Shown: piece by piece, positions 1-51,291 of the stretch
Layout of the letters: each line of letters opens with the position of its first letter
Position numbering within the stretch: position 1 is the first letter of the stretch
NCBI GenBank assembly: GCA_016789175.1
Contig: JAEURK010000064.1
Location: 1-51,291, forward strand
Origin: Anaerolineales bacterium
GTDB lineage: Bacteria; Chloroflexota; Anaerolineae; Anaerolineales; UBA6663
Direction: 5' to 3'
DNA length: 51,291 nucleotides
Position numbers and translations under genes: made by a program
Notes under the pieces: model-generated
What the model saw: only the letters and a program-made list of their open reading frames with translations
Database searches by the model: none
What the model was told of the DNA's origin: nothing

Positions 1-38
1 AGCACCCCGATCCCCCGATCACCCAAGCATAATTCTCT

Positions 39-1370
39 ATGACCAAAATCACTTTCATCGGCGCCGGCAGCTTGGGCTTCACGGGCGAGCTCGTGCGCGA
101 CATCCTGACCTTCCCGCTCCTGCAAGACGCCACCATCAGCCTGATGGACATCGACCCCGACCGCCTGGCCTGGGCCAAGAAGGGCGTCGAGAAGCTGGTC
201 GCCGCCGGCGGGAAGCCTGCCAAGGTCGAGGCCACACTCGACCGGGCGGAGGCCCTCAAGGGCGCGGACGTCGTGCTCACGACCATCCTGGCCGGCTCGA
301 CCGAGGTCTGGCGCCACGACATCGAGATCCCCAAGACATACGGGGTCGATGTCAATGTCGGCGACACGCGCGGCCCAAGCGGGATCTTCCGCTTCCTGCG
401 CACGATCAACCCGATGATGGACATCGTGCGCGACATGGAGCGCTATTGCCCGAACGCCATGCTGCTCAACTACACAAACCCGATGGCCATGCTGGTCTCG
501 GCGATCCAGAAGCAAACCCACCTGACCGTGACCGGCCTGTGCCACTCGGTCCAGGGCACATCCATGATGCTGGCCGAGTGGATCGGGGCGCCGTACGGCG
601 AGATCGACTACCTGTGCGCGGGCATCAATCACCAGGCCTGGTACCTCGACTTCAAGTGGAACGGCCAGGATGCCTACCCGTTGATCCACAAGGCGATCAC
701 GGAGCGGCCCGAGATTTACAACGCCGAGCCGGTGCGCAACGAGATGTACCTGGCCCTGGGCAAGTACGTGACCGAGTCGAGCGGCCACAATTCCGAATAC
801 AACTGGTGGTTCCGCAAGCGTCCCGACCTGGTCGAGAAGTACTGCACCCACGGCACCAATTGGAACCCGGGCGAGTATGCCTACATCCTCAAGGAATACC
901 AGCAGAAGGAAACCACCTGGCAGGATCAGGTCAAAGAGGAACTCGCCAGGCCGCTCACAACCGAGGACCTCGAGCGCGGCGCCGAATACGCCGCCTACAT
1001 CATCAACGCCCTCATGGGCGGCGAGCCGTTCAAGTTCAACGGCAATGTACGCAACACCGGCTTGATCGACAACCTGCCGCAGGACGCCTGCGTCGAGGTG
1101 CCGGTGCTGGTCGACCGGGCCGGCATGCACCCCTTCCACGTCGGCGCCCTGCCCCGCGACGTCGCGCTGCTGACCCAGCTCTCGAGCGGCATCGAAGAGC
1201 TCGCGATCGCGGGTTCGCTGGCCGGGGACCCGACCATGATCTACCGTGCCATCTGCCACGATCCGTTGACCGCAGCTGTGTTGTCGCTGGCTGAGATCAA
1301 GCAGATGACCAACGCGTTGTTCGCGCAGCACCAGGCTTACCTGCCGCAGTTCAAGCACCACGTGGTCTAG
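39..1370 (+). CDS. melA: GH4 family alpha-galactosidase/alpha-glucosidase (MelA-like)
   Basis: A cytoplasmic NAD- and metal-dependent glycosidase of family GH4, which hydrolyses glycosides by an oxidation-elimination mechanism. A Rossmann motif GAGS lies at residues 8-11. The metal/substrate motif CHSV is at 168-171, in the MelA-like context CHSVQGT, and GINHQAW follows at about 195-201. In GH4, CHSV is typical of alpha-galactosidases and alpha-glucosidases, while 6-phospho-beta-glucosidases carry CN(V/I)P. At 443 aa the length is normal for the family. It is the first of five co-directional genes and may continue an operon that begins before the window. The exact sugar cannot be read from sequence; alpha-galactoside is the best guess. 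Confidence 0.88.
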
Positions 1371-1411
1371 ACGGCCGGTCGCGCCGCTGACGGCTGATGA
1401 GGTCGAGTGAT

Positions 1412-2767
1412 ATGAAAGAATCCTTCGTCCAGATCGGCGCCGGGAGCGCCGTGTTCACCCGTGGGTTGGTGGCGGCGCTGATCCGCCAGGGCCGGCCGGC
1501 CGAGCTGGCGCTGGTGGACGTCGATCCACGCGCGCTGAGGGTCGCTGAGGGGCTGACGCGCAAGATGGTCGCGGCCGGCGGGGCACCGATCACGGTGCAT
1601 GCGACGACCGATCGGCGCACTGTGTTGCCGGGCGCGACGGCCGTGATCTGCACGATCGGGGTCGGCGGGCGCCGCGCCTGGGAGCAGGATGTCTTCATCC
1701 CGCGCCGGCACGGACTGTACGCGCCGGTCGGCGATACCGTCGGCCCGGGCGGGTCGTCGCGCGCGCTGCGCATGATCCCGGCCATGGTGGCCATCGCCCG
1801 CGACGTGCTCGAGCTCGCGCCCAACGCCATCTTCATCAACTACAGCAACCCGATGGCCGCAATCTGCCGCGCAGTGCGCCACGCCACCGGCGCCCCGGTG
1901 ATCGGGCTCTGCCACGGGGTCGATTCGGTGGCCGACTATCTGGCCCATGAGCTCGGCGAGCCACGCAACGATCTGACTCATACAGCCGTGGGGCTCAATC
2001 ATCTGACGTGGTTCGTCGACGTCCGGGTGCGCGGCGAGGATGCACGGCCGCGACTACGCGCGCTGGCCGAGCGCAAACTGGCAGCTGGCGTCGACCCGAG
2101 CCTGGCGATGCCCGGCTACCCGTTCGCGGCGATGGATTGGCCCCACCACAACCTGTTCACCTGGGAGTTGGTGCTGCGCTTCGGCGCGTTCGCGTCGGCG
2201 CGCGATCGGCACACGACCGAGTTCTTTCCGCAGTTCTTTCGGCATGGCCGCTACTTCGGGCAGACCCTGGGCGTGGATGCCTTCAGCTTCGAGTCTACGA
2301 TCGCCGAGGGCGACGCGGTCTTCGCCGAGATGCAACGACTCGCGCTGGACCCCGCGCCGCTGCCGGCCGAGATCCTGGCCGAGCTTGATCAGGAGCAGGA
2401 ACAGGCGCTTGAGATCCTGAGCGCGATCCGCGACGGACGCGAGCTGATCGTCTCGGCCAACCTGCCCAACACCGGACAGGTGCCCAACCTGCCGCATGCT
2501 GCGGTGCTCGAATCGCCGGCGCGGGTGACGGCGGCCGGGCTCGAGCCGGTGCCGGTGCCGCCGCTGCCGGCGGGCATCGTCGGCACGCTGGCGACCCGGT
2601 TGGCCTGGGTCGAGACCCTTGTCGAATCCGCGCTCGAGGGTAGTCGCGACAAGTTCATCCAGGCCCTGGTGCTTGACGGGTCCGTCGACTCGTTCGACGC
2701 CGCCTCGCGGCTGGCCGACGAGTTGCTGACCGCACAGGCCGAGTATTTGCCGCAGTTCAGGCCATAG
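1412..2767 (+). CDS. Second GH4-type glycosidase (CHGV motif)
   Basis: A second NAD-dependent GH4-type glycosidase, clearly divergent from its upstream neighbour. It has a Rossmann IGAGS at about residues 8-12, CHGV at 167-170 and GLNHLTW at 194-200. The CHGx form is known from GH4 alpha-glucuronidases and galacturonidases, so a uronide or another acidic glycoside is plausible. The start at 1412 is chosen because GAGG at 1399-1402 is well spaced for it; an in-frame ATG at 1397 would add MRSSD. The protein would be 451 aa. It lies 41 bases after the first GH4 gene. A GH188-like (GH4-related) sulfoquinovosidase role is an untested alternative. Confidence 0.8.
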
Positions 2768-2774
2768 AGGACCC

Positions 2775-3749
2775 ATGCCCATCACCACCCCTGGCAAATG
2801 CCGCGGTCTGCAGCGCCTGTCGACGCCGCGCGGGAGCTTGAGTGTGCTGGCGCTTGATCAGCGCAACAACCTGCGTCAGGCCCTCAACCCGTCGAACCCG
2901 GCCGCCGTCACCGATGCCGCGCTGAGTGCGTTCAAGATCGAAGTCGTCGCCGCCGTGGCGCCGGCCGCCTCGGCCACGTTGCTCGACCCCGAGGTCGGCG
3001 CCGCGCAATGCATCGCGGCCGGCGCCCTGCCCGGCCAGCGTGGGTTGATGGTGGCGCTCGAGGCGACCGGTTATACCGGCGGCCCGACGGCCCGCAACAG
3101 CCAGATCCTGCCTGGCTGGAGCGTGGCCAAGAGCCGGGCCCTGGGCGCCAGCGCCGTGAAGCTGTTGATTTACTACCATCCCGGGGCCAAGACCGCGCCG
3201 GCCATCGAGGCCTTTGTGCGCGACGTCGCGGTCGAGTGCGCGGCCTTGGATCTGGCGCTGTGTGTCGAGCCGCTGTCGTACGCGCTGGATGAGACTCAGA
3301 AGAAGATCACTGGCCCCGAGATGCGGGCGGTGGTCATCGAGACCGCGAAGCGTCTGGTGGTGCCCGGCGTCGACGTGCTCAAGGCCGAGTTCCCGCTCGA
3401 CAGCGTGGCGGAGCCCGATGAGCGGATCTGGGCCGAGGCCTGTGCCGAGCTGACCGACGCCAGCGCGGCGCCGTGGATCCTGCTCTCAGCCGGCGTCGAC
3501 TACGAGACGTATCTGCGACAGGTGCGTGTGGCGTGTTGTTCAGGCGCGTCCGGCGTCGCCGCCGGCCGGGCGGTCTGGAAGGAAGCGACTGCCCTCAGCG
3601 GGTCGGCGCGCGCCGCCTTCCTGGCGACGACCGCGCTTGAGCGCATGGCTCGTCTGACAGCCTTATGCGACGCGCTCGCTCGCCCCTGGAGCGCGTACTG
3701 GCAGGCGCCGAAAGTCGAGGAAGGCTGGTACCACGTCTATGGCAACTGA
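2775..3749 (+). CDS. Class I aldolase, LacD/YihT family
   Basis: A 324-aa TIM-barrel class I aldolase resembling tagatose-1,6-bisphosphate aldolase (LacD) and 6-deoxy-6-sulfofructose-1-phosphate aldolase (YihT). The LacD-type ALDQR motif is at about residues 26-30. A lysine in the VLKAE context, K203, matches the Schiff-base lysine of LacD (VLKVE). AGAGGACCC, overlapping the upstream stop codon, is the ribosome binding site. The adjacent PfkB kinase would make the phosphorylated ketose it cleaves to triose phosphates. Tagatose and sulfofructose substrates cannot be separated from sequence alone, and no ketose isomerase (LacAB or YihS type) is present in the window. Confidence 0.78.
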   Translation: MPITTPGKCRGLQRLSTPRGSLSVLALDQRNNLRQALNPSNPAAVTDAALSAFKIEVVAAVAPAASATLLDPEVGAAQCIAAGALPGQRGLMVALEATGYTGGPTARNSQILPGWSVAKSRALGASAVKLLIYYHPGAKTAPAIEAFVRDVAVECAALDLALCVEPLSYALDETQKKITGPEMRAVVIETAKRLVVPGVDVLKAEFPLDSVAEPDERIWAEACAELTDASAAPWILLSAGVDYETYLRQVRVACCSGASGVAAGRAVWKEATALSGSARAAFLATTALERMARLTALCDALARPWSAYWQAPKVEEGWYHVYGN

Positions 3750-4668
3750 CCATCGCGACCTGGACGTGCTCGTCATCGGCGAGCTCAACTGCGACCTGAT
3801 CCTGCGCGGCGATGTGACGCCGGCCTTTGGCCAGGTCGAAAAGCTGATCGACATCGCCGACCTGACGATCGGCTCGTCCTCGGCGATCTTCGCTTGCGGC
3901 GCCGCCCGTCTCGGGCTGCGCGTCGGCTTCATCGGCAAGGTCGGCGACGACACCTTTGGACGCTTCATGGTGGATGCGTTGCGCGGGTACGGGATCGACA
4001 CCGGCGGCATCGTCGTCGATCCCGTCGTCAAGACCGGGTTGACCGTCATCCTCTCACGCGGCAACGATCGCGCCATCCTGACCTACCTCGGCTCGATCGC
4101 GGCCCTGCGCCCCGAGGAGGTGGATCGAACCGCCCTCGCGCGCGCCCGACACCTGCACCTGGGCAGCTACTTCCTGCTCGACGCGCTGCGCCCGGCCGTG
4201 CCCGAACTGTATGCCCAGGCCAAGGCCTCGGGTTTGAGCACGTCGCTCGACACCAACTACGACCCGCGCGAGACCTGGGACGGTGGCCTCGACGCGGTGC
4301 TGGCGCACACCGACGTCTTCTTGCCCAACGCCGCTGAACTGCTGGCCATCACGCGCACCGCCGAGATCGAGACCGGTCTGGCGGCGTTGAGGGGTCGCAT
4401 TCCGACCATCGCGGTCAAACTGGGCGGCGAGGGCTCGCGGGCTGTGCAAGGCGAGCGCGACGAGCGGGCCGGCATCGTGCCAGTCGAGCTGGTCGACACC
4501 ACCGGCGCGGGCGACTCGTTTGACGCCGGCTTCGTCTACGGATATCTGGCGGGCTGGGACCTGGCGCGCACGTTGCGGTTCGCCGGGACATGCGGCTCTC
4601 TGTCGACCCGCGCGGCCGGCGGCACAGCCGCTCAAGCCACGCTTGCGGAGGCCCTGGCCTACGTCTAG
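3739..4668 (+). CDS. PfkB-family sugar/ketose-phosphate kinase
   Basis: A 309-aa cytoplasmic ribokinase/PfkB-fold kinase. An N-terminal beta-strand with GELNCD is followed by the substrate-side GSSSAIFACGAARLG region (about 45-59) and the C-terminal PfkB signature DTTGAGDSFDAGF at 253-265, whose D259 is the catalytic base. The gene overlaps the aldolase gene by 11 bases, which argues for translational coupling and for successive steps in one pathway. Tagatose-6-phosphate kinase (LacC), 1-phosphofructokinase and sulfofructose kinase (YihV) all belong to this family, so the substrate is open. Confidence 0.85.
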   Translation: MATDHRDLDVLVIGELNCDLILRGDVTPAFGQVEKLIDIADLTIGSSSAIFACGAARLGLRVGFIGKVGDDTFGRFMVDALRGYGIDTGGIVVDPVVKTGLTVILSRGNDRAILTYLGSIAALRPEEVDRTALARARHLHLGSYFLLDALRPAVPELYAQAKASGLSTSLDTNYDPRETWDGGLDAVLAHTDVFLPNAAELLAITRTAEIETGLAALRGRIPTIAVKLGGEGSRAVQGERDERAGIVPVELVDTTGAGDSFDAGFVYGYLAGWDLARTLRFAGTCGSLSTRAAGGTAAQATLAEALAYV

Positions 4669-4715
4669 GCCGCTCGCAGGTTAGAAAACAGCCATCTATC
4701 GACGATTGTCTACTT

Positions 4716-6218
4716 ATGAAACCCTTTGATTTCCGTGAATCGCGAGTCGACCTGTCAGGTCGAAGGTTAGAATCCACACCCCGGAGCGCGCGCCTGCGCC
4801 CGGCCTTCCACCTCGCTAGCGCGCTGTGTGCGGCCCTGCTGGCCCTCGCCGGGTGTGCAACCCCACCAGGGCCTGAACCGACTCCAACGGCGCGCACCTT
4901 CGCACCGACCGATGCCGACATCCCGAACCCCGAGCGCGGGTTCTTCTCGCCGCTTGACATCATGACCGCGCCCACCGACTACGCCACGATCCGGACCGCC
5001 CTTGGGCACACCCTGGTGCACACCAACGTGCGCCTGGATGCCTATCGCGATCGGGATCTCCCGCCGGAGGTGCTCGACACACTGAGCGCCTCACTGACCG
5101 ACATCCGCGCCGGCGGCGTCAAGATCATCCTGCGCTTCACTTATAACCTCGGCCCGTATCCCGACTCGGAGCCCGACGCCTCGTTGGAGCAGGTGCTGCG
5201 CCACATCACCCAGCTCAAGCCGATCTTGCAGGCCAACGGCGACGTCATCGCCTGGATGGAAGCGGGCTTCGTCGGGGCCTGGGGCGAATGGCATACGTCA
5301 ACCCATGGGCTCTCGGAGGATGACGATGCCAAGCGCGCAATCGTCGACGCCTTGCTGGATGCCCTGCCGGCCAACCGCGCGATCCAGTTACGCTACCCGG
5401 GGGACATCCGCTTCCTGATCGGGCAGCCTCTCACACCCGAGACGGCCTTCACGACCGCCGCCAGCGGCGACATGCGGCATCGCATCGGCCATCACAACGA
5501 CTGCTTTCTGGCCAGCGACACCGATCAGGGGACGTATGAGCGCACCGGCGCCACGATCGAGGAGGAGAAGGCCTTCATCGCGGCCGTGACGGCCTACACC
5601 CCCATGGGGGGTGAGACCTGCCAGAACAACCCGCCCCGCTCCGAATGCCCGATCGCGCTCGAGGAGCTGGCGCGTTTCCACTACACCGAGATCAATGCGA
5701 GTTACAACCCACAGGTCATCCGCGGCTGGCGACGCGGCGGGTGCGAAGACGAGATCCGCAGGCGCCTGGGGTATCGATTGGTTTTGGATCGGGCTGAAGT
5801 CGATGGCGAAGTCCGACCGGGTGGCGTGCTCGATCTGAGCGTGACCCTTCACAACGAGGGTTTCTCGGCGCCCGTCAATCCTCGATCGGTCGAGGTCGTG
5901 CTCGATGGACCCAGTCGCTTTGTGGCCGCGCTGACCGGCGTCGACCCGCGGCTTTGGGCGCCGGGCGAAAGCCTGACGTTCGCCACGCGGCTCCGCGTGC
6001 CGGCCAACGCGCCGGCCGGCAGCTATCGACTGGGTGTGTGGCTGCCTGATGCCGCGCCTACCCTGCGCGACATGCCCGTCTACGCGATCCGGTTTGCCAA
6101 CGCAGATGTATGGGATGAATCCGGCGGTTGGAACGTGCTCGTGCCAACACTCAAGGTCGATCCATCGGTGGGTGGCATCGCCGACCCAACCGCCGACGCC
6201 TTTGCGGTCGTGCCTTGA
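4716..6218 (+). CDS. DUF4874/DUF4832 lipoprotein
   Basis: An exported lipoprotein of about 500 aa. A basic n-region and hydrophobic stretch (about 24-46) end in the lipobox LAGC with Cys47, followed by a Pro/Thr spacer. The N-terminal half, from PNPERGFF and including WMEAGFVGAWGEWHT, looks like DUF4874. The C-terminal half, including the ETCQNN Cys-containing loop and YNPQVIRGW, looks like DUF4832. The segment from about residue 355 on appears to be a beta-sandwich (GVLDLSVTLHNEG). These domains occur in secreted, presumably polysaccharide-related proteins; no activity is established that I can name. The start at 4716 is chosen over the longer frame from 4590 because it gives a normal lipoprotein signal and avoids overlap with the kinase gene. 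Confidence 0.75.
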   Translation: MKPFDFRESRVDLSGRRLESTPRSARLRPAFHLASALCAALLALAGCATPPGPEPTPTARTFAPTDADIPNPERGFFSPLDIMTAPTDYATIRTALGHTLVHTNVRLDAYRDRDLPPEVLDTLSASLTDIRAGGVKIILRFTYNLGPYPDSEPDASLEQVLRHITQLKPILQANGDVIAWMEAGFVGAWGEWHTSTHGLSEDDDAKRAIVDALLDALPANRAIQLRYPGDIRFLIGQPLTPETAFTTAASGDMRHRIGHHNDCFLASDTDQGTYERTGATIEEEKAFIAAVTAYTPMGGETCQNNPPRSECPIALEELARFHYTEINASYNPQVIRGWRRGGCEDEIRRRLGYRLVLDRAEVDGEVRPGGVLDLSVTLHNEGFSAPVNPRSVEVVLDGPSRFVAALTGVDPRLWAPGESLTFATRLRVPANAPAGSYRLGVWLPDAAPTLRDMPVYAIRFANADVWDESGGWNVLVPTLKVDPSVGGIADPTADAFAVVP

Positions 6219-6241
6219 TGCGCACGCTCCGCTCGCGCAAT

Positions 6242-6281
6242 ACGGACCTGGCCCCGGGTTGATCTCCGGGGCCAGGTCCGT
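6242..6281 (+). terminator. 16-bp perfect hairpin after the GH4 operon
   Basis: Arms 6242-6257 and 6266-6281 pair perfectly around an 8-base loop, 24 bases after the DUF4832 stop codon. The stem is GC-rich and followed only by TTC, so termination is likely but not a textbook U-tract. Confidence 0.7.
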
Positions 6282-6365
6282 TCTGGGAAGAAAGGAACAC
6301 ACCGTCGGGTCGCGGCGGAAACGCGCCTTGGCGGTGTGCCTATTCGATTGGGCGCGCGGCGTCGA

Positions 6366-6554
6366 TCAGGCCGCGAGCGGCGAACCCGCCAGGTCCGCCA
6401 GCAAACGCTTTAGTGTGGCCTCGCGCACCTTGAGCATTTGACGAAAGTCGTAGCTATCGGTGTCGGCGATTTCCATGCGCAGTTCGCCGATGGCGCACTC
6501 GATGGTCTCGGCCAAAGTGTTGCGGGTGTCTTCGTCGAGTTGAAGATGATGCAT
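6366..6554 (-). CDS. Small helical conserved hypothetical protein (62 aa)
   Basis: A 62-aa, probably all-helical acidic protein with the pattern EIADTDSYDFRQMLKVRE near its centre. It resembles a widespread family of short uncharacterised bacterial proteins, though I cannot name a domain. The start at 6554 is fixed by GGAGGG five to six bases upstream on the minus strand; the frame is open to 6587 but has no ribosome binding site there. It is a stand-alone gene, and its function is unknown. Confidence 0.7.
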   Translation of the reverse strand: MHHLQLDEDTRNTLAETIECAIGELRMEIADTDSYDFRQMLKVREATLKRLLADLAGSPLAA

Positions 6555-6887
6555 GATGCCCTCCAGGCTCAGGAAGCACTGAGCCAATTCCCGTCCACTC
6601 TATCCACCTGGTGTTTTGAAAACAGGGCCTTCTGCCACGTGATCGCCTGAAGATTGTCACATCAGTGAAGGACGCTGCCGCCCAGTGTGCGAAGTGCCGC
6701 ATGACGGCCCTGTATGATTCGGGCAACATGTCTAGACAGGTTGCCACTGGAACAAACCCCGCGATTCCAGTGCATCGGTTGCGGCCGTCGTCAATGAACA
6801 CGGGGCCGGCAGACGCCGGCCCCGTGTTGACCAAAGCCGGTACAGCCGGCTCAGTTCGCCGCCCGCGGCGGACTTCACCGCCGTCGC
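6555..6887. other. Intergenic stretch between the 62-aa gene and parC
   Basis: These 333 bases hold the upstream region of the 62-aa gene and the 3-prime end of the topoisomerase operon. The only clear structure is the hairpin at 6797-6828. Frames across it have no ribosome binding site or recognisable product. Confidence 0.6.
6797..6828 (-). terminator. 14-bp hairpin downstream of parC
   Basis: Arms 6797-6810 and 6815-6828 pair perfectly around a four-base loop, about 60 bases beyond the parC stop on the minus strand. There is no strong U-tract, so this is a probable rather than certain terminator. Confidence 0.6.
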
Positions 6888-9512
6888 TCAGCGCAACTTT
6901 TCGAGCGCCACCACCCGCATGAGCGACTCGCCGCCAAACAGGTCGCGCACCTGCTTGCGCAACGACACGCCTGGGTGGGCGCGCTTGCCGCTCGGCACTT
7001 CCTTGAACTCCAGCCGCAGCCGTTTCGACTTGACCGAGTAGATGTCGACTGTCGAATCCGAGGCGAGCAACGCCGCGCCGGCCATCGGGCCGGTGGCGTC
7101 GCTGACCTTGAGGATCTGCACGCCCTGCCCCGCCCGTCCCTGGACCGGGAACTCGTCCAGACCGACGCGCCGGATCAGGCCCTCGGTGGTCATCAGCACC
7201 ACGGCTTTCTTGTCCGAGCCTGGCTCGAACAGCATGCCGCCGCGCACGGCCTCCCCATCCGGCAGCTTGATGCCGGCCATGCCGCGCGCGCTCGGGGTCG
7301 CCTGCGGGTTGACCGCCGAGGCCGGGAAACGCAGCATTTTCGACTCGCCGGTCGCGCCTTCGCTGTACAGGAAGATCTGGGCCTCGTCGCTGCCGGCGCC
7401 TGCGAACACCACCTGATCTTCTTCGTCCAGGCCGATGATCATGGCCCAGCTGGCTTCGACGCCCTTGAGCGCGTCCTCCATGTTGACCCGCTTGATGTTG
7501 CCGGCCAGCGTCGCCAGCACGATCTTGGCCGTTGGATCGGCCAGACCGGCGTAGACCAGCTGGTCACCCTCGAGCTGCAAGCCCTGCGTCAAACGCGCAA
7601 CGCTGCCCTTCCACAGACGCCCGCCGGCGCTGATCAGCACGACCTTGGCCTCGGGCTCGGCCAGGAAGCGCTGCGCGATCACTTCGACAGCGCGCGTCGA
7701 GGGCGTGCCCGCCGCGACCTTGTCCTTGAAGCCGCTCGCGTCTTCGGTGCGCACACCCTCGTCGCTGACGATCAGGACCTGCGGCCCCTCGGCCGCGATC
7801 GGCCCGGTGACCACGGCCTTGTGACCCTGCTCGCTGTCGATGATGGTCGTCTTGCGCGGCGTGGCGAAACGATCCTTGATCTCCTTGGTCTCGGTTACCA
7901 CGATCTCGAGCCGCTTCTTCTCCGAGCCGATGATGGCCTTGAGCTCCTTGATCTTGGCTTCGAGCTCCTTGCGCTCGTCGTCGAGCTTCTTGTACTCAAG
8001 GCGGGCCAGGCGGCGCAGCTGCATGTCGAGGATGGCGTTGGCCTGGATCTCGTCGATATCCAGGCGCTTCATCAACTTCTTACGCGCGTCATCGACGTCG
8101 GCCGAGGTGCGGATGATCTTGATCACGGCGTCGATGTCGTTGATCGCCTTGAGCAGGGCCGCGACGATGTGCAGCCGGGCCTCCGCGCGCTCAAGTTCGT
8201 ACTTACTGCGCCGCACGATGACTTCGAGCCGGAAGTTGACGAACTCGGTCAGCAGCGTGCGCAGACTGCAGGTCTGCGGCCGCCGCCGTCCGTCGGGGTC
8301 GCGCACCAACGCGACGGCGTTGTAGCTCTGACTGTCGCGCAGCTGGGTCTTGTCGAGCGCGAACTGCAATACATTGGCCGGCTCGAAGCCGCGCACGGTC
8401 TCGAGCACCAGGCGCATACCCTTCCGGTCCGACTGGTCGGCGACGTTGGCGACGCCGGCGTTGCGGAAGGCATCCCGGTTGTCGGCGATGCGGTCTTTGA
8501 TCGTGCTCTTCCAGACCTGGAACGGGATCTCGGTGACGATGATCTCGCTCTTGCCGCCGCCGATCTCCTGGATGTCGACCGCGGCCTGCACGACGAACAC
8601 GGCCTTGCCGGTGTCGTAGGCCTGGTAGATCACGTCGACCGGCTCGCCGGTCTCCTTATCCTCACGGAAACGATAGACCACGCCGCCGGTCGGATAATCC
8701 GGCCCGGGGATGATCTTCATCAGGTCCGTGGTCTTGATCTTCTCACGCGCGTCCCAGCGATTGGCCACGTAGGTCACGGCGTCGCAGACCTCGCCGACGT
8801 TGTGCGGCGGGATCGAGGTGGCCATGCCGACCGCGATGCCGTTCGAGCCGTTGATCAGCAGGTTCGGGATGCGCGTCGGCAGCACGATCGGCTCATCCAA
8901 CGAGCCGTCGAAGTTCGGCTGGAAGTCGACGGTGTTCGACTTGATGTCGGCCAGCATGATCTCGCCGGCGTGGCTCAAACGCGCCTCGGTATAGCGCATC
9001 GCCGCCGCCGAGTCGCCGTCCTGCGAGCCGAAGTTGCCCTGCCCGTCGATCAGCGGCAGACGCATCGAGAAATCCTGCGCCAGGATCACCATCGCGTCGT
9101 AAACCGACTTATCGCCGTGCGGGTGGAACTTGCCGAGCACGTCGCCGACCACGCGGGCCGACTTCTTATGCGGGCCCGAGGCGTTCAGGCCGAGCTCGAT
9201 CAGCATGTCGTACAAGATGCGGCGATGCACGGGCTTCATGCCGTCGCGCGCATCGGGGATGGCCCGGCCGAGCACGACCATCTCGGCGTAGCGCCGATAG
9301 TTCGCGTCGAGCAGCAGCGCGCCCGGCACGCCCCTGGCCATCGCTGTCCCGTTTTCGATCATGCGATCGACTTCTTCGGCCGCATTGCGCTCGGTGCGCA
9401 TCGGCAGGCCGGGCTGGGGGGCGGTCGACGCCGGAACGGAGCCCTGCGCGCCCTTTCGCCGGGGCGACGCCTGCGTCGCCTTTACGCCGGGTGTCTTTGT
9501 CTTCTTTGCCAT
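6888..9512 (-). CDS. parC: DNA topoisomerase IV subunit A (ParC/GyrA family)
   Basis: The DNA-cleaving subunit of a type IIA topoisomerase, 874 aa. After a Lys/Pro-rich N-terminal tail of about 45 residues come the winged-helix region ([19 protein letters not shown]) and AAMRYTEAR with catalytic Tyr174. A long coiled-coil arm (about 425-545) and a beta-pinwheel C-terminal domain follow. The GyrA-box-like stretch reads QGRAGQGV, a degenerate form of QRRGGKG, which favours topoisomerase IV over gyrase. The residue at the GyrA Ser83 position is Lys135, 39 residues before the catalytic Tyr as in E. coli GyrA. The start at 9512 has AGGA upstream and lies five bases after parE; the frame is open to 9557 but overlaps parE. 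Confidence 0.88.
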
Positions 9513-9517
9513 TGTGG

Positions 9518-11704
9518 TCAGTCCTGCTCTCCGCGCCAGCCCGTGCCCATCAGCCATTCGCGCCGGTGCTCGACGCTGCGGCCCATGAGGAGCTCGAGCG
9601 TTTTCTGCATCGCCTTGGCGTCGTCGGCCGTGACCTTGAGCTCATGGGCATGGCGGGCGAAATCGTCGCGCGTGAGCGCCTCCGAACGACCGCTGATCGA
9701 GTCCGGCGGCAGCGCCAGCGCGGTCTCGTTGAGTTGCTCGGCATTCATCTCGCCCAGACCCTTGTAGCGCTGGACGTGGACGCTGCTCATGCCGCCGAGC
9801 TTGTTGACGTAGGCATCGCGCTCGTTCTCGGTGTAGGCGTAGCGCGGCTCGCCCTTCTTGGGCTTGACCTGATAGAGCGGCGGGCGCGAGACGTACAGCC
9901 GGCCGGCCTTGATCAGCTCGGGGCGCAGCTTCCAGAACATCGTGATCAACAGACAAACGATATGCGCACCGTCGTCGTCGGCGTCGGCCATCAGCGAGAC
10001 GCGGCCGTAGCGCATCTGCTCGGGGTCGAAGGTCTCGCCCTTGTCGTCGATGCCGCCGATCGCGCGCAGGATCGTGGCGATCTCGGCGCTCTTGAGGATG
10101 TCGACCAGCTTGCGGTCCCAGACGTTGTCGATCTTTCCGCGCAGAGCCAGGATGGCCTGGTGCGTGGCCGTGCGGCCCTGCTTGGCCGAGCCACCGGCCG
10201 AGTCGCCTTCGACCAGGAAAAGCGCGGTGTGCTCGACCGGCACAAGCGGTTGCCCGTTGCGGCGCTGGATGTCGGCCAGCTTCTTGATCGTCAGCTCCGA
10301 GCCGGCATCGTCGAGCCCCCCGCCACGGCTGATCACGGCCTGGCGCGCCAGCTGCGCGGCCTCGCGGCCGTGCGAGCTCGCCAACGCCTGGTTGACGATC
10401 AGCTTACCGACCGGGATGTTCTTGTTCAGGTACCCCTGCATGGCCTCGTAGACTGTGCTCATCACGGGGCCGTAGATCTCGGGGCTGTTGAGCGCATCCT
10501 TGGTCTGGCCCTGGAACTGCGGCGTCCAGGTCATCTCGATCGCGATCACGCTGGTCAGACCGAGCAGCACGTCGTCGGAGCGCAGATCTTCCTTCTTGAT
10601 CAGCTTCTTGTCGTCGGCGAAGGCTTTGACCGCCTTCATCAAGCCGGTCTGGAAACCCTGAACGTGCTTGCCGCCCTGCGCGGTCGGGATGTTGTTGACA
10701 AACGACTCGAGATGGGTCATGTCGCCCGCATATTGCAGGGCGATATGGATGCGCAGCTTCTGCTGGGCATCGTTGATCTCGAGCTCGAGCTCTTTCTCGA
10801 TCTCGATCGGCTTGTGCAGCGGCTCCTCGCCGTCGTTGAGCCAGCTCAGGTAACCCAGCAGGCCCTTGTCGGATTCGAAGGTCTCGGTCTCGCCGCCGGT
10901 GCGCTTGTCCGTGAATTTGAACTTGACCCCGGCGTTGAGGAAAGACGCCTGGCGCAGCCGCATGCGCAGCCGCTCGGCATCCCACGGCACGGCTGCGTCC
11001 TTGATCCACTCCATCGCCTTGGCGTCGAAGTAACCGCGCTCAGGGAGAAAGGACACCGACGTGCCGGTATGCGTGTCTCTGTAGGCCTTGAACTTGACCG
11101 GTTTGCCCTTGACCAGCACCTTCGTCGCCATCTGATTCTTGTCGAGCTCGATGGAGAAGTGCTCGCTGATCTCGGCGATCTGGCCCTCAGCGTCGTAGAC
11201 CTCGACCGGCGTGATCTTGTCGCCACCCTGCTCGAAGCGCTGGACGAAGCGCAGGCCGTGGCGGCGGACGGTGACCTCGAGCCAGGCCGAGAGCGCGTTG
11301 CAGGCCTTGGTGCCGATGCCGTGCATGCCGCCCGAGCTGGAGTAGGCCGAGGCGCCCTTCTTCGGGTCGCGCTCTTTGTCCTTGAACTTGCCGCCGGCGT
11401 GCAGGGCCGTGAACAGCAGGGTCAGCGCCGAGCGGTTCGAGTCGGACTTCCACTCGATCGGGATGCCGCGGCCCTGGTCGACAACCGTCGCGCTGCCGTC
11501 CTTCTCGAGCACGATCTCGATCTGCTTGCCGAAGCCGGCCACGGCCTCGTCGATCGAGTTCGAGATGATCTCCCACAGGATGTGGTGCAGGCCGTGTTCG
11601 CGGGCGTCGCCCACGTACATGCCCGGGTTGGCGCGGACGGCGCGGCTCCAGTTGAGCTGCTCGACGTCGGCGCCGGAGTAGGCGTGTTTGATGGCAGTCG
11701 TCAC
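9518..11704 (-). CDS. parE: DNA topoisomerase IV subunit B (ParE/GyrB family)
   Basis: The ATPase subunit of the type IIA topoisomerase, 728 aa. The GHKL ATPase domain shows [11 protein letters not shown] (Glu45 as likely general base), DQGRGIP and GGMHGIGTK. The TOPRIM domain shows [13 protein letters not shown] and the metal motif [16 protein letters not shown] lies near the C-terminus. A GTG start at 11704 is chosen because GAGG lies five bases upstream and the protein then begins just before the ATPase fold; the frame is open to 11950 but has no ATG or ribosome binding site that fits. It is the first gene of the parE-parC operon. Gyrase B is the alternative name. Confidence 0.88.
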
Positions 11705-12050
11705 ACTCACCTCACATAATTGGGTTCGGCGAAAAGCGCAGCGCCCAGGGATTCGGAACGCCCCGCCGCACACAGGCCCCGTCGTTTGGGCCGGTCTCTC
11801 GGGGTGGCCGAGCCATCGCGCTTGCGCGATAGTGTACTTCCTGGGGCAAGCCCTTGATTTTAGTGAACCGCCCTGGTTTCGCAAGCGCCCGACCCGCCAG
11901 GGCTGGCGCTTGCTATTAGAACAAAAGTTCTGTATTCTGTAAAGGGTCATTCAGACGGCGAGCGCAGGGGTGTGCCCGGGGCCGGAGCGGCGCTCCGATC
12001 CAGGGCACACCCCTGTGCTCGCCGTGAAAGTCTAGCCGGGGGGCAGTGCC
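11705..12050. other. Divergent intergenic region parE / 68-aa gene
   Basis: These 346 bases should hold the promoters of parE (minus) and of the small membrane protein gene (plus). I could not fix a -35/-10 pair with confidence. The striking element is the nested palindrome at 11955-12025. Confidence 0.6.
11955..12025. repeat. 23-bp inverted repeat enclosing a second hairpin
   Basis: Arms 11955-11977 and 12003-12025 match over 23 bases with one G/T-type mismatch. The enclosed segment has its own 6-bp hairpin (11983-11988 with 11992-11997). It lies 250 bases upstream of parE and 26 bases before a plus-strand gene. It could be a leader structure, a cruciform or a palindromic repeat element. 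Confidence 0.85.
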
Positions 12051-12257
12051 ATGGGTCAGAAATCAAAGGACGCGCCGGAAGGCAAAAACCAACACGAGCT
12101 CGAGGTCAGCCTGACGGTGCAGAAGCGTCTGACCTCGTTTCGAGGCCGCCTGCCCTCCAAGTGGTTGCTGGTGCTGGCCCTGATCGTCCTCGCGCGCCTC
12201 CTGCCGGAGCTGTGGCAGGTAGTGCAGTCGGTGTGGGCCCTGGTGGGCTGGCCCTGA
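12051..12257 (+). CDS. Small single-pass membrane protein (68 aa)
   Basis: A 68-aa protein with a charged N-terminal half (about 1-37) and a hydrophobic helix at about 38-55, followed by a short amphipathic tail ending in GWP. The basic residues before the helix predict a cytoplasmic N-terminus. A GGGGG run eight bases before the ATG is a plausible ribosome binding site. It converges with the next gene with only one base between the stop codons. No family is recognised and the function is unknown. Confidence 0.5.
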   Translation: MGQKSKDAPEGKNQHELEVSLTVQKRLTSFRGRLPSKWLLVLALIVLARLLPELWQVVQSVWALVGWP

Positions 12258-12258
12258 T

Positions 12259-13182
12259 TCAGACGAAGATCAGCGCCGGCGCGAGGACCGCCGTCGGCCC
12301 GGCCAGGTGCGACTCGCCCGGATCGAAGCTCACGTTTGGATTGGCCGCCTGTTCCTTCAGGAATCCTTCTACATAGTCGGATCGCAGGAGCCCCGATCCC
12401 AGGTCGCTCGAGAGGCTCAGCGACTGACCGGCAGGAACGAGCCGAACCACCTTCCCGACCACTGTGACAACCCGGTGGAACATATCCGCCAGCTGCAGAC
12501 GATCCACGCAAACCGATCGCAGCCTGACCACCAGGCTGGGTGCCGTCGACGTACCACCCCGCAGCACCGCCTGGATCAGCGCCGACCGGCGCAACTCGCC
12601 GCCGAAAAGGTCCCGAAATCGTTCGGCCGCCGACTGGCGCCCCAATTTACGCCGACGCGTGAAGGCGGTCTCGCCTGTGGGAGACCACGACAACTCCTGT
12701 TCCTCCAGGATATCGGCCATGTGTTGGGCCAAACACGCGGCTTCCAGGTAGTCGACCAGTCGCCCCAAGAAGCCGGCGCCTAGCGTGCCTGTGGCCTCGA
12801 TCAGCGCGTCGGGCGGGATTGACATCAGGTCTGCCCCCTGTTCTGGTCGAAACAATCGGCTGGGCTCCGAGCGCAACCGCTCGTAGACCCTCAGGGCGAA
12901 TTGGGAATCGAGAACGGGCCGGTTCTCCGGGCGGGGAGCGGCGCCATCAAGATCCAGGTAGGCCCGAATCAGGTCAGCCAACGTAGGCACGATCGATTCG
13001 ACGGAACCTGTCACCCGGGCGGGCAGCCCCAACGGCTCGGTCGACGCGTGATCCGTCGCGGCCACCAGGCCGGTGGCCAGCGACATCAACAGCGGGACGT
13101 CGGCGTAGATCGGGTGCGGCAGCATCTCGTCCACGGGCGACCGGCGCGGCGGTTCACCCTTTTCCCCCTTCGACGAGTTCAC
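12259..13182 (-). CDS. Hypothetical protein, 307 aa (possibly DUF6414-like)
   Basis: A soluble protein I do not recognise with certainty. The opening HPIYADVPLLMSL, together with a mixed alpha/beta body and a C-terminal beta-rich part, is loosely like DUF6414 proteins, but this is a weak impression. There is no signal peptide or membrane helix. The gene starts with GTG at 13182 and lacks a clear ribosome binding site. An internal ATG at 13125 just before HPIYADV, or a GTG nine bases upstream of it, could be the true start. It is divergent from the YbaK-type gene. Confidence 0.6.
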   Translation of the reverse strand: MNSSKGEKGEPPRRSPVDEMLPHPIYADVPLLMSLATGLVAATDHASTEPLGLPARVTGSVESIVPTLADLIRAYLDLDGAAPRPENRPVLDSQFALRVYERLRSEPSRLFRPEQGADLMSIPPDALIEATGTLGAGFLGRLVDYLEAACLAQHMADILEEQELSWSPTGETAFTRRRKLGRQSAAERFRDLFGGELRRSALIQAVLRGGTSTAPSLVVRLRSVCVDRLQLADMFHRVVTVVGKVVRLVPAGQSLSLSSDLGSGLLRSDYVEGFLKEQAANPNVSFDPGESHLAGPTAVLAPALIFV

Positions 13183-13385
13183 GTGAACGGCAGTGGCCCC
13201 ATGGTAGGCCGAGCTGAAACGCGCCGATGTGCGGGTTTGTGCGGCGCCCGCGTTCCGATCGCCCGTCAGTTGGGTCGAACGTCACTACTGCTCGGGCGGA
13301 CTTTGTGCTACGGTGAAGGACGCCTTCTGATCACCCATGCGCCGATCAGGGGGGACGGCGCCCTGCCTCAAGGGAGGACGTCTCC

Positions 13386-13871
13386 ATGAAAACCTGTCTG
13401 GAGCGGATCCAAAGCCTGGCCCACCAGGCGGGCGTGCCGATTGAGACCCAGCACCATCGCGAGGTCTACACCATGCAACAGGTCGCTGCCGAGTTGCATG
13501 AAAAGGGCGCGCACGTGGCCAAGGTGGTGATCGCCGAGGCCGATGGCGAACTGGTGATGCTCGTCGTGGCAGCGCCGGCTCACGTCGACTTCGAACGCGT
13601 CGCAGCCGCGCTCGGCGCGCAGCACGTCATCCCCGTCCCCGAGAGCCAGTTTCGCGATCGCTTCCCGGATTGCGCAACCGGCGCCATGCCACCCTTTGGC
13701 AAGTTCTACGATATGCGCACCCTCATCGACCTGGGCCTGGCGCATACAGACGCCATTGTCTTCCAGGCCGGCAGCCACCGCGAGACCGTGAAGATGGCGA
13801 CTGCCGACTATCTCAGATTGGCTCTGCCCGAGATCGGCACTTTCGTCTTCGCGCCACTCCACGTCGCGTGA
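13386..13871 (+). CDS. YbaK/EbsC-type aminoacyl-tRNA deacylase
   Basis: A 161-aa protein of the YbaK/ProX editing superfamily, whose members hydrolyse mischarged aminoacyl-tRNAs such as Cys- or Ala-tRNAPro. Family features are the early VAAELHEKGAHVAKVV stretch, including the conserved lysine of the pocket, the GAMPPFG loop at about residue 99 and the late FQAGSHRETVKM segment. GGGAGG nine bases upstream supports the start. The substrate tRNA cannot be assigned. The baeRF gene follows on the same strand 86 bases later. Confidence 0.85.
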   Translation: MKTCLERIQSLAHQAGVPIETQHHREVYTMQQVAAELHEKGAHVAKVVIAEADGELVMLVVAAPAHVDFERVAAALGAQHVIPVPESQFRDRFPDCATGAMPPFGKFYDMRTLIDLGLAHTDAIVFQAGSHRETVKMATADYLRLALPEIGTFVFAPLHVA

Positions 13872-13957
13872 CGGGTTGTGGCCCGCACAGAAAGGAGCCT
13901 TCAACCCGCCGCGCGTTTCACTGCTCGTCAGGCGCACTCAGCCGTTCAGGAGAACGT

Positions 13958-15124
13958 ATGCAACGCCTATCCCTCGACGATGTTCGTTTACTCTTGGCCT
14001 CCGCGCCGGATCCGGGCGTTTCGCTCTACGCGCCCAACGGACGCACCGGCACCCAAAGCTCCGAGAACCGCACGCAACTGCGGAACCAGCTTCGCGCCGC
14101 CGAAGGCCCCCTGGCCGCGGCCGGTCTGGACGAGGAGGCCCGCACCGCTCTGCTCGCACCCGTCTCGGCTCTGGTCGACGACATCGGGTTCTGGCGCCAG
14201 CCACCCGCCGGCCTGGCGATCTTCCTCGGCCAAAGCACCGTCCGGGTCATTGAGATCGACGCCCCGGTGGATCGACAGGTGTTCGTCGGCAATCGCTTCC
14301 ATGTCAAACCGCTGTGGCCGATCGTCACCGATCGGTTGACGTTCTTTGTGCTTGCGCTGAGCCAGAAGGCTGCGCGGTTGTACCGCGGGGATGAACGCGG
14401 TCTGGAGGAAGTCGAGACGGAGATGCTGCCGATGAGCCTCGATGCGACGTTGCGCACCGACGTCGCGCCCAGCGCCCAGATCCGCCTGCGCAGCGCGGGC
14501 TCGATCGGCGTGGGCGGGCGACGCGGCGCCGTGGTGCACTATGGCGCCGCCTCGAACGAGGAACCGCTGCGCGACGAGCAACTCCACTTCTGTCAGCGGG
14601 TCGATGCCGCTGTGACGACGCAGATCCCTGCTGAGCGCCCGCCGCTCGTCCTGGCCGGGGTGCGCTTCCTGCTGGATCTCTATCGTCAGGTCAGCCACTA
14701 CCCGGGCCTGGTGGACGCCGCGATCGACGGCAACGTTGACCGTTGGGATACGACCGCGCTGCATGCCGCGGCCTGGGAGCGTCTCACTCCGGAGCGCGGG
14801 GCCCAACGCCTGACGGCCCTGGCCGAGATCGATCGCTTGGCCCACACCGGGCGCGTGACGACCGATCTACGCAAGATCCTGCCGGCCGCCCGACAGGGCC
14901 GCGTCGCCCGCCTGTTTGTCGCGCTCGATCGAGCCGTCTGGGGCCACTTCGACGTCGAGACGCTGGCCGTGCATTTCAACGGCGAACCGCCCCGGCCGGT
15001 CCTCGATGATGACCTGCTCGACGTGGCAGCCGGAGAGGCCTGGACGACGGGCGGCGATGTGCACGCCCTGCCCCAGGGCCTGATGCCCGGCAAGGCGCTG
15101 TGCGCGGCCGTCCTGCGGTTCTAA
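13958..15124 (+). CDS. baeRF (bacterial eRF1-like) family protein
   Basis: A 388-aa soluble protein matching the bacterial/archaeal eRF1-like (baeRF) families. An N-terminal helical segment (about 1-75) is followed by FLGQSTVRVIEI, the eRF1-like middle domain with FFVLALSQKAARLYRG (about 125-145), and a C-terminal L7Ae/pelota-like part ending in ALCAAVLRF. Such proteins were proposed from sequence to act on stalled ribosomes or peptidyl-tRNA; none is well characterised biochemically to my knowledge. AGGAG five to six bases before the ATG fixes the start; the longer upstream frame overlaps the deacylase gene. It may share a transcript with that gene, linking two tRNA/translation quality-control functions. 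Confidence 0.72.
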   Translation: MQRLSLDDVRLLLASAPDPGVSLYAPNGRTGTQSSENRTQLRNQLRAAEGPLAAAGLDEEARTALLAPVSALVDDIGFWRQPPAGLAIFLGQSTVRVIEIDAPVDRQVFVGNRFHVKPLWPIVTDRLTFFVLALSQKAARLYRGDERGLEEVETEMLPMSLDATLRTDVAPSAQIRLRSAGSIGVGGRRGAVVHYGAASNEEPLRDEQLHFCQRVDAAVTTQIPAERPPLVLAGVRFLLDLYRQVSHYPGLVDAAIDGNVDRWDTTALHAAAWERLTPERGAQRLTALAEIDRLAHTGRVTTDLRKILPAARQGRVARLFVALDRAVWGHFDVETLAVHFNGEPPRPVLDDDLLDVAAGEAWTTGGDVHALPQGLMPGKALCAAVLRF

Positions 15125-15136
15125 ATCTCCCCCCGC

Positions 15137-15184
15137 AACAAAAGACGGGCCATCCGATCTCGATCGGATGGCCCGTCTTTTGTT
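15137..15184. terminator. Bidirectional rho-independent terminator
   Basis: Arms 15137-15159 and 15162-15184 are perfect 23-base complements, with an A-run on the left flank and a T-run on the right. It serves the convergent baeRF gene (ends 15124) and helicase gene (ends 15207). Confidence 0.95.
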
Positions 15185-15206
15185 TCCGCGCAGGGCGCGC
15201 AGCGGG

Positions 15207-16664
15207 CTAGCGCCCCGTGGACGAACGGCGCGAGCTGCGGTACTGCCAGCGCGACGGTTTGTTGCTGGAGGCAGCCGCCGGCGCGTGGCTCGCGCCCGGG
15301 TTGGCCGTCGGCCGATTGTCGCCCGGGCGGCGCTCCGCTGACGCGCTCGGCCTGGCCGTCGGCTGGCTGCTGCGATTGCTCGGCGCAGCCGGCCGGTCAG
15401 TGACGTGGGCCGGTCGGCCGGTCGGCGACTCGCGCCGGTCGGTGTGCCCCTCGTTCCGGCGCATCGGCGCACCGCGTCCGCCACCCCGGCGGAAGCCGCC
15501 CTGGGCCGGCGCATTGCCGGCGGGCTCGCGCGGCGGCGGGGCTGCGGCGTAGTCGAAACCGGCCAGCGTCTGGCGCGGGATGCGCTGCCCCATGATCTTC
15601 TCGAGTGCGCGCACCATCCCATCATCCTCGGAGGTCAGCAGCGTGAAAGCGTCGCCCGTGCGCTGCGCGCGACCGGTGCGGCCGATGCGGTGGATGTAGG
15701 CGTCGGCGGTATCGGGCATGTCGTAGTTGATTACGTGCGAGATGCTCTCGACGTCAAGGCCGCGGGCGGCGATATCGGTGGCCACCATGATCTGGTACGC
15801 CCCGCCCTTGAAGCCGTTGAGCGCCGCCTGGCGCTGACTCTGGCTGCGGTTGCTGTGCAGGCTGGTGACCTTGTAGCCGTCCCGCGCGATCTGCTGCGCC
15901 AGCCGTTGGGCGCGGTGCTTGGTGCGGGTGAAGATCAGGACCGAATCGGTGCTGGTTTGCTTGAGCAATTCGAGCAGCAGGCCGGTCTTGAGATGCGCCG
16001 CCACCGGGAAGAGCGCATGGGTGACGGTGTGCGCAGGCTTCGCCAGGTCGACGGCGATGCGCTCCGGGCGATGCAGGGTCTGGCCGGCCAGCTCTTCCAC
16101 CTCACGCGGGAACGTGGCCGAGAAGAGCATGGTCTGTCGGCGGGTCGACAGGTGTTTGAGGATCTTGCGCACCGAGGGCAGAAAGCCCATGTCGAACATG
16201 CGGTCCGCCTCATCGAGCACCAGCACTTCGATCGCGGTCAGCTTGGCGTAGCGCTGGTCGATCAGGTCGAGCAAACGGCCGGGGCAGACCACCAGCACTT
16301 CGACCCCGTCGCGCAGGGCCCGGACCTGTGGCGCCTGCCCGACACCGCCATAGATGGTCGCGCTGCGCAGCGAGGTGCCGACGGCCAGCGCCTTGAACGT
16401 GTCGTTGATTTGCTCAGCCAGTTCGCGGGTGGGCGTGATGATGAGCGCGCGGGTCTGGTTGCGCGGGCCGGTCAGCAGCCGCTGCAGGATCGGCAGGACG
16501 AACGCGGCCGTCTTGCCGGTGCCGGTCTGGGCGGTTCCGATCAGGTCGCGTCCGGCGAGCGCCACTGGGATGGCGGCCTTCTGAATGGGCGTCGGCTCGG
16601 TATAGCCGGCGCGGGCGATGCTCGTCATCAGACGGGCATCGAGTTCAAACGATTTGAAACTCAC
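15207..16664 (-). CDS. DEAD-box ATP-dependent RNA helicase (RhlE/DeaD type)
   Basis: A 485-aa RNA helicase. In order it has the F-x-Q motif (PTPIQKAAIP, 24-33), Walker A AQTGTGKT (45-52), PTRELAEQI, CPGRLLDL, VLDEADRMFDMGF (DEAD box), SAT, ARGLD and HRIGRTGRA. A disordered basic tail of about 110 residues rich in Arg, Gly, Pro and Ser follows, a usual RNA-binding extension in RhlE-like helicases. A GTG start at 16664 is preferred because AGGA lies five bases before it; a TTG at 16688 would add eight residues. The leader is long (a candidate -10 lies near 16750), as is common for cold-inducible helicases. Confidence 0.9.
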   Translation of the reverse strand: MSFKSFELDARLMTSIARAGYTEPTPIQKAAIPVALAGRDLIGTAQTGTGKTAAFVLPILQRLLTGPRNQTRALIITPTRELAEQINDTFKALAVGTSLRSATIYGGVGQAPQVRALRDGVEVLVVCPGRLLDLIDQRYAKLTAIEVLVLDEADRMFDMGFLPSVRKILKHLSTRRQTMLFSATFPREVEELAGQTLHRPERIAVDLAKPAHTVTHALFPVAAHLKTGLLLELLKQTSTDSVLIFTRTKHRAQRLAQQIARDGYKVTSLHSNRSQSQRQAALNGFKGGAYQIMVATDIAARGLDVESISHVINYDMPDTADAYIHRIGRTGRAQRTGDAFTLLTSEDDGMVRALEKIMGQRIPRQTLAGFDYAAAPPPREPAGNAPAQGGFRRGGGRGAPMRRNEGHTDRRESPTGRPAHVTDRPAAPSNRSSQPTARPSASAERRPGDNRPTANPGASHAPAAASSNKPSRWQYRSSRRSSTGR

Positions 16665-17114
16665 AACGGTCCTATCTTCAGAAGTCAAAGGGAACTCACG
16701 CGGAGGACGTTCTCAACGGAAAGACACACCAGGACTGCTGAGCTTGCGGGTATTAACCTATTAAGTGTACCACGACAGCTTTCGTCCGGGAATGGGGACG
16801 TCATACGGTGTCAGGGCCAACGAATCTGAAGTGAAACAGCCGCGTTTAGCGAAGTATTTCGCGAATTGATGTGACAGCTCAGCCAGCAGGCAGCTGGGCC
16901 AAAAACAGGGTGGTGCTGTTGGCAAACCCGCCAGCACGGCCAGGTGCGGTTGATCGACCGATACCGGGAATGGCCGGATGTCGCCGCCCTCAGGGGCACC
17001 CGGTCTGGGTTTGCCAACAGCATCGGCTCGTGCAAGCACACGTCCTACGGAGGCGAAGGGCGTAGAACAAGCCCGCAATTGACATTTGACAGGTTCCGTG
17101 AGACACCATTGGCC
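16665..17114. other. Long intergenic region with structured core
   Basis: These 450 bases separate the divergent helicase and HhH-DUF1801 genes. A minus-strand TAATAC (16750-16755) is a possible helicase -10, giving a leader of roughly 80 bases. Tandem TTGACA-like words lie around 17079-17092 on the plus strand. The middle holds the inverted repeat at 16914-17022. Frames running through it look like shadows. Confidence 0.5.
16914..17022. repeat. 16-bp inverted repeat enclosing 77 bases
   Basis: TGCTGTTGGCAAACCC at 16914-16929 is repeated as its exact reverse complement at 17007-17022. The 77 enclosed bases are GC-rich and could fold further. It could be the base stem of a structured RNA or the ends of a tiny mobile element. 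No protein family explains it. Confidence 0.8.
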
Positions 17115-17783
17115 ATGGCATCCACACCGCGTCCCCCACTCACGGACCTGCAATCGATCAAGATCAGCCAGCCCGCGCAGCGCGCCCTGGCCGCCGCTGG
17201 GATCAAGACGCTGGCGCAGCTGGCGAAGCGCACGGAAGCCGACCTGCTCGCGCTACACGGCGTTGGCCCGAAGGCCATCACCATCCTGAAGCCGATCCTG
17301 AAGACCAAGGGCCTGACCTTCAAGGCCGACAAGCGGGCCGCTCAACCGGCCTCGTTAGCCAAGGCAAAACCGGCTCCGATCAAGAAGGCCGTCCGGCCGG
17401 CTGCAGCGTCGGTCGGCAGCAGCGCCGCCGGCCAGCAGATCGACGCCCACATCGCGGCCTTGGGCGACTGGCGCGGGAAGATCGTGGCTCAGTTCCGTCA
17501 GGTGGTGCTCTCGGCCGTGCCCGGCGTCGCCGAGGACTGGAAATGGGGCACGCCGGTGTGGGCACTCAAAGGCAATGTCGTCGCCGCCGGCACGTTCAAG
17601 GACCACGTCAAACTCAACTTCTTCAAGGGTGCGGCACTGAGCGATCCCAAGGGCCTGTTCAACGCCGGGCTGGAAGCCAAAGGCAGCCGGGGCATCGATC
17701 TACACGAGGGAGACAAACTTGATGTGGCCGGTCTCAAAGACCTGATCCGAGCGGCAGCCGCACTCAACGGCGGCCAGTCGTAA
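17115..17783 (+). CDS. HhH domain - DUF1801 protein
   Basis: A 222-aa soluble protein joining two parts. Residues about 10-65 form a helix-hairpin-helix module (KTLAQLAKRTEADLLALHGV followed by GPKAI), as used for non-specific DNA binding. After an Ala/Pro/Lys linker, residues about 108-218 are a DUF1801 domain (WRGKIVAQFRQVVLSAVPG, WGTPVWALKGN, HVKLNFFKGA). DUF1801 proteins are small beta-rich proteins of unknown function. The start at 17115 gives the complete HhH module; the frame is open further upstream but into repeat-bearing DNA. The next gene, 80 bases later, also carries DUF-type domains of this kind. Confidence 0.78.
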   Translation: MASTPRPPLTDLQSIKISQPAQRALAAAGIKTLAQLAKRTEADLLALHGVGPKAITILKPILKTKGLTFKADKRAAQPASLAKAKPAPIKKAVRPAAASVGSSAAGQQIDAHIAALGDWRGKIVAQFRQVVLSAVPGVAEDWKWGTPVWALKGNVVAAGTFKDHVKLNFFKGAALSDPKGLFNAGLEAKGSRGIDLHEGDKLDVAGLKDLIRAAAALNGGQS

Positions 17784-17863
17784 GCGCCGGGCCGCAACGC
17801 ATCCGCGTTTATTCGCACGGCGATCTCCGGCCATTCCGGGCATCGTCAACCCAAAGGCATCTC

Positions 17864-18442
17864 ATGTCCGAAAAAAGTGAGCGCGACCAGAAGATCTTCC
17901 AGTCGTATCTTGACAACATCCAGGCCAAGACCGGCAAAACGCCCAGCGACTTCAAGGCCTTGGCCAAAAAACAGGGCCTGACCCAACACGGCGAGCTGGT
18001 AACGTGGCTCAAGACCGAGTTTGGGTTGGGGCATGGCCACGCCAACGCACTCGTGCACGTGATCAAGTCGGCGGGGGAAGCCGGGTCGGCCAAAGTCGGC
18101 GACCCGTTGGCGGCGCACTTCTCAGGAGCCAAGGCCGGCTGGCGCAAGACGTACGACGCCCTGGCCGCCAAGGTGAAGAAATTCGGCAGCGATGTCGAGC
18201 TCGCACCGAACCGAACGTACATCAACCTGGTGCGCGGCACCAAGAAGTTTGGGATCGTCCAGGTGTCATCGGCCGAGCGCCTTGACCTCGGCCTCAAACT
18301 CAAAGGTGTCGCCCCGACCGGACGCTTTGAGGCAGCCGGCTCCTGGAACGCCATGGTGACGCATCGCGTGCGCATCACGGACGCCAAGCAGATCGACAAA
18401 GAGCTGGTGGCCTGGCTCGAGCGCGCGTACCAGGCGGCCTAG
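17864..18442 (+). CDS. DUF4287/DUF5655 domain protein
   Basis: A 192-aa soluble protein. The N-terminal half (about 10-70) matches DUF4287, with the IFQSYLDNIQAKTGK opening and a GLGHGHANALVHV segment. The C-terminal half (about 85-190) matches DUF5655, with YDALAAKVKKFG and a late WLERAY. Both domains are uncharacterised, and this fused arrangement is common. AAAGG is a modest ribosome binding site. It sits just downstream of the HhH-DUF1801 gene and is probably cotranscribed with it. Confidence 0.82.
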   Translation: MSEKSERDQKIFQSYLDNIQAKTGKTPSDFKALAKKQGLTQHGELVTWLKTEFGLGHGHANALVHVIKSAGEAGSAKVGDPLAAHFSGAKAGWRKTYDALAAKVKKFGSDVELAPNRTYINLVRGTKKFGIVQVSSAERLDLGLKLKGVAPTGRFEAAGSWNAMVTHRVRITDAKQIDKELVAWLERAYQAA

Positions 18443-18469
18443 CAGCGATCGACCGCCCGCACGAAAGGA

Positions 18470-19708
18470 TCAGGCCGGCTCGGCCACCGCCGCAACCGGC
18501 TGGGCGCGTTCGCGCTCGGGCACCAGCGTCAGGATGACCAGGGCCGTCAGCGCCAACCCGGCCCAGAACCAAAACGGCACGCCCGGCCCGAGATCGGCCA
18601 GCGTGTTCCCGATCGGCGGGGCCAGCAGGTTGCCCAGGCTGGCAAAGACCATGACGAAGCCCGTCGCCGTTCCGGCATAGCGCGGCCCGACTCCCTCGAC
18701 CTCGACCACGGCCGTCATATAGATCGCCATGAAGCCGTCGCGCACGAAGCCCGCCAGGACCACGGCCGCCCAAACCGCCGAACCGGTGACGAAACCTACG
18801 CCCCCCACCCCCAGCACGACGGCCACCAACGCTGCCAGCAGGACCCGCTTGCGGGAACCAAGCCGGTCGGAGCCGAGCGCGATCGGGAGCGTGAACACCA
18901 GGCTTACGGTATGGAAGAGGGCCAGCGCGCTGTCGGCCACGGCCGGCTCCCAGCCAGCGCCGCGCAGGTAAAGGGGCAGGTATCCCAGTGTGCCCTGCAT
19001 GCACCCCGATAATCCCAGCAACACCAAACCGAGGAGCCACATCGAACGCAGGCGACTGACGGCTGCCAGCGCGTCAAACATCGGCGCTGTCGCCGGTGTC
19101 GTCGAGGTCCCGTCGGTGAGGGCCGGCGGCGCGGCCCGGGTCAGCAGCCAGGGCACGACCAGCGCCAGGCTCAATGCCCCGTAGAAGATCAGGACATTGC
19201 GCCAGCCGCCCAACCACGGCGACAGCCAGGTTGCGCTGACCAGCGAGCCGACCAGAAAACCGCCGGCCATCCCGATCGATAGCACCCCGTTGGCGAGCCC
19301 CAATTGCCGGCGCGAGAACCACATGCCGCAGGCCTTGAATCCACTCAGGGGCACCAACATCAACACGCCGCCCAACAGTGAATTCAGCACAACCAATGAC
19401 AGGAAATCGGCGGACCAGCCGCGCAGAGCGCCCAGCACTCCGGCGGTCAGACACACCAACAGGATCAACCGCTTGGGCCCGAAGCGATCGCCCAAGGCCC
19501 CGCCCAACAGGCTAACGAACAGTCCCGGCAGGGCCGAGATACTCCAGATGAAGCCCACCTCGACCAGCGTGAGGTTGAGATCGCGCTGGATCTCCTCGAA
19601 CAAAACCGAGAGAGCCATACCCGGCGCCGCAACCACAATGGCATTGGTCAACGTCGCCAGAGCCAGGATCACCCAACGATAGGGATCGGATGCGCGCTCG
19701 CGTGTCAT
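18470..19708 (-). CDS. MFS transporter
   Basis: A 412-aa inner-membrane transporter of the major facilitator superfamily with about twelve hydrophobic segments. The loop 2-3 signature appears as GGALGDRFGPKR, and a central hydrophilic loop with Thr/Ala-rich sequence lies at about 190-215. A related SDRLGSRKR occurs in the second half, as expected from the internal duplication. The overall style recalls the CynX/NarK-like or oxalate/formate branches, but the substrate is unknown. The gene is monocistronic on the minus strand. Confidence 0.85.
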   Translation of the reverse strand: MTRERASDPYRWVILALATLTNAIVVAAPGMALSVLFEEIQRDLNLTLVEVGFIWSISALPGLFVSLLGGALGDRFGPKRLILLVCLTAGVLGALRGWSADFLSLVVLNSLLGGVLMLVPLSGFKACGMWFSRRQLGLANGVLSIGMAGGFLVGSLVSATWLSPWLGGWRNVLIFYGALSLALVVPWLLTRAAPPALTDGTSTTPATAPMFDALAAVSRLRSMWLLGLVLLGLSGCMQGTLGYLPLYLRGAGWEPAVADSALALFHTVSLVFTLPIALGSDRLGSRKRVLLAALVAVVLGVGGVGFVTGSAVWAAVVLAGFVRDGFMAIYMTAVVEVEGVGPRYAGTATGFVMVFASLGNLLAPPIGNTLADLGPGVPFWFWAGLALTALVILTLVPERERAQPVAAVAEPA

Positions 19709-19823
19709 AGGTCCTGGGTTGAGCCGGAGAGAAATGCGTTCGGAATCGTCGCACGAGGCCCGAGGCTAAACCGGCGTCCACTATAACACCGAGCTCAGCC
19801 CTAACGCGAGGAGAAAAGGCACA

Positions 19824-19874
19824 AAGCGGAAACGGCGCGGTCGGGCTTCGCCCCAACCCTCGCCGTTTCCGCTT
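19824..19874 (-). terminator. Terminator after cotH
   Basis: Arms 19824-19837 and 19861-19874 form a 14-bp stem. Read on the minus strand the stem is followed by GTGCCTTTTCTC, a moderate U-tract. It lies 56 bases past the CotH-family stop codon. Confidence 0.75.
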
Positions 19875-19929
19875 CGTACGCAACATCCTTCAGGCTGAGC
19901 GGTGGCCAGGTGTGCCCCATCGACGCGTG

Positions 19930-21495
19930 CTATTTCGTGGCCAGGTATTGCGCCAGCGCTTCGGCGCGCGCGGTGGTGGTCTGGGTCAGGCTTTGAACCG
20001 CCGCCTGGAACGCCGCCGGATCCTCGGTCTGGGCGACGACCGGCCCGATCAGGGCGGCCAATTCCTGATAGCGCACGGCTAACAATTCCGCATCGAAGAC
20101 ACCCGCGACTTTTTGCAGGGCGGCCGTGTAGCGGGCCTGATACTCGGCGTCATCGAGCAGGTAACGGATCAACGGCCAGCTCTCGGTAACCTCGGCCTGA
20201 TCGAAGCTGACTGTCGTGTTCATCCCGCCGCCGCGCCCGCCGCGGCCACCGGGTTGCGCGCCCAGCACCAGGTTGTGGTCCCATGAGATGAAATCCAGCT
20301 GACCGGTCTCGGGGTTGTCGTACAGATAGTAGTTGTGGGCCATCTGACCGTACGTGTCCCAATGCTGGAGCGCGGTTTTGAGCGCCAGCCACTCCAGAAA
20401 GCCGTCGACGTTAAAGACGCGTTCGAGCTCAGCGCGCCAGGCGGCCGGGTCGGTCAGGCGAAGCTCGCTGTTCACGACTGTGTTGAGCTCCTCCACGTCG
20501 CTCCAGTCGGCGGCGTCCTCGTTGTTCTCTTTCTGAAAGGTTTCGGCGATCTGGGCCTCGGTGCCGGCGGCCAGGCTGGCGGCCGGCCCATCGGCCTCAT
20601 AGATGTTGCCCTCATCGTCGCCATATTCGCGCTCGATCACGGTGTCGTCGATCACCTCAACCGCCGTGTACAGGCCCATGCTGACCGGCCCTTCGCCGTA
20701 ATCGAGCACGATCTCGTAATAGGCGGTCTCGGCCGCCGGCAGTCCGACGGCATCCAGCAGCTCGTACGAAACGACCTCACGCATGTAGGTTGCATCCCCA
20801 AACCCGTTGCCAAAGGAGAGCTGCTTGAAGCCGTAGAAGCGCTGATCTGTGATCTCAGGCGATTCGTCCTCGAACTGGTCGAAATCCAGCTTGAGCGGCA
20901 ATTTGAGCGAGCCGCTCGACCAGGTGCTGCGCAACGAGGAGTTGCCCTTGAAGCGCACGCCGACCTCGGTCCAGGTCTGGCCATTGAAGGTCACGGTTCC
21001 CGAAACCCACATCGGGTTCTCGGCATCGCGCACGACCCCGCCGGGACCACCACCGGGGCCGCCGCCACCCGGCGGCTGCTGACCACCCCCGGGGCCACCT
21101 GGCGGGCCGCCGCCCTGTTCACCGCTCCCTTGCTCGCCGAAGATCTCGGTCATGTTGGCCATCATCGCGTCCCAGTCGTCGGGCGCGATGGTGATCGTCA
21201 GCTGGTTGACGGCAGCGTCCGGGAAGACGATTGCGTAGTCCGGGTCGGCATCGGCGCCATGGCTGGCCTCATCCCAGCCGGCTGGCCGGGTCACCGGGGT
21301 GTCATCGTTCTCGGAGCCGCCCGCCGAAACGGCGGCCGCCGCGGGTGTTGCGGCGACCTGCTCGGACGCGGACGCTTCACTGACCGACCCAGGCTGAGCG
21401 GTTTCGGATGCCGGGGTTGTGAGACCGCACCCTGTCAGGCTCAAGGCCAGAACGAGTCCGCCGATCTGTCGTATATTCTTCGATAGAGCATTCAT
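19930..21495 (-). CDS. CotH-kinase-family lipoprotein
   Basis: A 521-aa exported lipoprotein (signal about 1-22, lipobox LTGC, Cys23). Past an Ala/Ser spacer and an N-terminal beta region, an unusual Gly/Pro/Gln-rich linker (about 125-155) is followed by the CotH domain. That domain shows GVRFKGNSSLRS, LPLKLDFDQF, a KQLSFGNG stretch, and WDTYGQMAHNYYLYDN with a later FISWDHN carrying likely metal/catalytic Asp residues. CotH of Bacillus is an atypical protein kinase of spore-coat proteins; members outside spore formers have unknown targets. The gene is third in the VTC-DUF4956-CotH operon. Confidence 0.85.
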   Translation of the reverse strand: MNALSKNIRQIGGLVLALSLTGCGLTTPASETAQPGSVSEASASEQVAATPAAAAVSAGGSENDDTPVTRPAGWDEASHGADADPDYAIVFPDAAVNQLTITIAPDDWDAMMANMTEIFGEQGSGEQGGGPPGGPGGGQQPPGGGGPGGGPGGVVRDAENPMWVSGTVTFNGQTWTEVGVRFKGNSSLRSTWSSGSLKLPLKLDFDQFEDESPEITDQRFYGFKQLSFGNGFGDATYMREVVSYELLDAVGLPAAETAYYEIVLDYGEGPVSMGLYTAVEVIDDTVIEREYGDDEGNIYEADGPAASLAAGTEAQIAETFQKENNEDAADWSDVEELNTVVNSELRLTDPAAWRAELERVFNVDGFLEWLALKTALQHWDTYGQMAHNYYLYDNPETGQLDFISWDHNLVLGAQPGGRGGRGGGMNTTVSFDQAEVTESWPLIRYLLDDAEYQARYTAALQKVAGVFDAELLAVRYQELAALIGPVVAQTEDPAAFQAAVQSLTQTTTARAEALAQYLATK

Positions 21496-21594
21496 GGGAA
21501 TTCGATCCTGGAGGTGGCGCCGCCGCCGCGGGTCGTAAGCCTCGACCCTTTCGGCAGCGGCTGGAGAGGAGAGGAGCCCGGTCGGGACGACGCT

Positions 21595-22218
21595 CTAATC
21601 GTCGTCGTCTCCGACGACCACCACATCGTCAGCCGAGCGGCGCAGCTGGCGCGGCTCGTCGAAATAGATCTTGACCCGGGCCGAGTCGTTGATCAGATCG
21701 ATCGAGCCGATCTCGACCTTGGTGACCGGCAAGCCGGTGCGGGCGCGCAGATCGGCCAGCAGAGCCTGGTGATTCTCGGGCCGGATCAGTTCCAGGCGCT
21801 CGTAGCGGATGCTCTTCGAGCTCGAATATCGAAAACCCCACTCACGCTCGAGCACGAACAGCACGGCGACGATCACGGCGTTCAGAGCAGCCAGCCCGAT
21901 CCACCCGCCCTGCTGCAACATGATTGAGTTGATCACAGGCAAACCGATCAACACGAACAGATAGGTCATCTCGCGGGTCGCCATCGCGTTGGTGCGGTAG
22001 CGCAGCACCGAGAAGATCGCGAACAACCCGAAGCCGACGCCTACGCCGATCTCGGACGTCGAGAGCACGCTCATGACGAAGTAGATGATCGTGTTGAAGG
22101 CCAGGAACGTGAAAACGAAGTTCTTGCTCTGGTTGACCGGGTAATAGATGAACCGAACGATCAGCACCGCGATCGCCAGATTGAGTGCGAAGCCCAGAAA
22201 CAGATCAGTGAGTGCCAT
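21595..22218 (-). CDS. DUF4956 membrane protein
   Basis: A 207-aa inner-membrane protein. Three to four hydrophobic helices (about 5-25, 32-50, 57-70, 85-122) precede a cytoplasmic ferredoxin-like tail rich in charged residues that ends in a run of acidic residues. The conserved FGLFAIFSVLRYRTN segment between helices is typical of DUF4956. It overlaps the VTC gene by 14 bases, so translation is coupled. DUF4956 proteins occur beside VTC polymerases and CotH proteins, which suggests a membrane partner for the polymerase, but the role is not established. Confidence 0.86.
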   Translation of the reverse strand: MALTDLFLGFALNLAIAVLIVRFIYYPVNQSKNFVFTFLAFNTIIYFVMSVLSTSEIGVGVGFGLFAIFSVLRYRTNAMATREMTYLFVLIGLPVINSIMLQQGGWIGLAALNAVIVAVLFVLEREWGFRYSSSKSIRYERLELIRPENHQALLADLRARTGLPVTKVEIGSIDLINDSARVKIYFDEPRQLRRSADDVVVVGDDDD

Positions 22219-23056
22219 GGTTGCCTCCGTCCGCCAGCGCAGTCACCGTCCGCAGCTGGGCCAGGAAATTGTTGTGCTTGATCTGCGGATAAAGCAGGCT
22301 GACACCCACGCAATACTTGCTGAAGCCGCCCGCCCGAATACCGAGCCGGTGCATGAGCTGTACGAACGCCGTCGGGCGCACCCGGCCGGCCTGCTTGACT
22401 TCGGCCGTGACCACGCCCGGCAAAGCCACTGATTGATCGTTGGTGTTGAAGCGCAGGTCGAGATCCAGGGTCACACGCTCCGGGTAGAAGCGATTGACGA
22501 GCGTGATCCGGCCGTACAGGTTCCACAGTTTGGGCTGCAGCCGCTCGGTGCCCGCCGGCAGTCGCTCGCGCAGAAACCGCAGCGCCTCGGGGGTCAGGCA
22601 CGTGACGAGATCATGCGTGGCGATGCGCTCCTTGATAGTCTGGAAGCGATTGAGCTTGTGCTTCACCTCGAAAAACGAGGCGTTGGTCTGGACGTAACGG
22701 CGACTGCGCACCTTGTAGCGGTTGCGACCCCCGGCATGATGCCAGCGAAACAACTCGAACTCGGGCGTGTCGAAGTACAGGGTGTGATAGGGGCTCAGCC
22801 GTGCGCCCTTGACCTCGAGCACCCGATAGTGCTGGCTGAGCAGGGGCAACGCCTCGGTCAGCTGCTCGACCCGCAACAGGTATTTGGTGTCGGAGCGGCT
22901 CAGCAGGGCGACGGCGTCCATCTCGGCCAGGGTGATCGGATCGAACGTGGTCAGGCCGATGGGCAATGTGTGCGACCGCGTCTTCGCCGCAGTGCGCGCC
23001 GGGCGGGTGGGCCTGGTCGAGAGGGCAGTCGGGGCCTCAACAGGGATCGGGTTCAT
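22205..23056 (-). CDS. VTC-domain polyphosphate polymerase-like protein
   Basis: A 283-aa protein with a VTC catalytic domain, the tunnel-fold (TTM) enzyme that makes inorganic polyphosphate from ATP in yeast Vtc4. Basic tunnel residues and acidic metal ligands are visible: SRSDTKYLLR (about 53-62), YFDTPEFELF, the Arg/Lys-rich NRYKVRSRRY (112-121), FFEVKHKLNR (128-137) and a late AEVKQAGR. The start at 23056 (MNPIPVE) is preferred over 23089 because it removes a short improbable extension. It is the first gene of its operon. Polyphosphate synthesis is inferred from the domain; bacterial homologues are little studied. Confidence 0.85.
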   Translation of the reverse strand: MNPIPVEAPTALSTRPTRPARTAAKTRSHTLPIGLTTFDPITLAEMDAVALLSRSDTKYLLRVEQLTEALPLLSQHYRVLEVKGARLSPYHTLYFDTPEFELFRWHHAGGRNRYKVRSRRYVQTNASFFEVKHKLNRFQTIKERIATHDLVTCLTPEALRFLRERLPAGTERLQPKLWNLYGRITLVNRFYPERVTLDLDLRFNTNDQSVALPGVVTAEVKQAGRVRPTAFVQLMHRLGIRAGGFSKYCVGVSLLYPQIKHNNFLAQLRTVTALADGGNHGTH

Positions 23057-23211
23057 GGTGTCTTCACCGGGCGATGTCGCCCGCCTCACTCAAATTCCGT
23101 TGATCCTGTTTTAAGGGCCCTTTATTCAGATCGGGTTCAGGGCGGGCGAAGCTCGGGTTAAGCCCTGGCACGTCCGCCAAAACGCATCGGCACAGCCAGC
23201 CAGAAGCTGCA

Positions 23212-23258
23212 CAAAAACGAGGTGTCGGGAGGGTGGCCTTCCCGACACCTCGTTTTTG
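23212..23258 (-). terminator. Rho-independent terminator of the mannoside locus
   Basis: Arms 23212-23230 and 23240-23258 form a perfect 19-bp stem, with T5 on the minus-strand side and A5 on the other. It lies just after the isomerase stop at 23321 and also insulates the VTC operon. Confidence 0.9.
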
Positions 23259-23320
23259 CCTGCCCTTCGAAAGAGGCACTCAATCGTTGCGCCTGACCCG
23301 CAGGACCCCGAACACGCCGG

Positions 23321-24163
23321 CTATGTCCCGGCAAACGCCAGGCCGGCCCGGGCCGCAATCGCGCGGACGTGGGCGGCCGCAGCGGCGTAGTCAGCCTCAC
23401 CCTCGAGGTGCTCGAGCATGAGCGGCGCATCAACATCAAGCCGGCTGAGCTCGGTCAGGAAGGTGACATAGTCAAGGTTGCCCAGGCCCGGGCGCACCTC
23501 GCTGAGATGCGAGATGAACCGCGGGTCAAGTGCCACATCCTTCGCATGGCAACTCCGGATGTGCGGGCCAAGTCGCGCAAAACATTCCCGCAGGAAGCCG
23601 CCCGACCGGAAATAGAGACCGGGGCTGGTGATCAGGTTGACCGGATCGAGGTGCACGCCGAAAGCCCGCCGGTCGATGGCCCGGATCAGCTGCTGGTAGC
23701 TCTCGATCGAGTCCGGCGCGATCCAGGGCATGGTCTCGAGCGTGTAGCACGCGCGCGTCGGCCGAACGGCGTCGATGATCTCGCGCGTGACCGCGACGAT
23801 CAGGTCGAATGTGTCATCGGCATAGTTGGCCGGATCAGGCCCGTCCCAGACCGTCCCGCGCGACCCGGCGATGTTGACGCAGCAGCGCGCGCCGATCGCC
23901 TCGGCCAGCGCCAGGCGCTTCTGACACAGTTCGATTGCGGCCCGACGCACGCCGGTGTCGGGGCTGAGGGGATTGCTCCAGGCCCCCACTTCGGCGATCA
24001 CGATGTCGGCTGCCTGCGCAGCCCGGGCATAGTCGGCGACTGTCGCGGCATCCGCCTGCTCGTCCACCGGGCAGTAGGCCGCGCCATAGCCGAGCCGGCG
24101 CAGTTCGGCGATCCAGACGGCGGGGTCGTCGAACTGTCGGAAGGTCGGCCCACCCAGACGCAT
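23321..24163 (-). CDS. Sugar phosphate isomerase/epimerase family (AP_endonuc_2 TIM barrel)
   Basis: A 280-aa cytoplasmic xylose-isomerase-like TIM barrel. The divalent-metal ligands typical of the family are in order: E143 (LETMPW), D173 (GVHLDP), H206 (SCHAKD) and E251 (LEHLEG). Family members isomerise or epimerise ketoses, hexuronates or inositol derivatives, so the exact reaction is open. The gene starts two bases after the GH5 stop and is the last gene of the locus, probably handling a sugar released by the neighbouring glycosidases. Confidence 0.82.
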   Translation of the reverse strand: MRLGGPTFRQFDDPAVWIAELRRLGYGAAYCPVDEQADAATVADYARAAQAADIVIAEVGAWSNPLSPDTGVRRAAIELCQKRLALAEAIGARCCVNIAGSRGTVWDGPDPANYADDTFDLIVAVTREIIDAVRPTRACYTLETMPWIAPDSIESYQQLIRAIDRRAFGVHLDPVNLITSPGLYFRSGGFLRECFARLGPHIRSCHAKDVALDPRFISHLSEVRPGLGNLDYVTFLTELSRLDVDAPLMLEHLEGEADYAAAAAHVRAIAARAGLAFAGT

Positions 24164-24165
24164 GA

Positions 24166-25158
24166 TCAGATCCTCCCGGCCAGCATCAGGTCGAGCAGCG
24201 CGCGATCGACCCGGTAGCCGCGCACATCTTCATAAACCACACCGGGCCGACCATGGTCGATGATCCCGAAAGGCCCGACGAAATTCCACAGCGCATACCC
24301 CCAGCCGAATTCCTTGAAGAGCGTAAAGAGGTCGGCAAACCAGCGCAGGGCGGTATCGTTGGGGGTCTGGTTATAGCATCCGAACTCGCCGATGTGCACA
24401 GGAACCCCGGCAGCCTCGACGTCGCGCCACGGCTGGTAGAACTCCCGTAGCACGGCGCGATCCCAGACCCGGTCGTAAAAGCGCGTGCCGGGGTATTCGG
24501 GCCCGGAGCCGGTCCGCCAATCGGTCGACCACTCGGCGCCCCAGTGGCTGACGGGGTAGGGTTGATACGCGCGCCCGCTGTGGGTGACCCCAAGATCCGC
24601 CAGCTCAGGCATGGCCAGGTTTCCGCCCGCCAGGCCGTCGATGGTGATCGGGCGCTCGGGCGTGAGCGCGCGGATGGCCGCCGCCGCGCGCCGGATGACG
24701 ACCGCGTGGATATCGCGGGTCATCCCATACTGCCCGATTTCCGGTGGCTCGTTGACCAGATCGAAGCTCAAGACCGCCCCCGGCACATCGCGGTAGCGCG
24801 CGGCGAAGGTCTCCCACTGAAAGACGAACGCATCCTGCGCGATCGCGTCGAGCCACAGGTTGTGCCTTTCACGGTCGTTCCCATTGATGCAGTAACCGGG
24901 CGCGCGATGCAGGTTGAGACTCAGGTGCAGGCCGCGCGACCGGCAGGCCGCGACGTAGCCGTCGATCAGGTCGAAAACCCGTTCATCCGGATGGTAGTAA
25001 TCGAAGTCCCGAGTCCAGAAGCCGTAATCGAGCGGCACTCGCACGAAGTTGAAACCGTGCTCAACCAGGAAGTCGAGCGCGCGCTCGTCGGCGGGCTCTG
25101 GCAGGCGCCCGCCCCAGGTGCTGAACATCCACAGGAAGTTGAAACCGTAATGCGGCAC
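24166..25158 (-). CDS. GH5-type glycoside hydrolase
   Basis: A 330-aa TIM-barrel glycosidase without a signal peptide, so cytoplasmic. The clan GH-A catalytic pair is clear: acid/base E137 in DLVNEPPE and nucleophile E258 in VHIGEFGCYN. A Trp/Tyr-rich substrate cleft (SHWGAEW, WNFVGPFG) is also visible. A GTG start at 25158 has GGAGG eight bases upstream. Beta-mannosidase/mannanase or beta-glucosidase action on short oligosaccharides fits the GH130 neighbour, but the subfamily cannot be set here. Confidence 0.85.
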   Translation of the reverse strand: MPHYGFNFLWMFSTWGGRLPEPADERALDFLVEHGFNFVRVPLDYGFWTRDFDYYHPDERVFDLIDGYVAACRSRGLHLSLNLHRAPGYCINGNDRERHNLWLDAIAQDAFVFQWETFAARYRDVPGAVLSFDLVNEPPEIGQYGMTRDIHAVVIRRAAAAIRALTPERPITIDGLAGGNLAMPELADLGVTHSGRAYQPYPVSHWGAEWSTDWRTGSGPEYPGTRFYDRVWDRAVLREFYQPWRDVEAAGVPVHIGEFGCYNQTPNDTALRWFADLFTLFKEFGWGYALWNFVGPFGIIDHGRPGVVYEDVRGYRVDRALLDLMLAGRI

Positions 25159-25219
25159 GTGTAAGTCCTCCGTGGGTGGCCGAGCCCGATGGTCGGGAGT
25201 GACGCTTGCGCCCGCGACC

Positions 25220-27064
25220 TTACGGGGTGTCGGCGGCCACCAGCTTGAGCGCCAGGTCCTTGTCGAAATCCGGAACTGCCAGGGCCAGATTGCCGCCGGA
25301 GGACGTGGCCGGCTCGGTGGCGAGCCACTCGCCGGTCTGCGGCGAAAACCAGCGGGCCTCGTAAGCGCCGTCAGCCAGGCCGGAGATTGTGACGATCAGG
25401 CCTGTCAGGGTTCGAAAATCCTCGGCCGACGCATTCCCGGCGACCAGCAACGTCGCGGCGTCGTAGGCCTGGTTGCGAACCCAGACCAGCGCGCGTTGGT
25501 CGTTCTGCAACGTCAACGCGATCGCGGCCGGATCGATGTCGGCCCGGCCCGGCGCGAGGGTCGCCAGACGCTCGCCAGCGATGAAAGTCGCGAATGGGCG
25601 GTAGACGCTCCAATGCCCGCCAGGATCCAGATACGTATCCCACCACCACGTGAAGGCAGTGCCGGCGTAGCCCAGAAACGGCGGGGCCCAGACGCCGTTG
25701 TGCAGCGTAATGTCCTCACGGCCTCGGGTGGTGTCGGCGCCGTAGGCCGAGAACCCCTGCTCGGCGGCCAGGACCGGCTTCGGGTTGGCGCCGGAGTTGC
25801 GCCAGGTCTTCTCAAGCTCGCGTTGCAGGTTGAGCACGGGATCGACGCTGGAGTAGTCGTGCACCTGAGCAAAGTCCAGCTCGGCCTCGCGCCAGATCCG
25901 GGTATAGCCGCCGCTGGCGTAGCTCGAACTCATCAGGTGGTCGTTCGGATCCCAGGCGCTCAACGCGGCCGTCATCGTTTTGACCCAGGGTTTGAACGTC
26001 TCGTCGCTGATCGGCGTCAGGGTCAACTCGTTCCACCATTCCCAGGCAAACAGGTTGGGACTGTACCCCCAGCGCGCGGCGATATAGCGCAACCTGCGCT
26101 GGAAGTACGCGATCGCTTCTGGATCCGACACGAAAGCTGCTGGCTCGGTCAGCGAGCCGCCGTTGGCGGCGTTATAGGGGTTTGAGTCCCACTCGGAGTT
26201 GACGCTCGGGCTGAAAGCGCCGTGGTTGAGCAGACAGAGCAAGATGTAGATGTCACGCTCGGCCGCCAATTCGAAAACCCGGTCGAGCAACCAGGCCTGC
26301 TTGAGCCGGCCGCTGTAGTCGCCCAGGCCGGTGTCCTGCCACTCGATCCCAAAGCTCCACGAGGCCATCCACAGACGGGCGACGTTGCCGCCGTTCGCGC
26401 TCAGGCCGTCGAACCACCGCGTGTAATCGGTCAGCGTGGCGTCGAGCGACGTGGCCCAGGCCACGTTGGCGCCGATCGGCACATACGGCTCGCCGTTGTC
26501 GAACGCGAAGTAGCGTTGATTGACGGGGTCGATCCGCACGAAGCCGCGGGCCGCGACATCGGGCCCGACCGTGAACGCGATGGGCGCACTGGTCAGCGCC
26601 CCACCCGCCAACGCGGCCTGCGCCGTCCAGGCGCCCTCCACGGGAGGCGTGAAGCGGGCGCGCCACCCGGGCGCGCCGACCGGCTGCAACGTCGCGGGAT
26701 CGAAGTCCTGGTAGAAAAAGGCCGGCACGCTGGCTTGCCCACCGTCCGGCGCCGTGAACAGCACGACCAGATCGACCTGCGCGAGGTCGAACGGGTTGGC
26801 GAACACACCGTCGGTGTCGATCGCGAACTCGGCGCGTCCAAAGCGCGCGACGTCTTCGCTCAACTGGCTGAGGGTCAGCGTGGTCGCCGGGCGCGGCCCA
26901 GGCGTGTCCGTCGGGCCCGCCGTCGGGCTGGGCGGTCGTGCGGTAGCCGTGGCCGCCGGCGGTCGGGTCGGCTCGGCGGTGGGCGCCGTGCACGCCGCCA
27001 GAGTCGGCGCGACGGTCAGGAGGACACTCAGGCAAGCGGCAACGGAACGCATGGCGCGTGACAT
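25220..27064 (-). CDS. Secreted lipoprotein glycoside hydrolase (DUF5060 + GH-A barrel)
   Basis: A 614-aa lipoprotein with a signal peptide, lipobox LAAC (Cys25) and a long Pro/Thr-rich linker (26-60). Residues about 65-165 form a beta-sandwich resembling DUF5060. A TIM barrel follows, with FAWEWWNEL carrying the likely acid/base Glu and PVLAAEQGFSAYG carrying the likely nucleophile. A C-terminal beta domain (about 520-610) shows GAYEARWFSPQTGEW. Surface exposure suggests it makes the first cuts in a polysaccharide that the cytoplasmic GH5 and GH130 enzymes then process. The substrate (mannan, glucomannan or another beta-glycan) is inferred from context. Confidence 0.8.
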   Translation of the reverse strand: MSRAMRSVAACLSVLLTVAPTLAACTAPTAEPTRPPAATATARPPSPTAGPTDTPGPRPATTLTLSQLSEDVARFGRAEFAIDTDGVFANPFDLAQVDLVVLFTAPDGGQASVPAFFYQDFDPATLQPVGAPGWRARFTPPVEGAWTAQAALAGGALTSAPIAFTVGPDVAARGFVRIDPVNQRYFAFDNGEPYVPIGANVAWATSLDATLTDYTRWFDGLSANGGNVARLWMASWSFGIEWQDTGLGDYSGRLKQAWLLDRVFELAAERDIYILLCLLNHGAFSPSVNSEWDSNPYNAANGGSLTEPAAFVSDPEAIAYFQRRLRYIAARWGYSPNLFAWEWWNELTLTPISDETFKPWVKTMTAALSAWDPNDHLMSSSYASGGYTRIWREAELDFAQVHDYSSVDPVLNLQRELEKTWRNSGANPKPVLAAEQGFSAYGADTTRGREDITLHNGVWAPPFLGYAGTAFTWWWDTYLDPGGHWSVYRPFATFIAGERLATLAPGRADIDPAAIALTLQNDQRALVWVRNQAYDAATLLVAGNASAEDFRTLTGLIVTISGLADGAYEARWFSPQTGEWLATEPATSSGGNLALAVPDFDKDLALKLVAADTP

Positions 27065-27127
27065 CGTCGTAGTCCCCGTCCTTCTACCTCGCGACCGGCT
27101 CGGGCGGCGCGGCAGCCGAGTCGACGC

Positions 27128-28135
27128 TTACACGTCGGAGTTGCTCTTGAGGAAGTCCAGGATCTCGTCGACGTACCCGAAAGCCAGGCCGGTGACCGTA
27201 TCGGCCGCGCCGTAGTAGATCGCGATGCGGCCGGTGTCGGCATCGGTCAGCGCCGCACACGGGAACACGACGTTGGGCACGTCGCCCACGCACTCGTACA
27301 GGCGCTGCGGCGACATCAGGTACGGCGCCGTGCGGTGGATGACCTTCCAGGGTTGGTCGAGGTCGAGCAAGGCGGCGCCAAAGCTGTAGACGAAACCGTT
27401 ACACGACGTCAACACGCCGTGATAGAAGAGCAGCCACCCTTCGGTGGTCTCGATCGGGGTCGGGCCGGCGCCGATCTTGGTGCTCTGCCACGTCCACGAT
27501 TTCGGCCCCATCACGAAACGGTGCTTGCCCCAGTGCACCAGGTCCGGGCTTTCGCTGTAGAAAATATCGCCGAAGGGCGTGTGCCCGGTATCGCTCGGGC
27601 GGCTGTACATGGCGTACTTGCCGTTGATGCGGCGCGGGAAGAGCACGCCGTTGCGGTTGTGCGGCAGGAAGGCGTTCTCCATCTGCACGAAGGATTTGAA
27701 GTCGACCGTATAGCCCAGGCCGATGGTCGGACCGTGGTAGCCGTTGCACCAGGAGACGTAGTAGCGATCCTCGATCCAGCACACGCGCGGGTCGTAGCGG
27801 TGCTGGAAGGCCCCGATCTCGGGGTCGTCGCACGCAAACGGAATCGGTTGCGGATCGATCGTCCAATGGATGCCATCGGCGCTGCGGCCGGTGTGCAGAT
27901 CCATGATGCGGCGGCGATCGTCGCACCGGAAGACCCCGGCGAAAGCGCCCTCAAACGGGACGACGGCGCTGTTGAAGATGCTGTTAGAGGTCGTAGTCGC
28001 ATCACGCGGGATCACGGGGTTCGCGTCGTAGCGCCAGACCACGTCACTCAAACCTGCCGGACGCCCCTGCCAGGGGATGTTGGGGAGTGCTGGGCCGAGG
28101 AGGGTGCGTTGGGTGGAAATAGATGAAGTGGCCAT
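27128..28135 (-). CDS. GH130 beta-mannoside phosphorylase/hydrolase
   Basis: A 335-aa five-bladed beta-propeller of family GH130. Most members phosphorolyse beta-1,4- or beta-1,2-mannosides to mannose-1-phosphate. The family core is seen as [18 protein letters not shown], preceded by an [10 protein letters not shown] segment and followed by [20 protein letters not shown] and late AALTD-type and IYYGAAD segments. There is no signal peptide. It is the first structural gene behind the inverted-repeat operator at 28149-28169 and directly downstream of the LacI gene, so it is the likely main target of that regulator. Confidence 0.85.
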
Positions 28136-28148
28136 GTTACTCTCTTGA

Positions 28149-28169
28149 TTTTAGTAAACAATACTAAAA
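28149..28169. promoter_or_regulatory. LacI-type operator (8-bp perfect inverted repeat)
   Basis: TTTTAGTA (28149-28156) and TACTAAAA (28162-28169) are perfect complements separated by five bases, in an AT-rich island within GC-rich DNA. It sits 14 bases upstream of the GH130 start codon and overlaps the candidate -10, as expected for a repressor site. The adjacent LacI protein is the natural candidate to bind it. Confidence 0.8.
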
Positions 28170-28187
28170 CAATACCGAGGGAGTCAA
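28158..28187 (-). promoter_or_regulatory. Candidate promoter of the GH130 operon
   Basis: On the minus strand, TTGACT (28182-28187) is a good -35. TATTGT (28158-28163) is 18 bases downstream, and TAGTAT (28161-28166) 15 bases downstream is the alternative -10. The -10 falls inside the operator. Confidence 0.55.
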
Positions 28188-28274
28188 GTACCAGGTGCGT
28201 GGGATTTGGGAGACCTGACCGACCGTTGCCCCACGTCCGGTCCAGGTGGCGTCGTCAGCGACCCGCGCCGGGTG

Positions 28275-29318
28275 CTACGCCGGATCGCGGCGAACAACCG
28301 AGTGCCGCTCGATCAGCCGCGGTTTCAAGACGGTCAACACTTGCTCGGAGTCAGGAAACTCGAGCCGGTTCGCGATCAGTTGCACGGCCAGGCGGCCCAT
28401 CCCAACCTTGTCGACCCGCATCGTGGTCAGCCCTGGCGAGACATGCCGGGCCAACTCGATGTCGTCGAAGCCGATCACGGACAGATCCTCAGGAACCCGC
28501 CGGCCAAGGGCCTGGGCCGCCTGCATGGCGGCGATGGCGACCTCGTCGTTAACCCCGAACAGGGCCGTGAGGTCGGGGTTGTCGTGCAGCAAGCGGACGG
28601 TGGCCTCGGTTGCCTCTTCGGTGCGCAGGCCGGAGTCAGCCACAGCGTCGCAAGGCAGGTCGTGGGCGATCAGGGTTTGTACGAACGCGAGGCGTCGTTC
28701 ATTGAGGCTCGGGTAGCCGTTGGGGTGGCCGCCGATCAGGCCGATCCGGCGATGGCCGTGCCGAATGAGATGCGCGACGGCCTCGCCGGCTCCGCCGAGG
28801 TTGTCAGAACGCACGGCGTCATACCCGTTTTCGTCGGCGTAAGCATCGACCAGCACGACCGGCTCGCGGCGCGCTGTGAAGAGGGTGCCAAAGGCCGCGT
28901 TGACGTAGGTGCCGACCAGGAGCAGGCCGTCGGCGTGTTGCTCGGTCAAAAGGCGCGGCACCTCGACGGGCACGTTATCCTCGTCCACGGGGAGCGTAGC
29001 GTAGAGCAGGTTGATCTTTTGTTTGCGGCAGGCCTCTTCGATTCCCGCCATCACATGCAGGTAAAAGGGGTTGGCCGGGGGCGGGACGTCGTGATCGATC
29101 TTGATGATGACGCCCAGGCTGCGTAGCGCCGGTTGGTTGGGTTGCTTGTGGTGAGCGGATCTGGATTTCGGCCTGTACCCGAGCGCCTGCGCGATCTCGA
29201 GCACCCGCTGGCGCGTCTCGGGCGGGATCCCGGGCTTATTGCGCAGGACGAGCGAAACCGTCGAGAGCGAGACGGCGCTGTTCCGGGCGATGTCGGCCAG
29301 GGTGACTTTTTTTGCCAT
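28275..29318 (-). CDS. LacI-family transcriptional regulator
   Basis: A 347-aa DNA-binding repressor. The LacI helix-turn-helix is at residues 5-25 (VTLADIARNSAVSLSTVS), with the hinge region to about 60. A periplasmic-binding-protein-like ligand domain follows (DGLLLVGTYV, GHRRIGLIGG, DLSVIGFDDIELARHVSPGLTT). The start at 29318 is fixed by the HTH position; the frame is open to 29927 but encodes nothing recognisable and overlaps the divergent cytochrome gene. It lies upstream of GH130 with the operator between, so it probably controls the mannoside locus in response to a sugar. Confidence 0.9.
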   Translation of the reverse strand: MAKKVTLADIARNSAVSLSTVSLVLRNKPGIPPETRQRVLEIAQALGYRPKSRSAHHKQPNQPALRSLGVIIKIDHDVPPPANPFYLHVMAGIEEACRKQKINLLYATLPVDEDNVPVEVPRLLTEQHADGLLLVGTYVNAAFGTLFTARREPVVLVDAYADENGYDAVRSDNLGGAGEAVAHLIRHGHRRIGLIGGHPNGYPSLNERRLAFVQTLIAHDLPCDAVADSGLRTEEATEATVRLLHDNPDLTALFGVNDEVAIAAMQAAQALGRRVPEDLSVIGFDDIELARHVSPGLTTMRVDKVGMGRLAVQLIANRLEFPDSEQVLTVLKPRLIERHSVVRRDPA

Positions 29319-29622
29319 GGGAAAGGCGATCAAGACCGCGTGATGGGCGAGTATACACGATTGAACGACGGCGTGAGCCGTTTCCGCGATTCGGCAGCAG
29401 AACCAGGCCGAAACCGATGGACCGAACCCCGGCCGTTTCAAACGCCTGCCGGCTTTTCGGCTAGAGACATGCAGGAGGCCCGCGCGGTTTCGAGCCGGGC
29501 CGTTAGAACCCGGGCCGATGGCAAGTGACATCCGCCATTCGTTTTCATGAGCCGGAGCCGGGGCGAATGTGAGGACGCGCAACGCCTTCCCGTTGTATCC
29601 TTTTGTCTCGGAGGTAACGCCG
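29319..29622. other. Divergent intergenic region lacI / cytochrome c
   Basis: These 304 bases contain a minus-strand TATACT (29350-29355), a possible -10 for the LacI gene, without a convincing -35. No copy of the TTTTAGTA...TACTAAAA operator is seen here, so autoregulation by that site is not supported. Nothing else stands out. Confidence 0.45.
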
Positions 29623-30135
29623 ATGCAGTCGTGCTTGAGCCACAGTCTCCGGGTCAGCCTGGTGGGGATCGCAGTCATCGTTCTGACGGCCTGCGAAGCC
29701 GCCAGCCCAACGCCGCCTTTGATCCAGCCTGGGCCGGCGACCGACCCCGCCGGCACCGATGTCGCCATCGAATTGCCGGAAGGCGACGCCGAACGCGGCG
29801 GCCTGATCGCCCAGGCGCGCGGCTGCACGGCCTGCCACATCACCGGCGCGCCCAACATCGGGCCGGCCTGGGAGAGCGCCAAAAACCCCGACGGCCTCAA
29901 TTCGCCCGGTATCGCCGCCGCACGCATCGCAGCCGACGACTACAACGGCACCGCGACGACGGCCGAGGAATACATTTTCGAATCGATCGTCTCACCGAAC
30001 ATCGACATCGTGCCGCCGACCCCGGGCGCCAACTGGGTGATCGCCGGGCCGTCCACCATGTTGACCGAGTACGGCAGCTTGCTCTCGCGCAAAGATCTGG
30101 CGGACATCATCGCGTATTTGAAGACTGTGCAATGA
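29623..30135 (+). CDS. Lipoprotein c-type cytochrome
   Basis: A 170-aa exported monohaem cytochrome c. A signal peptide ends in lipobox LTAC (Cys24), followed by a Pro-rich spacer. The haem motif CTACH is at residues 68-72, and a Met at about 146 (GPSTMLTEYG) is the probable distal ligand. The C-terminal helix LADIIAYLKTV is typical of class I cytochromes c. GGAGG nine bases upstream fixes the start at 29623. Being membrane-anchored on the outer face, it probably shuttles electrons in respiration. No oxidase gene is adjacent, so its partner is unknown. Confidence 0.82.
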   Translation: MQSCLSHSLRVSLVGIAVIVLTACEAASPTPPLIQPGPATDPAGTDVAIELPEGDAERGGLIAQARGCTACHITGAPNIGPAWESAKNPDGLNSPGIAAARIAADDYNGTATTAEEYIFESIVSPNIDIVPPTPGANWVIAGPSTMLTEYGSLLSRKDLADIIAYLKTVQ

Positions 30136-30163
30136 CGTGGGGCTGCTCTGTCAGAAGACGAAC

Positions 30164-30192
30164 AAAACGGCCAGGGGTTGCCTGGCCGTTTT
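30164..30192. terminator. Terminator between convergent cytochrome and betaine-binding genes
   Basis: Arms 30164-30175 and 30181-30192 form a perfect 12-bp stem with a five-base loop, A4 on the left edge and T4 on the right. It lies 29 bases after the cytochrome stop codon. Confidence 0.85.
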
Positions 30193-30216
30193 GGTTTCCT
30201 TGAAGAGGGGGCGGCG

Positions 30217-30251
30217 AGGGCGGCCACAAGGGCGGCCAGAAGGGCCGCCCC
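30217..30251. repeat. Copy of the GGGCGGCC-type palindromic repeat
   Basis: GGGCGGCCACAAGGGCGGCC followed by AGAAGGGCCGCCCC shares its core with the repeats at 34270-34446 and 34523-34545. It adjoins the 13-bp tandem array and may be its source. Confidence 0.65.
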
Positions 30252-30367
30252 TTCTGGCCGCCCCTTCTGGCTGCCCCTTCTGGCTGCCCCTTCTGGCCGA
30301 CCCTTCTGGCCGACCCTTCTGGCTGCCCTTCTGGCCGACCCTATTGGCCGACCCTATTGGCCGACCC
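30243..30367. repeat. 13-bp tandem repeat array (minisatellite)
   Basis: About ten units of the type GGCCGCCCCTTCT run head to tail; one unit is 12 bases. Variants (GGCTG, GGCCGA, CTATT) occur in neighbouring pairs, as expected from slippage. The last units overlap the stop codon and final codons of the betaine-binding protein gene at 30354. Confidence 0.92.
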
Positions 30368-31361
30368 AGGCCTTCCAAACATCCGGGTGAGCGTCGATCC
30401 AGGCCTGCGCGGCTTCCTCAGGCGTCTTGCCGTCCGTATCGACGGCTGCGATCATGCCGATTTGATCCTCGGTCGAGTAGTTCAGGCTGCTGATCAACTG
30501 GTAGGCATCCGGGGCTGCGGCCGCGAGACCCGACCACGCGATCTTGAAGAGCCCGTCGGTCGGGTAGTCGCAGTCGACCCCGCCCTGCTCGGCCTTGGCG
30601 TAGCATTCGGCGGAGTTCGCGGGCAACTCGACCTTGGTCAGATCGTAGCGCGCGAAGGCCGAATGCGGGCGATAGAAGTACATCAAAATCGGATCCTGCC
30701 GGCTGTAGACCGAGTCGAGTTGCGCCAGGATGGCTTCCTCGGAGCCGGCATAGACGACCTTGAGATTGAGGCCGAGGTTGGTGATGATCTGCTCGTCATA
30801 CTGCACCCAGCTTGGGTCGCCGCCCAGGAACTGGCCGGCATCGCCGGTCTCGGCGGTCTTGAAGAGCGCGGCGTTCGCCGGATCCTGGAAACCTTCCCAG
30901 GTGGCGAGCTCGGGGTGATCGGTGAGCATGTAGGTCGGGATGAACCAGCCGATCTGGCCCTCGACGCCTAATGCGCCGGCGCTGACCACGGTCTTCTGCT
31001 CATCGATGTATTTGGCGACGTTCTCGGCATGACCCGAGGGCCAGACCTCGAGGCTGGCGCTCAGATCGCCGGCTGCCAGCGCCGCCCACTGCTGATTCTC
31101 GTCGATCGTCACCAGTTCCACGGTGTACCCAAGCTCCTGCTCGAGCAAGAGCTTGGCCACGCTGATATTGATGCGCGAGCCGGTCCAATTGTTCTCGGCC
31201 AGTTTAATCACGGGCTTCTCGGCGCTCGGCGCAGCCGTCGGCTCGACCGAGTCGACCGGGGCCTGAGTCGGCGCGGCAGCCGGCGCGCAGGCGGCCAGCA
31301 CCAGTGCGGCCAGAGCGAAACCGGACATCACACGGGACCGCCAGGGGATGCGTTCTGACAT
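30354..31361 (-). CDS. Glycine betaine/proline-type ABC substrate-binding lipoprotein (OpuAC/ProX-like)
   Basis: A 335-aa extracytoplasmic solute receptor. The signal peptide ends in lipobox LAAC (Cys25), followed by an Ala/Pro/Thr linker. The OpuAC fold is seen in ENNWTGSRINISVAKLLLEQ (about 56-75), SLEVWPSGH, IGWFIPTYML and MYFYRPHSAFARYDL; the Trp and Tyr residues could form the cage that holds a quaternary ammonium. AGGAGAAGAG precedes the ATG. No matching permease or ATPase is adjacent, so it is an orphan receptor here. It is divergent from a GntR regulator and beside betaine-demethylation genes, which supports a betaine or related ligand. The C-terminal codons overlap the minisatellite. 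Confidence 0.85.
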   Translation of the reverse strand: MSERIPWRSRVMSGFALAALVLAACAPAAAPTQAPVDSVEPTAAPSAEKPVIKLAENNWTGSRINISVAKLLLEQELGYTVELVTIDENQQWAALAAGDLSASLEVWPSGHAENVAKYIDEQKTVVSAGALGVEGQIGWFIPTYMLTDHPELATWEGFQDPANAALFKTAETGDAGQFLGGDPSWVQYDEQIITNLGLNLKVVYAGSEEAILAQLDSVYSRQDPILMYFYRPHSAFARYDLTKVELPANSAECYAKAEQGGVDCDYPTDGLFKIAWSGLAAAAPDAYQLISSLNYSTEDQIGMIAAVDTDGKTPEEAAQAWIDAHPDVWKAWVGQ

Positions 31362-31392
31362 GATCTCTTCTCCTGAATGAGCGACGACCGAC

Positions 31393-31415
31393 TGATATAT
31401 CCATCATATATTACA
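31393..31415. promoter_or_regulatory. AT-rich palindromic operator/promoter between divergent genes
   Basis: ATATAT (31395-31400), CCATC and ATATAT (31406-31411) form an inverted repeat in an AT island between the binding-protein gene and the regulator. It probably holds overlapping promoters and a GntR site. TATATT (31407-31412) could be the -10 for the regulator. Confidence 0.55.
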
Positions 31416-31424
31416 ATTCAGATA

Positions 31425-32156
31425 GTGACACTCCGAAATTTAGCTCCCCTTCCCGGCAGCCTGCTGGCGGCCCAGCGCCCGACGGGTGTTGCCTCGCAGA
31501 GCGCTGTCGCTTACGAGGTGTTGCGCGAGCGGATCGTGACTCTCCGACTACCGCCGGCCTCCCCGATCGACGAGGCGGTCCTGCAACAGGATCTCGGGAT
31601 CGGACGCACACCGATCCGTGAGGCGCTCCAAAGACTCGCCCATGAAAATCTGGTTGTGATCTTGCCCCGACGGGGTATGCTGGTTGCAGATCTCAATCTC
31701 GCGGACCTGCATAAGATCTTCGAACTGCGCCTGGAGTTGGAGCCGCTGGCCGCGGCGCTGGCCGCGAAGCGCGCCACGGCCGCCCAGATTGAGGCGCTCG
31801 AGGCCCTGTTCGACCCGGCCGCTGTCGCGCTCGACCCAAGCGGCCTGATCGAGCGCGACCATCAGGCCCACCGCCTGATCGCGTCCGCGGCGCACAATGA
31901 GTTCCTGGCCGCGAGCCTGGAGCGCTTGTACAGCCATGTCCTGCGGTTGTGGTACGTCAGCCTGAAGCACGTGCCACGGCTTGGCGAGGCGGTCGCCGAG
32001 CATCGCGAGATTACCGCCGCCATCCGAAAACGGGCCTCCGCACGCGCCGCTCGCCTGATGCGCGCCCACGTGGCCGGTTATCAAAACGACGTGTTACGGG
32101 TACAGGAACCCGGATCGCCCGTCGGCAAACCCCGAACGACAACGGGGATCGGTTGA
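31425..32156 (+). CDS. GntR-family (FadR/FCD) transcriptional regulator
   Basis: A 243-aa regulator with an N-terminal winged helix (AYEVLRERIVTLRL, then LGIGRTPIREALQRLA with the recognition helix, then ILPRRGMLVADL). An all-helical FCD ligand domain follows, whose His/Asp residues (DHQAHRLI, SHVLRLW, AEHREI) probably bind a metal. A GTG start at 31425 is proposed because the longer frame from ATG 31377 would place the AT-rich promoter and palindrome inside the coding region. There is then no Shine-Dalgarno, and the message could be leaderless. It is divergent from the betaine receptor and upstream of the dehydrogenase and demethylation genes, its likely targets. Confidence 0.82.
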   Translation: MTLRNLAPLPGSLLAAQRPTGVASQSAVAYEVLRERIVTLRLPPASPIDEAVLQQDLGIGRTPIREALQRLAHENLVVILPRRGMLVADLNLADLHKIFELRLELEPLAAALAAKRATAAQIEALEALFDPAAVALDPSGLIERDHQAHRLIASAAHNEFLAASLERLYSHVLRLWYVSLKHVPRLGEAVAEHREITAAIRKRASARAARLMRAHVAGYQNDVLRVQEPGSPVGKPRTTTGIG

Positions 32157-32185
32157 GAGGCTCGGTTCATGTTACGAGGAAGATC

Positions 32186-33352
32186 ATGATCAAAGTGCGT
32201 TCGTTCGAAATCCCGACTGTGATGAAGCACGGCGTTGGCGCGATCCAAACGCTGGCCGACGAGGCCCGCGCGCTCGGCATGAAGCGACCGCTGCTGGTGA
32301 CCGACGGCGGCATCGTCAAAGCCGGCCTGCTCGAGCGCGCCACGTCGCCGCTCAAGGCCGCCCATCTGCCCTTCGCGATCTACGATCAGGTGCGCGCCAA
32401 CCCGCCGATCGCGATCGTCGACGAAGGCGCGCGCCTGTACAAGAAGGAGAAGTGCGATGGCATCATCGGCTTCGGCGGCGGCAGCTCGATGGACACGGCC
32501 AAGTCGATCGGCGTGGTGGCCGCCAACGGCGGCTCGATCCTCAAGTATGAGTGGGCCGACCCGCAGCCGATCCGCAAGCGCATCCCGCCGACGATCTGCG
32601 TGCCGACGACATCCGGCACCGGCAGCGAGGTGACCCTGTGGGCCGTGATCACGGACCCGGCCCGCCAGATCAAGTTCAACGTCGGCGGCACCGGCCTGAT
32701 CGGAGCCTGGGTGGCCCTGATCGATCCCGAACTGACGCTCGAGCTCCCGCCGGCCGTTACAGCCGGCACCGGCATGGACGCGCTCGCCCACGCCATCGAG
32801 TGCTACACCTGCGCGTACGCGCAACCGCTACCCGACTCGGTCGCCCTGAACGCCATGGAGTACGTGGCCGAGCACCTGCGAGTCGCGTTTGCCCAGGGTC
32901 ACAACGTGCAGGCGCGCTATGGCATGTCGATGGCGGCCATGCTCGGCGCCCTGGCCTACGGCACCGAGAGCGCCGGCGCCGCGCACGCGATGAGCCAGAG
33001 CGCAGGCGGTGTGCACGATGTGCCGCACGGCGCGCTGACCGCCCGGCTGCTCGGGCCGGTGATGGAATACAACTACCTGGGTGAACCGCGCAAGTTTGCG
33101 CGCATCGCTCAGGCACTGGGTGAGGACACGCGCGGCCTGAGCGTGTGGGAGGCGGCCGAGAAAGCGGTCGAGGCCGTCTACCGTCTGACCGACGACGTCG
33201 AGATCCCGACCCTGCCGGAGCTCGGCTTCGACCCGAGCGAGATCCCGCACCTGGCCAGGATCGCGTTTGCGGACCCACAGACCATCGGCAATCCGCGCGA
33301 CCTGAACCTGGGCGCGTACGAGAAGATCTGGGCGCGGGCGTTTGAGGGCTGA
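32186..33352 (+). CDS. Iron-containing (group III) alcohol dehydrogenase
   Basis: A 388-aa cytoplasmic NAD(P)-dependent dehydrogenase. The nucleotide-binding GFGGGSSMDTAKS is at about 95-107. The metal site is complete: D198 and H202 (GMDALAHAIEC), H267 (GAAHAMS) and H281 (VPHG). The start at 32186 has GAGGA six bases upstream; a longer frame from 31949 overlaps the regulator and is spurious. It lies 29 bases after the GntR gene. In this betaine context it might act on a choline-like alcohol or on a C1 or C2 aldehyde released by demethylation; family membership alone does not show which. Confidence 0.88.
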   Translation: MIKVRSFEIPTVMKHGVGAIQTLADEARALGMKRPLLVTDGGIVKAGLLERATSPLKAAHLPFAIYDQVRANPPIAIVDEGARLYKKEKCDGIIGFGGGSSMDTAKSIGVVAANGGSILKYEWADPQPIRKRIPPTICVPTTSGTGSEVTLWAVITDPARQIKFNVGGTGLIGAWVALIDPELTLELPPAVTAGTGMDALAHAIECYTCAYAQPLPDSVALNAMEYVAEHLRVAFAQGHNVQARYGMSMAAMLGALAYGTESAGAAHAMSQSAGGVHDVPHGALTARLLGPVMEYNYLGEPRKFARIAQALGEDTRGLSVWEAAEKAVEAVYRLTDDVEIPTLPELGFDPSEIPHLARIAFADPQTIGNPRDLNLGAYEKIWARAFEG

Positions 33353-33364
33353 GGGGTCAATCAC

Positions 33365-34273
33365 ATGCGAGACGTGGTTAAGGAAGAGGGAAGAGGGAAG
33401 AGGGAGGAGGGCACGCTGCCGCGCCCTTCCGTCCTCCCTCCTCCCACCTCCCTCCTCGCTCTTCTGGGCTGGACCCGCACCAGCTACGCGTTCTTCGGCG
33501 CATTCTGCCTCCTGGCGTTCCTGATCGGGTACGTGTGGTGGCCGCTGCTGAGCGAATACCTGGCCACGTTCAACCCCAACTATCCCTGGTACGTGCAGTT
33601 CGACTGGCTGCTGCTCGGCGACTTCGCGTTCATGACGCTGCTGATCATGGCGCGCCCCGATCTGCGCAGCGACGGCCGGATCGTGCTCGTCGGCCTGGTC
33701 GGCGGGCTGGTGATCGAGGCCTGGGGCACGCAGACTCATCTGTGGAACTACTACACCGCCGAGCGCCCGCCGCTTTGGATCATCCCGGCCTGGCCGATCG
33801 CAAGTTTGGCGATCGAGCGGATGGTAAGGATCGCGGAGATGGGAGGCGGGAAGAGTGCGAAGTGGCTCCTCCCTCTTCCCGCCTCACTCTTCCCTCGTGC
33901 CTGGACCATCGCCTACTGGGCCATCTTCCCCGCCTTCCTGGCGCTCATGGTCTGGTTCGTGGCGCCGACTTTCGACAAGAGCCTGACCTGGGCGGCGCTG
34001 GCCGCGAGCGCCTTGATCGTGGTGACGCCAACCGACCATCGCCGGGCCGTGATCACCTTCCTGTGCGGCTCGGGCCTGGGCTACTTCCTGGAGCTGTGGG
34101 GCACTACCCGCGAGTGCTGGACCTACTACACCTTTGAGACGCCGCCGCTCTTCGCGGTGCTGGCCCACGGCCTGGCCGCCGTCGCGTTCTGGCGCGCGGG
34201 GTTGCTGGCGGGCTGGTTGTGGGAAATTGTGGCGGGGGGCCGCCGAATGCGATCGCCCGAACAGCACTCGTAG
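33365..34273 (+). CDS. Multi-pass membrane protein with internal duplication, interrupted by purine-rich repeats
   Basis: A 302-aa protein of unknown family with about eight hydrophobic helices. Two halves carry the same motif: GTQTHLWNYYTAERPPL at 121-137 and GTTRECWTYYTFETPPL at 246-262, each preceded by a helix ending in EAWGT or ELWGT. Two stretches look inserted. Residues 7-35 (Lys/Glu/Gly-rich, then Pro/Leu-rich) and about 159-180 are encoded by purine-rich inverted repeats that also occur outside genes. GAGGGG eight bases upstream supports the start. It lies 12 bases after the dehydrogenase gene. A role in membrane transport, or an enzymatic role as in small carotenoid or lipid enzymes, is possible but unproven. 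Confidence 0.7.
   Translation: MRDVVKEEGRGKREEGTLPRPSVLPPPTSLLALLGWTRTSYAFFGAFCLLAFLIGYVWWPLLSEYLATFNPNYPWYVQFDWLLLGDFAFMTLLIMARPDLRSDGRIVLVGLVGGLVIEAWGTQTHLWNYYTAERPPLWIIPAWPIASLAIERMVRIAEMGGGKSAKWLLPLPASLFPRAWTIAYWAIFPAFLALMVWFVAPTFDKSLTWAALAASALIVVTPTDHRRAVITFLCGSGLGYFLELWGTTRECWTYYTFETPPLFAVLAHGLAAVAFWRAGLLAGWLWEIVAGGRRMRSPEQHS
33397..33464. repeat. Purine-rich inverted repeat, copy A (inside a coding sequence)
   Basis: GAAGAGGGAGGAGGG (33397-33411) pairs, with one mismatch, with 33450-33464. The purine tract begins at 33383 with further GAAGAGG units. It is translated in frame near the N-terminus of the membrane protein and shares its arm sequence with the repeat at 36969-37020. Confidence 0.85.
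33843..33885. repeat. Purine-rich inverted repeat, copy C (inside a coding sequence)
   Basis: GAGGCGGGAAGAG (33843-33855) pairs perfectly with 33873-33885. It lies between the two duplicated halves of the membrane protein and is read in frame. Confidence 0.8.
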
Positions 34274-34446
34274 GGGCGGCCCTTGTGGCCGCCCGACGCC
34301 GAGGCCGACCCGCCCCGACATCGCCGGCCGGCCATCACAGGCGCGTAGGGGCGGCCCTTGTGGCCCGCCCGCCGCCGAGGCCGACCCGCCCTGGCACCGC
34401 CGGCCGGCCATCACAGGCACAGTAGGGGCGGCTCGCGTGGCCGCCC
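34270..34446. repeat. Direct repeats of 75-77 bp (two full, one partial)
   Basis: Units start at 34270, 34345 and 34422 with GTAGGGGCGGC. Each carries the palindromic core GGGCGGCCCTTGTGGCCGCC or a variant, and the first two continue with CGCCGAGGCCGACCCGCCC and GGCCGGCCATCACAGGC. They start inside the last codons of the membrane protein and fill the gap before the GcvT-like gene. Confidence 0.9.
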
Positions 34447-34522
34447 TCTTCGCCGTCGACGCCGGCTTGCCTAAGCTTCCGGCCGGAAGCATGGGCGCCG
34501 GCATAGGATCGACATGATCGGC

Positions 34523-34545
34523 AGGGCGGCCACAAGGGCCGCCCC
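34523..34545. repeat. Inverted copy of the GGGCGGCC palindrome
   Basis: These 23 bases are the reverse complement of the core of the first direct repeat, apart from the outermost base. They lie immediately before the ribosome binding site of the GcvT-like gene and could pair with the upstream copies. Confidence 0.85.
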
Positions 34546-34560
34546 AACAAGGAGCCCACC

Positions 34561-35754
34561 ATGGAACGACGCCTGCCACTGCACGACTTCCACGCTCGAA
34601 CCGCGGCCCAGATGATCAAGGGCGGCGGCGACTACATCTTCCCATCGCAGTACACGGGCGCGACCGAGGAGCACCTCAACACGCGCGCCAACGCCGGCAT
34701 GCAAGACCTGTCGTCGATGGGTGAGATCGACCTCAAGGGCCCGGGCGCCGAACGCCTGTTACACCGCCTGCTGGTCAACGAGATCAAGGACCTGGCGCCG
34801 GGACAGATGCGCTACTCGACGGTCTGCAACGAGCAGGGCGGCATCGTCGACGACGTCACGGTGTACAAATTCAACGACGAGCACTTCATGCTGGTCACCA
34901 GCTCCGGTCCGCGCAAACAGACCGTGAAGTGGTTCCAAGAACAGGCTGTAGGTAGCGCTGCCTACGTCACCGACATCAGCGCCGCCGTGGCGCTGCCAGT
35001 CGTGCAAGGCCCGCGCTCGCGCGACGTGCTCAAGGCCACGGTCGCCGACCCGGCTGCGCTCGACGCGCTCAAGTTCTTTCGCTTCACCCGCACCACCATC
35101 GGCGACACAGACGTGATCCTAAGCCGCTCGGGCTACACGGGCGAGCTCGGCTTCGAGCTGTACACGCCGGCCGAAGAGGCCGCTGGCGTGTGGGACGCGG
35201 TTCTCAAGGCCGGGCGCGACTTCGGGCTGCTGCCCTACGGCGTGCTGACGATGCAGAGCCTGCGAATCGAGAAGGGCTATCCGCTTTACGGCCCCGACAT
35301 CACGCTGCTGCACACACCCTACCATTTGGGGCTCGAGCGCTTCATCAAGTTCGAGAAGCGCGATTTCATCGGGCGTGAGGCGCTGCTGCGCCTGCAAGAG
35401 CGCGGGATCGACACGCGCTGGGTCGGCCTGGTCGTCGACGCCGAGTTGCCGCTCAAGCCCGGCGATCGGTTGTACGCCGTGCAGGATGTCGCGGTCTTCA
35501 AAGACGAGATCGATAACGGTCCCGATGCCGGGAGCGCTGAGGACCGGCTGACGCGCAGCGCACAGGCTGTCGGCGCCGTGACCTCGAGTGCGCGCGGGCA
35601 CAGCGTCGGCAAGGTGCTGGCGCTCGGCCATGTCGGCATCGGCCATGCCTACACGGGCGCGCGGCTGGCGGCCGTGATCGGCGGGCGGGTCCGGGCCGTA
35701 ACCGTGTCGGCGCTGCCCTTCTTCGATCCCGGGAACGCGAGGTTGAAGGCATGA
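34561..35754 (+). CDS. GcvT-like aminomethyltransferase family protein
   Basis: A 397-aa folate-binding protein of the GcvT/aminomethyltransferase family. Recognisable segments are DLSSMGEIDLKGPGAERLL (about 49-67), NEQGGIVDDVTVYK with the catalytic-type Asp (about 90-103), SRSGYTGELGFELYTP (about 187-202), an RIEKGYPLYGPDI segment and RDFIGREALL. Such proteins transfer an N-methyl-derived C1 unit to tetrahydrofolate. AAGGAG seven bases upstream gives a strong start. The stop codon overlaps the sarcosine oxidase start by four bases. It is likely to couple sarcosine or dimethylglycine oxidation to methylene-THF formation; a glycine cleavage T-protein is the alternative. Confidence 0.86.
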   Translation: MERRLPLHDFHARTAAQMIKGGGDYIFPSQYTGATEEHLNTRANAGMQDLSSMGEIDLKGPGAERLLHRLLVNEIKDLAPGQMRYSTVCNEQGGIVDDVTVYKFNDEHFMLVTSSGPRKQTVKWFQEQAVGSAAYVTDISAAVALPVVQGPRSRDVLKATVADPAALDALKFFRFTRTTIGDTDVILSRSGYTGELGFELYTPAEEAAGVWDAVLKAGRDFGLLPYGVLTMQSLRIEKGYPLYGPDITLLHTPYHLGLERFIKFEKRDFIGREALLRLQERGIDTRWVGLVVDAELPLKPGDRLYAVQDVAVFKDEIDNGPDAGSAEDRLTRSAQAVGAVTSSARGHSVGKVLALGHVGIGHAYTGARLAAVIGGRVRAVTVSALPFFDPGNARLKA

Positions 35755-36962
35755 CAATCTCGTCCAACCACTTCGACGTCATCGTGGTCGGCGTGGGCGG
35801 GATGGGCAGCGCCGCGTTGTATCAGCTGGCGGCGCGCGGCAAACGCGTGCTCGGCCTCGAGCGCTTCGACATCCCACACACGCTGGGCTCCTCGCACGGC
35901 GTGACCCGCATCATCCGCCTGGCCTACTATGAGCACCCCTCGTACGTCGACCTGCTGCGCCGCAGCTACCAGCTCTGGCGCGAGATCGAGATCGAGGTCA
36001 AGGAGCAGTTGCTCTACATCACGGGCTCGATCGACGCCGGCCCGCCCGGCAGCTGGGTGTTCGAGGGCGCCTGGCGCTCGGCGCGCGAGCACGACCTGCC
36101 CCACGAGATCCTGACCGGGGCCGAGATGCGCCGCCGCTTCCCGGGCTACAACCTGCCGGCCGAGACGCTGGCCCTGCTCCAGCCCGAGGGCGGCTTTCTG
36201 CTGCCCGAACGCTGTGTGGTCGGCTACGCCCAGGCCGCGATGGCGCGCGGGGCCGAGGTGCATGGCCGCGAGCGCGTCCTCGGCTGGGACCCGTACTACG
36301 GCGGTGTCAAAGTCACCAGCGACCGCGGCGTGTACACGGCCGACAAGCTCGTGATCACGGCCGGGGCCTGGGCCGGCCACCTGGTGCCCGAACTCCGTCA
36401 CCTGGCCGTGCCGGAGCGCCAGGTGCTGGCCTGGCTGGCCTGCGAAAAGCCCGAGCTCTTCCAGCGGGATCGGTTCCCGGTTTTCAACCTGCTGGTCGAG
36501 GAGGGCCGCTACTACGGCTTTCCGTCCTTCGGGATCCCGGGCTTCAAGTTCGGGCGCTACCACCACTTTGAAGAGGTCGTGGACCCCGAGCATTGGAACC
36601 GCGAGCCCACGGCCGAGGACGAGCGCGTGTTGCGCGACTTCGCCTCACGTTACTTCCCGCGCGGCGCGGGGCCGATGCTGACCATGGCCTCGTGCATGTT
36701 CACCAACACGCCCGACCGGCACTTCATCCTCGACCTGCATCCCGAACACAAGCAGGTCGTGATCGCGTCGCCGTGCTCGGGCCATGGGTTCAAGTTTGCG
36801 TCGGTGGTCGGCGAGATCGCGGCCGACCTGGCCGAGCGCGGCCAGACCCGGCACAACCTCGAGCTCTTCCAGCTGCGGCGTTTCAGCGACCCGGCGCATC
36901 CGCTCTACGCGTCTTCCTCAACGCAGGCGTCTCAGACACCGGGCATCGCATCACTCTGGTAG
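35751..36962 (+). CDS. Monomeric sarcosine oxidase-type FAD enzyme
   Basis: A 403-aa flavoenzyme of the MSOX/MTOX family, oxidising sarcosine or a related N-methyl amino acid to glycine, formaldehyde (or a C1-folate) and H2O2. FAD binds through VVGVGGMGS (12-20). The flavin-phosphate/active-site stretch SSHGVTRIIRLAY holds H49, R53 and R56. C315 in the CMFTNTPDRHFI context matches the cysteine that carries covalent FAD in Bacillus MSOX, even in residue number. SGHGFKFASVVGE (343-355) is the typical C-terminal motif. It starts inside the stop codon of the GcvT-like gene, so translation is coupled. Confidence 0.9.
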   Translation: MTISSNHFDVIVVGVGGMGSAALYQLAARGKRVLGLERFDIPHTLGSSHGVTRIIRLAYYEHPSYVDLLRRSYQLWREIEIEVKEQLLYITGSIDAGPPGSWVFEGAWRSAREHDLPHEILTGAEMRRRFPGYNLPAETLALLQPEGGFLLPERCVVGYAQAAMARGAEVHGRERVLGWDPYYGGVKVTSDRGVYTADKLVITAGAWAGHLVPELRHLAVPERQVLAWLACEKPELFQRDRFPVFNLLVEEGRYYGFPSFGIPGFKFGRYHHFEEVVDPEHWNREPTAEDERVLRDFASRYFPRGAGPMLTMASCMFTNTPDRHFILDLHPEHKQVVIASPCSGHGFKFASVVGEIAADLAERGQTRHNLELFQLRRFSDPAHPLYASSSTQASQTPGIASLW

Positions 36963-36968
36963 AGGAGA

Positions 36969-37020
36969 GAAGAGGGAGGAGGGAGAAGGGTCACGCGGCA
37001 GCGTTCCCTCCTCCCTCTTC
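36969..37020. repeat. Purine-rich inverted repeat, copy B (intergenic)
   Basis: GAAGAGGGAGGAGGGA (36969-36984) pairs perfectly over 16 bases with 37005-37020, with a 20-base loop. It fills the gap between the sarcosine oxidase and dimethylglycine dehydrogenase genes. The arm is nearly identical to that of copy A inside the membrane protein gene. Confidence 0.9.
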
Positions 37021-37044
37021 CCTCTTCCCTTCAACGGGGCACAC

Positions 37045-39486
37045 ATGCACACACAGGCACGCATCGTCATCATCGGCGGCGGGATCGTGGGCGTCAGCAC
37101 TGCCTACCATCTGCAGAAGCGCGGCTGGCGCGAGATCGTGGTGCTCGATCAGGGTCCGCTGTTCAAGAACCTGGGTTCGACCTCGCACGCCCCGGGTCTG
37201 ATCTTCCAGCACAACAACTCGCGGGCCGTGTGCAAACTGGCCCAGTGGTCGGTCGCCACCTACCTCGAGGCCGAGCGCGAGCTGGGTGACGAGCTTTTGT
37301 GCTGGAAGGTCGGCAGCCTGGAGCTGGCCGAGACGTCCGAGCGCTGGGAAGAGCTCAAGCGCAAGATCGGCAACGCTGCGGCTTGGGGGCTCGAAGCCCA
37401 TCTGGTCGGGCGCGATGAGATCGCCGCGCGGGTGCCGATCGCGCGCGTCGATGATCTGTACGGCGCCCTGCATGTGCCCGGCGACCTCGACGTGCGCGGC
37501 GTGGCCCTGGCGGCCGGGCTGGCGCGCCTGAGCGAGCGCGACGGCGCGACCACGTACTACCCGAACACGCCGGTCACGGGCATCGAGGTCAAGGACGGGC
37601 ACGTGCAAGCGGTGGTCACCGCACAGGGTCGGATCGCGACCGAGCTGGTGGTATGCGCGGCCGGGCTGTGGGGCCCTGTCATCGGGCGCATGGTCGGCCT
37701 GACGCTGCCGATGACGCCCATGCAGCACCTGTACGCCCGCAGTACCCCCCTGCCCGAGCTCGAGGGCGAGACCCTCGACGTACGCCACCCGATCGTGCGC
37801 CAGCAGGATCAAGACATGTACTACCGCCAGCACGGCGAGGCCTACGGTTTCGGGTCGTATCGCCACGCGCCGCTGGTCGTCCCGGCCGAGCAGCTGCCCA
37901 AACACGATCATCCGGCCGAGTTCCCGTCGATCGCGACGGATCTGGCCGACTCGTGGGCGGTGGCCTGCCGGCGCTTCCCGGCCCTGGCCAACGCCGAGAT
38001 CGCGGCCCACTTCAACGGCCTGTTCTCGTTCACGACCGATGGCAACTCGATCGTCGGTGAGTCGCCGGACGTGCGCGGCTTCTGGAGCGCCGAGGCCGTG
38101 TGGGTCACACACGCCGGAGGCACCGCGCGCGCCGTCGCCGACTGGTTGACCGAGGGCGACCCCGGGCTCGACCTGCGCGAACTCGACCTCAACCGCTTCC
38201 ACCCGCATGCGCGAACACGCCCGTACCTGCACAATCGGGTCGAGCGCCAATTCATCGAAGTCTACGACATCATCCATCCGCTGCAGCAGATCGAGCACCC
38301 GCGCGGGTTGCGCGTTTCGCCAATGCACGAGCGGCTCGTCGCGCAGGGCGGGGTCTTCTTCGAGAGCAACGGCTGGGAACGCGCGCAGTGGTTCGAGGCT
38401 AATCTGGCGCTGGCACAGCCTTCGCCGGCGCGCAGCGGCTGGCACGCCCGGCACTGGTCGCCGATCAGCGCGGCCGAGCACCAACAGGTCCGGGCCGCGG
38501 CCGGGTTATTCGACCTGACGCCCTTCGCCAAGTTCGAGGTCAGCGGCCCGGACGCACTGGCGTACCTGCAGCGGCTGTGCGCCAACGACGTCGACAAGCC
38601 GGTCGGCAGCATCGTCTACACCGCCATGTTGACCGAGAAGGGCGGGATACGCTGCGACCTGACTGTGACGCGGCTCGGCCCCGACCGGTTCTGGATCGTC
38701 AGCGGCGGCGGCACCCGCCCGCTCGACCACGCCTGGCTGCGCCGCCACCTGAGCGGCCGGGCCAGTCTACAAGACGTGAGCTCGGCCCATGCCGCAGTCG
38801 GGCTGTGGGGGCCTGCGGCGCGCGCGATCGCGCAGTCGATCAGCGACACCGATCTGAGCGACTCGGCGTTTCCATATCTCACGGCGCGCACGATCACACT
38901 CGGTTACGTGCCGGTACTGGCGCTGCGCATCTCGTACGTCGGCGAGCTCGGCTGGGAGCTGTACGTGCCCACCGAATACGGCCTGCACTTGTGGGATGCG
39001 TTGTGGGCAGCCGGACACGACCGGGGCCTGATCGCGGTCGGAGGCGGCGCGTTCGACACGCTGCGGATCGAGAAGGGTTATCGGTTGTGGGGTAGCGACA
39101 TCCATACCGAGTACACGCCTTACGAGGCGGGCCTCGGCTTCGCAGTCCGCCTGAAGAAGGGCGACTTCATCGGGCGTGACGCGCTCGTGCAGGCCAAGGC
39201 CGCCGGTCCGACCCGCAGGTTGTGCTGTCTGGCGTTCGACGATCCGGCCGTGCCCGCACTCGGTAAGGAGCCAGTGTTCGCGGTCGGCGGCGCGACGGCG
39301 CTGGGTTATCTGACCAGTGCCGGCTATGGCCCAAGCGTTGGGCTCAGTCTCGCGTATGCGTACCTCCCGGTTGAACAAAGCGCGGCCGGCACCCCCCTCG
39401 AGGTGTACTCGTTCGGCGAGCGCCATCCGGCCCGTGTGATTTCGGAACCCGTGTACGATCCGGGGTCTGCGCGGCTGCGTGCATGA
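37045..39486 (+). CDS. Dimethylglycine/sarcosine dehydrogenase-type FAD-GcvT fusion
   Basis: An 813-aa two-domain enzyme. The N-terminal FAD/DAO domain (about 1-430) has GGGIVG at 11-16 and STSHAPG with His48, the usual site of covalent histidyl-FAD in dimethylglycine dehydrogenases and oxidases. The C-terminal domain (about 440-813) is a GcvT-like folate domain with DLTPFAKFEVSGPDAL, TEKGGIRCDLTVTRL, RISYVGELGWELYVP and RIEKGYRLWGSDI. It would demethylate dimethylglycine or sarcosine and pass the C1 unit to THF. The start at 37045 follows the repeat; the longer frame from 36784 overlaps the upstream gene. Only a weak GGGG precedes the ATG. Confidence 0.88.
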   Translation: MHTQARIVIIGGGIVGVSTAYHLQKRGWREIVVLDQGPLFKNLGSTSHAPGLIFQHNNSRAVCKLAQWSVATYLEAERELGDELLCWKVGSLELAETSERWEELKRKIGNAAAWGLEAHLVGRDEIAARVPIARVDDLYGALHVPGDLDVRGVALAAGLARLSERDGATTYYPNTPVTGIEVKDGHVQAVVTAQGRIATELVVCAAGLWGPVIGRMVGLTLPMTPMQHLYARSTPLPELEGETLDVRHPIVRQQDQDMYYRQHGEAYGFGSYRHAPLVVPAEQLPKHDHPAEFPSIATDLADSWAVACRRFPALANAEIAAHFNGLFSFTTDGNSIVGESPDVRGFWSAEAVWVTHAGGTARAVADWLTEGDPGLDLRELDLNRFHPHARTRPYLHNRVERQFIEVYDIIHPLQQIEHPRGLRVSPMHERLVAQGGVFFESNGWERAQWFEANLALAQPSPARSGWHARHWSPISAAEHQQVRAAAGLFDLTPFAKFEVSGPDALAYLQRLCANDVDKPVGSIVYTAMLTEKGGIRCDLTVTRLGPDRFWIVSGGGTRPLDHAWLRRHLSGRASLQDVSSAHAAVGLWGPAARAIAQSISDTDLSDSAFPYLTARTITLGYVPVLALRISYVGELGWELYVPTEYGLHLWDALWAAGHDRGLIAVGGGAFDTLRIEKGYRLWGSDIHTEYTPYEAGLGFAVRLKKGDFIGRDALVQAKAAGPTRRLCCLAFDDPAVPALGKEPVFAVGGATALGYLTSAGYGPSVGLSLAYAYLPVEQSAAGTPLEVYSFGERHPARVISEPVYDPGSARLRA

Positions 39487-39509
39487 TCTACATTTGAGGA
39501 GATACCGTC

Positions 39510-40493
39510 ATGTCCAACCATCCTGTTCCTGCCAAATCCGCGAGTCGGGCACCTTTGTTCGCCAGCGGCATCTGGCTGATCGTCCTGATCGTCGCGGCTC
39601 TGTTCTCTGTTGGAGCAGCCCTGGCCCTGGGAGAGTTCAGCCCCAGGATGATCGAAGGCTGGACGACGATCTGGGTGATGTACGGGGCGTTAGCCGTGGT
39701 CGGCACGCTGCTGTTATCGGTGGGTGGGATCGACTTATCGATCGGCGCCGTCGTCGGCTGGGTCGGCGTGACGATCGGGCTCCTCGCACCGGAAATCGGG
39801 GTTGTGGCCGCCGCAGCCGTGGCGGTGTTCGGCGCGTTCGTGGTCGGCCTGGTCAATGGGCTGTTGATCGGGTTGACGCGGTTGCATCCGGCGCTGATCA
39901 CGCTGGGCACGTTAACGCTGCTGCGCGGGATCGCGTTCATCCTCACCGACAGCGCACCGGTCAGGATCGAAGACATGGAGATCCTTGGTTCGCCCGTGTG
40001 GGGCTGGGGCGGTCTGCTGCTGGCCCTGGCCGGCACGATCCTCCTGACTCTGGCGCTGATGCGCTCGCGGCCAAACCTGAAGCAAGAAGACGCCGGCAGC
40101 GGGCCCCTGACCCGGATCGCATGGATGACGGCCCTATTTGCATTCTCGGGCCTGATCGCCGGCCTGGTGGGTGTGGCCATGGCCGGGCGCCTGGGCGTCG
40201 GCATGGCCATGACCGGCACCGGCTTCGAAGCCCTGGTGCTGATGCTGGCGCTGTTGAGCGGCGTGCCGGTCGGCAAAGGCGCCAACGGGCAGACACTCAT
40301 CGGCCTCGCGGCCGCACTCGTCACGACCCTGGCCTACGTCGCCGTAGAGCACACCTTGCGCTTCAGCGATCTGCCCCAGGCGTCGCTGGAAACGGGGAAA
40401 GGGCTGCTGATCCTGGTCGTGGCTTTGATCTCGTTTGCCGTACACTGGACCGTCGGGCGCATGGGCAAACCCGCGGCAGCGCCCGGAAATTAG
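39510..40493 (+). CDS. RbsC-like ABC transporter permease
   Basis: A 327-aa inner-membrane protein with about eight to nine hydrophobic helices of the BPD_transp_2 (RbsC/AraH) type. GGIDLSIGAVVG (about 72-83) and NGLLIGLTRLHPALITLGTL (about 117-136) are close to ribose-type permeases. TTGAGGAGA nine bases before the ATG is a good ribosome binding site. Neither an ATPase nor a ribose-type binding protein is adjacent, and RbsC-type permeases do not normally pair with OpuAC receptors, so its partners and substrate are unclear. It lies 23 bases after the dehydrogenase gene and is probably in the same operon. Confidence 0.8.
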   Translation: MSNHPVPAKSASRAPLFASGIWLIVLIVAALFSVGAALALGEFSPRMIEGWTTIWVMYGALAVVGTLLLSVGGIDLSIGAVVGWVGVTIGLLAPEIGVVAAAAVAVFGAFVVGLVNGLLIGLTRLHPALITLGTLTLLRGIAFILTDSAPVRIEDMEILGSPVWGWGGLLLALAGTILLTLALMRSRPNLKQEDAGSGPLTRIAWMTALFAFSGLIAGLVGVAMAGRLGVGMAMTGTGFEALVLMLALLSGVPVGKGANGQTLIGLAAALVTTLAYVAVEHTLRFSDLPQASLETGKGLLILVVALISFAVHWTVGRMGKPAAAPGN

Positions 40494-40623
40494 GGTGACG
40501 CAGGGTGTGCAGGCACGCGTTGTCATCCCGGTTCAGACGCGGCCCGATCACGCCGGATCTTTGCCACAAATGGCGCGAATTGAAGCGAATCAGCACGAAG
40601 GTTGTCTCGAGCAGTCATCGCTC

Positions 40624-40661
40624 ATTCGTGATAATTCGTCACAATTCGTGGCAAGAATTCG
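40624..40661. repeat. Tandem ATTCGTG-type short repeats
   Basis: ATTCGTG, AATTCGTC, AATTCGTG and AATTCG recur at about ten-base spacing, in a region less GC-rich than its surroundings. It lies in the 247-base gap between the permease and glycosyltransferase genes. Purpose unknown; it could be a protein-binding array or an eroded repeat. Confidence 0.7.
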
Positions 40662-40725
40662 CCCCAGACAACGCGCCCGGGCATACGACGCAGGCGCGTC
40701 AGTGCGAGCCTGGTTCGCATCGTGC

Positions 40726-40731
40726 TAGAAT
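40726..40731 (+). promoter_or_regulatory. Extended -10 element before the GT4 gene
   Basis: TGCTAGAAT (40723-40731) is an extended -10. It would start transcription near 40738, only a few bases before the ATG at 40741, so this message may be nearly leaderless. No convincing -35 is present. Confidence 0.5.
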
Positions 40732-40740
40732 CTTCTTTCT

Positions 40741-42075
40741 ATGTCGCATCGTATCGGCTTCATCTCCACGCGGTTTGCCGGCACGGATGGGGTCTCGCTC
40801 GAGACCGCTAAGTGGGCCACGGTGCTCGAAAGACTCGGCCATACCTGCTTCTACTTCTCGGGCCAGAGCGATCGGCCCGAGACGATCAGCCGGGTCGTGC
40901 CGGAAGCTTTCTATCGACACCCCGCGGTCGACGCGATCAACAGCGTCGCCTACGCCGGGACCTGGGGCACACCTGAACAGACCCGGGCCTCGCGGCCGGA
41001 TCTGGTCGGGCTGCATCGCGATTTCTTCTCGATCTATATCCGCCCGCCCCACGTCTCCCGGCAGGTCCAGGAACTGAAGGATTACCTCAAGAAGGAGCTC
41101 TACGGCTTCGTGCGGTCCTTCGAAGTCGAGCTGCTGATCATCGAGAACGCCAGCACGATCCCGCTCAACCTGCCCCTCGGTCTGGCGCTGACCGAATTCA
41201 TCGCTGAGACCGGCTTCCCCACGATCGCGCACCATCACGACTTCCACTGGGAACGGCAGCGCTTCGCCGTCAACTGCGTCGGCGATTACATCGCCACGGC
41301 CTTCCCACCGGTGCTGCCCTCGATCCGGCATGTGGTCATCAACACCGTGCAGGCGCAACAGCTGGCTTCGCGCCACGGCGTGTACTCACGCGTGATCCCG
41401 AACGTCATGGATTTCGACACGCCGCCGCCGCCGCCGGATGCCTACTGCGCGACGGTGCGACAGGATCTGGGCATACAGGACGGTGAGTACCTGGTGCTCC
41501 AGCCGACGCGCATCATCCAGCGCAAGGGCATCGAGCACGCGATCGAGCTCGTGCGCCGGTTGGGGTTCAAGGCCAGGCTGGTGATCTCACATGCCGCCGG
41601 CGACGAGGGCACGGCCTACGAAAAGCGCGTGCATGAGTTCGCTGAGTTGCTGGGCGTACCGATCAGCTTCGAGGCCGACCAGGTCGGCGACACGCGCGCC
41701 ACGACGCCCGATGGCCGCAAGATCTACACCCTGGGCGATGTGTACCCGCACGCCGACCTGGTGACCTACCCGTCGACGATCGAGGGCTTCGGCAACGCTT
41801 TCCTCGAGGCCGTTTACTATCGGCGGCCCCTGGTCGTCAACAACTATTCGATCTACGAGGTCGACATCAAGCCCAAGGGCTTCCGGGTGGTCGAGTTCGA
41901 CGGCTTCATCAGTGACTCCACACTGAGCGCCGTGCGCCAGGTGCTGCTCGATCGCGACCTGGCCGCGGCCTGGGCCGAAGAGAACTACGCCCTCGCCAAG
42001 CGCTATTTTTCGTATAGCATGCTCGAGCTGCGTCTGCATGCCCTGCTGGCCGACTGCTTCGGGTATGGGGGCTGA
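40741..42075 (+). CDS. GT4-family glycosyltransferase (possible mannosylglucosylglycerate-type)
   Basis: A 444-aa GT-B retaining glycosyltransferase. The N-terminal Rossmann half opens with IGFISTRFAGTDGVSLE, with GTDGVS as the glycine-rich loop, and includes AHHHDFHWERQR. The nucleotide-sugar half shows PTRIIQRKGIEHAIELVRR and the E-x7-E motif in IEGFGNAFLEA (about 348-358). There is no membrane helix. The opening is reminiscent of enzymes that add mannose to glucosylglycerate, but this is memory of a family style, not a proven match. It lies 18 bases before a second GT4 gene, with GpgS downstream, which makes a compatible-solute role plausible. No Shine-Dalgarno is visible. Confidence 0.8.
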   Translation: MSHRIGFISTRFAGTDGVSLETAKWATVLERLGHTCFYFSGQSDRPETISRVVPEAFYRHPAVDAINSVAYAGTWGTPEQTRASRPDLVGLHRDFFSIYIRPPHVSRQVQELKDYLKKELYGFVRSFEVELLIIENASTIPLNLPLGLALTEFIAETGFPTIAHHHDFHWERQRFAVNCVGDYIATAFPPVLPSIRHVVINTVQAQQLASRHGVYSRVIPNVMDFDTPPPPPDAYCATVRQDLGIQDGEYLVLQPTRIIQRKGIEHAIELVRRLGFKARLVISHAAGDEGTAYEKRVHEFAELLGVPISFEADQVGDTRATTPDGRKIYTLGDVYPHADLVTYPSTIEGFGNAFLEAVYYRRPLVVNNYSIYEVDIKPKGFRVVEFDGFISDSTLSAVRQVLLDRDLAAAWAEENYALAKRYFSYSMLELRLHALLADCFGYGG

Positions 42076-42093
42076 CGCCAAGGCGCTCACCGC

Positions 42094-43314
42094 ATGGCCA
42101 CCATTGCCTTGATCCATCACTCGGCTCCGCCGATCGTCGGCGGGGTTGAGAGCGTGCTCGGCCATCACGCCCGTCTGATGGCGGACGCCGGCCATGACGT
42201 GCGCATCATCGCCGCCCGCGGCGACGCCATCGACGCTCGGGTTGCGTTCGAGCGAGTCCCGCTGGTCGACTCTCGCCACGCCGAGGTCGATATGGTCAAC
42301 GCCGAACTCGCGGCCGGCCACGTCACTCCGCGTTTCAAACAGCTGGTCGACAAGCTCAGCCTCGATCTGGCCGCCGCCCTGCACGATGCCCAGATCGTCA
42401 TCGCCCACAACGTTTGCTCGCTCAACAAGAACCTGGCGCTAACCACGGCGCTGCACAAACGGCATGCCGGCCCGGCCCGGCATCAACGCCTGATCCTCTG
42501 GCACCATGATCTGGCCTGGGTAATGCCGCGCTACCGTGCGCAACTGCACGCCGGCCCCCCCTGGGAACTCCTGCGCACGGCCTGGCCCGGGGCGATGCAG
42601 GTCGTCGTCTCCGAGTTGCGACGAGTGGAATGGTCCAAATTGAGCGGGCAGGATCCGGCGACCATTCATGTCGTGCCGAACGGCGTCGATTACGCGACGT
42701 TTATGAAGATCGAGCCGTTCATGAAGACCTGGCTGGCGGAGTCCCGGCTGCTCGACGCGTGGCCGATCCTGCTCCTGCCGGTGCGGATCACGCCTCGCAA
42801 AAACATCGAGTTAGCGTTACGGATGCTGGCGGCCCTGCGCCAGGAGATGCCGCGCGCGACCCTCGTGGTCACGGGCCCTTTGGGTGCCCACAGCGCCGAA
42901 AACGAACTATACTTTAATGAGTTGCGCGCGTTGCGAACCGAGTTGGGGCTGGGAAAGGCGGCGATCTTCATGGCCGAACAGAGCCGGCACATGTTGCCGG
43001 ACGCCGTGATCGCCGATTTCTTCCATCTGGCCGATGCCCTGTTCCTGCCGAGCCGCGAAGAAGGTTTCGGCATCCCGGTGCTCGAAGCAGCTTTCAGCCG
43101 TCTGCCGGTGTTCTGCACCGACATCCCCCCGCTGCGCGGCCTGGGCCTCGACGAGGCCACATATTTCTCGCCCGAGGCGGACCCCGTCGTCCTGGCCCGG
43201 CAGGTGGCTGTTGTGCTTCGCTCGGCCCCAACCGCGCGTCTGGCAGCCCGTGCACGCGCAGCCTACACCTGGCAGCAGGTGTACGATCGCGACATCGCCC
43301 CCCTGATCGACTGA
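42094..43314 (+). CDS. GT4-family glycosyltransferase
   Basis: A 406-aa GT-B glycosyltransferase. The glycine-rich loop near the N-terminus is PPIVGGVESVLGHHARLM. The sugar-nucleotide half holds LPVRITPRKNIELALRML and the E-x7-E motif in EEGFGIPVLEAAFSRLPVF, then TDIPPLRGLG. It is soluble or peripherally membrane-bound. It follows the first GT4 gene after 18 bases and precedes the Usp-GpgS gene by about 100 bases, so it probably belongs to the same biosynthetic unit. The donor and acceptor are not readable from sequence. Confidence 0.82.
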   Translation: MATIALIHHSAPPIVGGVESVLGHHARLMADAGHDVRIIAARGDAIDARVAFERVPLVDSRHAEVDMVNAELAAGHVTPRFKQLVDKLSLDLAAALHDAQIVIAHNVCSLNKNLALTTALHKRHAGPARHQRLILWHHDLAWVMPRYRAQLHAGPPWELLRTAWPGAMQVVVSELRRVEWSKLSGQDPATIHVVPNGVDYATFMKIEPFMKTWLAESRLLDAWPILLLPVRITPRKNIELALRMLAALRQEMPRATLVVTGPLGAHSAENELYFNELRALRTELGLGKAAIFMAEQSRHMLPDAVIADFFHLADALFLPSREEGFGIPVLEAAFSRLPVFCTDIPPLRGLGLDEATYFSPEADPVVLARQVAVVLRSAPTARLAARARAAYTWQQVYDRDIAPLID

Positions 43315-43415
43315 CGCCTGGGGGCGGCGCTCGCCTCAATCGTTAGTCCGTTCTGTCGCGCTCCGACACCACCCTGGCTTGTCCGGTTCGGAGCCGTCTC
43401 CAGGATCATCTCACC

Positions 43416-45257
43416 ATGACCACCCGACGTCTTTTCCCTTCGCTACGCCGGGCGCTCGTGCCCGTCGTTCACGGCTTCGGCGGTCTGCGCGCGATCGAGG
43501 CGGCGCGCGCCGTCGCCACCGAAGTCGTGCTGGTCGGCATCGTGCATCTCGCCGGCGATCAGCCGCTCAGCGCGGGCGCAGCGCTGGCCCGCCAGGTCCG
43601 CGCGCGGCTCAAGGAGCTCGACCTGGCCGAAGGCGTGCGCGCCCGCGGCCGGGTCCTGGTCGCGCACGCGCCGTGGGACGATCTACGGCGTGTGGTCGAG
43701 TCGGAGGACCCCGACCTCATGATCCTCGACATCGACGGCCATCTGGAGGCGCTCGGGATCACGGCGGCCGACGTGCTCGCCGGCGCGCCGTGCGACGTCG
43801 CGCTGGTGCGGGGCGACGTCCCGCGCCGCCCGGCTCATGCGCTCGTCCCGGTCCGCGGCGGCCCGCATGCCGAGCTTGCGCTGCGGATCGGCCTGGATCT
43901 GCGCCCCCAGCACCTCACGGCCGTCCACCTGCGCGCCCCGGGCGAGAGCGGCACCAGCGCGGCCTTCCGCGGGCTTGAGCGCGTGTTAGCACGCCTGCCC
44001 GATGTCAGCAAGCGGAGCGCCGTGACCGAACGACCGGCCGACACGATCCTGAGCGAGGCGGCCGAGGTCGGCGGTGACCTGATCATCATGGGCGCCGCGG
44101 CCCGCCCCAGCTTCGATCATGCCTCATTCGGCGCTATCGCCGACCGAGTGCTGGCCGAGGCAGATTGCCCGGTCATCGTCGTCAAGACGCGGCGGCCGAT
44201 GACCGAAGCCGCTCCTGATGAAAGCGCCGGGGCCGGCGCCATCTCGATCCTGGTCGATAAGTGGTTTGCCGAGAACACGTATCACACCGACGAATTCGCG
44301 GATCTCGAGCGGCTGGTGGCGCTCAAGCACCAGCAAGGCCTGACGATCAGCCTGGCGTTGCCGGCTCTGAACGAGGAAGAGACGGTCGGCACCGTCATCG
44401 GCACCATCCAGCGCGAGCTGATGCAACGGGTGCCGTTGATCGACGAGATGGTGTTGATCGACTCGAACTCGAACGACCGCACCCGCGAGATCGCAAGCGA
44501 GTTCGGCGTGCCCGTCTACATCCACCAGGAGATCCTGCCCAGGCTGGGAGCCCGGAAGGGCAAGGGCGAGGCGCTGTGGAAGAGCCTGCTGGTAACGCGC
44601 GGCGACATTGTGGCCTGGATCGACACCGACATCGTCAACATCGATCCGCGCTTCGTCTACGGAATCATCGGACCGCTGCTGCTCAATCCCAAAGTGCAAC
44701 TGGTCAAGGGCTTTTACCAGCGCCCGCTCCGGGTAGGCGACAAGACCCAGGCCGGCGGCGGCGGACGGGTGACCGAACTGACCGCCCGGCCGTTGCTCAA
44801 CCTGTTCTATCCCGAGCTCTCGGGCATCATCCAGCCGCTCTCGGGCGAGTACGCCGGGCGCCGCACAGCCCTCGAACAGATCCCGTTCTTCAGCGGCTAC
44901 GGCGTCGAGATCGGGATGGTGATCGACATCTTCGATCGCTTTGGGATCGAGGGCATCGCCCAGGTCGACCTGCTCGAGCGCGTCCACCACAACCAGGAGC
45001 TGGACGCCCTCAGCAAGATGTCGTTCGCAATCTTGCAGGCCGTGTTCCGCAAACTCGAGGGCAATGACCAGCGCGCCTTCGTCGCCGATGTAAACAAGAC
45101 CATGAAGCTGATCCGCCAGGAAGCCGGCAGCTACTACCTCGACGTCGAGGAAATCGCCGAGCGCGAGCGGCCCGCAATGGTGACGGTGCCGGAATACACG
45201 GCCAGCCGGGCTGAGACGGCCCAGCCGGACGTGGTTGTGGAAGGTCGCGCGAGCTGA
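43416..45257 (+). CDS. gpgS: Universal stress protein - glucosyl-3-phosphoglycerate synthase fusion
   Basis: A 613-aa cytoplasmic fusion. Residues about 8-135 and 137-262 are two Usp-like alpha/beta domains; the second shows DLIIMGAAARPSFDHASFGAIADRV and ends CPVIVVKTRRP. After a linker, residues about 285-575 are a GT81 domain very close to GpgS. It shows LPALNEEETVGTVI, GKGEALWKSLLVTRGD, the metal-binding DTD in WIDTDIVNIDP, VKGFYQRPLRVGD, GGGRVTELTARPLL, LSGEYAGRR and GYGVEIG. GpgS joins glucose from an NDP-glucose to 3-phosphoglycerate, the first step to glucosylglycerate-type solutes. Known GpgS enzymes are about 300-340 aa without Usp domains, so the fusion could add nucleotide or stress control. 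No GpgP/MggB phosphatase is seen. Confidence 0.88.
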   Translation: MTTRRLFPSLRRALVPVVHGFGGLRAIEAARAVATEVVLVGIVHLAGDQPLSAGAALARQVRARLKELDLAEGVRARGRVLVAHAPWDDLRRVVESEDPDLMILDIDGHLEALGITAADVLAGAPCDVALVRGDVPRRPAHALVPVRGGPHAELALRIGLDLRPQHLTAVHLRAPGESGTSAAFRGLERVLARLPDVSKRSAVTERPADTILSEAAEVGGDLIIMGAAARPSFDHASFGAIADRVLAEADCPVIVVKTRRPMTEAAPDESAGAGAISILVDKWFAENTYHTDEFADLERLVALKHQQGLTISLALPALNEEETVGTVIGTIQRELMQRVPLIDEMVLIDSNSNDRTREIASEFGVPVYIHQEILPRLGARKGKGEALWKSLLVTRGDIVAWIDTDIVNIDPRFVYGIIGPLLLNPKVQLVKGFYQRPLRVGDKTQAGGGGRVTELTARPLLNLFYPELSGIIQPLSGEYAGRRTALEQIPFFSGYGVEIGMVIDIFDRFGIEGIAQVDLLERVHHNQELDALSKMSFAILQAVFRKLEGNDQRAFVADVNKTMKLIRQEAGSYYLDVEEIAERERPAMVTVPEYTASRAETAQPDVVVEGRAS

Positions 45258-45258
45258 C

Positions 45259-46179
45259 ATGCCGCTTCATATCGAGACGCCGTTGCTCCTTTCCCGACCG
45301 CTGAGTTTGATCGCGGAGCGGTCGGTCTGGTTGAAGCTCGACGCGCTCCAGCCCGCCGGCTCGTTCAAAATCCGCGGCATTGGCCATGCCTGCGAGACGT
45401 ACCGGCGGCGCGGCGCGCAACGCTTCATCTCATCGTCGGGTGGCAACGCCGGATTGGCCGTGGCTTACGCCGGGCGCACGCTGGGCCTGCCGGTGACCGT
45501 GGTCGTCCCTGAGACGACGTCGGAGACGGCGATCAAGCTTCTGCGCCAGGAAAACGCCGAAGTGATCGTGCACGGGGCCAGCTGGCAGGAAGCCAACGTG
45601 CTGGCGCAATCCTTGATCCGGGCTGCGGATGCCTTCATCCATCCGTTCGACGATGCGTTGGTCTGGCAGGGGCATGCCACGCTCATCGAGGAGGTCGCGC
45701 GTACCGGCCTCAAGCCGGACGCGATCGTGTTATCCGTGGGCGGCGGCGGCTTGCTGGCCGGGGTGAGCGAAGGTCTGGAGCGCCACGATTGGGGGCAGGT
45801 GCCGATCGTGGCCGTCGAGACCGCCGGCGCGGCCTCGTTTCGGGCGGCGCTCGCGGCCGGGCAGCCGGTCTCGCTGGAGCAGATCACCAGCATCGCCGCT
45901 ACCCTGGGCGCCAAACGGGTCTGCGATCAGGCTGTGGCCTGGGCGAAGCGGCGCCCGATCGAAAGCCTGGTGGTGACCGATCAGGACGCGCTGACGGCCT
46001 GCGAGCGATTCCTCGACGACCACCGTGTGCTGGTCGAGCCCGCCTGTGGCGCAAGCCTGGCGGTGGTGTATGAACGCGCCCCCGGGTTGGAGCGATTCGA
46101 TACGATCCTGGTGGTCGTTTGCGGCGGGGCCACCGCCAGCCTCGACCAAATCCGGCGCTGGCGCGCCGCGATGCTTTAG
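45259..46179 (+). CDS. PLP-dependent serine/threonine dehydratase family
   Basis: A 306-aa fold-type II PLP enzyme. The Schiff-base lysine lies in PAGSFKIRG (about 35-43). SSSGGNAG (about 64-71) holds the cofactor carboxylate side, and the phosphate loop is VGGGGLLAG (about 162-170). The length and order match L-serine or L-threonine ammonia-lyases. The start at 45259 lies one base after the GpgS stop, so the genes are coupled. It would turn serine into pyruvate and ammonia; serine could come from the glycine and methylene-THF made by the nearby demethylation enzymes, though that link is inference. It lacks the C-terminal ACT domain of biosynthetic IlvA. Confidence 0.85.
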   Translation: MPLHIETPLLLSRPLSLIAERSVWLKLDALQPAGSFKIRGIGHACETYRRRGAQRFISSSGGNAGLAVAYAGRTLGLPVTVVVPETTSETAIKLLRQENAEVIVHGASWQEANVLAQSLIRAADAFIHPFDDALVWQGHATLIEEVARTGLKPDAIVLSVGGGGLLAGVSEGLERHDWGQVPIVAVETAGAASFRAALAAGQPVSLEQITSIAATLGAKRVCDQAVAWAKRRPIESLVVTDQDALTACERFLDDHRVLVEPACGASLAVVYERAPGLERFDTILVVVCGGATASLDQIRRWRAAML

Positions 46180-46199
46180 ACCGGGCACCGGCCCGGCGC

Positions 46200-46895
46200 T
46201 CACGCATCCGCCAAAAAACGATAGCCGACCCCCGGCTCGGTCACCAGAAACTGCGGACGCTCCGGCTCCGGCTCGAGTTTCTTGCGCAGTTGCCGCATGA
46301 AGACCCGCAGATACTCGACGTGGTTGGCTTCCGGCTCGCCCCAGACATGCGTCAAGATGCTCTGGTGCGTGAGGACGCGCCCGACGTTGGCGGCCATATA
46401 GGCCAGCAGCTTGAATTCAGTCGCCGTCAGCTTGACGAGCTCGCCATCGCGCGTGACAGCGTGGTTGACCAGGTCGATCATCAGGGCGCCGGCGCGGACC
46501 GCGGTCGCCTTCTCGGTCCGGGTTTGGGCCGCGTGACGCAGAGCCACCCGCACGCGCGCCAACAACTCCTCGATCCCAAACGGTTTGGTCAGGTAATCGT
46601 CGGCGCCGTGATCGAGCGCCGCGACCTTGTCCATCTCGCCGTCGCGCACCGACAACACGATGATCGGGATCTGCGTCCACTCGCGCAGACGCGCGCACAC
46701 CTGGGTGCCGTCGAGATCAGGCAGGCCCAGATCGAGGATGACGATGTCGGGCGGGTTGGCCGCCGCCAGCGCCAGCCCCTCTTCGCCCCGGCTGGCCGTC
46801 GTCACACGAAAGTGCTTCTCGGTCAGGATCGTGCGCAGGGCCCGCAGGATCTGCGGCTCGTCATCGATCACAAGGATATGCGGCGCGGTCTTCAT
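46200..46895 (-). CDS. kdpE: OmpR/KdpE-type response regulator
   Basis: A 231-aa response regulator. The receiver domain has the acidic pair DDE (11-13), phospho-acceptor D55 (ILDLGLPD), a Ser in the VLSVRD position and the LTKPFG lysine. The winged-helix output domain (about 130-228) shows LVKLTATEFKLLAYMAANVGRVL, the HVWG turn and LRVFMRQLRKKLE, ending GVGYRF. The style is KdpE-like. Its start overlaps the sensor kinase stop by four bases. No kdpFABC operon is present, so the target may be the divergent potassium-transporter genes. Confidence 0.87.
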   Translation of the reverse strand: MKTAPHILVIDDEPQILRALRTILTEKHFRVTTASRGEEGLALAAANPPDIVILDLGLPDLDGTQVCARLREWTQIPIIVLSVRDGEMDKVAALDHGADDYLTKPFGIEELLARVRVALRHAAQTRTEKATAVRAGALMIDLVNHAVTRDGELVKLTATEFKLLAYMAANVGRVLTHQSILTHVWGEPEANHVEYLRVFMRQLRKKLEPEPERPQFLVTEPGVGYRFLADA

Positions 46896-48340
46896 CCGAC
46901 CTCCAGGTCGCTGGGCAGGCGCGGCGGCGCCTGGCCGTCTTGGGTCGTCGGCAGGGTGAAGTGGAACGCAAACCCGCCCGGCACGTTTTCGGCCCAGATC
47001 CGGCCGCTATGCGCCTCGACAATGCCTTTGCAGATCGACAGGCCCAGCCCGGTGCCCGTGACCCGGTCACCGGCGTTGACGCGGTAGAACTTATCGAAGA
47101 TCCGCTCGAGATGCTCGGCCGGCACCGGCGGCCCCTGATTGACCACCGTGACCTCCACAGATCCGGGCTCACGCTCGGTCGCCGTGATCTTGATCGTGCT
47201 GTTTGGCGGCGCATACTTCAGGCTGTTGCTCAACAGATTGGTCAGGACCTGCTCGATCTGCACGTAGTCGACCGACACGAAGGGCAGATCATCGGGCACA
47301 TCCACGGCGAGATGGTGTTGCTTGCTGACGCGCGCCATGCGTGCCAACACGCCGTCCACGATCTCGGCCAACAGATTCCACTGGCGCTGCGGTTTGAGCG
47401 CACCGGCCTCGATCCGCGACATATCGAGCAGATTGCCGACCAGACGGTTGAGATGTTGGGCTTCGTCGTCGATCGCGGCCACCAGGTCTTCGCCGGCGGT
47501 TGTGCCCCACCCCACCTCACCCGCGCGCAGGCTGGTCGCGGCGGCCCGGATGGTCGCCAGCGGGGTGCGCAGTTCGTGCGACACCGATGACAACAGGGCC
47601 GTTTTGAACTGATCGCTGGCCTCCAGCACCTGGGCGCGCTGTTCGGACTGGGCCAACGCCGCTCGCTCAAGCGCCAGGGCGCATTGACTGGCAAAGGCGC
47701 GCGCCAACCGCTCCTCGGCCAACGAGAGCGGCGGATGATCGAGCCACAATCGGATCTCACCCAGGCGCCCGCGCGCCGTGGAGAGACCGATCACCGCGTC
47801 CACCGGACCGCGTTCATAGGGCGCATCGCGCTCAGAGCCGCTCAACGACACCAGCGCGGCGCGCGCATTGAACACGCTTTGGGCCCGAGCTTCGATCACG
47901 GACGTGATCGCATCCTGGTTTTGCAGTCCGGCCAGAGCCACGCTGAGCTCGTACAGGTGCGTGGCCTCGCGCTCGCGGGCCTGGGCTTGAGCCAGGCTGG
48001 CGCGGGCACGGCCGACCAGCTGGCTGATCACCACCGCGACGACCGAGAACACCAGTAGCGCCAGCAAATCCTGAACGCGATGGACCGACAACGAGAAATA
48101 GGGGGCGATGAAGAAGTAGTTGAAGCCCAGGAAGGCACAGAATGACGCGGCGATCCCGGCTCCGAGACCCCAGATCCAGGTCGTCAGGACGATCGGGAGC
48201 AGGTAGAGCAACGCCACGATCGGCGCGCCCAGGAAGTCGCGGAGCGGTTGCATCACGGCCGTGGCCAATGCGATCACAACCACCGTGAGCGCATACTGGG
48301 CCGTTCCCGTGGCCACGGCCCGGATCCGTGGGACAGTCAT
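46892..48340 (-). CDS. kdpD: KdpD-like sensor histidine kinase lacking the N-terminal sensor domain
   Basis: A 482-aa membrane sensor kinase. Four helices (about 15-33, 40-58, 60-78, 90-110) correspond to the DUF4118 membrane part of KdpD. A GAF domain (about 130-230) is followed by HisKA with H255 in SSVSHELRTPL and HATPase_c with NLLSNSLKYAP, FDKFYR and GTGLGLSICKGI. Classical KdpD (about 900 aa) has an extra cytoplasmic KdpD-type ATP-binding and Usp domain at the N-terminus, absent here. GAGAGGAA precedes the start. It is coupled to the response regulator by a four-base overlap and faces the Usp-like membrane protein gene across a 201-base divergent region. Confidence 0.87.
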   Translation of the reverse strand: MTVPRIRAVATGTAQYALTVVVIALATAVMQPLRDFLGAPIVALLYLLPIVLTTWIWGLGAGIAASFCAFLGFNYFFIAPYFSLSVHRVQDLLALLVFSVVAVVISQLVGRARASLAQAQAREREATHLYELSVALAGLQNQDAITSVIEARAQSVFNARAALVSLSGSERDAPYERGPVDAVIGLSTARGRLGEIRLWLDHPPLSLAEERLARAFASQCALALERAALAQSEQRAQVLEASDQFKTALLSSVSHELRTPLATIRAAATSLRAGEVGWGTTAGEDLVAAIDDEAQHLNRLVGNLLDMSRIEAGALKPQRQWNLLAEIVDGVLARMARVSKQHHLAVDVPDDLPFVSVDYVQIEQVLTNLLSNSLKYAPPNSTIKITATEREPGSVEVTVVNQGPPVPAEHLERIFDKFYRVNAGDRVTGTGLGLSICKGIVEAHSGRIWAENVPGGFAFHFTLPTTQDGQAPPRLPSDLEVG

Positions 48341-48363
48341 CGGTTCCTCTCCATCTCGCCCGC

Positions 48364-48369
48364 ATTATA
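48364..48369 (-). promoter_or_regulatory. Consensus -10 (TATAAT) before the sensor kinase
   Basis: On the minus strand TATAAT lies 23 bases before the ATG at 48340, giving a leader of about 17 bases that contains the ribosome binding site. No good -35 is present, which fits an activator-dependent promoter. Confidence 0.6.
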
Positions 48370-48541
48370 GCGTCGCCGCTCGCCCCTTCTCCTCTTGGGG
48401 GGGACCGTCCGGACCATCTTCGGCTCTTTATTTTTCCCTTATGGGGTTGGGCGGAATCTTTGTCACGGCTTTATTCCGGCCTCCTAGAGTCACCTTTGGG
48501 CGCATTGTTCGTTTTCGTGCGCCGGGAAGATCGACCACCCT

Positions 48542-49231
48542 ATGACCGCACGCGCACCAGCGATCACCCTGCCCGCCTCACCGACCTTAACGGATGTCGA
48601 CCCTGTTCGGCCGTCAACCCCCGTCCCGGTTGTTGCGGCAACAAAGCGCGAGGAGCCGCCCTCTGGGCGGCTGGTCGTACTCGTGCCGTGGCTGGATCGA
48701 AACCTGGCAGAGTTTGCCGCCCAGATCCAGGCTCTGGCGGCCCCGCGCGAGCTGCCGGTCCTGCTGGTGGCGCAAAGCGACACGGCCCGTGACCTCTGGG
48801 CGACGCGCCGCAGCCTGACCACCCTGGCCGCCCTGATCGCCGCGCCGCACCGGATCCAGGTCGACCTGCATGTCAGCCCGACTCGCGAATGGCTCAAGAT
48901 CCTGCCTCATGTGATCACGGCCGGCGACGTCGTAGTCTGCGCTCAAGGCCAGGCCGACCCAGGCCGCTGGTTGCGACGCCCGAGGCCTTTGGCAGAGGTG
49001 ATCCGAGATCGTTTCCAGGTGCCGGTGTGCGTGCTGACCGAGTTGTCGGTCGAAGCGCCCGCGCAACTCCAGAGCCTGGCCACGCGCGTACGAGCCTGGG
49101 TCGTGCCGATCGCGGTCATCATCCTTTTCGGTTTTCTGCAGGTACAGATTGAGGTTGGCACCGAGGGTTGGGTCACAACAGCCCTGCTGTGCGGAACCGC
49201 CATCATCGAGATCATCATCCTTGCGCTGTAG
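48542..49231 (+). CDS. Usp-like domain membrane protein (unknown)
   Basis: A 229-aa protein I cannot assign to a named family. Residues 1-42 are Pro/Thr-rich. About 43-168 alternate strands and helices in a Usp-like pattern (LVVLVPWLDRNLAEF, ITAGDVVVCAQG, FQVPVCVLTEL). Two hydrophobic helices end the protein (about 186-202 and 211-228). The Usp-like half is therefore tethered to the membrane by its C-terminus. It lies divergent from the KdpD-like kinase, which lacks its own Usp domain, and 60 bases before the KimA-like gene. An accessory or sensory subunit for potassium control is a reasonable inference. No strong ribosome binding site is visible. Confidence 0.7.
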   Translation: MTARAPAITLPASPTLTDVDPVRPSTPVPVVAATKREEPPSGRLVVLVPWLDRNLAEFAAQIQALAAPRELPVLLVAQSDTARDLWATRRSLTTLAALIAAPHRIQVDLHVSPTREWLKILPHVITAGDVVVCAQGQADPGRWLRRPRPLAEVIRDRFQVPVCVLTELSVEAPAQLQSLATRVRAWVVPIAVIILFGFLQVQIEVGTEGWVTTALLCGTAIIEIIILAL

Positions 49232-49291
49232 GGGTGTCGACCCCGCACGTTCGCTCTGACGATCGATTTGGGAGGCTTGAACACATCCTTT

Positions 49292-51211
49292 ATGAGCACA
49301 ACCATCATTCGCGGGCCGGAGGCCGGTCCGCAACGCAGCTGGCGCCATTGGCTGACCGGACGGCCGCTCTCCACAGCCGAGGCCCCGCACCAAACGATCA
49401 GCAAGAAGGTCGGCCTGGCAGTCTTCGCCTCCGATGCGCTGTCATCGACGGCGTACGCCACCGACGAGATCTTGCTGGTGCTGGCCGGCGCCGGCGCGGC
49501 CGCTTACGCGTTTTCGTTACCGATTGCCATCGCCATCATCATCTTGCTGGTGATCGTGACCGTCTCGTACGAACAGACGATCCACGCCTACCCGGGCGGC
49601 GGCGGCGCCTACATCGTCGCGCGTGACAACCTGGGCGAAAGCCCGGCGCAGGTCGCCGGGGCAGCGCTGCTGACCGACTACATCCTGACGGTGGCGGTAT
49701 CGATCTCCTCCGGCGTGGCCCAGATCACGTCGGCGTTTCCGGCCCTGCTGGAGTACCGGGTCGAGATCGCGCTGGGCTTTATCGCCTTCATGACGCTGAT
49801 CAACCTGCGCGGCGTCAAGGAATCGGGCCTCGCGTTTGCCGTGCCGACTTACTTCTTTCTGGCGGCGACCCTGCTGACGATCGGCGTCGGCTACTACCAG
49901 TTCTTTACGGGCACGCTGGGCAGCGTCACCGGCGTCGAGCCGATGCACGAGGCCTTGCAGGGCCTGAGCGCCTTCCTGATCCTGCGCGCGTTTTCGAGCG
50001 GCTGCACGGCCCTGACCGGGGTCGAGGCGATCAGCAACGGAATCACGGCCTTCAAGGAACCGCGCTCGCGCAACGCCGGCATCACCCTGATCTGGATGAC
50101 CGCGATCCTGTCGACGATGTTCTTCAGCATCACCTTCCTGGCGCAGCAGGCCGGCGCAGTTGCCTCGCATGAACAGACCGTGTTCTCACAGATCGGCGCC
50201 GTGATCTACGGCGCCGGCAGCCTGCCCTACCTGGCCCTGCTCGGGAGCACGACCCTGATCCTGGTGATGGCAGCCAACACGGCTTACGCCGACTTCCCCC
50301 GTCTGGCCGCGCTGGCCGCCGGCGACGGCTTCCTGCCCAAGCAGCTGACCTACCGGGGCAGCCGCCTGGTGTTCTCGTACGGGATCATCGTCCTCGCGGC
50401 CGTGGCGGCGCTGCTGGTGATGGTGTTTCAGGCCCAGACCTCGGCCCTGATCCCGCTTTACGCGATCGGCGTCTTCCTGTCGTTCACGCTGTCGCAAGGC
50501 GGCATGGCGATCCGCTGGTGGCGTTCGCGCACCCTCAAGCCCGGTGAGACCGTGCAGGGCATCGGCTCGGTGTTGCACCACGAACCAAAGTGGAAGCTGA
50601 AGATGGCGATCAACGGCTTCGGCTCGGTGATGTCGTTCGTGGTGATGATCATCTTCGCCGTCACGAAGTTCGAGTCCGGAGCCTGGATCATCGTCATCCT
50701 TATCCCGTCGTTGGTGTTCGTGTTCTTCCAGATTCACAACCATTACCGTGCCCTGGCCAAGAAACTCTCGCTCGACACGTTTGGCGCCCCGGCCCGCGTC
50801 CGTCGCAACCGGGTGGTGCTGCCGATCGGCGGCGTGCACCGCGGCACGCTGCACGCGCTCAACTACGCCCGTTCGCTCTCCGACGACGTCACAGCCGTGC
50901 ACGTCGCGCTCGATGAGGGCGAAGAGGCCAAGCTGCGCGCCAAATGGGAGACCTGGGGCGACGGCGTGCGGCTGGTGCTGATCCCCTCGCCGTATCGCGC
51001 GTTGATCGAGCCCATGATCCAGTACATCCGCGAGGTTGCCGCACAGCGTCAGATCGGCGATATGTTGACCGTGGTTGTGCCCGAGTTCCTGCCTGAGAAG
51101 CCCTGGCAGAACATCCTGCACATGCAGACCGTGTTCTTCCTGCGTTTGGGCCTGCTCGGTCTCCGCAACATCGTGATCATCGAGGTGCCCTATCACGGCG
51201 ACGCCGCCTGA
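49292..51211 (+). CDS. kimA: KimA-type H+/K+ symporter (APC/KUP superfamily)
   Basis: A 639-aa inner-membrane transporter with about twelve helices and a cytoplasmic Usp-like C-terminal domain from about 495 (NRVVLPIGGVHRGTLHALNYARSL). Residues I recall as K+ ligands of Bacillus subtilis KimA (D36, Y43, D117, Y118, T121, T230, Y377) have counterparts at D48, Y55, D129, Y130, T133, T242 and Y390, with spacing conserved to within one residue. ATG 49292 is chosen as start. GGGAGG lies 16 bases upstream, which is far, so an in-frame TTG such as 49268 or 49277 remains possible. It probably works with the preceding Usp-like protein and may be regulated by the KdpDE-like pair. Confidence 0.87.
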   Translation: MSTTIIRGPEAGPQRSWRHWLTGRPLSTAEAPHQTISKKVGLAVFASDALSSTAYATDEILLVLAGAGAAAYAFSLPIAIAIIILLVIVTVSYEQTIHAYPGGGGAYIVARDNLGESPAQVAGAALLTDYILTVAVSISSGVAQITSAFPALLEYRVEIALGFIAFMTLINLRGVKESGLAFAVPTYFFLAATLLTIGVGYYQFFTGTLGSVTGVEPMHEALQGLSAFLILRAFSSGCTALTGVEAISNGITAFKEPRSRNAGITLIWMTAILSTMFFSITFLAQQAGAVASHEQTVFSQIGAVIYGAGSLPYLALLGSTTLILVMAANTAYADFPRLAALAAGDGFLPKQLTYRGSRLVFSYGIIVLAAVAALLVMVFQAQTSALIPLYAIGVFLSFTLSQGGMAIRWWRSRTLKPGETVQGIGSVLHHEPKWKLKMAINGFGSVMSFVVMIIFAVTKFESGAWIIVILIPSLVFVFFQIHNHYRALAKKLSLDTFGAPARVRRNRVVLPIGGVHRGTLHALNYARSLSDDVTAVHVALDEGEEAKLRAKWETWGDGVRLVLIPSPYRALIEPMIQYIREVAAQRQIGDMLTVVVPEFLPEKPWQNILHMQTVFFLRLGLLGLRNIVIIEVPYHGDAA

Positions 51212-51247
51212 AGCGTCCGAACCAGACGAACGCGACTCATGAGAGGA

Positions 51248-51275
51248 GGGCGACGGCCCCGCGGGGCCGTCGCCC
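51248..51275. terminator. 28-bp perfect palindrome after kimA
   Basis: 51248-51261 and 51262-51275 are exact complements. The stem is very GC-rich and lacks a U-tract in the visible sequence. It lies 37 bases after the KimA stop codon and probably ends that transcript. Confidence 0.7.
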
Positions 51276-51291
51276 GCCGCGTGTGTTGCGA

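Follow-up and report, generated by a model that had tools for sequence, protein, structure and literature searches.

Two Usp domains fused to glucosyl-3-phosphoglycerate synthase across Chloroflexota

What does a pair of Usp domains do at the front of a sugar-synthesising enzyme? The role of Usp domains joined to other proteins is largely an open question, and it is raised by a gene in the window, the whole stretch of 51,291 nucleotides from an Anaerolineales bacterium that was analysed here. In this gene a tandem Usp module is covalently attached to glucosyl-3-phosphoglycerate synthase (GpgS), a soluble enzyme with solved structural relatives, an assayable reaction and a conserved operon, so that the consequences of adding a ligand, truncating the protein or changing single residues are open to direct measurement. 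The reading favoured here, with a probability of roughly 0.55, is that of a working GpgS whose N-terminal Usp tandem serves as a cis-acting regulatory or oligomerisation module, tuning entry into glucosylglycerate synthesis. The fusion also connects the control of a protective-sugar pathway with regulatory domains of the Usp-like kind found on transporters.

One frame, two Usp folds and a GT81 domain

A single uninterrupted reading frame runs from ATG to stop and comprises the following parts.

43416 to 45257, plus strand: fused Usp-Usp-GT81 glucosyl-3-phosphoglycerate synthase, 613 aa (ORF, Pfam, NCBIfam, about 80 relatives)
43443 to 43811, plus strand: Usp domain 1, residues ~10-132, with a shortened ATP-loop region that lacks the glycine motif (Pfam, alignment, AlphaFold2)
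43836 to 44186, plus strand: Usp domain 2, residues 141-257 (Pfam, AlphaFold2, Foldseek)
44202 to 44255, plus strand: linker joining the Usp tandem to the GT domain, residues 263-280
44256 to 45065, plus strand: GT81 GpgS catalytic domain, residues 281-550 (NCBIfam, structure matches, alignment)

The Pfam Usp family (PF00582) matches in two stretches, with an E-value of 1.9e-20 for residues 1-278 and 74.3 bits against a gathering cut-off of 24 bits; this score and the Usp fold place the N-terminal half in the Usp superfamily. The C-terminal part is a GT2-type domain by Pfam, and scores 389.8 bits over residues 280-592 with the NCBIfam GpgS equivalog NF010496, above its curated cut-off of 262 bits. 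An earlier note on this DNA had described two Usp-like domains before a complete GT81 GpgS in one unbroken frame, which Pfam, NCBIfam and the 613-aa ORF uphold, and its estimate of about 260 Usp-like residues is correct (262, plus a linker of about 18). Structure prediction of the N-terminal half, on which that description had been staked beforehand, bears it out: residues 1-262 alone give an AlphaFold2 model with a pLDDT of 93.1 and a pTM of 0.91, containing two complete beta-alpha Usp folds (residues ~12-132 and ~141-257). Its best PDB matches by Foldseek are the tandem Usps 3loq_A from A. fulgidus (E 1.8e-10), UspE, Rv2623 and TTHA0350; next come KCC/NKCC transporters, whose C-terminal domains share fold similarity with the Usp half. 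Its sequence profile matches Rv2623, 3LOQ, MJ0577 and TeaD. The tandem Usps 3LOQ, UspE, Rv2623 (3CIS/2JAX) and TTHA0350 (3AB7/3AB8), which head both the fold and the profile matches for residues 1-262, likewise carry two Usp folds per chain, but are stand-alone proteins.

The full-length model, built with 64 aligned relatives, has a pLDDT of 80.5 and a pTM of 0.61, values at which the individual domains appear good and their relative placement uncertain. The whole-chain model matches GpgS/MpgS structures with E-values down to 4e-28, with tandem Usps lower in the list. Antisense to the GT81 part lies a 378-aa open frame (44124 to 45260, minus strand), for which high G+C codon use is the likeliest explanation.

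The fusion is a phylum-wide trait

Far from being the oddity of one gene, as the earlier note had presented it, the Usp-Usp-GT81 fusion is a phylum-wide architecture in Chloroflexota. A scan with one genome per species returned 240 contigs with relatives, of which 80 were kept; these show 53-64% identity, with one at 90%, and span the whole protein wherever the contig is complete. Within Anaerolineae, 80 of 298 genomes have a match, and nearly all matches cover both parts in one frame; the exceptions are one weak Usp-only match on a transporter and a few matches cut by contig ends. A broader sample of 400 Chloroflexota genomes yielded 116 GpgS matches over the cut-off, none of them an ordinary frame of ~300 aa and all far longer. 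Usp is in frame in each of the 30 best of these matches, as well as in three outlying low-scoring copies. Candidates for an unfused GpgS in the phylum did not hold up: two (G488:C993 and G279:C7) reach the end of their contig, a third (G607) is a distant 251-aa glycosyltransferase, and the lower-scoring matches in G553, G537 and G466 are also fused. Matches on large plasmid records comprise only unfused actinobacterial enzymes, which align from residue 280 onward (an annotated one from Tsukamurella has 302 aa), and weak proteobacterial glycosyltransferases, with no fusion among them. It is this recurrence of Usp and GpgS in one frame across the surveyed genomes that makes the fusion a trait of the phylum.

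Could the join nevertheless be meaningless, produced by misassembly, by a frame open through chance or by a passenger domain in decay? All that speaks for such a reading is the quicker evolution of the Usp half relative to the GT half, and the conservation data refute it, leaving it a negligible probability. Nearly 80 independent contigs with the same protein rule out a chance frame or assembly join, and more than 100 genomes share the architecture. Pairwise dN/dS is well under 1, at 0.05-0.22 in the Usp part and 0.02-0.08 in the GT part; the Usp half is thus under purifying selection and maintained, with a constraint weaker than that on the GT part. Mean top-residue frequency ranks the two in the same order, 0.54-0.61 for Usp versus 0.84 for GT.

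The fusion is therefore real and conserved, and apparently undescribed. No relevant paper turned up when Usp was paired with GpgS or GT81, or Chloroflexi and Anaerolineae with GpgS or glucosylglycerate, in searches of literature free of subscription, a scope that keeps the undescribed status provisional. Domain databases would reveal the Usp and GT81 architecture to whoever looked.

Several individual copies deserve mention. One relative belongs to a cultured organism, Flexilinea flocculi (L062). Contigs titled Deltaproteobacteria (L009) and Acidobacteria (L051) hold fused genes no more distant from that of the window than the Anaerolineae sequences, and the genomes behind them are probably misbinned or mislabelled. 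Genome G553 holds, beside a typical copy, a second and strongly diverged Usp-Usp-GT81 copy (L120:837-2747), a case in which the fused architecture is duplicated and diversified. Genome G488 has a normal-length copy and also a GT81 paralogue (L123:1995-2921, on contig G488:C993) in which the DXD is replaced (WLDPSI) and the GKG motif is lost; it is probably an inactive homologue, and a contig end cuts its frame.

The catalytic half is predicted to be active

Among solved structures, sequence comparison places Rubrobacter MpgS/GpgS and mycobacterial GpgS closest to the GT81 half. The structure paper on M. tuberculosis GpgS names Glu54, Ser81, Lys114, Asp134/Asp136, Thr187, Leu209, Tyr229, Glu232 and His258 (PMC2581804). 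Alignment with 3E25, its chain in native numbering, maps E54, S81, K114, D134 and D136 to E320, S350, K383, D403 and D405 here, and T187, L209, Y229, E232 and H258 to T453, L475, Y495, E498 and H524; all are invariant or near-invariant among 64 relatives. The metal motif is the following feature.

44622 to 44630, plus strand: D403-T404-D405, the DXD metal motif, equivalent to D134-S135-D136 in M. tuberculosis GpgS (alignment)

The GT-A fold is present together with the DXD, the K-E-D ion-pair network, the metal His, the acceptor V-T and PLSGE, a motif set that is likewise invariant or near-invariant in the 64 relatives. With the named residues and motifs kept, the GT81 half is predicted to be an active glucosyl-3-phosphoglycerate synthase.

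Mycobacterial GpgS (3E25/4DDZ from M. tuberculosis, 7P5L from M. hassiacum) is the closer model: a GT81 enzyme of GT-A fold with about 44% identity, it shares all the named donor, metal and acceptor residues, as well as PALNEE and, in M. tuberculosis, PLSGE. Unlike the protein described here, it and other actinobacterial GpgS enzymes are ~300-330 aa long and have no Usp domains. The Rubrobacter xylanophilus MpgS/GpgS (3F1Y, 3O3P) has the GT81 fold and gives the best single structure match (E 4e-28), but also lacks a Usp part, and reads PSRNVAD, IDAD and PLAGE where this enzyme reads PALNEEE, IDTD and PLSGE. While PALNEEE and PLSGE side with the mycobacterial glucosyl enzyme rather than with Rubrobacter MpgS, the sequence may still encode mannosyl donor specificity of the Rubrobacter kind.

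A conserved neighbourhood of glycosyltransferases

Two glycosyltransferase genes lie immediately upstream.

40741 to 42075, plus strand: GT4 family glycosyltransferase GT4a, resembling mannosylglucosylglycerate synthase (NCBIfam, neighbourhood)
42094 to 43314, plus strand: GT4 family glycosyltransferase GT4b, the immediate upstream partner (Pfam, NCBIfam, neighbourhood of relatives)

GT4b lies directly upstream in 65 of the 71 relatives that allow the comparison; in most of these the two genes overlap, often by 4 bp, or lie within 100 bp of each other. GT4a is upstream of the fused gene in 50 of 63. The likeness of GT4a to the mannosylglucosylglycerate synthase MggS (NF041101) spans residues 117-430 but reaches only 209 bits, far under the family cut-off of 640, so GT4a falls outside that equivalog. 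Upstream of the GT4 pair, 39 of 51 relatives have a GH13 sucrose-phosphorylase-like protein; 27 of 75 have a histidine-phosphatase-family protein downstream, and 9 of 78 an MGH1-like hydrolase in the neighbourhood. Within GH13, the sucrose-phosphorylase subfamily includes the glucosylglycerate phosphorylases, and the GpgP of mycobacteria is of the histidine-phosphatase type; against this background the neighbourhood fits the synthesis, extension and turnover of glucosylglycerate. Of these neighbours, the window has just GT4a and GT4b next to the fused gene, and the best phosphatase and phosphorylase-like matches of its own genome lie elsewhere and are weak.

Downstream is a PLP-dependent, threonine-dehydratase-like enzyme (45235 to 46179). 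Its start is probably the ATG at 45259, just past the GpgS stop, and it may therefore be co-transcribed. As an operon partner it was rejected, being present in that position in none of 75 relatives checked.

A putative ligand pocket without the ATP motif

Usp-type ATP binding was sought as the motif G-2x-G-9x-G(S/T) in the beta4/alpha4 loop, and neither Usp domain of the 613-aa protein has it. In Usp1 the loop is shortened where the motif is expected, and in Usp2 it reads GAAARPSFDHASFGA instead. Two features of Usp2 stand out.

43854 to 43862, plus strand: R147-G148-G149, an invariant triplet of the Usp2 beta1/alpha1 loop, which in Usps usually contributes to the ligand pocket
44091 to 44132, plus strand: beta4/alpha4 loop of Usp2, residues 226-239, reading 'GAAARPSFDHASFG' and not G-2x-G-9x-G(S/T); G226 is invariant and G239 near-invariant

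The invariant Usp positions in a diverse set of relatives are R62, R147, G148, G149 and G226, and all but R62 sit in the two loops that form the Usp ligand pocket.

The earlier note had proposed that these domains bind ATP, AMP or c-di-AMP in the manner of other Usps, and that energy or second-messenger state thereby gates solute synthesis. Profile matches to the ATP-binding Usps MJ0577, TeaD and Rv2623 speak for this, as does a near-canonical Usp1 loop kept in some distant fused members, such as GWKGFTTTPDRSYGT. There is precedent too in the C-terminal domain of human KCC1, where lysines of the beta1/alpha1 region mediate the binding of ATP/ADP (PMC8280820), and the invariant R147 could play a similar ATP-contacting part. 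Yet a regular-expression search of 118 relatives' frames finds the canonical motif in two, both distant members, and in none of the 31 members of the window's clade; a looser GWxG...FG loop in Usp1 occurs in 7 of 17 deep-group members and again in 0 of 31 in the window's clade; and the Asp after strand beta-1 is present in none of the 48 GpgS-borne tandems checked. Two of the tandem Usps differ here from the fused GpgS with its missing motif: Rv2623 has retained the glycine loop, and for TTHA0350 there is a structure with ATP. Canonical Usp-type ATP sensing in the fused enzyme is thus unlikely. Energy gating was the weaker part of the earlier proposal; a regulatory role is plausible.

Could the Usp tandem be purely structural? 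It might act as an oligomerisation scaffold, or as a dock for both GT4 enzymes of the operon that allows substrate hand-over, sensing no small molecule. The loss of the ATP motif, the dimer-like unit that a Usp pair naturally makes and the adjacency of GT4b in its 65 relatives are all consistent with such a role, and the conserved Usp glycines may be purely structural. It is a doubtful explanation, since the invariant residues cluster in the loops of the putative Usp2 pocket and unfused actinobacterial enzymes do without such a scaffold. These pocket-loop residues, with the KCC1 beta1/alpha1 precedent (PMC8280820), make a Usp2 pocket for some anionic ligand possible.

The favoured reading, a working GpgS with a cis-acting Usp module, could then operate as follows. 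The GT81 half would convert UDP-glucose and 3-phosphoglycerate to glucosyl-3-phosphoglycerate, and the two Usp halves would pair intramolecularly. The pair would either shape the oligomeric state or offer the Usp2 pocket, made of the RGG loop and the glycine loop, to an anionic metabolite or a partner protein. In either case the module would tune entry into the synthesis of glucosylglycerate and higher glycosides under stress. Regulation in cis by the Usp module is plausible.

A module shared with transporters

Usp-like folds on osmo-related transporters have precedents in TeaD and the KCC1 C-terminal domain (PMC8280820). The nearest relatives found for the Usp half are themselves C-terminal domains of transporters: a homologous tandem is carried by APC-type amino-acid permeases in Anaerolineae, some with an added DUF389. 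Unlike in GpgS, the module in these permeases, as in KCC/NKCC, occupies the C-terminus of a membrane transporter. The presence of the same kind of module on permeases gives the Usp tandem the appearance of a portable regulatory part. A quick, unrooted tree built from 63 tandems separates those borne by GpgS from the rest at a branch supported at 99.7, a result compatible with, though not proof of, a single fusion event early in Chloroflexota. A more specific version of the favoured reading can be tentatively drawn: a transporter-type Usp tandem moved once onto GT81 early in Chloroflexota, giving an allosteric GpgS in which the RGG pocket of Usp2 would bind a non-ATP anionic ligand and switch entry into glucosylglycerate and higher-glycoside synthesis.

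Two Anaerolineae loci (L125:852-4073 and L158:165-3332) each encode a protein of more than 1000 aa that combines an APC permease, a tandem Usp and DUF389. The window has an APC-type permease of its own (49268 to 51211), whose C-terminus looks Usp-like and stays under Pfam detection. It ends a stretch (46200 to 51211) that also contains a KdpE/KdpD-like response regulator and histidine kinase pair and a 229-aa protein (48542 to 49231) that has membrane segments at its C-terminus and is matched by no Pfam family, and the same gene order is found in a close relative (L007).
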